IMG/VR virus record: IMGVR_UViG_3300035664_000040
Location: 1 to 36,471 of that record
Source of the DNA: a virus
DNA length: 36,471 nucleotides
Direction: 5' to 3' (one strand)
The position numbers and the translations under genes were made by a program. How positions within the stretch are numbered: position 1 is the first letter of the stretch; the number at the start of each line of letters is the position of its first letter. Under the pieces are notes generated by a model, which ran no database searches, had not been told where the DNA came from, and was given only the letters and a program-made list of their open reading frames with translations. Positions 1 to 36,471 of this stretch are shown here, one piece after another.

Positions 1-243
1 CTTAAGCACGGCGGCCAACTTGTTAACGAGCTCGTCGTCAACGCGGGCCTGCGTCTGTGCGGCCAGCCACTCGACGGCGTCGGCCACGATCAGCGAGCGG
101 CGGTACGGGTCGGGCTCAGCCATGAACCGCTGGCCGTAGCCGATGAGCGGGGCCCATCGCTGCAGCAGCATGAGCGACTGCCACAGGTTCAGGCCGTTAC
201 CGTACTGCTCAAGCTCTTGGGGTGTTGCACCGTAGTCGGGCAT
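1..243 (-). CDS. Junction-spanning hypothetical protein, N-terminal part
   Basis: This is the 5' part of a gene that continues at 36471 when the contig is closed into a circle; joined, it ends at 36236 and encodes about 100 aa. The ATG at 243 follows a GAGGAGG ribosome binding site and overlaps nothing, the upstream gene stopping at 246. Residues 27-63 or so (LLQRWAP... through VADAVEWLA) are identical at both contig ends. The last 16 codons inside this window (bases 1-49) are a diverged version with conservative changes (QARVDDELVNK against HAKVDDQLVSK), so they probably come from another strain. I do not recognise the family; it looks soluble and helical. It lies upstream of the membrane and peptidase genes at 36.2-34.6 kb. 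Confidence 0.75.
   Translation of the reverse strand, partial: MPDYGATPQELEQYGNGLNLWQSLMLLQRWAPLIGYGQRFMAEPDPYRRSLIVADAVEWLAAQTQARVDDELVNKLAAVLK
50..176. repeat. 127-bp terminal direct repeat, left copy
   Basis: Bases 50-176 match 36345-36471 with no mismatch. Base 49 (C) differs from base 36344 (G), so the identity stops at exactly 127 bp. A 127-base overlap ending at the contig end is what a de Bruijn assembler with k=127 leaves on a circular sequence. The genome is therefore circular, circularly permuted or terminally redundant, rather than cut at this place. The repeat lies inside a coding sequence. Confidence 0.9.
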
Positions 244-245
244 GG

Positions 246-515
246 CTAGTCCTCCTCATCGGATTCTGCCTCTCCCCCGGCATCCTCTTGCAGTGGCGTC
301 ACATTGATCGTCTCGTTCAGCCAGTCGTACGCAGCGTCGTAGGAATCCTTCGCCTCCTCAAAGGCGTCTTTGCGGTCTAGGCGAAACGGCTGCTTGAAAA
401 CCTCTTCGTCAATGATCTTCCCGGTGCCGTCCGTGATGTAGATGTAGGCATATTGCTGCCCGTACTCCACGACGATCCGACGCAGCACGTCTTCCTTGCC
501 CCGAGGCCCGTTCAT
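246..515 (-). CDS. Small acidic hypothetical protein
   Basis: An 89-aa protein of unknown family. I place the start at the ATG at 515, which overlaps the TGA of the upstream gene in an ATGA and has a GGAGCAGGA ribosome binding site; an in-frame ATG at 530 would add five residues. The N-terminal half alternates charged and beta-prone residues (YGQQYAYIYITDGTG), the middle looks helical (DAFEEAKDSYDAAYDWLNE), and the last 12 or so residues are almost all Glu/Asp/Gly. It is translationally coupled to the HTH gene upstream and sits just before the junction gene. No function can be assigned. Confidence 0.75.
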   Translation of the reverse strand: MNGPRGKEDVLRRIVVEYGQQYAYIYITDGTGKIIDEEVFKQPFRLDRKDAFEEAKDSYDAAYDWLNETINVTPLQEDAGGEAESDEED

Positions 516-889
516 CGGTCCTGCTCCCATAGGTCCGCTAGGTTGCCCTCGTAGCCAACTGCCTCTTTCGTCTCGTGATCCATCGGGATCCGCTGGATGC
601 TGACGTGCCGTGTCTTCGTCACCCTGCGATCCTCACGGGTGTCGTCGCTCCACGTTGCTTGTATCTGCAGGCAGGCGTCTCGGATCTCGGTGGTCGTGGG
701 GTCCCGCTGACGTACGGGCTTGGCCCTGAGCTTGCGGTCGTACCGGCGGGGCAGCTGCCACACGACGGCCAGGCGGATGACTTGGTCCCGTGAAATAGTC
801 CACCTTTCGCACAATGCCCGCATCGGCATGTGCGTCGCCCAATCCGCCCTGAACGCCGTCAGGCTGATGGTTGCGGTGTCGCCTCGCAT
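512..889 (-). CDS. Putative helix-turn-helix protein
   Basis: A basic protein of about 125 aa if it starts at the ATG at 889, which follows GGATGGAG; an in-frame ATG at 928 has no visible ribosome binding site and would overlap the upstream gene by 70 nt. An early segment (DWATHMPMRALCERWTISRD, then QVIRLAVVWQL) resembles a helix-turn-helix of the kind found in small phage regulators. It is followed by a basic stretch and a polar C-terminus ending in LADLWEQDR. It follows two glycosyltransferase genes in a coupled operon. The DNA-binding role is inferred only from the local pattern. Confidence 0.6.
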   Translation of the reverse strand: MRGDTATISLTAFRADWATHMPMRALCERWTISRDQVIRLAVVWQLPRRYDRKLRAKPVRQRDPTTTEIRDACLQIQATWSDDTREDRRVTKTRHVSIQRIPMDHETKEAVGYEGNLADLWEQDR

Positions 890-1746
890 GGCTCCATCCA
901 CGACACGATCGTTCTCATCGACGGACACACATACAGCAGCTGCCCAGTGGCCCTGGCGATGCTCTGGTGGAACGGCACATGCTCGCAGTCAGTCGTGCCG
1001 TCGTACGTGCCGGCCAGGTAGGCATCGGTGCGATAGATCGCCATGCCGCCGAACGCACTCGACACCATAGCGGGCGGCGATCCCACGGGCGGCATCCATG
1101 TGTAGCCGAACCCACCCCGGCCGCCACGGTACTGGTCCCAGTAGCAGTCCCGCTGGCCAACCCCACGCAACGCCCACAGGTCGTAGTGGGCCCACTGAGG
1201 GCCGTTGCCGAAGTCGTATTGGAACAGCGACACACTGGCCATGCCGTAGGCACCCTGCCTCTCAACAAGACAGCCGACGGCGTTCACGAGCCCGTGCTGC
1301 GAGAACCCCGCCCATAAGTCGAAGTCCATGACGATGACGTAGTCGGCTTGGCCTGCACACGATCGCACCCACCTCTGGCATCTGTCTCGGTACTCAGCCA
1401 GGGCGACGGTGCGGCGGCCGGCGAACTCACCCGGTAGGTGCGGACGGCCGAGAATCTCATAGTGAAACGTCGCCTCTTTGTGCTGCCGAGAGAACTCCGC
1501 CAGCACGTCCAGCGTGTCGTCCGTGCAGTCGTTGGACTCGATGTGCAGCTGCCACGACTTGCAGCGCTGGCTCAGGGCCTCGACTCGCCGCAGGTTGTCG
1601 GCCAGTTGCGGCCCGCAGTTGCGGGCCAAGCCGACGACGGCGATGGACGAGTGCCGCAGCCGCTCGAGCCCCTCGGCGTGGCGGCGGTCGAACTCCTCGG
1701 CGAAGTCGGGGTGCGGCATCCACAGGTCGGCATCTAAGTCAGGCAT
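859..1746 (-). CDS. GT-A-fold glycosyltransferase-like protein
   Basis: A 295-aa protein. An N-terminal strand (SIAVVGLARN, residues 34-43) is followed by HIESNDCTDDT (about 68-78), matching the nucleotide-binding loop of GT-A glycosyltransferases, and by VIVMDFDLW (137-145), which carries a DxD metal motif. The overall plan is like the fungal CAP59-type mannosyltransferases and related bacterial and phage proteins. The ATG at 1746 overlaps the stop of the upstream family-2 glycosyltransferase by 8 nt and has a GAGGAG site. Together with that gene and the methyltransferase it forms a sugar-modification cassette. Whether the acceptor is DNA, virion protein or host envelope cannot be told from sequence. 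Confidence 0.8.
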   Translation of the reverse strand: MPDLDADLWMPHPDFAEEFDRRHAEGLERLRHSSIAVVGLARNCGPQLADNLRRVEALSQRCKSWQLHIESNDCTDDTLDVLAEFSRQHKEATFHYEILGRPHLPGEFAGRRTVALAEYRDRCQRWVRSCAGQADYVIVMDFDLWAGFSQHGLVNAVGCLVERQGAYGMASVSLFQYDFGNGPQWAHYDLWALRGVGQRDCYWDQYRGGRGGFGYTWMPPVGSPPAMVSSAFGGMAIYRTDAYLAGTYDGTTDCEHVPFHQSIARATGQLLYVCPSMRTIVSWMEPCEATPQPSA

Positions 1747-2506
1747 ACGGCACTCCTCGCTTGCCGCACAGGGCGGCCGACACGCTCCACGGGAAGTTGG
1801 TGGACCGCAGGAACTGCCGCACTCGGTGCATGTACTCAGCGGCCTCTGGCCCGGCGCGGTGCGTGTGTCCGTAGCCGTTGGTGTCGTCGGTGAACACGGC
1901 CCCGTCCTGCGGCACGTAGACAGCCCCGGCGGTGCCGGCCACGACGCTGTAGGCGATGCAGTCAGACCACGGCCCCATCTGCCACCACTGGTGCTGGCCG
2001 AGCTTCAAGAGCCACTGCAACTGGATTGCCGCCCCGATGCCAGTCTCCGTGGGCACCGGCCACTCCCGAAGCCGGCGTCGAACGTCAGCCGGCGTCATGG
2101 TCGTCGTTGACTCCAGCCCGCAGCCAACATGGCCCACGATCTCGCCGGCCGGGTTGGCCACCTGATAGTCGTGGAACACCACGGCGGCCGTCGGGAAACG
2201 CTCCACGCTCTCGACGATGCCGGGCAGCAGGCGGTCGTCGGCCCCCATGCAGATGACGTGCGAGCCCACGAGCGACGGGTACACGGTGGCCGCAGCGTCC
2301 TGCCAATCCGCTGACTTCTCTCGGTGCCGCACGTAGCGGATGCACGGATAGACGCCCTGCAGCTGCTCCACGATGCCGGGCGTGTCGTCCGTGCTGGCGT
2401 CGTCGATGACCACGACCTCGGCCGGGTTCTGGCACGCAGCCGACACGATGGCACGGCCCAGCGTGGCCGACCTGTTCCACGTTGGGATGACGACAGACAC
2501 GCTCAA
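1739..2506 (-). CDS. Family 2 glycosyltransferase
   Basis: A 255-aa protein opening directly with the GT2 signature SVSVVIPTWNR (residues 2-12), then VVVIDDASTDDT (31-42) and an MGADDRL motif (87-93) in the position of the metal-binding DxD. I choose the TTG at 2506: it overlaps the TGA of the upstream methyltransferase in a TTGA and sits 7 nt after GGGAG. The alternative ATG at 2545 would add 13 residues that do not belong to the fold. GT2 enzymes transfer a sugar from a nucleotide-sugar donor; the acceptor is unknown. The C-terminal third contains a GYGHTHR segment and no membrane helix, so the enzyme is probably cytoplasmic. Confidence 0.88.
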   Translation of the reverse strand: MSVSVVIPTWNRSATLGRAIVSAACQNPAEVVVIDDASTDDTPGIVEQLQGVYPCIRYVRHREKSADWQDAAATVYPSLVGSHVICMGADDRLLPGIVESVERFPTAAVVFHDYQVANPAGEIVGHVGCGLESTTTMTPADVRRRLREWPVPTETGIGAAIQLQWLLKLGQHQWWQMGPWSDCIAYSVVAGTAGAVYVPQDGAVFTDDTNGYGHTHRAGPEAAEYMHRVRQFLRSTNFPWSVSAALCGKRGVPYA

Positions 2507-3171
2507 AGCGTCGCTCCCGTGCAGATGGCCAGCCGGTAGTGGCACATGGGGCCGAAGCCCGTGTGGAGCGTCTCGTCGTTCATGCCGAACACGAAGACGT
2601 TTCGGAAGTACCGTTTGAGCGTGGCCCGCAGCCCGTCTTCCGTCTTGCAGTTCACATGCCCGGCCCGGCTGAGCTCGGACGCATGCGGCTGCGACTCCAG
2701 CGAAGGCATCCCGCAGATGAACGTGCCGTACTCGCCGATGCTAAGGGCCACGTTGCCAAGAAACGCCCCCTCATGGTGCGGCGGTATGTGCTCGAGCACG
2801 TCCAAGGCGTAGGCGGCGTCGCAAAGTTTCGGCAGCCGATCAGGCACGTAGCGTGGCCCGGCCACCATGTCGTGCTGCATCAGCATCACGTTGCCGGGCT
2901 GCTGCCGGGAGCGGGCCTCGTCGATGAAGGCAGCGTCGAAGTCGGTGGCGATGACGTTGCCGACGGCCTGGGCCACGATGCGGGTGGCGAACGCATCGCC
3001 GCAGCCGATCTCCAGCACCCAATCGCAGCCGGCGAGCACACGGGCCACGAACTTGTACCGGGCCAGAGTGAAGCCGAGCCGCTTGGCGTCGATCTCGTAC
3101 GTGTGCGAGCTCATGGCACCGAGAGCGTGCCGCTCGTAGTCGTTGAACACGGCGTACTGTGGCTCGCTCAC
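2503..3171 (-). CDS. Class I SAM-dependent methyltransferase
   Basis: A 222-aa protein with a Rossmann-type methyltransferase core. Motif I is VLEIGCGDAF (residues 52-61), an acidic post-motif ends in IATDFDAAF, and ALDVLEHIPPHHEG (about 121-134) is motif IV/post-IV of the UbiE/methyltransf_11-like group. This group usually acts on small molecules, lipids or sugars rather than DNA. The GTG start at 3171 overlaps the RusA stop in a GTGA. Downstream it is coupled to two glycosyltransferases, so methylation of a sugar in the same pathway is a reasonable inference. Confidence 0.85.
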   Translation of the reverse strand: MSEPQYAVFNDYERHALGAMSSHTYEIDAKRLGFTLARYKFVARVLAGCDWVLEIGCGDAFATRIVAQAVGNVIATDFDAAFIDEARSRQQPGNVMLMQHDMVAGPRYVPDRLPKLCDAAYALDVLEHIPPHHEGAFLGNVALSIGEYGTFICGMPSLESQPHASELSRAGHVNCKTEDGLRATLKRYFRNVFVFGMNDETLHTGFGPMCHYRLAICTGATL

Positions 3172-3566
3172 GAGATTCGCACGGTTGTCCGTGCCTCCGT
3201 GCCGTAACTCTTCTCGACCACCAGGCGGGCCACAGTCGTGTCGTCGCCGATCACGTCCTGCAGTGCGTCCAGTACTGCCTTGGCAATGTTGTCCACGTCG
3301 GGCCTTGGCAACCGTGGTGCGGTGGCCTTCACGCCGGCCTTGTTCATGTGAGACTTCGGCCGCTGAAACACGGCGTCAATCACGACGTTCAGTGGCTCGC
3401 CGGTCTCGCCCAGCCCGGCCGCTCGAGCAGCTGCTGCCAGCGAGTGCCGGTACGCATGCACCGGGTGCTCCTTCGGCACATACGCACGGGCGAACCCGCC
3501 CGCAGTCGAGACTCGTGGCCTCGGCTGCGGGACGGGCTCGCCGGCGATGGTGAACGTGACGGCCAA
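3168..3566 (-). CDS. rusA: RusA-family Holliday junction resolvase
   Basis: A 132-aa protein matching RusA endonucleases in size and motifs. It opens with TFTIAGEPVPQPRPR (residues 4-18) and carries the acidic catalytic signature RPDVDNIAKAVLDAL (88-102) followed by IGDDTTV (106-112); Asp90, Asp92 and one of Asp108/109 are the expected metal ligands. RusA enzymes are homodimers that resolve four-way junctions formed during recombination-dependent replication. The TTG start at 3566 lies after a GGTGAG, just past the stop of the secreted-protein gene. With RecT and the sliding clamp in the same transcription unit, it completes a phage recombination module. Confidence 0.93.
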   Translation of the reverse strand: MAVTFTIAGEPVPQPRPRVSTAGGFARAYVPKEHPVHAYRHSLAAAARAAGLGETGEPLNVVIDAVFQRPKSHMNKAGVKATAPRLPRPDVDNIAKAVLDALQDVIGDDTTVARLVVEKSYGTEARTTVRIS

Positions 3567-3569
3567 GGC

Positions 3570-3872
3570 TCACCGATAGCGGATCACAGCGAACCAGCCA
3601 CGCCGCAGCGGGCTCCACGCGACGCCGATGTCCACGGGAGTCCGCTTCCCGTAGAAGCAGCACGACCGCTTGGCGTGCTCCGGCGAAACCGTCGAGAACC
3701 CGATGCCCTCGTACTGGCCGCAGCTGCTGTGAACCAGCGAGCCACGGCGAGCGATCACGACGGCGTGGTCACTGGCACTGACGACCGAGCCACGACGAGC
3801 CACCACGGTGGTGTCGGCGTTGGCGTGGATGCAGACCAGGGCAGCGAGCAGAACCAACAGGCAGCGAAGCAT
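3570..3872 (-). CDS. Small secreted protein with signal peptide
   Basis: A 100-aa protein with a clear Sec signal peptide: MLRC, a Leu/Val/Ala core and probable cleavage after HANA (residue 19). The mature part has an internal near-repeat, VVARRGSVV and VVIARRGSLV about 16 residues apart, and then four cysteines (SSCG, RSCCF and nearby), suggesting a small disulfide-stabilised periplasmic or surface protein. The ATG at 3872 follows GGAGGATTGCC. The 117 bases upstream to the next gene (3873-3989) hold no convincing ORF. It is an odd member of a replication/recombination operon. I do not know its function; superinfection exclusion or envelope modification is speculation. Confidence 0.7.
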   Translation of the reverse strand: MLRCLLVLLAALVCIHANADTTVVARRGSVVSASDHAVVIARRGSLVHSSCGQYEGIGFSTVSPEHAKRSCCFYGKRTPVDIGVAWSPLRRGWFAVIRYR

Positions 3873-3989
3873 GGCAATCCTCCGTGAGCTCCCGGTATCC
3901 GCCGGGACGCACGAAAGATGCCAAACGTGTCAAGCAAGCCGAGCCGGCGGACTATGCAGCGGACGAGCCGCTGATCGCTGGCGTTCTGC

Positions 3990-4424
3990 TCACGCCACGC
4001 CACCTCGTCTCCAAGCCAACGTCGTTTCGTCTGTCTCGCCACGCCGCTCGGCATAGTGCCGCTCACGGCACTGCCGGGCCCGCTCCGCAATCTCCTCGGG
4101 CGTCGGATCCGCCACCAGCGTCACTTCAGCCCGTGGCCGCTTGGGCAGCCCGTGCCTCTGCCGCAGCGTGTTCAGCGTGGTTAGAGACACGCCCATCCGC
4201 AGGGCGATGTCGGGCGTCTCCATCTCGCTGTACCACAGCTGGTGCAGCAGCGGCACGTCGATCGTCCGGCGCTGGCCAGGCTGACGCTTGGCCCATCCGA
4301 AACGCCTGGCTGCGACGGCAATGCTGGCCTCGCTGCACCCCAAGCGGGACGCAATCTCACCGTTACGCATGCCGCTGTCACGCAGCCGCTTCATCTCGGT
4401 GTAGTCGATGCGGTGTGCCATCAT
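3990..4424 (-). CDS. Double helix-turn-helix DNA-binding protein
   Basis: A protein of about 144 aa starting at one of two adjacent ATGs (4424 or 4421) directly after GGAGGACGC; the first overlaps the DnaN stop in an ATGA. It carries two HTH-like segments: MKRLRDSGMRNGEIASRLGC followed by SEASIAVAARRFGW (near residues 10-43), and LLHQLWYSEMETPDIALRMG followed by VSLTTLNTLRQRHGL (about 58-92). Each resembles the Hin/sigma-70 region 4 type of HTH. The C-terminus is charged and helical. It may be a regulator of early genes or a replication accessory factor; it follows the clamp gene directly. Confidence 0.75.
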   Translation of the reverse strand: MMAHRIDYTEMKRLRDSGMRNGEIASRLGCSEASIAVAARRFGWAKRQPGQRRTIDVPLLHQLWYSEMETPDIALRMGVSLTTLNTLRQRHGLPKRPRAEVTLVADPTPEEIAERARQCRERHYAERRGETDETTLAWRRGGVA

Positions 4425-5524
4425 GCGTCCTCCGCCAGCGGCATGATGACGCCACGGTACTCGCCGCACGACAGCGTGACCGCACCGCCAGGCCCGGTCG
4501 CATGGATCGAGACGTTCGGCTCCTCGTCGGCCGGCAGGCCCTGCAGGTAGTCACGCACGAAGGCCGGGTCGAGTTTGACTTTGCACGCCGTCCCGGCCTG
4601 CACCACCGAGCACTTCGCCTTGCTTTCGCCGTACTCGCTCGAGCGGGCCGTGAGCGTCAGCGTCTCGCCGAAGTCGTACGTGACGCCCTTGCTCTGCTCG
4701 CTGGCCACGACGGCCGCAGCCCTGGTCGCCGACAGCAGCTCCTCGCGCTCCACGACGTGCGGCTCAGTGCTGGCCTCGGGGAACACGTCACGCCACCGGG
4801 GGAAGCGGCCGTCCACGATGCGAGCCGTGAGCACGCCGCCGTCGAACGTGAAGACCACGTCCGACTTCGTCGCCTCGATCTGCACCGAGCCCTCGCTGCG
4901 TTCGCTGAGCGTTGCAGCGATGCGAGCCGCCACGGCCGGCACGAGCGTCTGCGAGTCGTCCACCGCCTGGTCCGTCTCCGTCTGCACCGCCGACAGCCGC
5001 CGGCCGTCCGTACCCACGAACGTCGGATCCCCACCAGTCACGTCGATGAGCACCGCACCCAGGGCGTAGCGGCTGGACTCGTTGTCCGTGGCGTAGGACA
5101 CGGCACGCACGGCACGCACGAACTGATCCGCCGGCAGGCGGCACACGGGCGTGGCGTCCACCGGCTCCCACGTCGGGAACTCGGCCACGTCCTCAGTGGG
5201 CAAATCCCACTTTCCCCTGCCGCACTTGATGGTGACGGTGCTGCCCTTCGGCGTGAGCGTCACTTCGTCGTCGTACTTGCAGGCCCGCAGGATGGCCGTG
5301 AGCCTGTCGGCCGGCAGCAGCATCGGCTCGCACTGCTCGCCGATCTCACGGTCGATGCGGATCTCAAGATCCGTCCCGGTGATGAGCCCGTCGCCGATGC
5401 GGACGTTCCGCAGAATCGGCTTCGGGCCGCGCGGGCTCACCGCCCTGGTCACGTCGTTCAGTGCCGCCAGCAGCGTGCCGGCTCCTATCGTCAGCCCCGC
5501 CCGCTCCTTCGTTGCCGTCGCCAT
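4421..5524 (-). CDS. dnaN: DNA polymerase III beta subunit (sliding clamp)
   Basis: A 367-aa protein, the usual length of bacterial DnaN. Recognisable landmarks are SPRGPKPILRNVRI early in domain 1, ADQFVRAVRAVSYATDNESSR with the YALGAVLID strand at the start of domain 2, VGTDGRRLSAVQT, RFPRWRDVFPE in the centre, and the C-terminal strand YRGVIMPLAEDA that matches the conserved VIMPM end of beta clamps. Clamps encircle DNA and tether polymerase and repair factors. No polymerase or clamp loader is encoded in this genome, so it would have to work with host Pol III or with phage proteins carrying clamp-binding motifs. The ATG at 5524 lies just after the stop of a small membrane ORF. Confidence 0.93.
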   Translation of the reverse strand: MATATKERAGLTIGAGTLLAALNDVTRAVSPRGPKPILRNVRIGDGLITGTDLEIRIDREIGEQCEPMLLPADRLTAILRACKYDDEVTLTPKGSTVTIKCGRGKWDLPTEDVAEFPTWEPVDATPVCRLPADQFVRAVRAVSYATDNESSRYALGAVLIDVTGGDPTFVGTDGRRLSAVQTETDQAVDDSQTLVPAVAARIAATLSERSEGSVQIEATKSDVVFTFDGGVLTARIVDGRFPRWRDVFPEASTEPHVVEREELLSATRAAAVVASEQSKGVTYDFGETLTLTARSSEYGESKAKCSVVQAGTACKVKLDPAFVRDYLQGLPADEEPNVSIHATGPGGAVTLSCGEYRGVIMPLAEDA

Positions 5525-5525
5525 A

Positions 5526-5633
5526 TCACGAATCCTTTCGCGTCAGAGACACACCAACCAGAATGCCCAGTGCGAACGTCGCAGCGAGCGAAAACTGACC
5601 AACAGAAAGCCAGACCCAATCGGTGATGCTCAC
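5526..5633 (-). CDS. Single-pass membrane micropeptide
   Basis: A 35-codon ORF starting at GTG 5633, which overlaps the stop of the upstream gene in a GTGA, and ending at 5526, two bases before the dnaN start. One hydrophobic helix spans about residues 7-30 (WVWLSVGQFSL, then AATFALGILVGVSL) and ends in the basic TRKDS, giving an N-out/C-in prediction. The tight coupling on both sides and the good transmembrane helix make it likely real, although nothing can be said about its role. Confidence 0.6.
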   Translation of the reverse strand: MSITDWVWLSVGQFSLAATFALGILVGVSLTRKDS

Positions 5634-5890
5634 AGTGCGGCCCCCGCATCGGTGTCGTCGTCCTCGAGCAGCGGCCACCGTGGCTCGTTGACCGCCTCGA
5701 TGTGCTCGAAGTAGCACGCCTGCCGTACCAGCCGCTGCTGCAGCTGCACGATGGCGTCGGCGGCACCCAGCATCACGTCGGACTGCCACCGCAACTGGTT
5801 GCGAACGCCCCTCCTAGTCGTCCTCCGAACCGCATGGCTGCACGCTTGGGCAATCTCACGCAGGCCGCTGATGAGCTCGTCGTTTGTCAT
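5630..5890 (-). CDS. Hypothetical protein in replication operon
   Basis: An 86-aa protein starting at ATG 5890, which overlaps the stop of the LexA-like gene in an ATGA and lies 5 nt after GAGGTG. It is mostly helical: TNDELISGLREIAQACSHAV, a basic turn (RRTTRRGVRNQLRW), a second helix (DAIVQLQQRLVRQACYFEHI) and an acidic tail (EDDDTDAGAAL). An upstream in-frame extension to 6019 is low-complexity Arg/Gly and is the shadow of the neighbouring gene. Family not recognised. Confidence 0.72.
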   Translation of the reverse strand: MTNDELISGLREIAQACSHAVRRTTRRGVRNQLRWQSDVMLGAADAIVQLQQRLVRQACYFEHIEAVNEPRWPLLEDDDTDAGAAL

Positions 5891-6108
5891 GACAGCACCT
5901 CGATGTTGCGGGGCTTGCCCGGCGTGCGGCGGATGAAGCCCTTTCGCTCCAGAGCGTCGAGATGCACCGTGGCGGCGTGCGGGCTCTTCGCCCCGATCGC
6001 CGAGGCGATCTGCCTGCACGTCGGCGAGTACAAGGCCATGTTGGCCCGAATGAAATCGAGCACTTCCTGCTGGCGAGCGGTAAGCCGCTCCTTGGCGGTC
6101 TGCGTCAT
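5887..6108 (-). CDS. Stand-alone LexA-type DNA-binding domain
   Basis: A 73-aa protein made only of the LexA N-terminal winged helix-turn-helix. LTARQQEVLDFIRANMALYSP (split here: LTARQQEVLDF, IRANMALYSP) matches helix 1 of LexA, CRQIASAIGAKSPHAATVHL the HTH, and ALERKGFIRRTPGKPRNIEVL the wing. The peptidase S24 half, with its Ser-Lys dyad and Ala-Gly cleavage site, is absent, and the gene ends cleanly with an ATGA to the next gene. The ATG at 6108 sits in an ATGA with the replication gene after AAGGAGGAGG. A DNA binder that cannot self-cleave could hold SOS-type operators constitutively or act as the phage repressor; this is inference. Confidence 0.85.
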   Translation of the reverse strand: MTQTAKERLTARQQEVLDFIRANMALYSPTCRQIASAIGAKSPHAATVHLDALERKGFIRRTPGKPRNIEVLS

Positions 6109-6962
6109 AGATCCTCCTCCTTGAGTTTCAGAGTCGATGCAAGCGCGGCGACTTCGGCGGGCCGCCGGTACGGTGCGGGTGCCATGCGTGCGAACTCCGC
6201 AGCCTTGCGATCCAGGGCCGCCTTTCGCTCCACGTCCTCGGGACGCTTGCCGGTCTCCCGGTTCGTGCCGCCCTTGTCCTGGCACCGCTGCAGCCAGCCG
6301 ACGATGAACCGCCGCCAGTTGCGTCGGCCCGCCCGGCTTGGGTTCGCCTTCAGCCAGGCCGTCGCCTTGGCGAGCTCCTGGGCCAGCACGGCACCCGGGT
6401 ACGCCTCGGCCCACTCACGGCGGTCTGCGTCCGTGATGCCGGTCCACCCGGCTTCAGCCGTCCACGACACTTTTGGCTTCGCCGGCGTGCGAGACGCCTT
6501 CGGCGGATCGCTCGTCGGAACCGGCGCAGCCGGTTGTATCTCTCTCTTCTCCTCTCCTGTCTTCTCTTCTCCTGTATGTAGTCCGATTTTTTCTGGACAT
6601 TTTTCGGACAAACCTCGGACAGCCCTCTGCGACGACTTGCGCCGGGCGTCTTCCAGCCTGGCTTTTGCAGCCTTAGAGAACCGCTTTTCCCAGCCCTCGA
6701 TGACGATGGTGCCGTTCAAAAACGTCACCCAGCCGACTCGCTCAACAGCGAGCCAGAACGCTTCGTCGCCTCCCGCCACGGCAGCGACACGCCTAGGCGT
6801 TGCCCTGATCGTGCCGTCCGACGAGTTGAGGGCAGCCCATGACCACAACTGGATGAGACGCCAGCAGACTGCCTCAACAGGCAGCCCGGTGTCGTCCACC
6901 AGCTCGAGCACCTCGGGCTTCGTGCCGAGGTTGCAGTCAAGGGGAATCCATTCACCGGCCAT
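6105..6962 (-). CDS. Replication initiator / replisome organiser-like protein
   Basis: A 285-aa protein with the layout of phage replication proteins of the lambda O/DnaD-like class. An N-terminal winged-helix-type domain (residues about 1-110: WIPLDCNLGTKPEVLELVDD, AVCWRLIQLWSWA, then WVTFLNGTIVIEGWEKRFSK) is followed by a charged disordered linker with TGEEKTGEEK (about 127-170) and a helical C-terminal part (WAEAYPGAVLAQELAKATAW, RNWRRFIVGWLQRC). ATG 6962 follows AAAGGAGG at 6 nt. The linker DNA carries direct repeats and 11-bp iterons, as origins embedded in initiator genes do. Helicase-loading activity is likely but not shown by any catalytic motif. Confidence 0.75.
   Translation of the reverse strand: MAGEWIPLDCNLGTKPEVLELVDDTGLPVEAVCWRLIQLWSWAALNSSDGTIRATPRRVAAVAGGDEAFWLAVERVGWVTFLNGTIVIEGWEKRFSKAAKARLEDARRKSSQRAVRGLSEKCPEKIGLHTGEEKTGEEKREIQPAAPVPTSDPPKASRTPAKPKVSWTAEAGWTGITDADRREWAEAYPGAVLAQELAKATAWLKANPSRAGRRNWRRFIVGWLQRCQDKGGTNRETGKRPEDVERKAALDRKAAEFARMAPAPYRRPAEVAALASTLKLKEEDL
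6543..6575 (-). repeat. Tandem purine-rich repeats in initiator gene
   Basis: On the minus strand two imperfect copies of ACAGGAGARGAGAAG lie head to tail (6561-6575 and 6543-6560), giving an almost pure purine strand over 33 bases. They encode the TGEEKTGEEKRE linker. They lie next to the iteron cluster at 6581-6621 and could be part of the same origin or be a simple coding repeat. Confidence 0.65.
6581..6621 (-). repeat. Three 11-bp iterons with AT-rich spacers (candidate origin)
   Basis: On the minus strand three consecutive 11-mers begin TGTCCGAGGTT, TGTCCGAAAAA and TGTCCAGAAAA; on the plus strand GGACA recurs at 6595, 6606 and 6617, exactly 11 bp apart. An inverted copy, GTCCGA, stands at 6581. 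Because 11 is not a multiple of 3 the spacing is not imposed by a protein repeat, and it places the sites on one face of the helix. The A/T runs between them would ease melting. Position inside an initiator-like gene parallels the lambda origin within O. Confidence 0.6.
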
Positions 6963-6974
6963 CCGTGGCCTCCT

Positions 6975-7433
6975 TTAGACGATCACTGCGTGCCGATCGG
7001 TCGTCAGCGGGCTCGCCAGATACTCCTCAATCGTCATCACGTTTCCGTTGACGCCGCGCTGGTGGTTGTGAGCGCGGCACTCGATCTGACCGTTCTCAAC
7101 TGTGTCTGCTCCGCCTCTGCACCGAGGGATGATGTGCCCCCACTCGACGCTGCCGCAGCACGGCCCTTTGCCTCGGTTTTTGAAGTAGCACTCTTCACCG
7201 TGAGCAAGGGCGATCTGCACCTTCATGCGATTGGACCTGCCCTTGCGGTAGTTAATGGCCCAGTGAAGAACGTCGTCGATGCCCCACGGGAACTTGCTGT
7301 CTCCGAACAGGTGCATCCAGTTCCAAAAGACTTGACCAACAGCTCGGTGACGGTCTTCTTTTCTTGTGCGATCACGGCCACCAAGGTTGGACCTGTGGAT
7401 GGCCATGCACAGCCGAAGTTCTTCAAATGTCAT
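6975..7433 (-). CDS. HNH endonuclease-domain protein
   Basis: A 152-aa protein. The C-terminal half carries an HNH/zinc site: CYFKNRGKGPCCGSVEWGH leads into HIIPRCRGGADTVENGQIEC and RAHNHQRG, with His of GHIIP, Asn of VENGQ and His of RAHNHQ as the HNH triad, and paired cysteines as likely zinc ligands. The N-terminal half is a helical, basic region of unknown type (FWNWMHLFGDSKFPWGIDDV). ATG 7433 overlaps the methyltransferase stop in an ATGA. It sits between the DNA methyltransferase and the replication gene, so it could be a restriction-like partner of the methyltransferase or an independent nicking/homing enzyme; neither can be decided here. Confidence 0.82.
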   Translation of the reverse strand: MTFEELRLCMAIHRSNLGGRDRTRKEDRHRAVGQVFWNWMHLFGDSKFPWGIDDVLHWAINYRKGRSNRMKVQIALAHGEECYFKNRGKGPCCGSVEWGHIIPRCRGGADTVENGQIECRAHNHQRGVNGNVMTIEEYLASPLTTDRHAVIV

Positions 7434-8839
7434 GACGCTGTGATCCTCTTGGTTGCGATGTCTGAAAACTTCTCGCTTTTCTCAATGCCGACGTACTTCC
7501 TTCCGTTGCGAACGGACGCAACGCCTGTCGTGCCGCTGCCGTTAAACGGGTCCACAACAAGGTCGCCGGGCATCGACGCGCAAAGCACGATCGGTTCGAC
7601 CAGGGCCAACGGCAGCTGCGTCGGGAAGTCGGGGATCCGCTCAGAACAGGTGCCGGTCAGCCGCGGGATTTGCCACACGTCGTCCCAAACCTTGCCGCCG
7701 GCTGACGCGCGGCTGTCGCCGTACTTGGTCTGCCTGTCGCTGGGGCGAGTCACTGCCTCGGGATTGAACACGAACGCTGCCGGGTCTTTGACGGCATAGA
7801 AAATGTGCCGACTGGTCCTGTTGAACTTGTTCGAGCAGTTGACGCCGAACGTCTCGTACCACTTGATCCACGAGCGGACCGTGTAGCCCGTGGACTTGAG
7901 TTCGACGGCGTACTCAGCGGCGTACTCGTCGCCAATCATCACCCACAGCGAGCCGTCATCGGTTAGGCAGTCCCAGCACAGTGCGAACCACTGCCGAACC
8001 CACTTCATATAGGCGGAGTCAGACAGCCTGTCGGCTTTCTCGCCGTCTCCGTAGTCGATGCCGATGTTGTATGGCGGGTCGGTAAAGATGAGCCGCGCCG
8101 GGCCGTGCTCGTCGCGGACAGACTCTAGCCCTTGGATAACGTCGCCGTTGATAATCGACCACTTCGGGCGATCTGACTCGTGACGCTCGGCCGCAGCCTT
8201 GGCAGCCTCGTCAAGCTCCTTGCGTCGCTTGGTGCTACGGATCTCACGCAAAGCCTCGGCAGGCTTCATCTCGCCCAAAACAACCTTCTTTGCTAAGTCA
8301 GGACGCTTGGCGATCTGGTCTGCACGCGCCATCGTAGCCGGCGAGACCTTCGCTTCGGCGGCGCGGGCTTCGCGCGCCACGGCTCGGCCTCCGTCAGATT
8401 TCAACCGCTGTTCACTATGGACAGCGGTTGTTTTTTTCTTAACGGCGTTCTTGTTTCCGGCCTTCGAGGCCGACATTTTTTCGCGGCCATCTTCCGCGAT
8501 CTTCGCCAGCCGTTTCGCCCACTTCTGAGAGCCCTCCTCGCATTGTCGGTAGATCAGGGCTCTAACGGTTGCCTCTAAATCGCGCCTTGCGCCATTCATT
8601 GACCATGCGTAGGCCCATGGGTCGCCGTCAAAATTGCGAAACTGAAGAGCAAAGCCAAGTTCCTGCACAGCCTTAGCGCGGTTACGGCCGTCAAGAATCA
8701 TTCCGTCGCACAAAGTAACGGGCTCACGCTGTCCATTCTCGCGTATATCGGCCAGCAGTTCCGCATAGCGAGCATCGTCCATCATTGGAAACGCATCCGC
8801 GGCAGGATGGTTCTTCTGTAAGGTCATCGTTGCAATCAT
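7430..8839 (-). CDS. ParB-like domain fused to DNA N4/N6 methyltransferase
   Basis: A 469-aa protein. Residues about 8-100 form a ParB/Srx-like domain (ADIRENGQREPVTLCDG, MILDGRNRAKAVQELG, FDGDPWAYAWSMNGARRDL). A basic helical linker follows (about 105-222), then a beta-class methyltransferase with IFTDPPYNIG (motif IV, DPPY 254-257), the helical target region, and VDPFNGSGTTGVAS near 435 (motif I, SAM binding). These enzymes methylate adenine N6 or cytosine N4. ATG 8839 is coupled by ATGA to the gene upstream and preceded by AAAGGAGT; longer in-frame extensions are shadows. No recognisable cognate restriction enzyme is adjacent apart from the HNH gene just downstream. A plus-strand terminator-like hairpin lies in the linker region. 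Confidence 0.93.
   Translation of the reverse strand: MIATMTLQKNHPAADAFPMMDDARYAELLADIRENGQREPVTLCDGMILDGRNRAKAVQELGFALQFRNFDGDPWAYAWSMNGARRDLEATVRALIYRQCEEGSQKWAKRLAKIAEDGREKMSASKAGNKNAVKKKTTAVHSEQRLKSDGGRAVAREARAAEAKVSPATMARADQIAKRPDLAKKVVLGEMKPAEALREIRSTKRRKELDEAAKAAAERHESDRPKWSIINGDVIQGLESVRDEHGPARLIFTDPPYNIGIDYGDGEKADRLSDSAYMKWVRQWFALCWDCLTDDGSLWVMIGDEYAAEYAVELKSTGYTVRSWIKWYETFGVNCSNKFNRTSRHIFYAVKDPAAFVFNPEAVTRPSDRQTKYGDSRASAGGKVWDDVWQIPRLTGTCSERIPDFPTQLPLALVEPIVLCASMPGDLVVDPFNGSGTTGVASVRNGRKYVGIEKSEKFSDIATKRITAS
8402..8440 (+). terminator. Terminator-like hairpin on the strand opposite the methyltransferase gene
   Basis: On the plus strand CAACCGCTGT (8402-8411) and ACAGCGGTTG (8421-8430) form a perfect 10-bp stem with a 9-nt loop, followed at once by TTTTTTTCTT. 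This is a textbook intrinsic terminator, but it faces against the gene, inside the linker of the ParB-methyltransferase fusion (about codons 133-146). It would stop antisense transcripts coming from lower coordinates. Confidence 0.65.
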
Positions 8840-9177
8840 CGAAAGGACTCCTTTAAAGCTGCCACCCTCCACACGCTCGCCATCCGCCCACTCGTCGTCC
8901 GCCTGGTGCCGCACTCCACAACGAGCCCGAACCGGGCCAGTTCGCCACGTCGTGGCCGTTGCGTGCTGGGGTTCATGCCGAGCTTGTGCTGCATCTCCTC
9001 GTCGGTGAGTCCCTGCGGCCACGCCGCCAGGAACTCGAGCACGCGCCGCTGCATGGCGTTCAGCGTCGCCGGGCTCAGAGAGTCGGCCGCTGCGGCCGAA
9101 GTGATCGTGCCGTTTGACGGGGCACGCTGTGTAAACAGCGGGCCAGCCGGGGCGTCTTCGATGCCGTAGTGGTTCAC
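8836..9177 (-). CDS. Winged-helix DNA-binding protein
   Basis: A 113-aa protein. After a short polar leader the segment LNAMQRRVLEFLAAWPQGLT, DEEMQHKLGM, NPSTQRPRRGELARFGLV and the wing TRRTTSGRMASVWRVAA (residues about 39-108) form a winged helix that recurs in phage recombination/modification operons. The GTG start at 9177 overlaps the preceding ORF's stop in a GTGA and lies 6 nt after AAGGA. Downstream it is coupled to the methyltransferase. It is likely a transcription or replication accessory factor; the target site is unknown. Confidence 0.82.
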   Translation of the reverse strand: MNHYGIEDAPAGPLFTQRAPSNGTITSAAAADSLSPATLNAMQRRVLEFLAAWPQGLTDEEMQHKLGMNPSTQRPRRGELARFGLVVECGTRRTTSGRMASVWRVAALKESFR

Positions 9178-9305
9178 AACGAATCCTTTCGTGTATTGGC
9201 CGCGTCTCGTGCGGCACCCGGCGTCGGCCTTGGCAATGGAGTACGAACCAATCCGACGCTGCGGCGATTACGTAGGGATTCACCGCAACCCTGCTCGCCG
9301 GCCAT
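9174..9305 (-). CDS. Possible small basic ORF before the winged-helix gene
   Basis: An open frame of 43 codons from ATG 9305 (or 50 from GTG 9326) to a TGA at 9174 that overlaps the next start in a GTGA. The product is Arg/Gly-rich (SLRNRRSVGLVRTPLP...) with no recognisable domain. The coupled end favours translation, but the composition looks like uncommitted sequence and there is only a weak AGG site upstream. The interval 9178-9339 may instead be an untranslated leader. Confidence 0.3.
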   Translation of the reverse strand: MAGEQGCGESLRNRRSVGLVRTPLPRPTPGAARDAANTRKDSL

Positions 9306-9339
9306 GCATGACGGCCGGAACGCCACGAGCCTGGCGTGA

Positions 9340-9570
9340 CTACAGGTTCTCGCCGTAGCGAGCCTCCATCTGGTTGTCGTATTCGTCCTCGCAGCCGGCC
9401 TTGCGAGCAGCGCCGGCGTTGCCCGGCACGGCCGGCACTGAGCACGGCGTCGGCACCCTGCATGGCTCATACGGGGCAAACGGATCGCTGGTGTCTGCGT
9501 CCGCAGACAGATCCGCTTCGAGCTCAAGACGTGCACGCCGGTGCCGAAACTCTCGATCACGAAGGCTCAT
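9340..9570 (-). CDS. Small hypothetical protein after RecT
   Basis: A 76-aa protein starting at ATG 9570, which overlaps the RecT stop in an ATGA. It begins with a basic helix (SLRDREFRHRRARLELEA), continues with an acidic, Pro-rich and Ala-rich middle (DLSADADTSDPFAPYEPC) and ends in AGCEDEYDNQMEARYGENL. Tight coupling to recT suggests a recombination accessory role, but no family is recognised. Confidence 0.68.
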   Translation of the reverse strand: MSLRDREFRHRRARLELEADLSADADTSDPFAPYEPCRVPTPCSVPAVPGNAGAARKAGCEDEYDNQMEARYGENL

Positions 9571-10406
9571 GCCGTCACCTCGTGCTCAGCGGCCTCGTGG
9601 GTGAACTCCGTGCCGCTGTCCTCGGAGCCAATCAGCATCTCGGCCTTGTGATGGATCAGGGCCACGAGCTCGTCCTTGGCGGCCTCGCTGAAGACGCCTT
9701 CGGCGTGCCGCTTGTCCACCAGCGTGCGGATGGCGTCGAGCATCTCGAACGTCGTGGCCCGGCTGACCGCCAGGCGGGCCTTGCCCATGGGATCCTCGGG
9801 CACGACCGGGGCCGCAGCCGTGACCTTCACCACGCTGGGCGTCGGCTCACGCACGGGCTCTGGCTGCGGATAGTCCTGGGCCTCCTCGGCCGTCACCAGC
9901 CCCTTGAGAACGTCGGGGAACGCATCACGCAGGGCGAAGCCTCTGGCACGCAGCTGCAGCATCCGGCGTGGGTACTGCGTCCACGGGCCGCTCTTACCCC
10001 ACAAGCCGGCCTTCTTGGCGTCCGCCACCGAGAACCGGGCCACGGTCGGCTTGTCGTAGCCTCGCCGTTTGGCCTCACACCAGGCCGCCATGGCCTCGCC
10101 GTCGCCCTCGATCTGCTCTCGGACGTACTCGCAGACCGGGCTCGCCATGGCCACGGCCAGGGCGGCGTCACCCCAGATCGCCGGCCGCCCGTTGATGCAC
10201 GCGATGTTTTGGAGCGACTGCATCGGGCTCAGGCCGATCTCGCTGCCGTGCTGGATGGCCAGCAGGCAGGACTCCGGCTTGCCACGAAAGTCCTTCGGGG
10301 CGAAGTCCGACTTGGCCACCATGGCGGCGAAGCGGAAGGCGTCGTCAAAAGTGGCGAGGGCCAGCCCCCTCGTTGGCGTCGTGTTGGTGCTCAGTTCCGT
10401 GCTCAT
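9567..10406 (-). CDS. recT: RecT-family single-strand annealing protein
   Basis: A 279-aa protein whose first 185 residues match RecT-type annealing proteins: FRFAAMVAKSDFAPKDFRG, KPESCLLAIQHGSEIGLSPM, QSLQNIACINGRPAIWGDAA, then GYDKPTVARFSVADAKKAGL and TQYPRRMLQLRARGFALRDA, ending in FPDVLKGLVTAEEAQDYP. RecT proteins coat single strands and anneal complementary DNA during phage recombination and replication. The C-terminus (about 190-279) is Pro/Val-rich and then acidic-helical. ATG 10406 follows AAAGGGACGCAGAG. No RecE-type exonuclease is recognised next to it, which is unusual for a RecET system; the metallophosphoesterase at 14.2-15.1 kb is too far away to be the obvious partner. Confidence 0.92.
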   Translation of the reverse strand: MSTELSTNTTPTRGLALATFDDAFRFAAMVAKSDFAPKDFRGKPESCLLAIQHGSEIGLSPMQSLQNIACINGRPAIWGDAALAVAMASPVCEYVREQIEGDGEAMAAWCEAKRRGYDKPTVARFSVADAKKAGLWGKSGPWTQYPRRMLQLRARGFALRDAFPDVLKGLVTAEEAQDYPQPEPVREPTPSVVKVTAAAPVVPEDPMGKARLAVSRATTFEMLDAIRTLVDKRHAEGVFSEAAKDELVALIHHKAEMLIGSEDSGTEFTHEAAEHEVTA

Positions 10407-10429
10407 CTCTGCGTCCCTTTCTGCGTGGT

Positions 10430-10519
10430 TTAAATGCCGGCTGGCGTCCTGCTCGCCGGCTCGTTCGTGCGTCCCTGCTGCTCGAGCTCCGCTCGACTCC
10501 TTCCGCCGTCCGGTTCCAC
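10430..10519 (-). CDS. Possible 29-aa micropeptide upstream of recT
   Basis: A GTG-started frame of 29 codons, about 10 nt after AAAGGA, running to a TAA 24 nt before recT. The product is hydrophilic (EPDGGRSRAELEQQGRTNE, then PASRTPAGI). It fills the only gap between the 78-aa gene and recT and may be a leader peptide, but evidence is limited to an open frame and a plausible ribosome binding site. Confidence 0.3.
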   Translation of the reverse strand: MEPDGGRSRAELEQQGRTNEPASRTPAGI

Positions 10520-10541
10520 CAGGCGGCGGTCCTTTCTTCGG

Positions 10542-10778
10542 TCAGTGCGTCACGTCACGGGCCGAGACGGCCAGCCAGCCTCCGCCCACGTCGAGCGTGA
10601 GCCGGTCGCCATCGGTCCACTCGATGCGGCCCTGCCACCGCTTGCCTGCGGTGCAGCCGCTGACGAAGTCGCCGACGGCGTAGGTGGGCTTCGGTGCAGG
10701 GCTCGGCGTCTGCTCGCCGAGGCCGGCGATGGCGGCGAGGTATTCGTTTTCGTGGGGGCTGCTGTGGTTCAAAATCAT
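10542..10778 (-). CDS. SH3-like small hypothetical protein
   Basis: A 78-aa protein starting at ATG 10778 after AAGGAGAGAGCCCCC. The N-terminal third is polar and Pro-rich; from residue 32 the pattern YAVGDFVSGCTAGKRWQGRI, EWTDGDRLTLDVGGGWLAVS suggests a small SH3/KOW-like beta barrel (VGDxV, GxxxxGxI, LTLDV). Such domains occur in phage regulators and nucleic-acid-binding proteins. A promoter-like sequence lies immediately upstream (10803-10830), so it is probably the first gene of the leftward early operon that contains recT. Confidence 0.75.
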   Translation of the reverse strand: MILNHSSPHENEYLAAIAGLGEQTPSPAPKPTYAVGDFVSGCTAGKRWQGRIEWTDGDRLTLDVGGGWLAVSARDVTH

Positions 10779-10802
10779 GGGGGCTCTCTCCTTGGGTGGG
10801 GT

Positions 10803-10830
10803 AGTGTACGAGTGTCCACTACCGAGGCAA
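10803..10830 (-). promoter_or_regulatory. Candidate leftward early promoter
   Basis: On the minus strand TTGCCT (10825-10830) and TACACT (10803-10808) are separated by 16 bp and stand about 25-30 bp before the start of the 78-aa gene that heads the recT operon. An imperfect dyad GTAGTG...CACTAC surrounds the -10 element (10801-10822). Confidence 0.45.
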
Positions 10831-10855
10831 GATGCTGTACCAACTTTCCAGTGCA

Positions 10856-10877
10856 TAGTGCAGGTATCTACGAAATG
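10856..10877 (-). promoter_or_regulatory. Operator-like motif, copy 1
   Basis: A 22-bp sequence, on the plus strand TAGTGCAGGTATCTACGAAA plus TG, matches the copy at 11037-11058 in 19 of 22 positions. The core GCAG-N4-CTRC is an imperfect dyad. It overlaps the stop codon of the 47-aa ORF and lies upstream of the 10803-10830 promoter. Two copies flanking one small ORF in the control region suggest repressor or activator sites. Confidence 0.5.
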
Positions 10878-11011
10878 CGAGCAAAAAAAGAGACGACGAT
10901 GGTGGCGATGTCGAACACTGCTCGAGCCAGTGTGCTCTCGGTCCCAAGCTGCTGGCCGAGATGCACCAGGCTCAGGGCCACCACGATGTCGTTCCACGTC
11001 ACTCGCTTCAT
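10868..11011 (-). CDS. Small hydrophobic control-region protein
   Basis: A 47-aa ORF starting at ATG 11011, 6 nt after GGAG, and ending at 10868. The product begins MKRVTWNDIVVALSLVHLGQ and ends with a hydrophobic stretch (AVFDIATIVVSFFARIS), so it may be membrane-associated or a small amphipathic helix pair. It is the first gene after a promoter-like sequence at 11033-11062 and lies between the two operator-like motifs, the place of a cro-like or antirepressor gene. No HTH is visible. Function unknown. Confidence 0.6.
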   Translation of the reverse strand: MKRVTWNDIVVALSLVHLGQQLGTESTLARAVFDIATIVVSFFARIS

Positions 11012-11032
11012 GCCGTTCTCCATGCGTGCAAA

Positions 11033-11062
11033 AAGGTAGTGCAGTTATCTGCGAAACGTCAA
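11033..11062 (-). promoter_or_regulatory. Candidate leftward promoter with internal operator
   Basis: On the minus strand TTGACG (11057-11062) is a strong -35 match and TACCTT (11033-11038) a fair -10, 18 bp apart. The second copy of the 22-bp motif (11037-11058), with dyad core GCAGATAACTGC, fills the spacer, the usual place for a repressor site. The start of the 47-aa ORF is 22 bp downstream. Confidence 0.5.
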
Positions 11063-11070
11063 GAGGGACT

Positions 11071-11086
11071 TGAGAAGTTTTTCTCA
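11071..11086. other. Small dyad between xis-like gene and promoter
   Basis: TGAGAA-GTTT-TTCTCA is a perfect 6-bp inverted repeat with a 4-nt centre, 10 bp downstream of the excisionase-like gene and just upstream of the -35 at 11057-11062. It has no T-run on the minus strand, so it is more likely a protein-binding site than a terminator. Confidence 0.35.
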
Positions 11087-11096
11087 GCCAGGGAGT

Positions 11097-11393
11097 TCAG
11101 CCCTTCTTGCCGGTCGGCGGGCGGCCTGGTCGCGTGCCAGCGGCTCGCTCTGCCGCAATCGCCTCGGCACGCTCTCGGAGCTCTACGGCGTCGTACACGG
11201 GGCACCGCTTGCCAAAGCGATGGTCTGACCAGATGTCGCCCTCCCGGGCCAGCTGCCGCAGGTAGCCGACGCCAACGCCCAGGATCTCGGCCGCCTCGGC
11301 GGTCCCGACAAGCTCCCGCTCGGTCTCCGTTGCCATGTCCATGGCCATGAGTTTAGCGGGCTGTCCAGAGGGTGTCCGTTTCTTCTTCGCCAT
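11097..11393 (-). CDS. Excisionase-like HTH protein
   Basis: A 98-aa protein with a MerR/excisionase-type HTH: LVGTAEAAEILGVGVGYLRQ, LAREGDIWSDHRFGKR, CPVYDAVELRERAEAIAAE (residues about 28-82), followed by a basic Gly/Pro tail ending in RPPTGKKG. ATG 11393 follows AGAGGCTGGGACG; internal ATGs at codons 16, 18 and 20 are alternatives. It is transcribed away from the integrase, sharing the 182-bp interval 11394-11575. That arrangement fits a directionality factor or a lysogeny regulator; proteins of this type bind and bend attachment-site or promoter DNA. Confidence 0.78.
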   Translation of the reverse strand: MAKKKRTPSGQPAKLMAMDMATETERELVGTAEAAEILGVGVGYLRQLAREGDIWSDHRFGKRCPVYDAVELRERAEAIAAERAAGTRPGRPPTGKKG

Positions 11394-11520
11394 CGTCCCA
11401 GCCTCTGCCGCACGCCAATCCTACGGGCAACCCGCATTGCCGCCCGCACTCGAATCTCTGTACAGTACCGCAGCCGGCCGAAACCGGCGATCTTTCTAGC
11501 GGATGGGGTGTAGTTCGTGA

Positions 11521-11549
11521 TTGTGTACACCTGTACAGATGGGTATGCT
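11521..11549 (+). promoter_or_regulatory. Integrase promoter with overlapping TGTACA dyad
   Basis: TTGTGT (11521-11526) and TATGCT (11544-11549) are exactly 17 bp apart and 27 bp before the integrase ATG. Lying across the -35 and spacer, TGTACACCTGTACA (11524-11537) is a dyad perfect except for its central CC. A further TGTACA stands at 11459-11464, on the side facing the excisionase-like gene. A repressor bound here would block integrase transcription. Confidence 0.65.
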
Positions 11550-11575
11550 TGGGGCAAAACAAAAGGTGCTTAGCC

Positions 11576-12508
11576 ATGACACTCAGAGAGCTCTTTCTTG
11601 ATCGGATTGCCCCGCTGAAAAACCTGAGCGACCGGAGCATCACGATGTACTGCTCCACGCTGGACAGGTTCGCAGATTACCTAGGCCATGAGCCTACCGT
11701 GGACGACCTCGACGACCTCGTGGCGTCGAAGTTCCTGCGGTGGCGGGCCAGCACCATCCACGACAAAAAGCGGGGCCTGATCTCGCCGGCCAGCCTAGCG
11801 AAAGACTCGGCCCACCTGCGTAGCCTGTGGACGTGGCTCGCCAAGAAGCGGTGGAAGAAGACGAACGGCGAACTGCTGGAGTTTCCCGACTACGCCCGGC
11901 CCCGCGTCCCCAAGCCCGTACCGAAAGCCTACAAGGCCGAGGAGCTCAGCCGGCTGATTCAGGCCGCCCGGCACCGCAAGGGGCTTGTGGCGGGCAAGCC
12001 GGCCGCCTGGTACTGGATCACGAAACTGCTGGCGATGTTCCAGACCGGGGAGCGGATCGGCGCGGTGCTCGAGCTCAGGTGGGCCCAGGTAGATCTGGAG
12101 CAGCACACTCTGACGTTCCTGGCGGCGTCGCGTAAGGGGCACCGGGAGACCATTACACGGCCGATCACGCCGGCCCTGTCTCAGATGCTGGCGATGCACC
12201 AAGGGGCTCTCAGCGAGCGTGTGTGGCCCTGGCGGGACGACCGTGAAATGCTGTCCTGCTACGGCAGCCTCAAGGTGCTGTGCCGCACGGCGGGCGTGCC
12301 GTACAAGCCGTTTCACGCCATCCGCAAAAGCACGGCCTCGTACCTGAAGCGGGCCGGCGTGTCGGCCAAGAAGCAGCTGGGGCACAGCAGCGAGGAGATG
12401 GCCGAAAACCACTACTACGACGAGGAGATCACGGGCCGGGAGTCTAACCTAGACCATCTGCCTGACATCACGCAGCCGCCCCCCGGCGGCCCCGGCAAGC
12501 CACGGTAG
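11576..12508 (+). CDS. int: Tyrosine-family site-specific integrase
   Basis: A 310-aa tyrosine recombinase. An N-terminal SAM-like/core-binding domain (LRELFLDRIAPLKNLSDRSI, YCSTLDRFADYLG, residues about 1-90) precedes the catalytic domain with Arg160 (TGERIGAVLELRW), Lys187 (ASRKGHR), His247-x-x-Arg250 (FHAIRKST), His270 (KQLGHSS) and nucleophile Tyr280 or Tyr281 (ENHYYD). All six catalytic positions are present, so it should be active. The ATG at 11576 is chosen because the promoter at 11521-11549 is inside any longer in-frame version. It marks the phage as temperate. It is one of only two rightward genes. Confidence 0.94.
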   Translation: MTLRELFLDRIAPLKNLSDRSITMYCSTLDRFADYLGHEPTVDDLDDLVASKFLRWRASTIHDKKRGLISPASLAKDSAHLRSLWTWLAKKRWKKTNGELLEFPDYARPRVPKPVPKAYKAEELSRLIQAARHRKGLVAGKPAAWYWITKLLAMFQTGERIGAVLELRWAQVDLEQHTLTFLAASRKGHRETITRPITPALSQMLAMHQGALSERVWPWRDDREMLSCYGSLKVLCRTAGVPYKPFHAIRKSTASYLKRAGVSAKKQLGHSSEEMAENHYYDEEITGRESNLDHLPDITQPPPGGPGKPR

Positions 12509-12556
12509 CCCGGGGAGTGAGCGCATGCTGCCGACCTAGAAAACACGGCAACCGCT

Positions 12557-12590
12557 GGATGATCACGAAACCGATTTCGGGATCATCCAT
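12557..12590. other. Large inverted repeat downstream of integrase
   Basis: TGGATGATC (12557-12565) pairs perfectly with GATCATCCA (12582-12590); after one mismatch, CGAAA (12567-12571) pairs with TTTCG (12576-12580) around the loop CCGA. There is no T-run on either side. Standing 49 bp after the integrase stop, it could be an integrase-binding/attP core dyad, or a processing hairpin for the integrase mRNA. The rest of 12509-12634 shows nothing else I can name. Confidence 0.5.
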
Positions 12591-12634
12591 GACAGGCACA
12601 GGGCGAGCGACGCGGGGAATCCCACATGTGAACG

Positions 12635-12663
12635 TTTGTGATCCATCCGGCAGGGGATACAAT
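12635..12663 (+). promoter_or_regulatory. Promoter of the plus-strand HNH gene
   Basis: TTTGTG (12635-12640) and TACAAT (12658-12663) are 17 bp apart, a good sigma-70-type match. The predicted transcription start, near 12670, falls at the base of the hairpin 12668-12699. The downstream gene thus has its own promoter, as accessory moron genes typically do. Confidence 0.6.
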
Positions 12664-12667
12664 GACA

Positions 12668-12699
12668 AAACGGCAACGGGGTGCAACCCGCTGCCGTTT
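12668..12699. terminator. Stem-loop between integrase and HNH gene
   Basis: AAACGGCA (12668-12675) pairs with TGCCGTTT (12692-12699), then after a mismatch CGGG pairs with CCCG around a 6-nt loop. On the minus strand the stem is followed by TTTTGTC, a terminator-like end; on the plus strand only TTTC follows. It can stop leftward read-through or, if the promoter at 12635-12663 is used, form a hairpin at the very 5' end of the HNH mRNA. Both readings fit. Confidence 0.55.
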
Positions 12700-12728
12700 C
12701 TAACCGCGCCCGTTGTAGGAGAACGAAC

Positions 12729-13445
12729 ATGGCTGAACATCAAGATAGCAGCGAGGCCGAAAAACTTTCGGTTGAGCGCAGGAGGCTGGCGGGCCGCAAG
12801 AAGTACAGCAGAGCCTTTGAAAAAGATCCTGAATACAACAAGAAGAAATACCAGAGGCAAAAAGAAAAACGAAGGCTAGGTCTTTTGCCGCCATTGAAAC
12901 GTCGAAAGCAACGCAAGCATTGCAGGCGATCAACAGAGCTTTCTAGGCAGCGTGACAAAAGAAAGTACGCGAAAAACAAGCGCAACATTATAAGCAGGGT
13001 AGTCAGGCGACAAAGAGAAAGGTATGCGACAGACAAGGAGTATGCCGCGTGCCAAAGCTTGCGGTCACGCATGCGATACGCGATAAGGTCGCAATCAACT
13101 AAGAAAACAGCGCGTACGATTGAACTACTCGGCTGCACGGCAAAAGAACTTGCGTGTCACATAGAGTCGCAGTTTGCAGAAGGAATGTCCTGGAGCAACC
13201 GGAGAGAGTGGCACATTGACCACATCATCCCCGTTTCGGCGTTTGATCTTACAGCCGAAGAAGGGCAGCGGGCCGCCTTCCACTACACAAACCTTCGCCC
13301 TTTATGGGCACGCGACAATAGAGTGAAAAGCTCAAAGCCACCAGTAATGCAGCGAAGATTTTGCTTTGGCTATGTGACCCTGGCAGACGAGCGTCGAGCC
13401 GAGGCGCGGAAGGGAGGCCAGGCCACGGAAAGGAGACGTGCCTAG
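12729..13445 (+). CDS. AT-rich HNH endonuclease moron
   Basis: A 238-aa protein starting at ATG 12729, 7 nt after TAGGAG. The first 110 residues are extremely Lys/Arg-rich and helical (RRRLAGRKKYSRAF, KKKYQRQKEKRR, KRRKQRKHCRRS), likely DNA-binding. The C-terminal part has the HNH signature REWHIDHIIPVSAFDL (about 159-174), FHYTNLRPLWARDN and a KSSKPP end, a form common in viral HNH proteins. Base composition and codon use are clearly richer in A/T (many AAA, AGA, ACA) than in all neighbours, so it was probably acquired recently. It is convergent with the tail-end genes. A homing or nicking function is inferred from the family. Confidence 0.88.
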   Translation: MAEHQDSSEAEKLSVERRRLAGRKKYSRAFEKDPEYNKKKYQRQKEKRRLGLLPPLKRRKQRKHCRRSTELSRQRDKRKYAKNKRNIISRVVRRQRERYATDKEYAACQSLRSRMRYAIRSQSTKKTARTIELLGCTAKELACHIESQFAEGMSWSNRREWHIDHIIPVSAFDLTAEEGQRAAFHYTNLRPLWARDNRVKSSKPPVMQRRFCFGYVTLADERRAEARKGGQATERRRA

Positions 13446-13466
13446 CCTGCAACCTTCCGGCCCGGC

Positions 13467-13661
13467 TCAGTAGACCGTGGTGCGTCTTTCTTCCGCCCTG
13501 GCCCGCTGCACTGCGGCCTCGCCCTTCAGCCGGCTCACCTCGGCCAGCAGCCGCAGCACGTCAGCGGCCAGCGTGCCGCTCGTGCCGGTGTAGGCACCGG
13601 AGAACTTGCGGGCACGCAGTTCGCACTCCAGCAGGTAGGCGTCGGGCAATGGCTCAGGCAC
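13467..13661 (-). CDS. Small helical hypothetical protein
   Basis: A 64-aa protein from GTG 13661, 6 nt after GAGG and overlapping the stop of the upstream gene by 8 nt. It has a short N-terminal PEPLPDAYLLECELRARK helix, a Gly/Thr turn (FSGAYTGTSGT) and a C-terminal helix (LAADVLRLLAEVSRLKGEAA, VQRARAEERR) with heptad character, so a small coiled-coil protein. It is the last gene of the leftward late region and converges with the HNH moron. Function unknown. Confidence 0.65.
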   Translation of the reverse strand: MPEPLPDAYLLECELRARKFSGAYTGTSGTLAADVLRLLAEVSRLKGEAAVQRARAEERRTTVY

Positions 13662-14193
13662 GATTCGCCTCACGCAACTTGAGCAGGCAGATGAGCGACC
13701 AGTTGGCGGCGTCGATAAGAGCGTTCTCGTAGTCCACCGGCTGGCCGTTGGCGTACCGCTGCATCCGCACGACACAGTCGGACAGATCGCACAACGCCCG
13801 CCGCCAGGGCTCCACGCCGCACTTGGCCGACGCCGTGACGTTCTCGAACGGATCCGTGGCACCGCCGTATTGGCTGGTCTTCTCGTAGTGCAGCTGCCGC
13901 AACTCCTCGAGCAGATCGAGAAACGGCAGCGAGCCGGGCCGCTGCTCGTGCTGGATGCCGTCGCCCTTGAGCCGATGCTGCTCAAGCAGGTGCTCGATGT
14001 AGGGCTCGTCGGCAATGCCGTCCCAATCGACGTGTTGCGGTCCCTCGCCTTCCGCGACATCTGGCAATGGATCTGTCGCCGGCTGCGACTCGGCGTACCA
14101 CTCCTCATGCGGCCTGCCTGCGGCCTGAGCGTCACGCCGCTGCTGCACGGCCTGGCGGAGAGATTCGTTGGCGGCCTCAAACGTCGTCGTCAT
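13654..14193 (-). CDS. Hypothetical protein, dATP/dGTP-hydrolase-like in pattern
   Basis: A 179-aa protein starting at ATG 14193 and overlapping the upstream gene by 17 nt. The first 75 residues are acidic and low in complexity. The second half is compact: FLDLLEELRQLHYEKTSQYG, DPFENVTASAKCGVEPWRRA, LCDLSDCVVRMQRYANGQP, VDYENALIDAANWSLICLLK. The Y-E-N-A-L-I-D-A-A-N pattern with an upstream acidic helix resembles small phage proteins of the MazG/DUF1599-like all-helical NTP-pyrophosphohydrolase type (helix, KxxDYG-like turn, D-A-N-Y-x-x-L). I regard this as a tentative match; it would hydrolyse nucleotides. Confidence 0.7.
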   Translation of the reverse strand: MTTTFEAANESLRQAVQQRRDAQAAGRPHEEWYAESQPATDPLPDVAEGEGPQHVDWDGIADEPYIEHLLEQHRLKGDGIQHEQRPGSLPFLDLLEELRQLHYEKTSQYGGATDPFENVTASAKCGVEPWRRALCDLSDCVVRMQRYANGQPVDYENALIDAANWSLICLLKLREANRA

Positions 14194-15082
14194 TGTCGTC
14201 CCTTGGGCTGTCGTGGAAGGATGCTCTCAACTCGGTATGGTCTACATTCCACCGCAAGAGCATCCACCAGCCGCCGAGCGGTCTGGCACTCATGCCCTTC
14301 TCAACGGCCCAGCCGTCGGTGAGGCACTCCTGCTTGTAGGCCGCTGACCGCACAAGGTGCATTGGCCGCACCTTGGCAATGCCGGTGGGCGACAGCCGCT
14401 GGCGTGTGGCCTCGATCAGCGTCCGCTGGTGGACGTGGCCGGCGTGGATGCAGTCGGCGTCAACGTCCACCAAGTAGCGGCTGTAGTCGATCACGCCCCG
14501 GGTGACGGGGCCGCCGCCGCCGTAGCCGTGGTGGTACCAGAGTCGGTACAGGGCCGAGTTGGTCTTGCCGGTCTTGGCCCTGAACAGCACCCAGCCGGCG
14601 TAGCCAGCGTGACGCACCTTGCTGCCACGCATCCGCAGCTGCTCCACGAGCCTGGTCGTCAGGCACGTCTCCATTCGCTTACGCACCGCTGTCTCATGGT
14701 TGCCCGGCGTGATCAGGGCCATCTGCTCACGGTAGGGCTCCAGCCACTCCGCACACTGCGTGACGATATCGTCGTAGTAGTTGCCGCGCTGAAACTCAGG
14801 CCGCACGTCCCACTTGCCGTTGGATCTCGGGTCGTACTTGCCGCCCATGGCGTCGAAGTGGTCGCCGATGCTCAGCACGGCAGCGTTGATTTCTTTGGCC
14901 TTGCGGAGATCAGCAGAGAGCTTGTCCCGGTCGCACTTCACGCTGTCCCAGTGCCAGTCGCTGGACAAAAGCACCCACAGCCGGCTGGCGAAGTCGATGC
15001 GTGTGACGCCACCGTCAAGCGTGGTGACAAGCCACGGGTCGCTGGCGTTCTTTCGGCGAAACGTGCCGGCCGATCTAGCCAT
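14177..15082 (-). CDS. Calcineurin-like metallophosphoesterase
   Basis: A 301-aa protein with all metallophosphoesterase motifs in order: LLSSDWHWDS (D42, H44), SIGDHFDAMG (GDxxD-like, 71-80), ITPGNHETA (GNHE 127-130), LWYHHGYGGG (180-189) and CIHAGHVHQR (GHVH 214-217). Phage members of this superfamily are nucleases (SbcD/Mre11-like) or phosphatases. This one lacks the long accessory regions of SbcD. It is encoded in the late leftward operon between the HExxH protein and the nucleotide-hydrolase-like gene. A nuclease acting with RecT is possible but unproven. Confidence 0.9.
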   Translation of the reverse strand: MARSAGTFRRKNASDPWLVTTLDGGVTRIDFASRLWVLLSSDWHWDSVKCDRDKLSADLRKAKEINAAVLSIGDHFDAMGGKYDPRSNGKWDVRPEFQRGNYYDDIVTQCAEWLEPYREQMALITPGNHETAVRKRMETCLTTRLVEQLRMRGSKVRHAGYAGWVLFRAKTGKTNSALYRLWYHHGYGGGGPVTRGVIDYSRYLVDVDADCIHAGHVHQRTLIEATRQRLSPTGIAKVRPMHLVRSAAYKQECLTDGWAVEKGMSARPLGGWWMLLRWNVDHTELRASFHDSPRDDNDDDV

Positions 15083-15359
15083 CCTGCACCTCCCGGTAGC
15101 CGAGACTCCACAGCACCTTGGCGATGTCTTTTCCTTGCTGCTCGACGTGCTCCTCGCTCTGCGTCGGATTCAGTGCGTGCAGCAGTTCATGCACCAGCAC
15201 CTCGAGCTTCTTGCGGCCACGCATGCGGGCGTCGAGGATGATGCGCGGGTGCTTGGCCTTCTGGGAGAACGTGTAGCCGTAGGCCGCACCCTTGAGCGTG
15301 GTGAAACGCAGCAGCCACCGCTCGTCGCCGTTGAGTGTGAAGACGTGATCGTCGGCCAC
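15075..15359 (-). CDS. Small HExxH metallopeptidase-like protein
   Basis: A 94-aa protein from GTG 15359 after AAAGGGCACGCC. It carries KLEVLVHELLHALNPTQSEE with the zinc motif HELLH (57-61), preceded by a helix-poor N-terminal sheet (FTLNGDERWLLRFTTLKG, PRIILDARM) and followed by EHVEQQGKDIAKVLWSLGY, where a glutamate or histidine could be the third ligand. The size is that of minimal SprT/gluzincin-like folds often found in phage operons. Substrate unknown. The ATG of the phosphoesterase overlaps its stop by 8 nt. Confidence 0.8.
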   Translation of the reverse strand: MADDHVFTLNGDERWLLRFTTLKGAAYGYTFSQKAKHPRIILDARMRGRKKLEVLVHELLHALNPTQSEEHVEQQGKDIAKVLWSLGYREVQDG

Positions 15360-15394
15360 GGCGTGCCCTTTCGCTTGTCACCGTAGCGGTGGCG

Positions 15395-15685
15395 TCAACC
15401 AATGCCGATGCGGCGGCCGAGCTCGTTCAATGCCTCGGCTCGCTTGGAGCACCCGCACGGGCGTCCCAGCACCTTGCTCACCCGCTGCTCGGTAATGCCG
15501 ATGGCAGACAGCCCGGCCTTGACCATGTCGCCCAGGCCCGCCTTGGACTTCGGGTACGCCGGGTGCGTTTCGTCCACCGTGATTGTGTCGCCGTCCTCGC
15601 TGACGATGCACGCACGCACGGCGTCGAGCGTGGTGCCACGCTCACGGCATCGGGCCTCGAAGGCGGAGCGGCGGCCGGTGATCAT
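15395..15685 (-). CDS. Hypothetical protein with CGC-x-x-R motif
   Basis: A 96-aa protein starting at ATG 15685, overlapping the upstream stop in an ATGA. The C-terminal half, GLGDMVKAGLSAIGITEQRV, SKVLGRPCGCSKRAEALNEL, GRRIGIG, is a pattern I associate with small proteins in phage structural operons: a GxGD-x-V helix, an I-T-x-x-R helix and CGCxxR before the final helix. The two cysteines may bind metal. Its role in the virion or in assembly is not known to me. The 35 bases between it and the next gene hold only that gene's ribosome binding site. Confidence 0.75.
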   Translation of the reverse strand: MITGRRSAFEARCRERGTTLDAVRACIVSEDGDTITVDETHPAYPKSKAGLGDMVKAGLSAIGITEQRVSKVLGRPCGCSKRAEALNELGRRIGIG

Positions 15686-16215
15686 GGGAACTCGTTGCAG
15701 ATTGGATCTTCGTCGGGCAAGAACGCTTGGAAGTCATAGCACTCCGGTGGGCTAAGGCAGGTGCCTTCAATCGGATTTGGAGCTGTTGACGACTCTTGCT
15801 CAAAGTCTCCGTCTAGGTATTCGCTCGTGACATCTGACCACGAAGGATCTTCGCCTTCGGGGCAGAGGATGATCATCAAGCGATATCGAGTCATCGACTC
15901 TGTGTAGATCAGCGTTGAGCCCAGTTCCGGCGGTATCTCACAGCAGCAAGTGCGTGTCGCAACGTCAGTCACAAGTGCCCAATTGCACTCAGCAATTGCA
16001 GCCGCAGCGCCGGGCTTCCATGCAAGACCGCCAGGCAGAGGGTTAGGCCGAGAGTACGTCTTGGATCGAGAAGATGGACTAAACCCACCGCCAGGAAAGT
16101 TGACCGCACACTGGCCTGTGGGCTCGGCAAACGTGGTTTCGCTCTGGTCGTCAGGAAACTCGCAGTTTAGGCACGGATCGCACGGAGGCGGCGGCACGCA
16201 GCACGGGCACACCAT
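15682..16215 (-). CDS. Cys/Pro-rich late protein
   Basis: A 177-aa protein beginning at ATG 16215 (GTG 16218 is the alternative; both overlap the upstream stop). The N-terminus is striking: five cysteines among prolines in CPCCVPPPPCDPCLNC, then CAVNF, and later TRTCCCEIPP, a CPEGED turn and CLSPPECYDF. About 13 cysteines in all suggest metal clusters or a heavily disulfide-bonded virion surface protein. The middle is beta-rich (STLIYTESMTRYRLMIILC). It lies downstream of the tail genes, where receptor-binding or tail-tip proteins are common. Family not recognised. Confidence 0.75.
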   Translation of the reverse strand: MVCPCCVPPPPCDPCLNCEFPDDQSETTFAEPTGQCAVNFPGGGFSPSSRSKTYSRPNPLPGGLAWKPGAAAAIAECNWALVTDVATRTCCCEIPPELGSTLIYTESMTRYRLMIILCPEGEDPSWSDVTSEYLDGDFEQESSTAPNPIEGTCLSPPECYDFQAFLPDEDPICNEFP

Positions 16216-16928
16216 CACGGCACCCGGATGCGTAGGAACGTGGCGGTGACTGTGCCGGTGATGAACGTCACGCTCGACATGCCCGAGGCAAAGACAGCGG
16301 TAGCAGTGCCGGATGCAACCTGCACATTGGCGGTCGAGACGCTGACACTCTGCACGGCCGTCGCCGTGCCGTTGGACTTGGTGACGCCGACAGTGATCGA
16401 GCAGTCAGCGGTGTTCAGCGACGCCGTGACGGACACGTCAGACAGGAACGTGATCGTTGCAGTGTTCGCCGTGACGCCTGACACCACGGTGGCATTGGCA
16501 GTGCCGCTCACGTAAGTGGCCGTAGACGTACCAGTGGCGAAAGACGCCGTGGCCGTCTGCGTGCCGAACACTGCCGTCCGTGCCTCCAACTTCGGCACGA
16601 CTAGCCACCAGTTCGTTCCTTCACGCCCGACGATGCAGTCTTCGTTGCTGTACGCCGTCAGCGTGATCGGCCACGACAGGTTAACGACGTTGGCCGTAGC
16701 CGTCGGCACGAACTTGAACGTGACTACCTTCGTGCTGCCAATCGGCCACGAGCCCGAGAACGTCGCCGCCCGCACCTGCTTGGGGGCGCGATCCTCAAAC
16801 CGCTTGGCGAACGTCAGCGGCGAAGCCGCCGGGGGCGTCAGTTCGGCCTGACGCACCACGCCCGCAATCCGCTCTGCGGATTCCCGGGTAAACTGCACGG
16901 CGTCGAATGGGCCTTTTCTGCGTGCCAT
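16215..16928 (-). CDS. Beta-repeat tail-region protein
   Basis: A 237-aa protein from ATG 16928. The first 60 residues are charged and helical (FDAVQFTRESAERIAGVVRQ); then follows an all-beta part with WPIGSTKVVTFKFVPTATAN and a run of short Thr/Ser/Ala/Val strands (ATASFATGTSTATYVSGTA, VQVASGTATAVFASGMSS, VTFITGTVTATFL), each about 18 residues and spaced by turns. This looks like a fibrous or adhesin-like tail component. Located two genes after the tape measure, it is probably a distal tail or fibre protein; exact role unknown. Confidence 0.75.
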   Translation of the reverse strand: MARRKGPFDAVQFTRESAERIAGVVRQAELTPPAASPLTFAKRFEDRAPKQVRAATFSGSWPIGSTKVVTFKFVPTATANVVNLSWPITLTAYSNEDCIVGREGTNWWLVVPKLEARTAVFGTQTATASFATGTSTATYVSGTANATVVSGVTANTATITFLSDVSVTASLNTADCSITVGVTKSNGTATAVQSVSVSTANVQVASGTATAVFASGMSSVTFITGTVTATFLRIRVP

Positions 16929-16929
16929 G

Positions 16930-17814
16930 TCAGGCGGGCGGCGTGCCGAAGAGCGTGGTGAAGTTGGCCACCTGATTCACTCGACGGGGCAGCACGTCGG
17001 GCTGTCCGCTCACCTGCTCGCCCAGATATAGGCCGACAGGGTTGGCCGACGCCACCCACTCGCCGTTCTCGAAGTCGAACACCATGGCCCGCCGCTTCTG
17101 GCCGTCTCTGAGGTAGTTCCAGCCCACGTCAGGCAGCTGCAGCACCCATCCGGTCTGGCGGTACATGAGCTCGATCTGCGTGGCCCAGTACGAGTACGTG
17201 GCGTTGTTGAAGAGCTCGATGGTGAATGTGGAGTTGACGCCCGCACACTTCCACGAATACGCCGCACCGCCGAAGTACGTGTCGTCGTTGACTGTGTTGG
17301 TGGCGGCCATCTGTGACGACGGGAAGGCGGTGTAGTTCCTGCGGATCGTCGCCCGCACCATGGCCTCGTCGGTAGTAATGCCCTCGAAGTAGTCGTAGGC
17401 AGAGTTGGTCAGTGGCCGCAGGTCGCCATTGCCCGTGCCGTGGTAGTAGTAGAGAGCCGGCACCTGGCTGGGCTGCGACTCAAAAGACCACTCAGCAGCA
17501 CGAGACGCCGGGGCCAGCAGTTCGTTGGCCGTCACATTGCCGTACTCGGCCACAACCTCGACGTGGTACGGCGAGTCGTTGAACCGCTCGTTGATGACGA
17601 TCTTTCGCAGGCCGAGAGCGGACCACGTCGGATGCACGTTGCCGAACGCGCTCAGGTTCATATCGACGTTGCTGAGAATGTCCGTCTCAGTCAGCGGCGT
17701 GTTCTGCAGCGTGTTGTCCGTGAGCGTCACGGCCCAGCGGCGAGTCGCTACCGGCTGCGTGCCGAGCGTGAAGTCAGACGAGCGTGCCAGTTCGGTGACG
17801 GATTGGATTGGCAT
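16930..17814 (-). CDS. Probable distal tail / baseplate protein
   Basis: A 294-aa protein from ATG 17814, two bases after the tape measure stop region. The sequence is mostly beta with aromatic residues: WAVTLTDNTLQNTPLTETDI, WSALGLRKIVINERFND, PYHVEVVAEYGNVTANELLA, ALYYYHGTGNGDLRPLTNSA, then FTIELFNNATYSYWATQIEL and QTGWVLQLPDVGWNYLRDGQ. Position directly after the tape measure is that of the distal tail protein in siphoviruses. No specific family match is claimed. Confidence 0.75.
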   Translation of the reverse strand: MPIQSVTELARSSDFTLGTQPVATRRWAVTLTDNTLQNTPLTETDILSNVDMNLSAFGNVHPTWSALGLRKIVINERFNDSPYHVEVVAEYGNVTANELLAPASRAAEWSFESQPSQVPALYYYHGTGNGDLRPLTNSAYDYFEGITTDEAMVRATIRRNYTAFPSSQMAATNTVNDDTYFGGAAYSWKCAGVNSTFTIELFNNATYSYWATQIELMYRQTGWVLQLPDVGWNYLRDGQKRRAMVFDFENGEWVASANPVGLYLGEQVSGQPDVLPRRVNQVANFTTLFGTPPA

Positions 17815-17816
17815 GA

Positions 17817-20714
17817 CTACAGCCTGACGTTCTGCTGTGCCCTCGGGTCTAGCGTCAGCGAGCCGCCGACGATCCCCACGGGCGAGTTGAAGTAGTTGGC
17901 CGCCGCCTGGCCGATGCCAGTGGCGATCCGCTCGAGCAGCTTGGTCTGTAGCCGCTCCTGAATGAGCCGGGGATCCTGGGCGTTGGCCGTCAGGTTCAGC
18001 ACCAGGGCGGCACCCTCAGCGGTGCGGATGTCGCTGCCAGTGATGGTCTGCGAGCCCAGCGTGTTCAGCTTGGTGAGCCGCTCTTCCTGTCGCTTGGCTT
18101 CGGCCTCGGCGGCCTTCTGCTGCTCTTCAAGCACCTTCTGCTGGTACTTGAAGATTTCTTCCTGCACACGCCGCTGCTCGTTGGCGGCGGCCTCGGCGGC
18201 TTGGCGTTGCTGGTCGGCGTATCGCTCTTGCAGACGCAGGGCGTCTTCCTGTGCCTTTTCTTGGTCACGCTTTGCTTGGTCTGCGTCTTTCTTTTTCTCT
18301 GCCCGAATCTCCTCTAGGTTCTTAATCTCGTTGTTGAACAGTTCCTGCTGCCGGGCCACCTCGGCGTCAAACGCCTCTTTGTTGAGGATGCCGGCGGATG
18401 CCTGCTCTTGGGCAGCGGCGATGCCTTCCTGCAGACGTAAGGCAGCGTCGAACCCGGCCTGGCCGAACTCCTGAGACTTGGCAATGAGCCCGTTGATGTT
18501 CTCGTCAACCGCTTGGAACGCAGCCTGAAAGCCCTGGCCGAAACCCTGCGCAAGAGCCTGCTGCTGGTCTTGGAGTTTGCCCTGCAACTGGTCGAGCTCG
18601 CCTTGGCGGGCGGCAGCGGCGTCAGCCTCGGCGACGTTGTTGGCCTCTCGTGCTGCGGCCAGCTGCTCCGACACCCTCGCCTGCTCACGCTGCACGACCA
18701 GCAAGTCTTGTTCGATGCGTGCCGCCTCGTCGTTTGTCTGCAGCAGCTGGTCGAGCCGCTTACCGTCTGCGTCGGCCTGGGCCTGTGCAGCGTCGGCAGC
18801 CTCCTGCCGCAGCTGCCGCTCCTTGGTGATCTCGCCGTTCAGCCGCTCCATGAATCCGTTCATGATCTCGATCTGGTCGGCAGTCAGTTCGCCCTCTGCC
18901 GCCATCTGCGAGAACGTGGCCAGCGTTGCCTGCGACTGCTGCAAGAACTCAGACGCGCCGCCCTCGGCGGTGGACAGGAACTGGTCAAGCTCAGCAGTGG
19001 CTGAGGTAAGGTTGGCCTGCAGGCGAACCTCTGGAAGGCGAGCGTTCTGAATCTTTGCCCGCAAGCCTTGCAAGAACTCAGACGCTGCTCCCTCGCCAGC
19101 CTGGGCGGCGGTTCCACCTTCGCCAGTAAAGATGCCGACGAAAGCCCTTCCTGCGTTAGAGGCCGCGTCCTCAAGCTGCCGAGAGTTCTCCTGAGTTGCA
19201 ATCATCGCCTGTCGGGTCAGTTCTTTGCCGTACTGCTCAAGGTCGTCGCTGACAAAGCTACCCAGCGTCTCAATGATCTTTCCCAGTGCTGCTGAAAGGG
19301 CGTTGCCGGCAAGTTCAAAAACGTTGGCAACTGTTCGCAGTCCTTCTGACACAAACACGAAAGCACTTGCTGACGAGCTAAAAGTTTCTGAGGTCGTTTG
19401 CAGTGATAGGCCAAGACTGTCGAAACGGTTTATGAAATCGTCGAACACGGCAGCAAAGTACGTGGCACCCTCGAGCAGCACGTCAGTGATGGCATTGGCG
19501 ATGCCGGTGCCGCCTTCGCCTTGTGCTCCGCTCCACTCCTCAACGAATCGCAGGAACTCGTTGGTGACGGCCGTCACGGCCGGCGCAAGGTTGCCAATCA
19601 CTTGGCCCACGATGCCGTTGATGGTTGCGGCTACCAAGTCAAAGGCGTCGTTCATGTCGCCGACGTTGTTGACTTGCGTTTCGCTGATGATGATGCCGAG
19701 CCGCTCGGCACGGGCCTGCAACTCTTCGATGCTAGCCGCCCCTTCACGAAACAGCGGAGCCAAAGCGGCACCCTGCTTGCCGAAGATGGCGACAGCGGCG
19801 GCAGCACGGTCAGCGGCCGTCGGCAGCTGAGAGATAGCCTGCCCGATCTCTGAGAACTGCTGCTCTGGCGACAACGCCCGCAGTTCTGCCAGCGACAGGT
19901 TGATGCCCTTGAGAGCCTTGTCGAGTGCGTCGCCCGGCGTGGCCTTGCCGATGTTCACCGCCAGCCGCTGCACGGCGGTGCCGAACTGCTCGGTGTCCAC
20001 GCCGGCAAGCTTCGCCGCCAGCGAGTAGCCCTGCAGGGCCTCGATGCCAATGCCTGTCCGTGCAGACAGGTCGTTGAAGGCGTCGGTGCTTTGGGCAATG
20101 TTTGCCACCAGCGACGTGACGCGGCTGGCCACGTCACGGAACACGTTGGCGATGGCCTGCACGCCGCCCACGAACAACCTGCCGAGCTCGATGCCGGCGA
20201 GGATCTTCGTATTGCGGGCCAGCGACTCCAGGCTGGTGTCGGCCTTCTTGGCGTTGTCGCTCGTCTTGTCCAGATCCCGCTGGGCCTTCTCTAAGGCTCG
20301 GTTGTACGTTTCCTGCGAGATGCGGCCGGCACGCAGCTGGTCGTTGAGCTCGTCAACCGCCTGGGTGTACCGCTCCTGCGGGCTGATGTTCGCACGGGTG
20401 ATCTCGGACGCACGCTGCAGGAGCTTGGTTTCCTTCTCAATCTCCTTGCCAAGGTTGGCATACGCTTCGGCAAACTGCTTGGCGTTGATCTCGCCGCCCT
20501 GCAGCTGCGTCACGAGTGCGTCGAAACTTGCAGCCGCAGCACGCTGAGCGTTGGCCGCTGCTTCACTGCTACCGGCGAACTGGTCAAAAACGCTCGTGAG
20601 TTTGTCGGCGTTCTGCCCCAGCTTCTCAAGCGCCCGCTCGGCCGGCGTGAGGTTCTTCACCACGCCAGAGGCGTCGGCGGAAACCTTCATCGCAAGTGAG
20701 AGGATGTTGGCCAT
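17817..20714 (-). CDS. Tail tape measure protein
   Basis: A 965-aa protein, the longest gene in the genome. The N-terminus ANILSLAMKVSADASGVVKN is typical of tape measure proteins, followed by long Gln/Ala/Lys/Glu helices with coiled-coil character, a hydrophobic central region (LARNTKILAGIELGRLFVGG, and later ATINGIVGQVIGNLAPAVTA), and a very charged coiled coil near residues 800-910 (EIRAEKKKDADQAKRDQEKA). The length would set a tail of roughly 145 nm by the usual 1.5 angstrom per residue rule. It follows the two tail chaperone products, the standard order. Its stop is 3 bp from the next gene. Confidence 0.93.
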   Translation of the reverse strand: MANILSLAMKVSADASGVVKNLTPAERALEKLGQNADKLTSVFDQFAGSSEAAANAQRAAAASFDALVTQLQGGEINAKQFAEAYANLGKEIEKETKLLQRASEITRANISPQERYTQAVDELNDQLRAGRISQETYNRALEKAQRDLDKTSDNAKKADTSLESLARNTKILAGIELGRLFVGGVQAIANVFRDVASRVTSLVANIAQSTDAFNDLSARTGIGIEALQGYSLAAKLAGVDTEQFGTAVQRLAVNIGKATPGDALDKALKGINLSLAELRALSPEQQFSEIGQAISQLPTAADRAAAAVAIFGKQGAALAPLFREGAASIEELQARAERLGIIISETQVNNVGDMNDAFDLVAATINGIVGQVIGNLAPAVTAVTNEFLRFVEEWSGAQGEGGTGIANAITDVLLEGATYFAAVFDDFINRFDSLGLSLQTTSETFSSSASAFVFVSEGLRTVANVFELAGNALSAALGKIIETLGSFVSDDLEQYGKELTRQAMIATQENSRQLEDAASNAGRAFVGIFTGEGGTAAQAGEGAASEFLQGLRAKIQNARLPEVRLQANLTSATAELDQFLSTAEGGASEFLQQSQATLATFSQMAAEGELTADQIEIMNGFMERLNGEITKERQLRQEAADAAQAQADADGKRLDQLLQTNDEAARIEQDLLVVQREQARVSEQLAAAREANNVAEADAAAARQGELDQLQGKLQDQQQALAQGFGQGFQAAFQAVDENINGLIAKSQEFGQAGFDAALRLQEGIAAAQEQASAGILNKEAFDAEVARQQELFNNEIKNLEEIRAEKKKDADQAKRDQEKAQEDALRLQERYADQQRQAAEAAANEQRRVQEEIFKYQQKVLEEQQKAAEAEAKRQEERLTKLNTLGSQTITGSDIRTAEGAALVLNLTANAQDPRLIQERLQTKLLERIATGIGQAAANYFNSPVGIVGGSLTLDPRAQQNVRL

Positions 20715-20719
20715 GGCTG

Positions 20720-21402
20720 CTACTGCTCAAAGATGCCGGCAAGCTTTGCAAGCTCTCGGGCCATCTCCTCTGATGTCTGCGGTGGCTTCTCGGTCGGTAC
20801 GAAATCGGACGCCTTCGGTGCTTTGCCTTTCTCGCTGTACGGTGCGAGCACGGCACTGGTGAGCAAGCCTGTCTGCTGCCACGGATCCGGCAGAGCGTGA
20901 AAATAGCGAGTGAACGCCACCCACTCACTGAGCTCTTGCGAGTCCATGCGGCGAGACAACTCCCGCACCGTCATGCCTAGGTGCCCGGCGAGGCGGAAAA
21001 GAAACCTCCGCATCGGCCGGGTCTTCAGTTTTTTGCCAGTTCCTCCACGTCGCTCTCGGTCATGTTGTTGTGCTTCATCGCCTTCTCGAAGAGCTTCGAC
21101 ACCACGGCCGAAGACTTCTTCGCCAGCTGCTCGATGCCCTGCTCGTCGAAGAGCCGCTCGCCACTCTCGGGGTGGCACAGGCAGCGGGCCAGGTACTTCG
21201 TTCGGAAGTTGTCGATGCCACGCTCCTTGTTGCCGATCCACTCCTTCTCGTAGGAGTCCCGCTCCTCGACGGTCATCACACGGATGCCGAGCACCAGCGG
21301 CTTACCGCTGGCGTCCTTCCACTCCCGCACCGTCACCTTGAGCACGGACAGATCGTCCGAGGCGAGAATCTGGGCGGCGAGTTCCTGCACAGTCAGGGCC
21401 AT
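20720..21402 (-). CDS. Tail assembly chaperone, -1 frameshift fusion (GT type)
   Basis: The zero-frame chaperone gene (21402-21025) ends in GCA AAA AAC TGA. A ribosome slipping one base back on A AAA AAC continues in the frame that is open to 20720, giving 227 aa: 125 from the first frame plus 102 from the second (LKTRPMRRFLFRLAGHLGM, TVRELSRRMDSQELSEWVAF, ...EMARELAKLAGIFEQ). The second part resembles the T domain of lambda gpGT-like chaperones, with a WVAFTRYFHALPD helix. The frame lacks a start of its own with a ribosome binding site, except a poor ATG at 21013. Position just before the tape measure supports the call. Confidence 0.85.
21020..21050 (-). promoter_or_regulatory. Programmed -1 ribosomal frameshift signal
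   Basis: Minus strand: slippery heptamer A AAA AAC at 21034-21028, in register with the zero frame, directly before the TGA at 21027-21025. An SD-like GGAGG lies 7 nt upstream, as in dnaX-type signals. Starting 6 nt downstream, CCCGGC and GCCGGG close a stem (about 21021 to 20984) whose interior GCGGA pairs with TCCGC, a likely stimulatory hairpin. All three canonical elements are present. Confidence 0.85.
21025..21402 (-). CDS. Tail assembly chaperone (G type)
   Basis: A 125-aa protein, the unshifted product. TVQELAAQILASDDLSVLKV is an alpha start, VTVREWKDASGKPLVLGIRV a beta pair, then VEERDSYEKEWIGNKERGID and the long helical end EQLAKKSSAVVSKLFEKAMK, HNNMTESDVEELAKN. Size, position between the tail tube genes and the tape measure, and the frameshift link to the next frame identify it as the major chaperone that keeps the tape measure soluble during tail assembly. 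ATG 21402 stands close behind the 105-aa gene. Confidence 0.85.
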   Translation of the reverse strand: MALTVQELAAQILASDDLSVLKVTVREWKDASGKPLVLGIRVMTVEERDSYEKEWIGNKERGIDNFRTKYLARCLCHPESGERLFDEQGIEQLAKKSSAVVSKLFEKAMKHNNMTESDVEELAKN

Positions 21403-21411
21403 GAAAATCTC

Positions 21412-21729
21412 CTAGGCTTGGACTCTGAGCGTGACGCCGTAGCGGGTCACGTCGTTCACCACGCCTTGAAACGTCAACTTCTCAAGCACTGCCGTGGCAC
21501 GGTAGGCAAACCCGCCGCCAGCAATCGTGACGAGCGAGCGGACGCCGTAGTTGGCGGTCGAGACGTTGGCCGTTGCAAAGCACGACATCTCTATAGTGCC
21601 TAGGTCAAGCGTCCACGTACTGGCGCGAGCCAACGGCAGAGCACCGCCGTGCGTCACGCGCAGATCGAAGACTTCGCTGAACGCGACGCCGTTCCACGTC
21701 GCCGTGACGCCCGCTGCGTACTCAGCCAT
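21412..21729 (-). CDS. Small tail-module structural protein
   Basis: A 105-aa all-beta protein starting at ATG 21729: EYAAGVTATWNGVAFSEVFD, LRVTHGGALPLARASTWTLD, LGTIEMSCFATANVSTANYG, VRSLVTIAGGGFAYRATAVL, EKLTFQGVVNDVTRYGVTLR. It lies between the tail-tube candidate and the chaperones, where a second tube or tail-capping protein is often encoded. Its pattern (TWNGVAFSEV, LTFQGVVNDVTRYGVTL) also fits a small tube-like beta barrel, so it is a competing candidate for the major tail protein. Confidence 0.75.
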   Translation of the reverse strand: MAEYAAGVTATWNGVAFSEVFDLRVTHGGALPLARASTWTLDLGTIEMSCFATANVSTANYGVRSLVTIAGGGFAYRATAVLEKLTFQGVVNDVTRYGVTLRVQA

Positions 21730-21747
21730 GACGGGCCTCCGTCAGGC

Positions 21748-22143
21748 TTAACGATCAATGAGGATCGTCACCTGGCCCCGGATGGCATCGTTGGTGGCGA
21801 GCGTGAGCGTCGAGCTCTGCACCGTGCCGCCCTTGCTCAGAAGCGAAGAGCCGCCCACGGTGATGGACAGCGTGCCGGTGGACTTGTCGTTGATGAGGGT
21901 GGTGCCGACGTAGTCGAACTGCACCGTGCGGCCGGTGTCGCCAGACGCAGAGCCGGCCAGCGGCAGATCGAGAGTCCTGGCGGTTTCGCCGGTGGTCTGG
22001 CCCAGGTGGGCCACGTTGATCTTCTCGTCCTCGGCAGCCGGGTCGGTGAACGACACGACGATGTTCGTGACGGTGTACCTCGTGGCGGTCGTCGGCCACG
22101 TCACCACCGTACCGGCACCATCATGCGGCGTCTCGAAAGCCAT
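21748..22143 (-). CDS. Major tail protein candidate
   Basis: A 131-aa beta-rich protein from ATG 22143, with VVTWPTTATRYTVTNIVVSF, DEKINVAHLGQTTGETARTL, TVQFDYVGTTLINDKSTGTL, SITVGGSSLLSKGGTVQSST. The AHLGQTTGETARTL stretch is similar to short phage tail-tube proteins in which the tube barrel carries a conserved HLG turn. It lies directly after the tail-completion gene and before the chaperones, the standard position of the tube protein. Stop and start signals are clean with GGAGATAT-type binding sites. Confidence 0.75.
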   Translation of the reverse strand: MAFETPHDGAGTVVTWPTTATRYTVTNIVVSFTDPAAEDEKINVAHLGQTTGETARTLDLPLAGSASGDTGRTVQFDYVGTTLINDKSTGTLSITVGGSSLLSKGGTVQSSTLTLATNDAIRGQVTILIDR

Positions 22144-22146
22144 CGC

Positions 22147-22566
22147 TTATATCTCCTGCCAGAGGATCGAGTACTGTTGGTTAACCGTGAGAATCGGCGG
22201 CAAGTCGCCTCCCGCCAACTGCACCACGCCGTCCGATTCCGTGTCCAGAGACACGTTCCTGACGCTCACGTAGTTTTCCACAGCCGTGCCGTACCCATCC
22301 AGAACCGAGCGGCATCGGTCGGCGATGTCTCGGGCCTCGCCGTACGTCTCGGCGTACACGTCCACCGACAGCAGCACCACGCCCATCCCCATGGGGCCGG
22401 ATAGCGTCTGCGTCCGCTGGATGCCCGTGCGACGCCAAGTGATGAACGGCAGCGCGGCCGAGGCCGGTGCCACGACGGGGTAGACACGCTGGCCCACGAC
22501 GGCCGCCACGGCGGGGTCGGCCACCAGGGCGTTGGCCAGCAGCTGCTCAGGTGACTTGAGTGGCAT
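22147..22566 (-). CDS. Tail completion protein (DUF3168/gp17-like)
   Basis: A 139-aa protein with the plan of DUF3168 tail completion proteins: SPEQLLANALVADPAVAAVV, GQRVYPVVAPASAALPFITW, RRTGIQRTQTLSGPMGMG, VVLLSVDVYAETYGEARDIA, DRCRSVLDGYG. The G-x-R-V-Y-P turn and the V-D-V-Y-A strand followed by a helix with A-x-x-I-A are typical. It joins the head-tail connector to the tail tube. ATG 22566 is 6 bp from the gp10-like gene's stop. Confidence 0.85.
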   Translation of the reverse strand: MPLKSPEQLLANALVADPAVAAVVGQRVYPVVAPASAALPFITWRRTGIQRTQTLSGPMGMGVVLLSVDVYAETYGEARDIADRCRSVLDGYGTAVENYVSVRNVSLDTESDGVVQLAGGDLPPILTVNQQYSILWQEI

Positions 22567-22571
22567 GGTGG

Positions 22572-23342
22572 CTAGCCTCCAATGATGCCGCTGATGGTGC
22601 CGGTGCTGGACTGCGTAATCTTGGAGATGGCGGCCTCGATCGAGATGCTGAGCTCACGCCGCAGGATCTCGGCCACTTGGTTTTTCGTCTGCTCGAAGGC
22701 GGTCTGCACGGGCGGGCGGCCAGCCACACCACCCGGCCGAACTCCCGGCAGGCGGATAGCCCCCTGGCCCTTTTTGCCCTTCATGAAAAAAGCGTAGGGC
22801 TGCGACTTGCTGCCGTCGGGGTAGATGTCGAACGGCCCACGGGCGGCCAGGCTGGAAGCGATGACTGCCCCCTGGCCAGCCTTCACCTCGTGGGCTTTGA
22901 CCGTGGCGACCTTTCCAGACTTCATCCGCCGGGTGTGGCCCTTACGCTGGTAAGCCTTGTCCGCAAGCTTGGTGACGACTCGCTCCTTGGTGCCGAACTC
23001 AAGCCACCACTGGTGGAACCCACGGTTCTTTCCGATCCGCACGCTGCCAGCGGTGGCTGTGCCGGGCTCTCGTGGCGACTGCCGGTAGCCAATCAGGCCA
23101 ACGGCCGCCCCGCTCTTGGGATACGGGACCGTCTTGTAGTGTGCGGCCCGCTTGAGATTGCCGGTGGGGCCGACGGGCGTGACTTCCCGCAGCCGCAGGT
23201 ACGCCGGCCAGATGGCCTTCTCCAGCGCCGCCTCCAGCGTGGCAGCAAGCCCCGCACGGCCGTCTTGGCCGAACAGGTTTCGCAGCTGCTCGGTCTTTTG
23301 CTTCAGGTCGGTGGAGTCCACCGTGATCGAGATGAAGGCCAC
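22572..23342 (-). CDS. HK97 gp10-like neck/tail protein
   Basis: A 256-aa protein from GTG 23342, whose G is shared with the preceding TAG and which stands 7 nt after GGAGG. It begins AFISITVDSTDLKQKTEQLR and contains LEAALEKAIWPAYLRLREVT, PVGPTGNLKRAAHYKTVPYP, GFHQWWLEFGTKERVVTKLA, the last including the W-x-E-F-G-T signature of HK97 gp10-like proteins (usually written VEFGT). The central basic region and the C-terminal helix (RRELSISIEAAISKIT) complete the fold. It is longer than most members (about 130-180 aa) owing to a basic insertion around 150-215. Confidence 0.85.
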   Translation of the reverse strand: MAFISITVDSTDLKQKTEQLRNLFGQDGRAGLAATLEAALEKAIWPAYLRLREVTPVGPTGNLKRAAHYKTVPYPKSGAAVGLIGYRQSPREPGTATAGSVRIGKNRGFHQWWLEFGTKERVVTKLADKAYQRKGHTRRMKSGKVATVKAHEVKAGQGAVIASSLAARGPFDIYPDGSKSQPYAFFMKGKKGQGAIRLPGVRPGGVAGRPPVQTAFEQTKNQVAEILRRELSISIEAAISKITQSSTGTISGIIGG

Positions 23343-23656
23343 TAGATCGCCTCCTGGCACAGCAGCTCGTGCTCGGTGCGGTTGCCGTGCTCGAGGATGC
23401 TGACGATCTCCAGCGTGCGGCCACGCCACTGCAGACGCATCTGCTGCGTGAGTCCGGTGAGATACCGCATCCGCACCCGGTGGCTGGCCTCGGTCTGCTG
23501 CTGGCCCTGCAGGAAGAACTCACGAGCCGAGATGCCCTCGACGCTGGCCCAACGCTCAGCAAACGTGTTCCACGTCTGCGTAGCCTCGCCCAGCGGCGTG
23601 CGGCTGTCCGTGGCCTGCTGCACCGTCACACGCTCTCGGAGCCGGCCGGAGTCCAT
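23342..23656 (-). CDS. Head closure / head-tail joining protein
   Basis: A 104-aa protein with the phage head-tail joining pattern: MDSGRLRERVTVQQATDSRT, PLGEATQTWNTFAERWASVE, ISAREFFLQGQQQTEASHRV, RMRYLTGLTQQMRLQWRGRT, LEIVSILEHGNRTEHELLCQ. GRLRERVTVQ, W-A-S-V-E and HRVRMRY are the recognisable motifs (SPP1 gp16-type stopper). ATG 23656 overlaps the preceding TGA by one base; the upstream GTG at 23671 is less likely. Encoded between the paralogue pair and the gp10-like gene, as expected for a neck protein. Confidence 0.9.
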   Translation of the reverse strand: MDSGRLRERVTVQQATDSRTPLGEATQTWNTFAERWASVEGISAREFFLQGQQQTEASHRVRMRYLTGLTQQMRLQWRGRTLEIVSILEHGNRTEHELLCQEAI

Positions 23657-24057
23657 CAGTCTGGCCCCCACAGGATGAGCTTGTAGGTGCCAGTGCCAGC
23701 CCCAGCCGTCAGCATCGGCACGGGCTCGCTGTCGGCCATCTGCGTCACGGCCACCTCGCCGTTAGACGATATGAGCCGCCACGCATCGTCGCCGCCGTCG
23801 TTTAGGGTGCGGCGGCTAGAGCCACTCCACGAAAAGGCCAGCTTCAGCGGCGAGCCCAGCGACACAAGCGAGCCGGCGGCGTTGCGGTACGTGCCGAAGT
23901 TGATTGAAACGCTCGAGGTGCCGGCGGTGCCGGTGACGGCCACGACTTCGCCAGACGTGTACCCGGTGACGGACTGCAGCGACAGCACCTTCAGCCTGGC
24001 CGTGCCAGACGTGTCGTGCCAGAGAGCGTCAACAGTTATGCGGCCGTCGATGCTCAT
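23656..24057 (-). CDS. Tandem paralogue A of a 133-aa virion-module protein
   Basis: A 133-aa beta-rich protein paralogous to the gene immediately upstream (24054-24455). Shared features are MS-x-x-GRITVDAL-x-HD, GT, VLSL near residue 25, V-x-G-x-x-GT near 45, TYR-x-x-x-GSLVS near 56-68 and an aromatic/beta end. A hydrophobic, Gly-rich fold like a small immunoglobulin or tube barrel is likely. It lies between the connector and head closure genes, where decoration or neck-collar proteins can be found. No named family recognised. Confidence 0.8.
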   Translation of the reverse strand: MSIDGRITVDALWHDTSGTARLKVLSLQSVTGYTSGEVVAVTGTAGTSSVSINFGTYRNAAGSLVSLGSPLKLAFSWSGSSRRTLNDGGDDAWRLISSNGEVAVTQMADSEPVPMLTAGAGTGTYKLILWGPD

Positions 24058-24455
24058 GTGCCGTGCAGCACCATTTCAAACGAAGCCGTGCCAGCCCCCA
24101 GCGGGCCGACCACGATGCCGTCGAGGCCCCCCTGCTCTGTGCCGAGAACAATCGCGTGATTGGCTGGGCAGATAGACAGTGCACTGCCAGAAGCCTCTGC
24201 CACTTGGCACCTGGTGCTACAGGAAAACACGACACGCTCCACGTCAGTAAAAGACACAAGGCTGCCGGAGGAATCTCGATACGTGCTGGGGCTGACTGCA
24301 ACCGTTACTGCGGCGGTGCCGACAATGCCAGACACATAGGCACACTTGCCTTGCAGTAAAGATCCGGACCGCGCTAGTGACAGCACATTGATTGCGTTGG
24401 TGCCGTCCTTGTCGTGAAACAAGGCGTCCACCGTGATGCGGCCTTCAAGGCTCAT
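24054..24455 (-). CDS. Tandem paralogue B of a 133-aa virion-module protein
   Basis: A 133-aa protein starting at ATG 24455 and overlapping the start of paralogue A by 4 nt (ATGA). It shares the N-terminus (MSLEGRITVDALFHD) and the VLSL, V-x-G-x-VGT and STYRDSSGSLVSF segments with its neighbour at the same positions, but the C-terminal halves have diverged. It has extra cysteines (FSCSTRC, SICPAN). The base use is more A-rich in the central part than in the neighbouring gene. Confidence 0.8.
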   Translation of the reverse strand: MSLEGRITVDALFHDKDGTNAINVLSLARSGSLLQGKCAYVSGIVGTAAVTVAVSPSTYRDSSGSLVSFTDVERVVFSCSTRCQVAEASGSALSICPANHAIVLGTEQGGLDGIVVGPLGAGTASFEMVLHGT

Positions 24456-25051
24456 CGGTAGGATCCCCAGCGTTGCGAGTCGAGAAGCGACTTGACGCCG
24501 AACTCAATCTCTTTGGAGATACTGCCGGTGAGCACGCTGGATCGTGACTCGTACCAGTGGCCCACGAGCATCAGGATGGCGTGGCGGATGGCGGCTGGCA
24601 CACTCGTGCCGCTGGCACCGTAGCCGGCCCACCACGTCACAGCCACGGCGTTGTAGTCGTCGAGATTGGCGGGCCACGTCCCGGCACGCAGCTGCCGCAC
24701 CACGCCAGGCGTCGAATTGCGGTCTACCCGGTACGCCGTCGTGGACAGCGTGGCCGTGGAGTCGTCGCCCAGCGTGTAGGTGAGCGACACCGCTGTGGTC
24801 GTGCCGCTCGTGGCAATCGGCGGCCGGGGCAGCTCGATCTCGTAGGGGAACGAGTCCAGCCGCATGGTCCACCGTGTGTTGATGAGCGTGCGGTCAAGGT
24901 ACTCCTCGCACCACTCACGGGCCGCCGTAATCAGCGTGCCGATGTACGAGTCATCGTCGCTGATGTCCACACGCAGGTGGGCCTTGGCCTCGGATACCGA
25001 GACGGGCTCAACCGCCGGCGGCGTCGCTCTGGTCAGGCTGCGGTACTGCAC
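24452..25051 (-). CDS. gp6-like head-tail connector
   Basis: A 199-aa protein. AVEPVSVSEAKAHLRVDISD, DDSYIGTLITAAREWCEEYL and DRTLINTRWTMRLDSFPYEI match the N-terminal half of phage gp6-like connectors exactly in order (EPV-x-x-x-EAKxHLR, D-x-x-I-x-x-L-I-x-A-R-x-x-x-E). The C-terminal part includes TYTLGDDSTATLSTTAYRVD and PAAIRHAILMLVGHWYESRS, the helix that binds the portal ring. GTG 25051, 7 nt after GAGGA, is chosen; it overlaps the upstream ORF by 44 nt, the largest overlap I accept here. Confidence 0.9.
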   Translation of the reverse strand: MQYRSLTRATPPAVEPVSVSEAKAHLRVDISDDDSYIGTLITAAREWCEEYLDRTLINTRWTMRLDSFPYEIELPRPPIATSGTTTAVSLTYTLGDDSTATLSTTAYRVDRNSTPGVVRQLRAGTWPANLDDYNAVAVTWWAGYGASGTSVPAAIRHAILMLVGHWYESRSSVLTGSISKEIEFGVKSLLDSQRWGSYR

Positions 25052-25247
25052 GGGGGCGTCCTCGTTTCCTGGGCGTGGCGTCGGCCGTCTCGGCCCGGTG
25101 CTCGATGGCCGCCGTCTCGATGGTCTGCTGCTTGTCCTCGACGGCGATGCCTCGACTGATCCAATCGTTCGCCATGCCGTCGGGAACGTCCGGCAGCACC
25201 TGGCCACGCTTGTAGTGGCGGTAGCTCATCAGCATCCTTATCTTCAT
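25008..25247 (-). CDS. Small hypothetical protein between capsid and connector genes
   Basis: A 79-aa protein from ATG 25247, which overlaps the glycosyltransferase stop in an ATGA. It begins KIRMLMSYRHYKRGQVLPDV, PDGMANDWISRGIAVED, the pattern of a small beta-hairpin domain seen in many phage head operons (a short xY-x-x-G-x-x-x-x-x-P-D element that ends in W-I-x-x-G-x-A), then a charged tail (ETADATPRKRGRPRAVPQPD). It probably assists head-tail connection; unproven. Longer in-frame extensions to 25499 overlap the glycosyltransferase and are rejected. Confidence 0.72.
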   Translation of the reverse strand: MKIRMLMSYRHYKRGQVLPDVPDGMANDWISRGIAVEDKQQTIETAAIEHRAETADATPRKRGRPRAVPQPDQSDAAGG

Positions 25248-25984
25248 GATTCCCCCACCTTCCATGCAGTTTCCGGCCGCTTGCTCGTGGACGTGAACTC
25301 GTTGGCCCACTGGAACACCGGGCTTGTCAGGTTGCGGCCCGGCCACGTCACGACGTACTCGCCGTGCCCCAGCACGACACGGGGCGAGACGAACACTCGG
25401 TTGCCGCTCTCTCGCCAGTTCTTCCAGAACCAGATGTCGGGATCTAACCGGCCCGAATCGCCCCATGAGCCCTCGGGGTCTGGTTTCGACCAGAACCACG
25501 GTTTCTTGGTTCGCTTCAGGGCGGCCGTGCTAATCACCGTCAGGCCGAAGTGGGCCGTGTCCACCTCTTGAATGGGCTCGGCAAACCACGACGGTGGCAG
25601 GCTTGTGTGCCCGGCATCCGGCGGCGAATCGAGCGTGCCCTTGAGGGTGAGCATGGGGCGGCCGTCCTCACGCTTGGTTTGCAGCCCCGTGATGGCGTCA
25701 CACTGGAAAGTCATCGCCATAGCAAAGAGCGTCTCCACGTCTTCCTTGGTGAAGAACGTGTCGTAATCGATGGCCAGCAGATACTCGGCCTTGTCGATGA
25801 ACTGCTCGAACACCCGGGTGTTTACTTGGTCCCAGAAGCAGCCCGTGCCCAGCGTCGGCCGGATGCCCAGCGGCATCAGGGCCTGAGCCCAGGCGAAGAA
25901 GTTGCTGGTGAACCCCAGCCGGGGCATCGACAGCACGGCCTCGACTCGGATATCTACCTGCGTGTCACCGACACGGACGAGCAT
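25244..25984 (-). CDS. Glycosyltransferase-like protein in capsid operon
   Basis: A 246-aa protein with a GT-A-like arrangement: FTSNFFAWAQALMPLGIRPT, FEQFIDKAEYLLAIDYDTFF (DxD-like DYD at 73-75), then CDAITGLQTKREDGRPMLTL, EVDTAHFGLTVISTAALKRT and DSGRLDPDIWFWKNWRESGN, followed by VSPRVVLGHGEYVVTWPGRN. The DxD, the acceptor-side G-L-T-V helix and the late D-P-D-I-W-F segment are like those of phage-encoded glycosyltransferases and DUF-type relatives. Its place among head genes suggests that it modifies a virion protein. A terminator-like hairpin (26004-26036) separates it from the capsid genes upstream. Confidence 0.8.
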   Translation of the reverse strand: MLVRVGDTQVDIRVEAVLSMPRLGFTSNFFAWAQALMPLGIRPTLGTGCFWDQVNTRVFEQFIDKAEYLLAIDYDTFFTKEDVETLFAMAMTFQCDAITGLQTKREDGRPMLTLKGTLDSPPDAGHTSLPPSWFAEPIQEVDTAHFGLTVISTAALKRTKKPWFWSKPDPEGSWGDSGRLDPDIWFWKNWRESGNRVFVSPRVVLGHGEYVVTWPGRNLTSPVFQWANEFTSTSKRPETAWKVGES

Positions 25985-26003
25985 TGTGGCCCCTCAAATG
26001 GAA

Positions 26004-26036
26004 ACGGCTGGCAGAGCGTAGAGCCCTGCCAGCCGT
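26004..26036 (-). terminator. Intrinsic terminator after capsid genes
   Basis: ACGGCTGGCAG (26004-26014) and CTGCCAGCCGT (26026-26036) form a perfect 11-bp stem with an 11-nt loop in the 77-bp gap between the 147-aa gene and the glycosyltransferase. On the minus strand it is followed by TTCCATTT. It would lower transcription of the genes after the highly expressed capsid pair. The short T-run makes termination partial rather than complete. Confidence 0.65.
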
Positions 26037-26061
26037 CCACTGTGCCGCATGTGTCAAGCGA

Positions 26062-26505
26062 TCAGCCGCTGACGAGCGTGCCGACGTTCTTGGTGGCCGC
26101 CGAAAACGGAGCCTCTTCGGCACGGCCCAGACGGGCCACGCTGTTCACCGCCACGGTGTTGCCGGGCGAGGTGTACAGCGTCAGGAAGCGACGCTTGCCA
26201 CGCATGTCCACGTTGAACCGAGCCACGTAGCCGACGTTCGCCCCGGTCGTGGTGCCAGCCGCCACGGTGAAGTCGGTGCCGCCAACGAACCCGCTGATGT
26301 TCGTCTGGCCGGTGCCGGTCACGTCGTGCTGCGTCAGCCGGAGAACCGGAGCCGCATTGCTGGTGGTCGCCGTGAACGGCGAGTACACCACGTCGATGGA
26401 AACGTACTCGTAGCCGAGGGTGTCGATCTCGTGGCTGTGGGTGGCCGAGGCCGCCACACTCGCCGCCGCCTTGGCGTCCGTCTTCGTCGCTGCGATCTGG
26501 ATCAT
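26062..26505 (-). CDS. Probable capsid decoration protein
   Basis: A 147-aa protein beginning MIQIAATKTDAKAAASVAAS after AAGGAGAACTGCTCCC. The rest is beta-rich with many Thr/Val/Asn: YEYVSIDVVYSPFTATTSNA, APVLRLTQHDVTGTGQTNIS, GFVGGTDFTVAAGTTTGANV, GYVARFNVDMRGKRRFLTLY. It directly follows the major capsid gene and precedes a terminator, so it is probably made in large amounts. A capsid-stabilising or decoration protein is the best guess; family not recognised. Confidence 0.72.
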   Translation of the reverse strand: MIQIAATKTDAKAAASVAASATHSHEIDTLGYEYVSIDVVYSPFTATTSNAAPVLRLTQHDVTGTGQTNISGFVGGTDFTVAAGTTTGANVGYVARFNVDMRGKRRFLTLYTSPGNTVAVNSVARLGRAEEAPFSAATKNVGTLVSG

Positions 26506-26535
26506 GGGAGCAGTTCTCCTTGAAAGGAACTAGGT

Positions 26536-27843
26536 TCAGGACGCCGTCTTCAGAGCGATCACCGGGCCCGCCTCGCTGGTCGAGCCGAGCGAGTGGAACA
26601 CCGCATTGGCACGCACGATGCCGGTCACGAGGGTCTGGTCATACTCGACCAGCCGCTCCTGACTGACACGCAGGGCGTAACCCTGACGCAGGCCGAGGGC
26701 ACCCGCCATGGCCAGGTCACCGAAGAGCACCTTGATCTTCGACGCATCCGCACCGAGCGTGCTGTTCATGACATGCACGAGCGTCACGGGGTAGCCGAGG
26801 AACGTCAGGCCGAAGCCCTGTGCCACGCTGGCGTTGCCACCCTGGCCGAGATCCAGCCGCTGCATCGCAGCGTGGTATCCGGCCGGGCTGATGTACCACC
26901 GGGCACCGGGCAGGGCGTAGCGCGGAGTCTTCGCCAGCACGGCAAGGAAGTCTTCCTTGTCGAGCGTCTCGAAGGAGTTGTTGCCGCTGGCCGCCGTCGC
27001 CACGCTGGCGGTGTACGGAGCGGTGTCGATCTTGACCGCCACGCCATGGTGGCCGCCGAAGGCCGAAACGCCCGTGCCCGTAAATACCGCCTCGTCGAGC
27101 GCCTTGGCCACAGCAAGGCTGTGCTCCGTGGCGATCAGGTCGGCGATGCCCACGCCGTCGGCCCACAGTTCGTTGCTGACCTTGGTGGCCACGCCGAACT
27201 TCTGGGCGACCAGCTGCACCTGCGTGCCGGTCATGTCGCTGTAGGTGAACTCGCTGCCTTCGCCGAGCCACGCACCGGTGACGCCGGTGAGCCGCTTCGG
27301 GATCATCAGCGTGTCGCTGGCCATCGAGAAGTTCTGCAGGGCCGTGGGGGCCACGCCGAAGGTCTCGACGTTGCGGATGATCTCGTTAGACACCTCGTCA
27401 GGCACGGCGAAGCCGCCGGTGCTGTTGACGCCTTCGACCATCGCCCGGCTCTCGACGCCGTGGTCAGCACACCACCGCCGGGCGTTGTCGTCGCCGGCGA
27501 ACTTGGCACGCAGCCACTGGCCGAAACGGTACGCCGTCTCGTGCGAGCGGAACGCCTTGAGCTTGCGGCCGTCCCGCACCGGCTCGATGCGATTCTCGAC
27601 CGCACGCACCTCGGGGGCCGGCGAGCAACGCTCGGCCACGCTGCGGAGATTCTTGGCCGACTCGACCACCTTGACCTCGAAGTCGATCGAAGCGGCGAGC
27701 TTCTGAGCCCGCTCGGTCAGGCCGGTGAGCTCCGCATCACGGGACTCGAGATCAGCCTGGTTGTCGGTCTGCAGGGCCGTGAGCGAGTCAATCCGCTCGG
27801 CAACGTCGTTGGCTTCGGCGCGAAGAGTCGAGAGGCGGTCCAT
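26536..27843 (-). CDS. HK97-type major capsid protein
   Basis: A 435-aa protein. The first 75 residues are a heptad-rich coiled coil (TLRAEANDVAERIDSLTALQ, DAELTGLTERAQKLAASI), the delta/scaffold domain removed during maturation. The shell domain begins near 130, with STGGFAVPDEVSNEIIRNVE (P-D-E-V is like the conserved P-x-E-x motif), VTGAWLGEGSEFTYSDMTGT, QKFGVATKVSNELWADG, then GLTFLGYPVTLVHVMNSTLG (E-loop/A-domain strand) and KIKVLFGDLAMAGALGLRQG. The order is that of HK97-like capsids. ATG 27843 follows GCTGGAGATCACAC. The fused scaffold explains why no separate scaffolding gene is seen. Confidence 0.95.
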   Translation of the reverse strand: MDRLSTLRAEANDVAERIDSLTALQTDNQADLESRDAELTGLTERAQKLAASIDFEVKVVESAKNLRSVAERCSPAPEVRAVENRIEPVRDGRKLKAFRSHETAYRFGQWLRAKFAGDDNARRWCADHGVESRAMVEGVNSTGGFAVPDEVSNEIIRNVETFGVAPTALQNFSMASDTLMIPKRLTGVTGAWLGEGSEFTYSDMTGTQVQLVAQKFGVATKVSNELWADGVGIADLIATEHSLAVAKALDEAVFTGTGVSAFGGHHGVAVKIDTAPYTASVATAASGNNSFETLDKEDFLAVLAKTPRYALPGARWYISPAGYHAAMQRLDLGQGGNASVAQGFGLTFLGYPVTLVHVMNSTLGADASKIKVLFGDLAMAGALGLRQGYALRVSQERLVEYDQTLVTGIVRANAVFHSLGSTSEAGPVIALKTAS

Positions 27844-27888
27844 GTGTGATCTCCAGCGGCGTGATTGCCGATGGAGTCCACTGTGCCG

Positions 27889-28059
27889 CTACGCACCCGG
27901 CCTCTTGCAGAACCTCATTTGAGAAACTGTTGTTTTCACAAACGCCACCGCACGAGCACCGCACCGTGGGCAACGCAGATACCGCTGCCGTTCGTCGCCG
28001 CAGGCACGACTAGAACGGCACCGCAACTTCTCGCCGCAGGTGCAGCGGGCCTCAGACAT
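27889..28059 (-). CDS. Small zinc-ribbon protein
   Basis: A 56-aa ORF that overlaps the protease stop by 8 nt (start ATG 28059). It begins MSEARCTCGEKLRCRSSRAC and continues GDERQRYLRCPRCGARAVAF, giving C-x-C and C-P-x-C-G pairs spaced as in small zinc ribbons; an additional Cys is near the end (MRFCKRPGA). Phage transcription activators of the Ogr/Delta type have a similar metal knuckle, but the fit is only general. Placement between protease and major capsid genes is unusual. Confidence 0.68.
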   Translation of the reverse strand: MSEARCTCGEKLRCRSSRACGDERQRYLRCPRCGARAVAFVKTTVSQMRFCKRPGA

Positions 28060-28687
28060 TGCGGAGCCTCAGCATGGCGGCCCACGCCTGGGCGACGCCA
28101 CGCATGGCCGAACGCACGGCAGGCGTGGCCGCTGGCTCGCCCTGTGACGCCAGCCACGCTTCGTAAGAACGCATGGCCACGCCAGCACTCGTCTGCGGGT
28201 ACGCCGGCACCAGGACCGGGCCAACGTCGTACAGGCCCGAAACCTCTCGGATCTGCCGCACGGCCTTGCCGTCCTCGCCGGTACGAAACGACTCGTGCTT
28301 CGGGTCCACGGTGAAGGCGAACGACGAGCCACGCACGTCACGACGCTGGATGAGCTCGAGCACGTCGGCTCGGCTCACGGGCGGCGTCACCACGTACCGC
28401 AGCCCCTTCTCGTCGCTGGACAACTCCAGCGTGCCAGACGACGTGCGGCCCAGCACGATGTTGCTGTCGTGGTTGAAGAGTGCGACCACGTCGCCCTTGC
28501 CACGCTGCCGGCCGAGAATCTTGTCGAACGCACCCGGCAGGATCTCTTCCTTGAACCCGCCCAGGTCGAGGCTCAGCCGGTTGTACACGGCGGCGTACCC
28601 CACAATGGCGGCCCGGCCGTCGGCACGGCTCTCGACCACGAGCTCGTTGTCGTCCTCAAAGGCGAAGTCCCGGCGTTCAATCTCCAT
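28052..28687 (-). CDS. HK97-family prohead protease
   Basis: A 211-aa protein of peptidase family U35/S78. AAIVGYAAVYNRLSLDLGGF, KEEILPGAFDKILGR, then GDVVALFNHDSNIVLGRTSS with catalytic His73, and VRGSSFAFTVDP with Ser121 or Ser122. The enzyme assembles inside the procapsid and removes the capsid delta domain. The ATG at 28687 overlaps the portal stop by 11 nt. A short Ala-rich C-terminal tail follows YEAWLASQGEPAATPAVRS. Confidence 0.95.
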   Translation of the reverse strand: MEIERRDFAFEDDNELVVESRADGRAAIVGYAAVYNRLSLDLGGFKEEILPGAFDKILGRQRGKGDVVALFNHDSNIVLGRTSSGTLELSSDEKGLRYVVTPPVSRADVLELIQRRDVRGSSFAFTVDPKHESFRTGEDGKAVRQIREVSGLYDVGPVLVPAYPQTSAGVAMRSYEAWLASQGEPAATPAVRSAMRGVAQAWAAMLRLRNV

Positions 28688-29972
28688 CGGTCTGCTCCTC
28701 TGTTTCGGCGTCGTCCTCGAGCTCGTCGGCCGGGCTGTCCTCGGCTTCGACCACGGGCGGCTCGGCCACCGGCTCCGGTGCAGGCGGCTCCTCGCCGGCC
28801 TTGTCCAACGTGGTCATGTTCAGCTGAATGAAGTGCTTGTCTCCCTCGGGGCCGAGCGGGTTCAAGTTCTCCATCTCACGCACTTCGTTGATGCTCATCC
28901 ACCCGTTCTGGATCGCCGAGACGTAGTAGGCCGAGCGGCTCGCGTGATCGCCACGCAGCAGGCCGCTGACGTTGTGCTCGGCAAAGTACGTCTCGTCGTC
29001 GTCGATCAGGTCACGGGCGATGGCCGCCTCCCACCGCTTGAGATGGGGCAGCAGACAGTGCTGCACGAACTCGGTGCCCTGCACTTCGATGTTCGAGTAC
29101 GTGCTGCGGGTGAGATCCTGAATCATGTGCGGCGGCACACGAAACGCCCGGCAGATCTCGATGACTTGGTATTGGCGTGTCTCAAGGAACTGGGCCGCCT
29201 CGTTGCTCTGCGAGAGCTCGTGGGCCTTCACGCCGTTGGGCAGGATCGCAGTGCGGTGGGCTCGATCCGCACCACGGTGCATCCGCTCCCACTGTTCCCG
29301 CAGACGCTCGGCCGCCTCGACGGGGATCGGGTTGTCGCTCTCCAGCACTATGCCGGGCCGGGCACCGTTGCCGAAGTAGGTGGCCCCGTGGGCCTCCAAC
29401 GCCTGGGCCAGGCCGATGGCGTTCTGGAACAGCCGGTACGTCGGGATCGGGTGGATGCCGTCGCTGGTCGTGTACCGCAGGGCAAAGATCTGCTCCTGGC
29501 GGTACACCGTCTGCCGGCCGTCCGGCTCACGGTAGAGGTAGCGAATCTGGCCGTTCTCTAGCCGCTCCTCCTCCATGCGTGACGAGTGCAGCGGCCAGAG
29601 CTCGACGACCGTGCCACGGGGGCCGGGCCGCTTCTCGGCGTACGACGCGCCGTAGTGCAGGTAGAGCCCGGTCATCCAATCCCGGAACTCCTGAGCCGTC
29701 TGCCACGGATTCGGCTGCGTGTGCAGCAGGCGGTACAGAGGATGCTCGGGCACCTTACGCTTACCGCCGGTCGTCACCCGCTCGTACAGGTGCAGCGGCA
29801 GAGACGACACCGAATCCGAAATGACACGGATGCACGCCGTGTAGGCCGAGCAGGCCATCGACGTGTCGGCGTTCACCCGGATGCCCGAAGACGTGCGGCC
29901 GCCGCCCATCTCGCTCCAGTCGATGCCACGGAGCTCGTGCATCCGGTAGTCGTTGGTGGCTGTCTCGCTCAT
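28677..29972 (-). CDS. HK97-type portal protein
   Basis: A 431-aa protein, the size of HK97 gp3-like portals. SMACSAYTACIRVISDSVSS, LPLHLYERVTTGGKRKVPEH, PLYRLLHTQPNPWQTAQEFR and DWMTGLYLHYGASYAEKRPG are the classic wing/stem motifs, then LWPLHSSRM, RAFRVPPHMIQDLTRSTYSN (the conserved P-P-H-M-I-x-D) and HCLLPHLKRWEAAIARDLID. The last 40 residues are acidic and disordered. The ATG at 29972 overlaps the TerL stop in an ATGA; longer in-frame forms starting near 30299 are shadows of terL. Confidence 0.95.
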   Translation of the reverse strand: MSETATNDYRMHELRGIDWSEMGGGRTSSGIRVNADTSMACSAYTACIRVISDSVSSLPLHLYERVTTGGKRKVPEHPLYRLLHTQPNPWQTAQEFRDWMTGLYLHYGASYAEKRPGPRGTVVELWPLHSSRMEEERLENGQIRYLYREPDGRQTVYRQEQIFALRYTTSDGIHPIPTYRLFQNAIGLAQALEAHGATYFGNGARPGIVLESDNPIPVEAAERLREQWERMHRGADRAHRTAILPNGVKAHELSQSNEAAQFLETRQYQVIEICRAFRVPPHMIQDLTRSTYSNIEVQGTEFVQHCLLPHLKRWEAAIARDLIDDDETYFAEHNVSGLLRGDHASRSAYYVSAIQNGWMSINEVREMENLNPLGPEGDKHFIQLNMTTLDKAGEEPPAPEPVAEPPVVEAEDSPADELEDDAETEEQTDGD

Positions 29973-31516
29973 AGCGTGATGATGTCCCAGGACTGGTCTG
30001 CTGGCTTTGCAGTTGCCGTAGCGTGGAGCCCAAGTGCCATCACGAGGCTCACGATTCCGTCTATCCGCTCCGTTGACTTCTGCTTGCTCGGCTTGATGTT
30101 TCCGGCGTAATCGCTCTGTGTCGCCACGTTCGCCGCCATCCACGACAGCACTGGGTGGCCACCGTGCCGGATCTTTTCCGAGAGCACGAGGTTCTCCAAC
30201 TGCTTTGCAGGGCTCGACATTGAGGCGTAGCCCTGCCCAAATCCTGTCACATTCACCCCATCCCCTTGCAGGGCGGTAGCGAGCATGGTGGCGTTCCATC
30301 TGTCGATACCCACCTGCCGGATGTTGAACTTCTGGGAAAGCTCAAGAATGTCTCGCCGGATCACCTCGTAGTCCGTAACGTTTCCGTCAGTGGTTCGGAT
30401 GTAGCCGTCACGGATCCAGCCGATGTAGTCCACCTTGTCCCGCTGCGTCCGCTCGGCTGCGTTCACCTCGGGCACCCAAAAGTACGGCAGAACGTCGAAG
30501 GTGCCGTCGTCGGCCTGGCTCACGAGCACCAACGCCGACAAGTCCGTGGTGCTGGCCAAGTCGAGCCCGGCGTACCACTCACGCTTCTCGAGCTCGTCAC
30601 GCAGCTGGCCGCCGCACTTCGCCCACGCATCGGGCGACAGCCACCGCACGTCCTGCGTCGTCCACACGTTCAGCCGGTATCGCAAAAAGCTATTGAGCTT
30701 GGACGGCGACTGCTCGGCCTCACGGGCGTCGGCTGCGAACGACTCCACCGTGATCGTCTCGCCCAGCGACGGGTTGGCCTTGTGCCACGTCTTCGGGTCT
30801 TTCCACTCGTCCTCGGGGGAGGCGGCGTAGATGCACCCGAAGAAGGCTGGGTCAACCGTGGGATCTGCAATGCACCGCTCGGCGTAGGCGTGCTGCTCCC
30901 AGCAGATGCTCTTGCGGTCGTAGCCGGCCGTGGTGATCGACAGCAGCAGCGGCGATCGGCGAGCCGCGCCGCCGTACCGGAGGGCGTCCCATAGCCGCCG
31001 GTCACGCTGAGCGTGGAGCTCGTCAAACAGCAGGGCGTGAATGTTTAGCCCCTCGGCCCGGAACGCATCGGCCGACAGTACCCGATAGAACGAGTTGCTG
31101 GCCTTGTGAATGATGGTCTTTCGGCTGTCGATCACCTCAAGGTGCTTGCTGAGAGCCGGCGACGCTCGCACCATCGAAGCCGCCTCACGGTAGATGATGC
31201 CCGCCTGCTCTCGGTCGCAGGCCGCACCGTAGACCTCGGCCCCCGGTTCGGAGTCAAACGCAGTCATGTACAGAGCGATGCCGGCCAGCGTGGTGCTCTT
31301 GCCCTGCTTCTTCGGAAGCTCGATGTACCCAACACGATGCTGGCGGATGCCTTCTGGCGTGAGCCGGCCGAAGAGCTCACGCATGACGTGATGCTGCCAC
31401 GGAAGTAGCTTGAACGGCTTGCCGGCGTTCTGCCCCTTGCTGTGCCGCAGGATGTTCTCGAAGAAGTGCACGACACGGCGGTAACGCCGCTGCCCTTCTT
31501 CGCAGAGATCAGGCAC
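29969..31516 (-). CDS. terL: Terminase large subunit
   Basis: A 515-aa protein if started at GTG 31516, which overlaps the TerS stop by 8 nt; ATG 31570 would add 18 low-complexity Lys/Ser residues lying over the end of terS. It carries the ATPase with IELPKKQGKST (Walker A, 65-75) and HALLFDELHAQ (Walker B, 160-170), a coupling SITTAGYD (193-200), and a nuclease with WYAGLDLASTTD (314-325), QVGIDRW and DGIVSLVMALG. It is of the HK97-type Terminase_1 group, which cleaves DNA and pumps it into proheads. It acts with TerS and the portal. Confidence 0.95.
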   Translation of the reverse strand: MPDLCEEGQRRYRRVVHFFENILRHSKGQNAGKPFKLLPWQHHVMRELFGRLTPEGIRQHRVGYIELPKKQGKSTTLAGIALYMTAFDSEPGAEVYGAACDREQAGIIYREAASMVRASPALSKHLEVIDSRKTIIHKASNSFYRVLSADAFRAEGLNIHALLFDELHAQRDRRLWDALRYGGAARRSPLLLSITTAGYDRKSICWEQHAYAERCIADPTVDPAFFGCIYAASPEDEWKDPKTWHKANPSLGETITVESFAADAREAEQSPSKLNSFLRYRLNVWTTQDVRWLSPDAWAKCGGQLRDELEKREWYAGLDLASTTDLSALVLVSQADDGTFDVLPYFWVPEVNAAERTQRDKVDYIGWIRDGYIRTTDGNVTDYEVIRRDILELSQKFNIRQVGIDRWNATMLATALQGDGVNVTGFGQGYASMSSPAKQLENLVLSEKIRHGGHPVLSWMAANVATQSDYAGNIKPSKQKSTERIDGIVSLVMALGLHATATAKPADQSWDIITL

Positions 31517-31979
31517 CGTGGAGCTTGAAGAACTCTTCGACTTCGTCGGTTGGCTTTTCTTCCTTGGCACCGAGCCGTGTCCTGCTGGTAGGTGTCAGGC
31601 CAAACTCGCCCATTAGCGACGCCTGCAGGCTCACTAATCCACGATACAAGGGCCCGGCCGGGTTGGGCTTTACGCCGCCCAGGTCGGTGTGCATCACCGG
31701 ACCACTGGCCCGGAGCTCCATCAGGCACGCCTGCGTGGCAGCGTACACCTCGCACAAAGTGGCCAACGCCTCGCCGTCAGCAGTCGTCAGCGTGCCGAGG
31801 CCAGACAGGATCGGCACGAACTCGTTCCACTTCTCGACGGCGAGCGGTTCGACCAACAGCCGAGCCGGCATCGGGGGAACGCCCGGCGGTGCCGGCAGAT
31901 CCGGCCGGATCTTTCGCTTGCCACGGTTGCCAGCCAGCCGCTTAGCGGCCTCGGGCATCGGCTTCGGTCCTCGCTTCAT
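31509..31979 (-). CDS. terS: Terminase small subunit (P27 family)
   Basis: A 156-aa protein with KRGPKPMPEAAKRLAGNRGK at the start, LPAPPGVPPMPARLLVEPLA, VEKWNEFVPILSGLGTLTTA and DGEALATLCEVYAATQACLM, which is the P27-type small terminase pattern (G-N-R at the start, P-x-P, W-x-x-x-x-x-L-x-x-x-G-x-L-x-x-x-D). The C-terminal tail is GLTPTSRTRLGAKEEKP..., acidic at the end. ATG 31979 lies 5 nt after TGAGGTGG. It recognises the packaging site, which in related phages lies near this gene. Confidence 0.93.
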   Translation of the reverse strand: MKRGPKPMPEAAKRLAGNRGKRKIRPDLPAPPGVPPMPARLLVEPLAVEKWNEFVPILSGLGTLTTADGEALATLCEVYAATQACLMELRASGPVMHTDLGGVKPNPAGPLYRGLVSLQASLMGEFGLTPTSRTRLGAKEEKPTDEVEEFFKLHGA

Positions 31980-32062
31980 CAGGCCACCTCAAAAACGCTG
32001 CGGAAATGTGCGGACGCGCACGCGCGAGGGAAACATCGGGTATTCCACAGACGAGGTTGGCA
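31980..32062 (-). other. terS leader: candidate cos/pac region
   Basis: The 83-bp gap between the HNH gene and terS. It contains GCGGACGCGCACGCGCG at about 32010-32026, an imperfect GC-rich palindromic block, and a 24-codon frame from ATG 32063 to 31989 that overlaps the HNH stop but has no good binding site. In many HNH-TerS-TerL phages the cohesive end or packaging site lies just here. No direct proof in the sequence. Confidence 0.3.
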
Positions 32063-32395
32063 TTAGTTGACCCACCCGGAGTGGGGGCGTGCTCGTTCAG
32101 CGTTCGTTTTGCGTGCGTGGCACCTGATGCACAGCGTCCGCAGGTTGCCGAGCTCGTCGGCCCCACCTTTAGACTTCGGCACGACGTGGTCTACCTGGGC
32201 TTCACGCTTGTCGGTGCAGATGCGTCCGCAGTCCTGGCACTGCCATGCGTCACGGATCAAGGCTGCCTGCCTAAGCCGACGCCAGGCCACTGAGCAATAG
32301 CCACGGGCTGCCGCGTTGGGCCTGGTGCTTTCGTCTCGCTGTGGGCGTGACGCACGCAGACGCAGCGGCCTGTGGCATGGGATGCGTTGGGGCAT
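32063..32395 (-). CDS. HNH endonuclease of the packaging module
   Basis: A 110-aa protein with a basic leader (residues 1-45) and a compact HNH domain: IRDAWQCQDCGRICTDKREA, QVDHVVPKSKGGADELGNLR, TLCIRCHARKTNAERARP. It has the paired zinc cysteines (CQDC and CIRC), HVVP (H), GNLR (N) and CHARK (H). HNH proteins directly upstream of terS in HK97-type phages assist the terminase in cutting the packaging site. ATG 32395 overlaps the preceding TAA by one base. Confidence 0.93.
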   Translation of the reverse strand: MPQRIPCHRPLRLRASRPQRDESTRPNAAARGYCSVAWRRLRQAALIRDAWQCQDCGRICTDKREAQVDHVVPKSKGGADELGNLRTLCIRCHARKTNAERARPHSGWVN

Positions 32396-32751
32396 TACGA
32401 CTTCAGCGACACGATGCCGAGAGTGCCGGTGCTGTTCGTAGTGGCCGAGACGATCTTGAGGAACGACACGGCGAACACCGCATCAGGCAGGGCGTAGATC
32501 CTGCCGTCCGTACTCGAGGGGGCCAGCGTGATGTCGGCCGCAGAGCCGTCTGCCCCGTACATGCGGCGGAACGCACCATCAACTGCTGTGCCGCCCCACG
32601 TCTGCAGCGTGGTGGCGTTGGTGGTCATGGTGCCAAGCGACACCACACCGCCAGCCATATCGTCCAGCCTGAGCGTGGTGGCCAGGGTGGTCGTGCTGTG
32701 CAGCACGATGCTCACGTCACGCTCGTACCGCTTGATCTTCACATGGCTCAT
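32395..32751 (-). CDS. Small beta-rich late protein
   Basis: A 118-aa protein from ATG 32751: SHVKIKRYERDVSIVLHSTT, TLATTLRLDDMAGGVVSLGT, then Thr/Ala-rich strands with WGGTAVDGAFRRMYGADGSA, and a hydrophobic finish (FAVSFLKIVSATTNSTGTLG). The pattern suggests a beta-barrel virion or fibre accessory protein. It lies between the LamG-like protein and the packaging genes. The 79 bases upstream (32752-32830) hold no ORF that I would accept. Confidence 0.72.
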   Translation of the reverse strand: MSHVKIKRYERDVSIVLHSTTTLATTLRLDDMAGGVVSLGTMTTNATTLQTWGGTAVDGAFRRMYGADGSAADITLAPSSTDGRIYALPDAVFAVSFLKIVSATTNSTGTLGIVSLKS

Positions 32752-32830
32752 GGACTAACTCCGTGGCTCGGGTCTGGCCCGCATCGTGGCCTGAGTCTCA
32801 GGGTAGGGCGTTGTGCCGTACGTCTTGCAG

Positions 32831-33112
32831 TTACGGGAGCGGGCGGTGCGTCGCCTGCCTGTACTCGTCTGCGGTGATCTCGGTGATGGCACCGCTGCCT
32901 AGCAGCTGGGGCATCATGGCTGAGGCGGGTTCCCATTCCAGAAAGAAGTCCTTGAGAGCCACGACGATCCGGCCGTCGTCGTCCCGCAGGGCATCCGCCT
33001 CATGACGCATGCAGGTGTCCGTGCCGTTGGTGTCAGGCAGATTCCACGCAGCGTCGAGCATCAAGCGAATCTGCTCATAGACGCCCGGCGTTTCTTCACG
33101 GAAGTACCTCAC
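32831..33112 (-). CDS. Hypothetical protein next to LamG gene
   Basis: A 93-aa protein from GTG 33112, which overlaps the LamG stop in a GTGA and lies 8 nt after GGGGG; the longer GTG 33127 is less likely. It is acidic: RYFREETPGVYEQIRLMLDA, AWNLPDTNGTDTCMRHEADA, LRDDDGRIVVALKDFFLEWE, then PASAMMPQLLGSGAITEITA. It may be a chaperone or companion of the LamG-like protein. No family recognised. Confidence 0.72.
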   Translation of the reverse strand: MRYFREETPGVYEQIRLMLDAAWNLPDTNGTDTCMRHEADALRDDDGRIVVALKDFFLEWEPASAMMPQLLGSGAITEITADEYRQATHRPLP

Positions 33113-33819
33113 GCTGCGATCCCCCACTTGCGAGACAGATAGCGTCTGACAGTACTGATCTCGGTGGCCGTCATGGCACGATTCCAGATCAGCACCTCGC
33201 CGATGCGGCCAATGAAACTGGCACCAGCGCCAGCACTGTTTGCAATGGCGATTTTGTTCGGCGTGAACGACAGCGCTCCCGTGAACGACGTGCCTGACAC
33301 GCCGTTGGCAACGCAGGACAGCGATGTGCCGTTGTGATGCGACTCCGCAATGACTCCCGTGGACTGCGTCACGCTCACGCCAGAGCGAAACGCTCCTGAG
33401 AAATAGCTGCCGATTTGGAATGCGCCCGGGTTGGGCAGGAGCAAGGCGATGTAGTTAGCGCTTTCGGCGTCGCTCTCCTGAACGACGATTCGACCGAAGC
33501 CGGATGTGGCGTCTACTTGGCACACAGCGAACGTGCTCTGAGCCGTGATCGAGTACGAGAGGCCAGACGCCAACAGCAGGTCGCCCTGGTCGAACACGAA
33601 GGCTGTCCTGCCGTTGATCGTCGAGAGCAGCGGCTGCTGCGATCCAACGGCCTGCGTGGCGGCCCTGTTGGCTACCTTGTCCCGCCACGACGACACCCCA
33701 GTGGCCACCGTGTAGGTGCTGGAGTCCACGGCATCCCACCATGCGTACAGGCCAGCGATGCTGCGGGGATTGAATCCACCGACACGGGGCCGCAGCGTCC
33801 TCGGGCTCATGGGGCTCAT
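33109..33819 (-). CDS. LamG/concanavalin-like virion or adhesin protein
   Basis: A 236-aa protein beginning GFNPRSIAGLYAWWDAVDSS and ending FIGRIGEVLIWNRAMTATEI with STVRRYLSRKWGI. This start (the SIAGLxAWWDA motif) and end (IGEVLIWNRAxTxxEI) are the hallmark of LamG/ConA-like jelly-roll domains in phage tail fibres and bacterial surface proteins. A receptor-binding or attachment role is likely. The ATG at 33819 overlaps the preceding stop in an ATGA. No trimerisation or peptidase segment is seen. Confidence 0.88.
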   Translation of the reverse strand: MSPMSPRTLRPRVGGFNPRSIAGLYAWWDAVDSSTYTVATGVSSWRDKVANRAATQAVGSQQPLLSTINGRTAFVFDQGDLLLASGLSYSITAQSTFAVCQVDATSGFGRIVVQESDAESANYIALLLPNPGAFQIGSYFSGAFRSGVSVTQSTGVIAESHHNGTSLSCVANGVSGTSFTGALSFTPNKIAIANSAGAGASFIGRIGEVLIWNRAMTATEISTVRRYLSRKWGIAA

Positions 33820-34049
33820 GGGTTGTCTCGCATGTGCTTCATCTCGTACAGCAGCTTGGTCTGCTCGGTGACGGCCTTGCTGATCTCGCTTTGCGTCTCG
33901 CTCAGGCTGCGGACGAACACGCGATGCTCCTCGACGAGCGGGATCAGCACGTCATTGCGAAGCACCCAGCCAGCGGCCAGGGCCACGACTACGCTGAAAC
34001 CGTAGTCACGCAGGGCCGTGTAAAGCGTCTCCTTGGTGGCCTCAGTCAC
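33816..34049 (-). CDS. Small membrane protein, holin candidate
   Basis: A 77-aa protein from GTG 34049, which overlaps the upstream stop in a GTGA and lies 7 nt after GGAGG. One hydrophobic segment (YGFSVVVALAAGWVLRNDVL, about 14-33) is preceded by a charged N-terminus and followed by a helical tail (HRVFVRSLSETQSEISKAVT, EQTKLLYEMKHMRDN). Size, single TM and charged C-terminus fit a class III-like holin or a related r1-like lysis regulator. It lies next to another small membrane protein and a papain-like peptidase. Confidence 0.68.
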   Translation of the reverse strand: MTEATKETLYTALRDYGFSVVVALAAGWVLRNDVLIPLVEEHRVFVRSLSETQSEISKAVTEQTKLLYEMKHMRDNP

Positions 34050-34366
34050 GCCAGGGCCTCCAGCATCTCGACTCGGTTCTCCAGCCAGCGGCGAATCAGG
34101 ATTTTCACGATCTCGCTGATAATGGCCGCCAAGATAATGCTGGCGAAGAAGCCCATGCCGTACTCGGCACGCTCCTGCCGCTCGATGCTCTTGGCCAGGT
34201 GCTGGCCCACCACGGCGGTCTGCTGCGGATCGCACTGGTACAGCACGGGCACGGGCCACTTGCGGATGGCACGGGCAATGAGGCGTTCGCCACGCTTCCG
34301 GCCGAGCAGATAGCGGCTGGCCGGGAGCTCAGCCCAAACGGCGTCGATGAGTTGCTGGCGGGTCAT
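34046..34366 (-). CDS. Membrane-anchored small protein
   Basis: A 106-aa protein from ATG 34366, which overlaps the upstream stop in an ATGA. The N-terminal part is soluble and basic (LIDAVWAELPASRYLLGRKR, GERLIARAIRKWPVPVLYQC), and one TM helix is near the C-terminus (GFFASIILAAIISEIVKILI, about 71-90), ending in RRWLENRVEMLEALA. It may be a holin, pinholin or anchor that works with the small membrane protein downstream. No family recognised. Confidence 0.68.
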   Translation of the reverse strand: MTRQQLIDAVWAELPASRYLLGRKRGERLIARAIRKWPVPVLYQCDPQQTAVVGQHLAKSIERQERAEYGMGFFASIILAAIISEIVKILIRRWLENRVEMLEALA

Positions 34367-34629
34367 TTCTTGGCCTTTTGCTTGTTGCACTCAGGGCATG
34401 GCACCTTCACGGTGCCGTCACCAAGCCAGCCGCCGCCGGGCGGATTCTTTGCACCGCACGTAGAGCACTTGTCGCTCGCAGGCGTCGGCTCAGGGCTGGG
34501 CGTGGCCCGCATCTTCACCAGGGCACGGGCCGTCTCGGCAGCCATCTCGGCGGTCAACGACGCATCATCAGCCGGCAGCGTCACGACGCATCCCACCAGC
34601 ACGATGCACAGAGCCACAAAGAATCTCAC
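34363..34629 (-). CDS. Lipoprotein with zinc-knuckle
   Basis: An 88-aa protein from GTG 34629. A signal peptide (MRFFVALCIVLVGCVV) has the lipobox LVGC, with Cys14 the likely lipidated residue. A Thr/Ala/Glu helix follows, then a zinc-knuckle-like end: CSTCGAKNPPGGG, then VPCPECNKQKAKK (C-x-x-C and C-x-x-C pairs). A lipidated, exported metal-knuckle protein is unusual; it may be a spanin-like or superinfection-related envelope protein. It is coupled to the peptidase gene and to the membrane proteins. Confidence 0.7.
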   Translation of the reverse strand: MRFFVALCIVLVGCVVTLPADDASLTAEMAAETARALVKMRATPSPEPTPASDKCSTCGAKNPPGGGWLGDGTVKVPCPECNKQKAKK

Positions 34630-35624
34630 AGCACGTCCCCCGTCCAGTTGGGCAACTGCTGGGCAGGCCAGCCGTTTACGCCAGAGAAAGCGATTGAGTA
34701 GCGGCCGCTGATGTCAGACCAGCGGGCCCAGAAAGACCCGTGCGGGATCTCTAGCGTCGTCCCCATGACGGCCCTCGGCCCCGTGTTCCACTTGCCCCAC
34801 GAGTTGGCCACGAGCACGAGCGGCTGGCCATACGCCTTGCGGGTTTCGTCTCGGTCGTCCACGCCCAAGTACGCCATGGCGTGGTACCAGACGCCGCCGG
34901 ATCGCTTGGACACGCCGTTGGTGTCTCGCGTGTTGATGAACGCTTCCGAGCCGCAGCTGCTGATGCAGTAGCCGTTGGCGATCAGATCCCGCACTTCCTC
35001 AAACGTGCGGGCCCGTGTGGCCGTGCGAACGAGATGCTGCCGGCCGAGCTCGAGCACGCTGGCTGGCGGCTTTGTTGCTCCCCACTTGCCGGCCACCTTG
35101 CCGTCGTACTTTGTCAGGTCGATGCCGAGGGCCTCGTACCGCTTACGCACCCACAGCCCCGACTCTTTCAGCACCACTTCGGCGGCGTGGTCGCAACTCC
35201 AACCGTCGCCGCCGTGCTGGCGAAACCAGTAGATGGCCTCAGTGCTGAGCACGCCGTCACGCCGGGCAGCGTCTGCAAGATCAGGAGCACCTTCCACAAG
35301 GCCGGTGACTTCGTCGGGCTTACTAGCGGCGATCTCGCAGGCGAGCGTGCCCAGGCAAGCGTTTCGGGTCGAGTGGCTGACGCAGTCGCCACGGGTCTGG
35401 GCCGATGCCGGCAGGCAGTCAGGAAACACCCGCTGCATGATCTCAAACGGTGCCCACAGTTTGCCCGCACCGCTGCCCACCAGCCCGTACCGTCGGCACG
35501 TCGTGCCCCCGTCCGGTGCCTGCCCCTGCATCAGCAGGTACTGCGTGAGCCGCTCAGACGCAGCCGGGTCGGCGTAGACGCCGACGAGGCCAGCCAGGTA
35601 TTCGGCGTTGGCATCCCAGGGCAT
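34626..35624 (-). CDS. Papain-like (C1-type) cysteine peptidase
   Basis: A 332-aa protein whose core matches papain-type peptidases: QTRGDCVSHSTRNACLGTLA (oxyanion Gln76 and nucleophile Cys81 in place of the usual Q-G-x-C-G-S-C-W), VWYHAMAYLGVDDR (His248), and LVLVANSWGKWNTG (Asn274 followed by SWG, as in papain). All three catalytic residues are placed in the expected order. No signal peptide or wall-binding domain is visible. ATG 35624 follows AAGGAGTGATCG. A phage enzyme of this class could cut a protein in the envelope or a virion precursor; in cells with little or no peptidoglycan it might replace a standard endolysin. Confidence 0.85.
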   Translation of the reverse strand: MPWDANAEYLAGLVGVYADPAASERLTQYLLMQGQAPDGGTTCRRYGLVGSGAGKLWAPFEIMQRVFPDCLPASAQTRGDCVSHSTRNACLGTLACEIAASKPDEVTGLVEGAPDLADAARRDGVLSTEAIYWFRQHGGDGWSCDHAAEVVLKESGLWVRKRYEALGIDLTKYDGKVAGKWGATKPPASVLELGRQHLVRTATRARTFEEVRDLIANGYCISSCGSEAFINTRDTNGVSKRSGGVWYHAMAYLGVDDRDETRKAYGQPLVLVANSWGKWNTGPRAVMGTTLEIPHGSFWARWSDISGRYSIAFSGVNGWPAQQLPNWTGDVL

Positions 35625-35627
35625 CGA

Positions 35628-36239
35628 TCACTCCTTGGCCGTGCCGGCCCATGCGATTGCCTTGTAGAGCTCGACGACCTTGGCCCGTGTCTCCACGTCG
35701 ATCGGGCGGGCGTCGAGGCTGAGCGTGTCGCCCATAGCCTTCTCGACGGCCTGGCGGAGGCCGGCATATGTGCCTGGCTTGTTCTCGCCGATTCGCCGCC
35801 ACCCGATGTCGAGAGCGAGCGTGGTAAACATCCGCAGGGCACGAGTGTCGGTCAGCACCACTTCGGTGCCGAGCTCGTCGCCGGCCACGACCGTGGCGGC
35901 TTTGCTCCACAGGTTGGCCCACAGCATGCGATCCCCAAGCGGTGCGGCCTTGAGGGCGTCGGCAATCGGCTGGACGGTGGCACGCATCGCAGGGCTCGGG
36001 GCATCGACAGTGACGACGGGCACAGCCGGCGTGCTCGGCAGGCTCGGCATCGGCACCTTGCCCCAAGCCGCAGCGATTAAGAGGGCCGCTGCGGCGATTC
36101 GGCCGGCGAGGGCTCCGTGGGCCTTGGCGGCTTGGGCGGCCTGAGAGACGTACCCAGCGATTTGCTGCCGGTACGGCGCAGCGAGGAAAGCAACTGCCGC
36201 CACCACGGCGGCGGTGCGTACAAGTGACTCATGGCTCAC
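35628..36239 (-). CDS. Membrane-associated Ala-rich hypothetical protein
   Basis: A 203-aa protein from GTG 36239, which overlaps the upstream stop in a GTGA. Two hydrophobic segments are near the N-terminus: VRTAAVVAAVAFLAAPYR (about 7-24) and GRIAAAALLIAAAWGKVP (about 46-63), followed by a Pro-rich link and a soluble domain: ATVQPIADALKAAPLGDRML, WANLWSKAATVVAGDELGTE, VVLTDTRALRMFTTLALDIG. The soluble part is helical and ends LYKAIAWAGTAKE. It is the gene before the peptidase; a membrane partner of the peptidase or a tail-associated protein are possibilities. Confidence 0.75.
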   Translation of the reverse strand: MSHESLVRTAAVVAAVAFLAAPYRQQIAGYVSQAAQAAKAHGALAGRIAAAALLIAAAWGKVPMPSLPSTPAVPVVTVDAPSPAMRATVQPIADALKAAPLGDRMLWANLWSKAATVVAGDELGTEVVLTDTRALRMFTTLALDIGWRRIGENKPGTYAGLRQAVEKAMGDTLSLDARPIDVETRAKVVELYKAIAWAGTAKE

Positions 36240-36471
36240 CGGACGGCCTCCACCTGCTGCATCACCCAACGCACCAGATCCTCGCCAGCCGGGGTCTTGA
36301 GCACGGCGGCCAGCTTGCTCACCAGCTGGTCGTCCACCTTGGCGTGCGTCTGTGCGGCCAGCCACTCGACGGCGTCGGCCACGATCAGCGAGCGGCGGTA
36401 CGGGTCGGGCTCAGCCATGAACCGCTGGCCGTAGCCGATGAGCGGGGCCCATCGCTGCAGCAGCATGAGCG
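36236..36471 (-). CDS. Junction-spanning hypothetical protein, C-terminal part
   Basis: This is the 3' part of the gene that begins at 243 on the other side of the join; it enters the window at 36471 in frame (LMLLQRWAPLIGYGQRF). The C-terminus, TPAGEDLVRWVMQQVEAVR, is followed by a TGA at 36236 that overlaps the next start in a GTGA. Joined, the protein has about 100 residues. It is rich in helices, with no recognised family. The first internal ATG in this window (36466) is not the true start. Confidence 0.75.
   Translation of the reverse strand, partial: LMLLQRWAPLIGYGQRFMAEPDPYRRSLIVADAVEWLAAQTHAKVDDQLVSKLAAVLKTPAGEDLVRWVMQQVEAVR
36345..36471. repeat. 127-bp terminal direct repeat, right copy
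   Basis: Identical to 50-176. Upstream of it (36296-36344) the sequence is 78% identical to 1-49 (11 differences in 49 bases), all in the same reading frame and conservative at protein level. The right-hand version continues into the intact gene end, so it is the version that belongs to the assembled circle. Confidence 0.9.

Follow-up and report, generated by a model that had tools for sequence, protein, structure and literature searches.

The window analysed here is the whole of the IMG/VR virus record IMGVR_UViG_3300035664_000040, 36,471 nt in length. Five genes on its minus strand form a block between the start of gB (36239) and the stop of gF (33816), limits identical to those drawn in the initial annotation (33816–36239). 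That annotation had described a membrane-anchored protein, a lipoprotein and two small membrane proteins, all coupled to a peptidase, and these are the products of gB, gD, gE and gF. A 3-nt gap separates gB from the peptidase gene, and the other three junctions are 4-nt overlaps (GTGA, ATGA and GTGA). The coupled run extends beyond the block on both sides, to an upstream gene (36466–36236) and a downstream LamG gene (33819–33109). An end overlap of 176 bp, of which 116 are exact, marks the contig as near-complete. This overlap is imperfect, and no exact terminal repeat was found at the contig ends.

The upstream neighbor of gB, gA (36236–36466, minus strand), is conserved and coupled to gB. 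A complete copy of gA spans the contig ends, with its start at 243, and the gene was found in 14 related loci. On the other side, the LamG/ConA-like gene (33109–33819, minus strand) is coupled to gF, and its product matches Laminin_G_3 (E 9.7e-8) and phrog_10356, a virion structural family (E 4e-13). This product is possibly a virion structural protein. The gene in this position varies among relatives, and the LamG gene probably lies outside the cassette. The terminase large subunit is encoded at 29969–31570 (minus strand; phrog_9, E 5.4e-161; TerL_ATPase and TerL_nuclease), with its start 3.1 kb downstream of the stop of the peptidase gene, so that the block is upstream of the terminase. Whole-proteome scans detected an S78-type prohead protease (PF04586, E 1.1e-39; phrog_80, E 1.2e-45), which was assigned to 28052–28687 (minus strand) by position between the portal and major capsid genes. 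The best explanation of the genome is a siphovirus-like phage of Planctomycetota.

The central gene of the block (34626–35624, minus strand) encodes a cysteine peptidase of 332 aa with a papain-like (C1A) fold and with neither a signal peptide nor a transmembrane segment. An AlphaFold2 model built from 49 diverse sequences reached a pLDDT of 89.5 and a pTM of 0.91, while 11 sequences, most of them near-identical, gave a pLDDT of only 41.9. A structure search had been proposed in the initial annotation. Run with Foldseek on the peptidase model, it returned 60 PDB matches at E ≤ 0.001, and the best 50 are all C1-type cysteine proteases – xylellain (3ois, E 1.5e-9) and many cathepsin B structures, over a range of E 1.5e-9 to 1e-5 – at about 14% identity to C1A structures. 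The complete Cys-His-Asn peptidase that had been annotated is borne out by conservation as well as by the modelled fold. The oxyanion Gln76 (35399–35397), Cys81 (35384–35382), His248 (34883–34881) and Ser275 are invariant in all 59 homologues, and Asn274 (34805–34803), which sits in an NSWG motif, is kept in 57 of the 59, with Gln in its place in G326 and G416. No Pfam family matched at E ≤ 1, the C1 profile included, and a profile search of PDB sequences found 3ioq alone (E 0.1). The peptidase is therefore filed here under "papain-like fold" and not as a member of Pfam C1. The gene is real and, judging from its sequence and model, the product looks functional, because of the high pLDDT, the C1A matches, the invariant residues and a low dN/dS (about 0.04–0.22); proteolysis is its predicted activity.

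The gB gene (35628–36239, minus strand) encodes a membrane-anchored protein of 203 aa. It has one N-terminal transmembrane segment above the hydropathy threshold, a second, alanine-rich hydrophobic stretch, and a C-terminal domain of ~120 aa. A member of the gB family sits beside the peptidase gene at 68 of the 83 loci; in some marine relatives it follows the peptidase instead of preceding it. The two parts of gB differ in how well they are kept: between the window and relative L170, the N-terminal part agrees at 88% and the C-terminal part at 48%. For the peptidase, the Spearman correlation reached 0.63 against the gB C-terminal part and 0.30 against TerL. All 16 relatives with nearly the same terminase have the peptidase, and among phages with near-identical terminases the peptidase, the C-terminal part of gB and gD are swapped as a unit. 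Exchange as a unit is common for lysis modules.

Overlapping the peptidase stop by 4 nt with its GTG start, gD (34363–34629, minus strand) encodes an exported lipoprotein of 88 aa with the lipobox LVGC and a zinc-ribbon-like CxxC...GDG...CPxC motif. A protein with the CxxC...GDG...CxxC pattern lies beside the peptidase in 57 of 72 loci, with 13 more recognised by eye, and the pattern occurs in only 1 of 2498 distant same-strand ORFs. The gD of the window has no thioredoxin domain. In six relatives (L080, L097, G326, G148, G360 and G388) the gD-type partner is fused to or replaced by a thioredoxin. As a small lipoprotein containing prolines, gD also has the look of an o-spanin. This would suit gB and gD as Rz/Rz1-like spanins, but the conserved CxxC motif and the thioredoxin fusions are better suited to a redox role, and the spanin explanation fits less well.

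The last two genes of the block encode small membrane proteins. The product of gE (34046–34366, minus strand; 106 aa) has a transmembrane segment at 69–87 followed by an RRWLE motif, and its relatives carry "YG..(TM)..WWLER". The product of gF (33816–34049, minus strand; 77 aa) has one N-terminal transmembrane segment at 18–36 and a charged tail that is probably a coiled coil. By architecture alone it is a holin candidate; the Pfam and PHROG profiles gave no holin-family match to it. Relatives of the L090/L096 type do have a holin-family gene in the cassette (phrog_9987, E 4.1e-5; phrog_297, E 0.002; phrog_4712, E 0.0038).

The peptidase is encoded on 396 IMG/VR contigs, and the order of the cassette is largely retained across very distant phages. 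With three different family members as queries, no isolated phage with the peptidase was found among 50,697 phage records. Genomes with matches, seeds included, were 13 of 392 for Planctomycetota, 2 of 395 for Bacteroidota and 1 of 400 for Chloroflexota. The few matches in non-planctomycete MAGs are possibly mis-binned contigs. In prophages G148, G360, G416 and G310, on contigs of 0.9–7.7 Mb, terminase or capsid genes are near the cassette, and in G310 and G348 the cassette lies amid capsid and tail-like genes. The hosts are taken to be Planctomycetota because cassette prophages lie in megabase-size planctomycete contigs, and hundreds of relatives appear to infect these bacteria. The initial annotation had guessed at a host with a protein-rich or thin-peptidoglycan envelope, and planctomycetes come close to this type: published accounts portray their envelope as rich in protein and in cysteine and as stabilised by disulfides (PMC3035269, PMC8567305). 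Three findings go beyond what that annotation had noted, namely the broad conservation, the redox partner and the exchange as a unit.

A recognisable endolysin was not found in the near-complete window genome by Pfam and PHROG profile scans, which covered the best 25 families of the whole proteome and single-protein rescans of the unassigned proteins. The absence of known endolysins had been claimed before, and a canonical endolysin found elsewhere by profile search had been named as the result that would count against a lysis role; the window genome gave none. The lysin search of the relatives covered six families in 20–21 viral records, ten of them of 192–205 kb. Amidase_2, Phage_lysozyme, M15_3, SLT and NLPC_P60 were absent from the window and from these records. 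Four of the ~200-kb relatives gave M23 signals; these were below the Pfam cut-off and in long ORFs, and were not counted as endolysins. A literature search for lysis systems of planctomycete phages found no described one.

We favor the reading, with a probability of about 0.58, that the block is a lysis (envelope-disruption) cassette in which the papain-like peptidase takes the part of the endolysin, helped by extracytoplasmic thiol chemistry. We infer lysis, the holin role, the export route and the following order of events. The peptidase, lacking a signal peptide, would accumulate in the cytoplasm until gF, a small membrane protein, perhaps aided by gE, lets it out late. Anchored in the inner membrane, gB would receive or control the peptidase, to which its C-terminal domain is matched. 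The gD lipoprotein would have been exported earlier and would provide thiol chemistry outside the cytoplasm; this thiol partner, in several relatives an outright thioredoxin, may keep the peptidase cysteine reduced, open disulfide cross-links of envelope proteins, or both. The peptidase would then cut cysteine-rich envelope proteins. Several prophage peptidases have their own N-terminal transmembrane segment and, with the marine gene order, this means that one mechanism of holin release does not fit all members. Planctomycetes have peptidoglycan, in lysozyme-sensitive sacculi with DAP, and lysozyme with EDTA disrupts them (PMC4432640), so that a protease alone may not suffice for lysis and the target is not certain to be protein. 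An intein exactly at the catalytic Cys of the peptidase in relative L075 counts in favor of the cassette reading; against it count the lack of a holin-family match to gF and of a thioredoxin domain in gD, and the capsid and tail-like surroundings of the cassette in prophages G310 and G348. The protease-based lysis proposed in the initial annotation is partly supported, by the lack of a recognised endolysin, the conserved module, the holin-like genes of some members and the type of host, and is weaker as to the protein target. We take the substrate to be about twice as likely an envelope protein as a murein peptide.

A lysis cassette with the other substrate, in which the peptidase cuts peptidoglycan peptides as an unrecognised papain-type endolysin like CHAP and NlpC/P60, and the thiol partner has no other task than to maintain the catalytic cysteine in its reduced form, is unlikely. 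The sacculi just described would suit it, endolysins often have folds of the papain superfamily (PMC10318531), some BFVD structural neighbors of the peptidase bear names such as N-acetylmuramidase or peptidoglycan-binding-like, and the phage cysteine-peptidase lysins PeiW and PeiP are active only with a reducing agent (PMC4592898). However, the nearest folds are C1A (xylellain and cathepsin B), not CHAP or NlpC/P60, and most peptidoglycan synthesis genes are missing in many Planctomycetales (PMC8567305).

Less probable still is a cassette that is not lytic and serves envelope remodelling (superinfection exclusion or receptor shaving) or the fitness of the lysogen. The peptidase is present in all 16 close relatives and in both ~200-kb and small phages, unlike typical accessory genes, and the holin-family gene of some cassettes and the lack of another lysin also argue for lysis, even though membrane proteins, a lipoprotein and a protease would equally suit a surface-modifying module, the cassette occurs in prophages, and the G388 peptidase lies among genes without homologues in the compared viral loci. 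A role for the peptidase in the virion or its assembly, whether in maturation or as an enzyme that cuts the envelope at entry, during DNA injection, is improbable. The block is coupled to the LamG gene and lies 3 kb from the terminase, and the G310 cassette is near a major head/protease gene. Yet the peptidase is exchanged with its membrane and lipoprotein partners and not with the terminase, and the LamG neighbor is variable. The maturation role, raised in the initial annotation as an objection, ranks low, as another gene supplies the S78 prohead protease: the part of an S78/U9/Clp-type maturation protease between portal and capsid is filled by 28052–28687, not by the peptidase.

Among lysis enzymes, the CHAP and NlpC/P60 endolysins of phages (PMC10318531) share the papain-like superfamily with the peptidase, but neither was detected here by Pfam, and the nearest structural matches are genuine C1A proteases. 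Papain family C1A (MEROPS clan CA; xylellain and cathepsin B) shares the fold, the Gln/Cys/His/Asn residues and the NSWG motif; the peptidase differs in its low identity, the lack of a Pfam C1 match and of a signal peptide, and its place in a phage cassette. PeiW and PeiP (C71) are also phage cysteine peptidases, acting on a non-murein wall under reducing conditions (PMC4592898). They differ in family, in their archaeal hosts and in a Cys-His-Asp triad, the third residue here being Asn, and Pfam gave no C71 match of the peptidase. To our knowledge, they have no membrane, lipoprotein or thioredoxin partners. The lambda SRRzRz1 cassette resembles the block in its small membrane proteins, signal-less enzyme, proline-containing small lipoprotein and coupled genes, and like the window block it lies upstream of the terminase. 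It differs in that the block has a C1A-fold protease with a Cys-rich or thioredoxin partner, no peptidoglycan hydrolase was found there, and its holin role is only a candidate one.

If the lysis reading is true, the peptidase would represent a novel kind of phage lysis enzyme suited to planctomycetes, a phylum with a wall that has been under dispute for four decades, and breaking a cysteine-rich host envelope would be a new phage way to open a bacterium. A functional name could be given to a peptidase family that occurs on about 400 viral contigs and that neither Pfam nor PHROGs recognises, and the system would be a tool to open planctomycete cells. The target of phage exit would directly test whether planctomycete cells are held together by protein, by peptidoglycan or by both. 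A tentative generalisation, with the odds somewhat against it, is that planctomycete phages from 36 to >200 kb lyse without a peptidoglycan hydrolase, by an exported thioredoxin-like or Cys-rich lipoprotein together with a papain-like peptidase. Just as tentatively, such protease-plus-reductase lysis, in which the disulfides of Cys-rich wall proteins are opened and the proteins cut, would be undescribed for bacterial viruses.

The block is filled by five minus-strand genes running from 36239 to 33816, exactly where the initial annotation had placed it. These encode gB, a membrane-anchored protein of 203 aa; the papain-like peptidase (332 aa, 34626–35624); gD, a lipobox lipoprotein (88 aa); gE, with one transmembrane segment (106 aa); and gF, with a transmembrane segment and then a charged tail (77 aa). 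gB and the peptidase are spaced by 3 nt, the remaining three junctions are 4-nt overlaps, and the same kind of coupling links the block to gA on its upstream side and to a LamG gene on its downstream side. The 36,471-bp record is near-complete, since its ends (1–176 and 36296–36471) overlap by 176 bp, of which 116 bp are exact and the remainder is strain variation. No exact end repeat was found in the window, and the genome is circularly permuted or closed, with strain variation. This 36-kb phage also carries a complete DNA polymerase III beta clamp homologue (4421–5524, assigned from its length; phrog_947 E 2.3e-56; Pfam DNA_pol3_beta domains).

The peptidase had no significant match in Pfam, PHROG or PDB sequences. 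An AlphaFold2 model (pLDDT 89.5, pTM 0.91; 49 diverse homologues as input) retrieved papain-family proteases in Foldseek – xylellain (E 1.5e-9), cathepsin B, cruzain and Der p 1. Gln76, Cys81, His248 and Ser275 were unchanged in 59 of 59 peptidase sequences and Asn274 in 57; the peptidases of prophages G326 and G416 (L143, L145) have Gln in place of the catalytic Asn of NSWG. dN/dS against relatives was ~0.04–0.22. Inteins prefer conserved active sites in important proteins, and at locus L075 (6645–8834) one splits the peptidase exactly at the catalytic Cys, the first residue past the intein (Intein_splicing E 1.4e-12; LAGLIDADG_3 endonuclease E 2.3e-9).

Relatives of the peptidase are encoded on 396 IMG/VR contigs, from phages both small and ~200 kb, and none was found in 50,697 deposited phage records. 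The gB family is present in 68 of 83 loci, in most of these directly before the peptidase. The gene after the peptidase encodes an exported Cys-rich protein with CxxC...GDG...CxxC; a pattern match identified it in 57 of 72 loci and visual inspection in a further 13 (control: 1 of 2,498 distant same-strand ORFs). gE ("YG-TM-WWLER") follows, and then comes gF, with its TM and coiled coil, or in its place a short holin-like protein, which in phages of the L090/L096 type matches holin PHROGs (E 4.1e-5, 0.002, 0.0038). Where other phages carry holin-like genes, L087 and L088 have a Transgly_assoc-family membrane protein (PF04226 E 2.8e-7) downstream of the cassette.

The Cys-rich partner varies in architecture. 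In L080 and L097 it is fused to a thioredoxin (Thioredoxin_2 E 4.5e-12 and 1.4e-10); in prophages G326 (a fusion), G148, G360 and G388 the neighbour of the peptidase consists of or includes a thioredoxin, with WCGPC, WCPYC, WCPHC or WCRAC motifs; and L075, L076, G416 and G221 have CxxC domains unscored by Pfam. That differing architectures with the same chemistry replace one another speaks for extracytoplasmic thiol exchange as part of what the cassette does.

Sixteen viral contigs combine a terminase large subunit (TerL) 87–99% identical to that of the window with sufficient upstream DNA, and every one of them encodes a papain-like peptidase in the corresponding position, belonging to a different subfamily from the window's. 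When L170 is compared with the window, identity is high in TerL (99%), gE (99%), gF (96%) and the N-terminal part of gB (88%), but low in the C-terminal part of gB (48%), gD (40%) and the peptidase (30%). Across 17 genomes, peptidase identity tracks the gB C-terminal part (rho 0.63) and gD (0.56) more closely than TerL (0.30) or gE (0.17), though the pairs are not independent. The gB outer domain, peptidase and gD thus make up a single functional unit, which is obligatory although subject to exchange, as is often seen with lysis genes.

Profile searches of the window found no known endolysin, in agreement with the initial annotation. Whole-record searches of the window and 20–21 relatives (ten of 192–205 kb) found no Amidase_2, Phage_lysozyme, Peptidase_M15_3, SLT or NLPC_P60; M23 signals appeared in four records, all of them sub-threshold. 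The case for absence is strong but not complete, since the six families searched do not cover every kind of endolysin.

A peptidase search of 84,980 species genomes gave 13 matches, 7 in planctomycete MAGs. In even samples, seed genomes included, matches occurred in 13 of 392 Planctomycetota, 2 of 395 Bacteroidota and 1 of 400 Chloroflexota genomes. Several planctomycete matches sit on contigs of 0.9–7.8 Mb. Within ~20 kb of the cassette there is a gene for a terminase in G148 and G360 and for a major head protein in G416 and G310; these loci are prophages in planctomycete chromosomes. Short cassette contigs in Lokiarchaeota (L096, L098), Flavobacteria (L095, L099) and SAR202 (L097) MAGs are probably mis-binned viral contigs.

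The block is best read as a lysis cassette for planctomycetes, in which gF/gE would release the peptidase and gB would take some part. Planctomycete wall preparations contain Cys-rich YTV proteins, and most Planctomycetales are without most peptidoglycan genes (PMC8567305); a peptidase with a reductant partner directly fits such a Cys-rich, peptidoglycan-poor wall, the putative substrate. Against this picture, several planctomycete species have sacculi and lysozyme sensitivity (PMC4432640). As an alternative or additional role, gD may keep the peptidase active, because the phage lysins PeiW and PeiP, also cysteine peptidases, require a reducing agent (PMC4592898). The initial proposal of a papain-like peptidase in a lysis-like block is confirmed as an observation; its lysis reading is partly supported and considerably strengthened. 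The analysis shows the gene structure, fold, conserved residues, cassette, redox partner, host group and exchange, with release by gF/gE, the part played by gB, the substrate and lysis itself putative.

The LamG/tail-like gene after the cassette (33109–33819; same place in L170, L187, L204, L226 and L243) is highly variable despite near-identical terminases, and is possibly a host-range or receptor-binding module.
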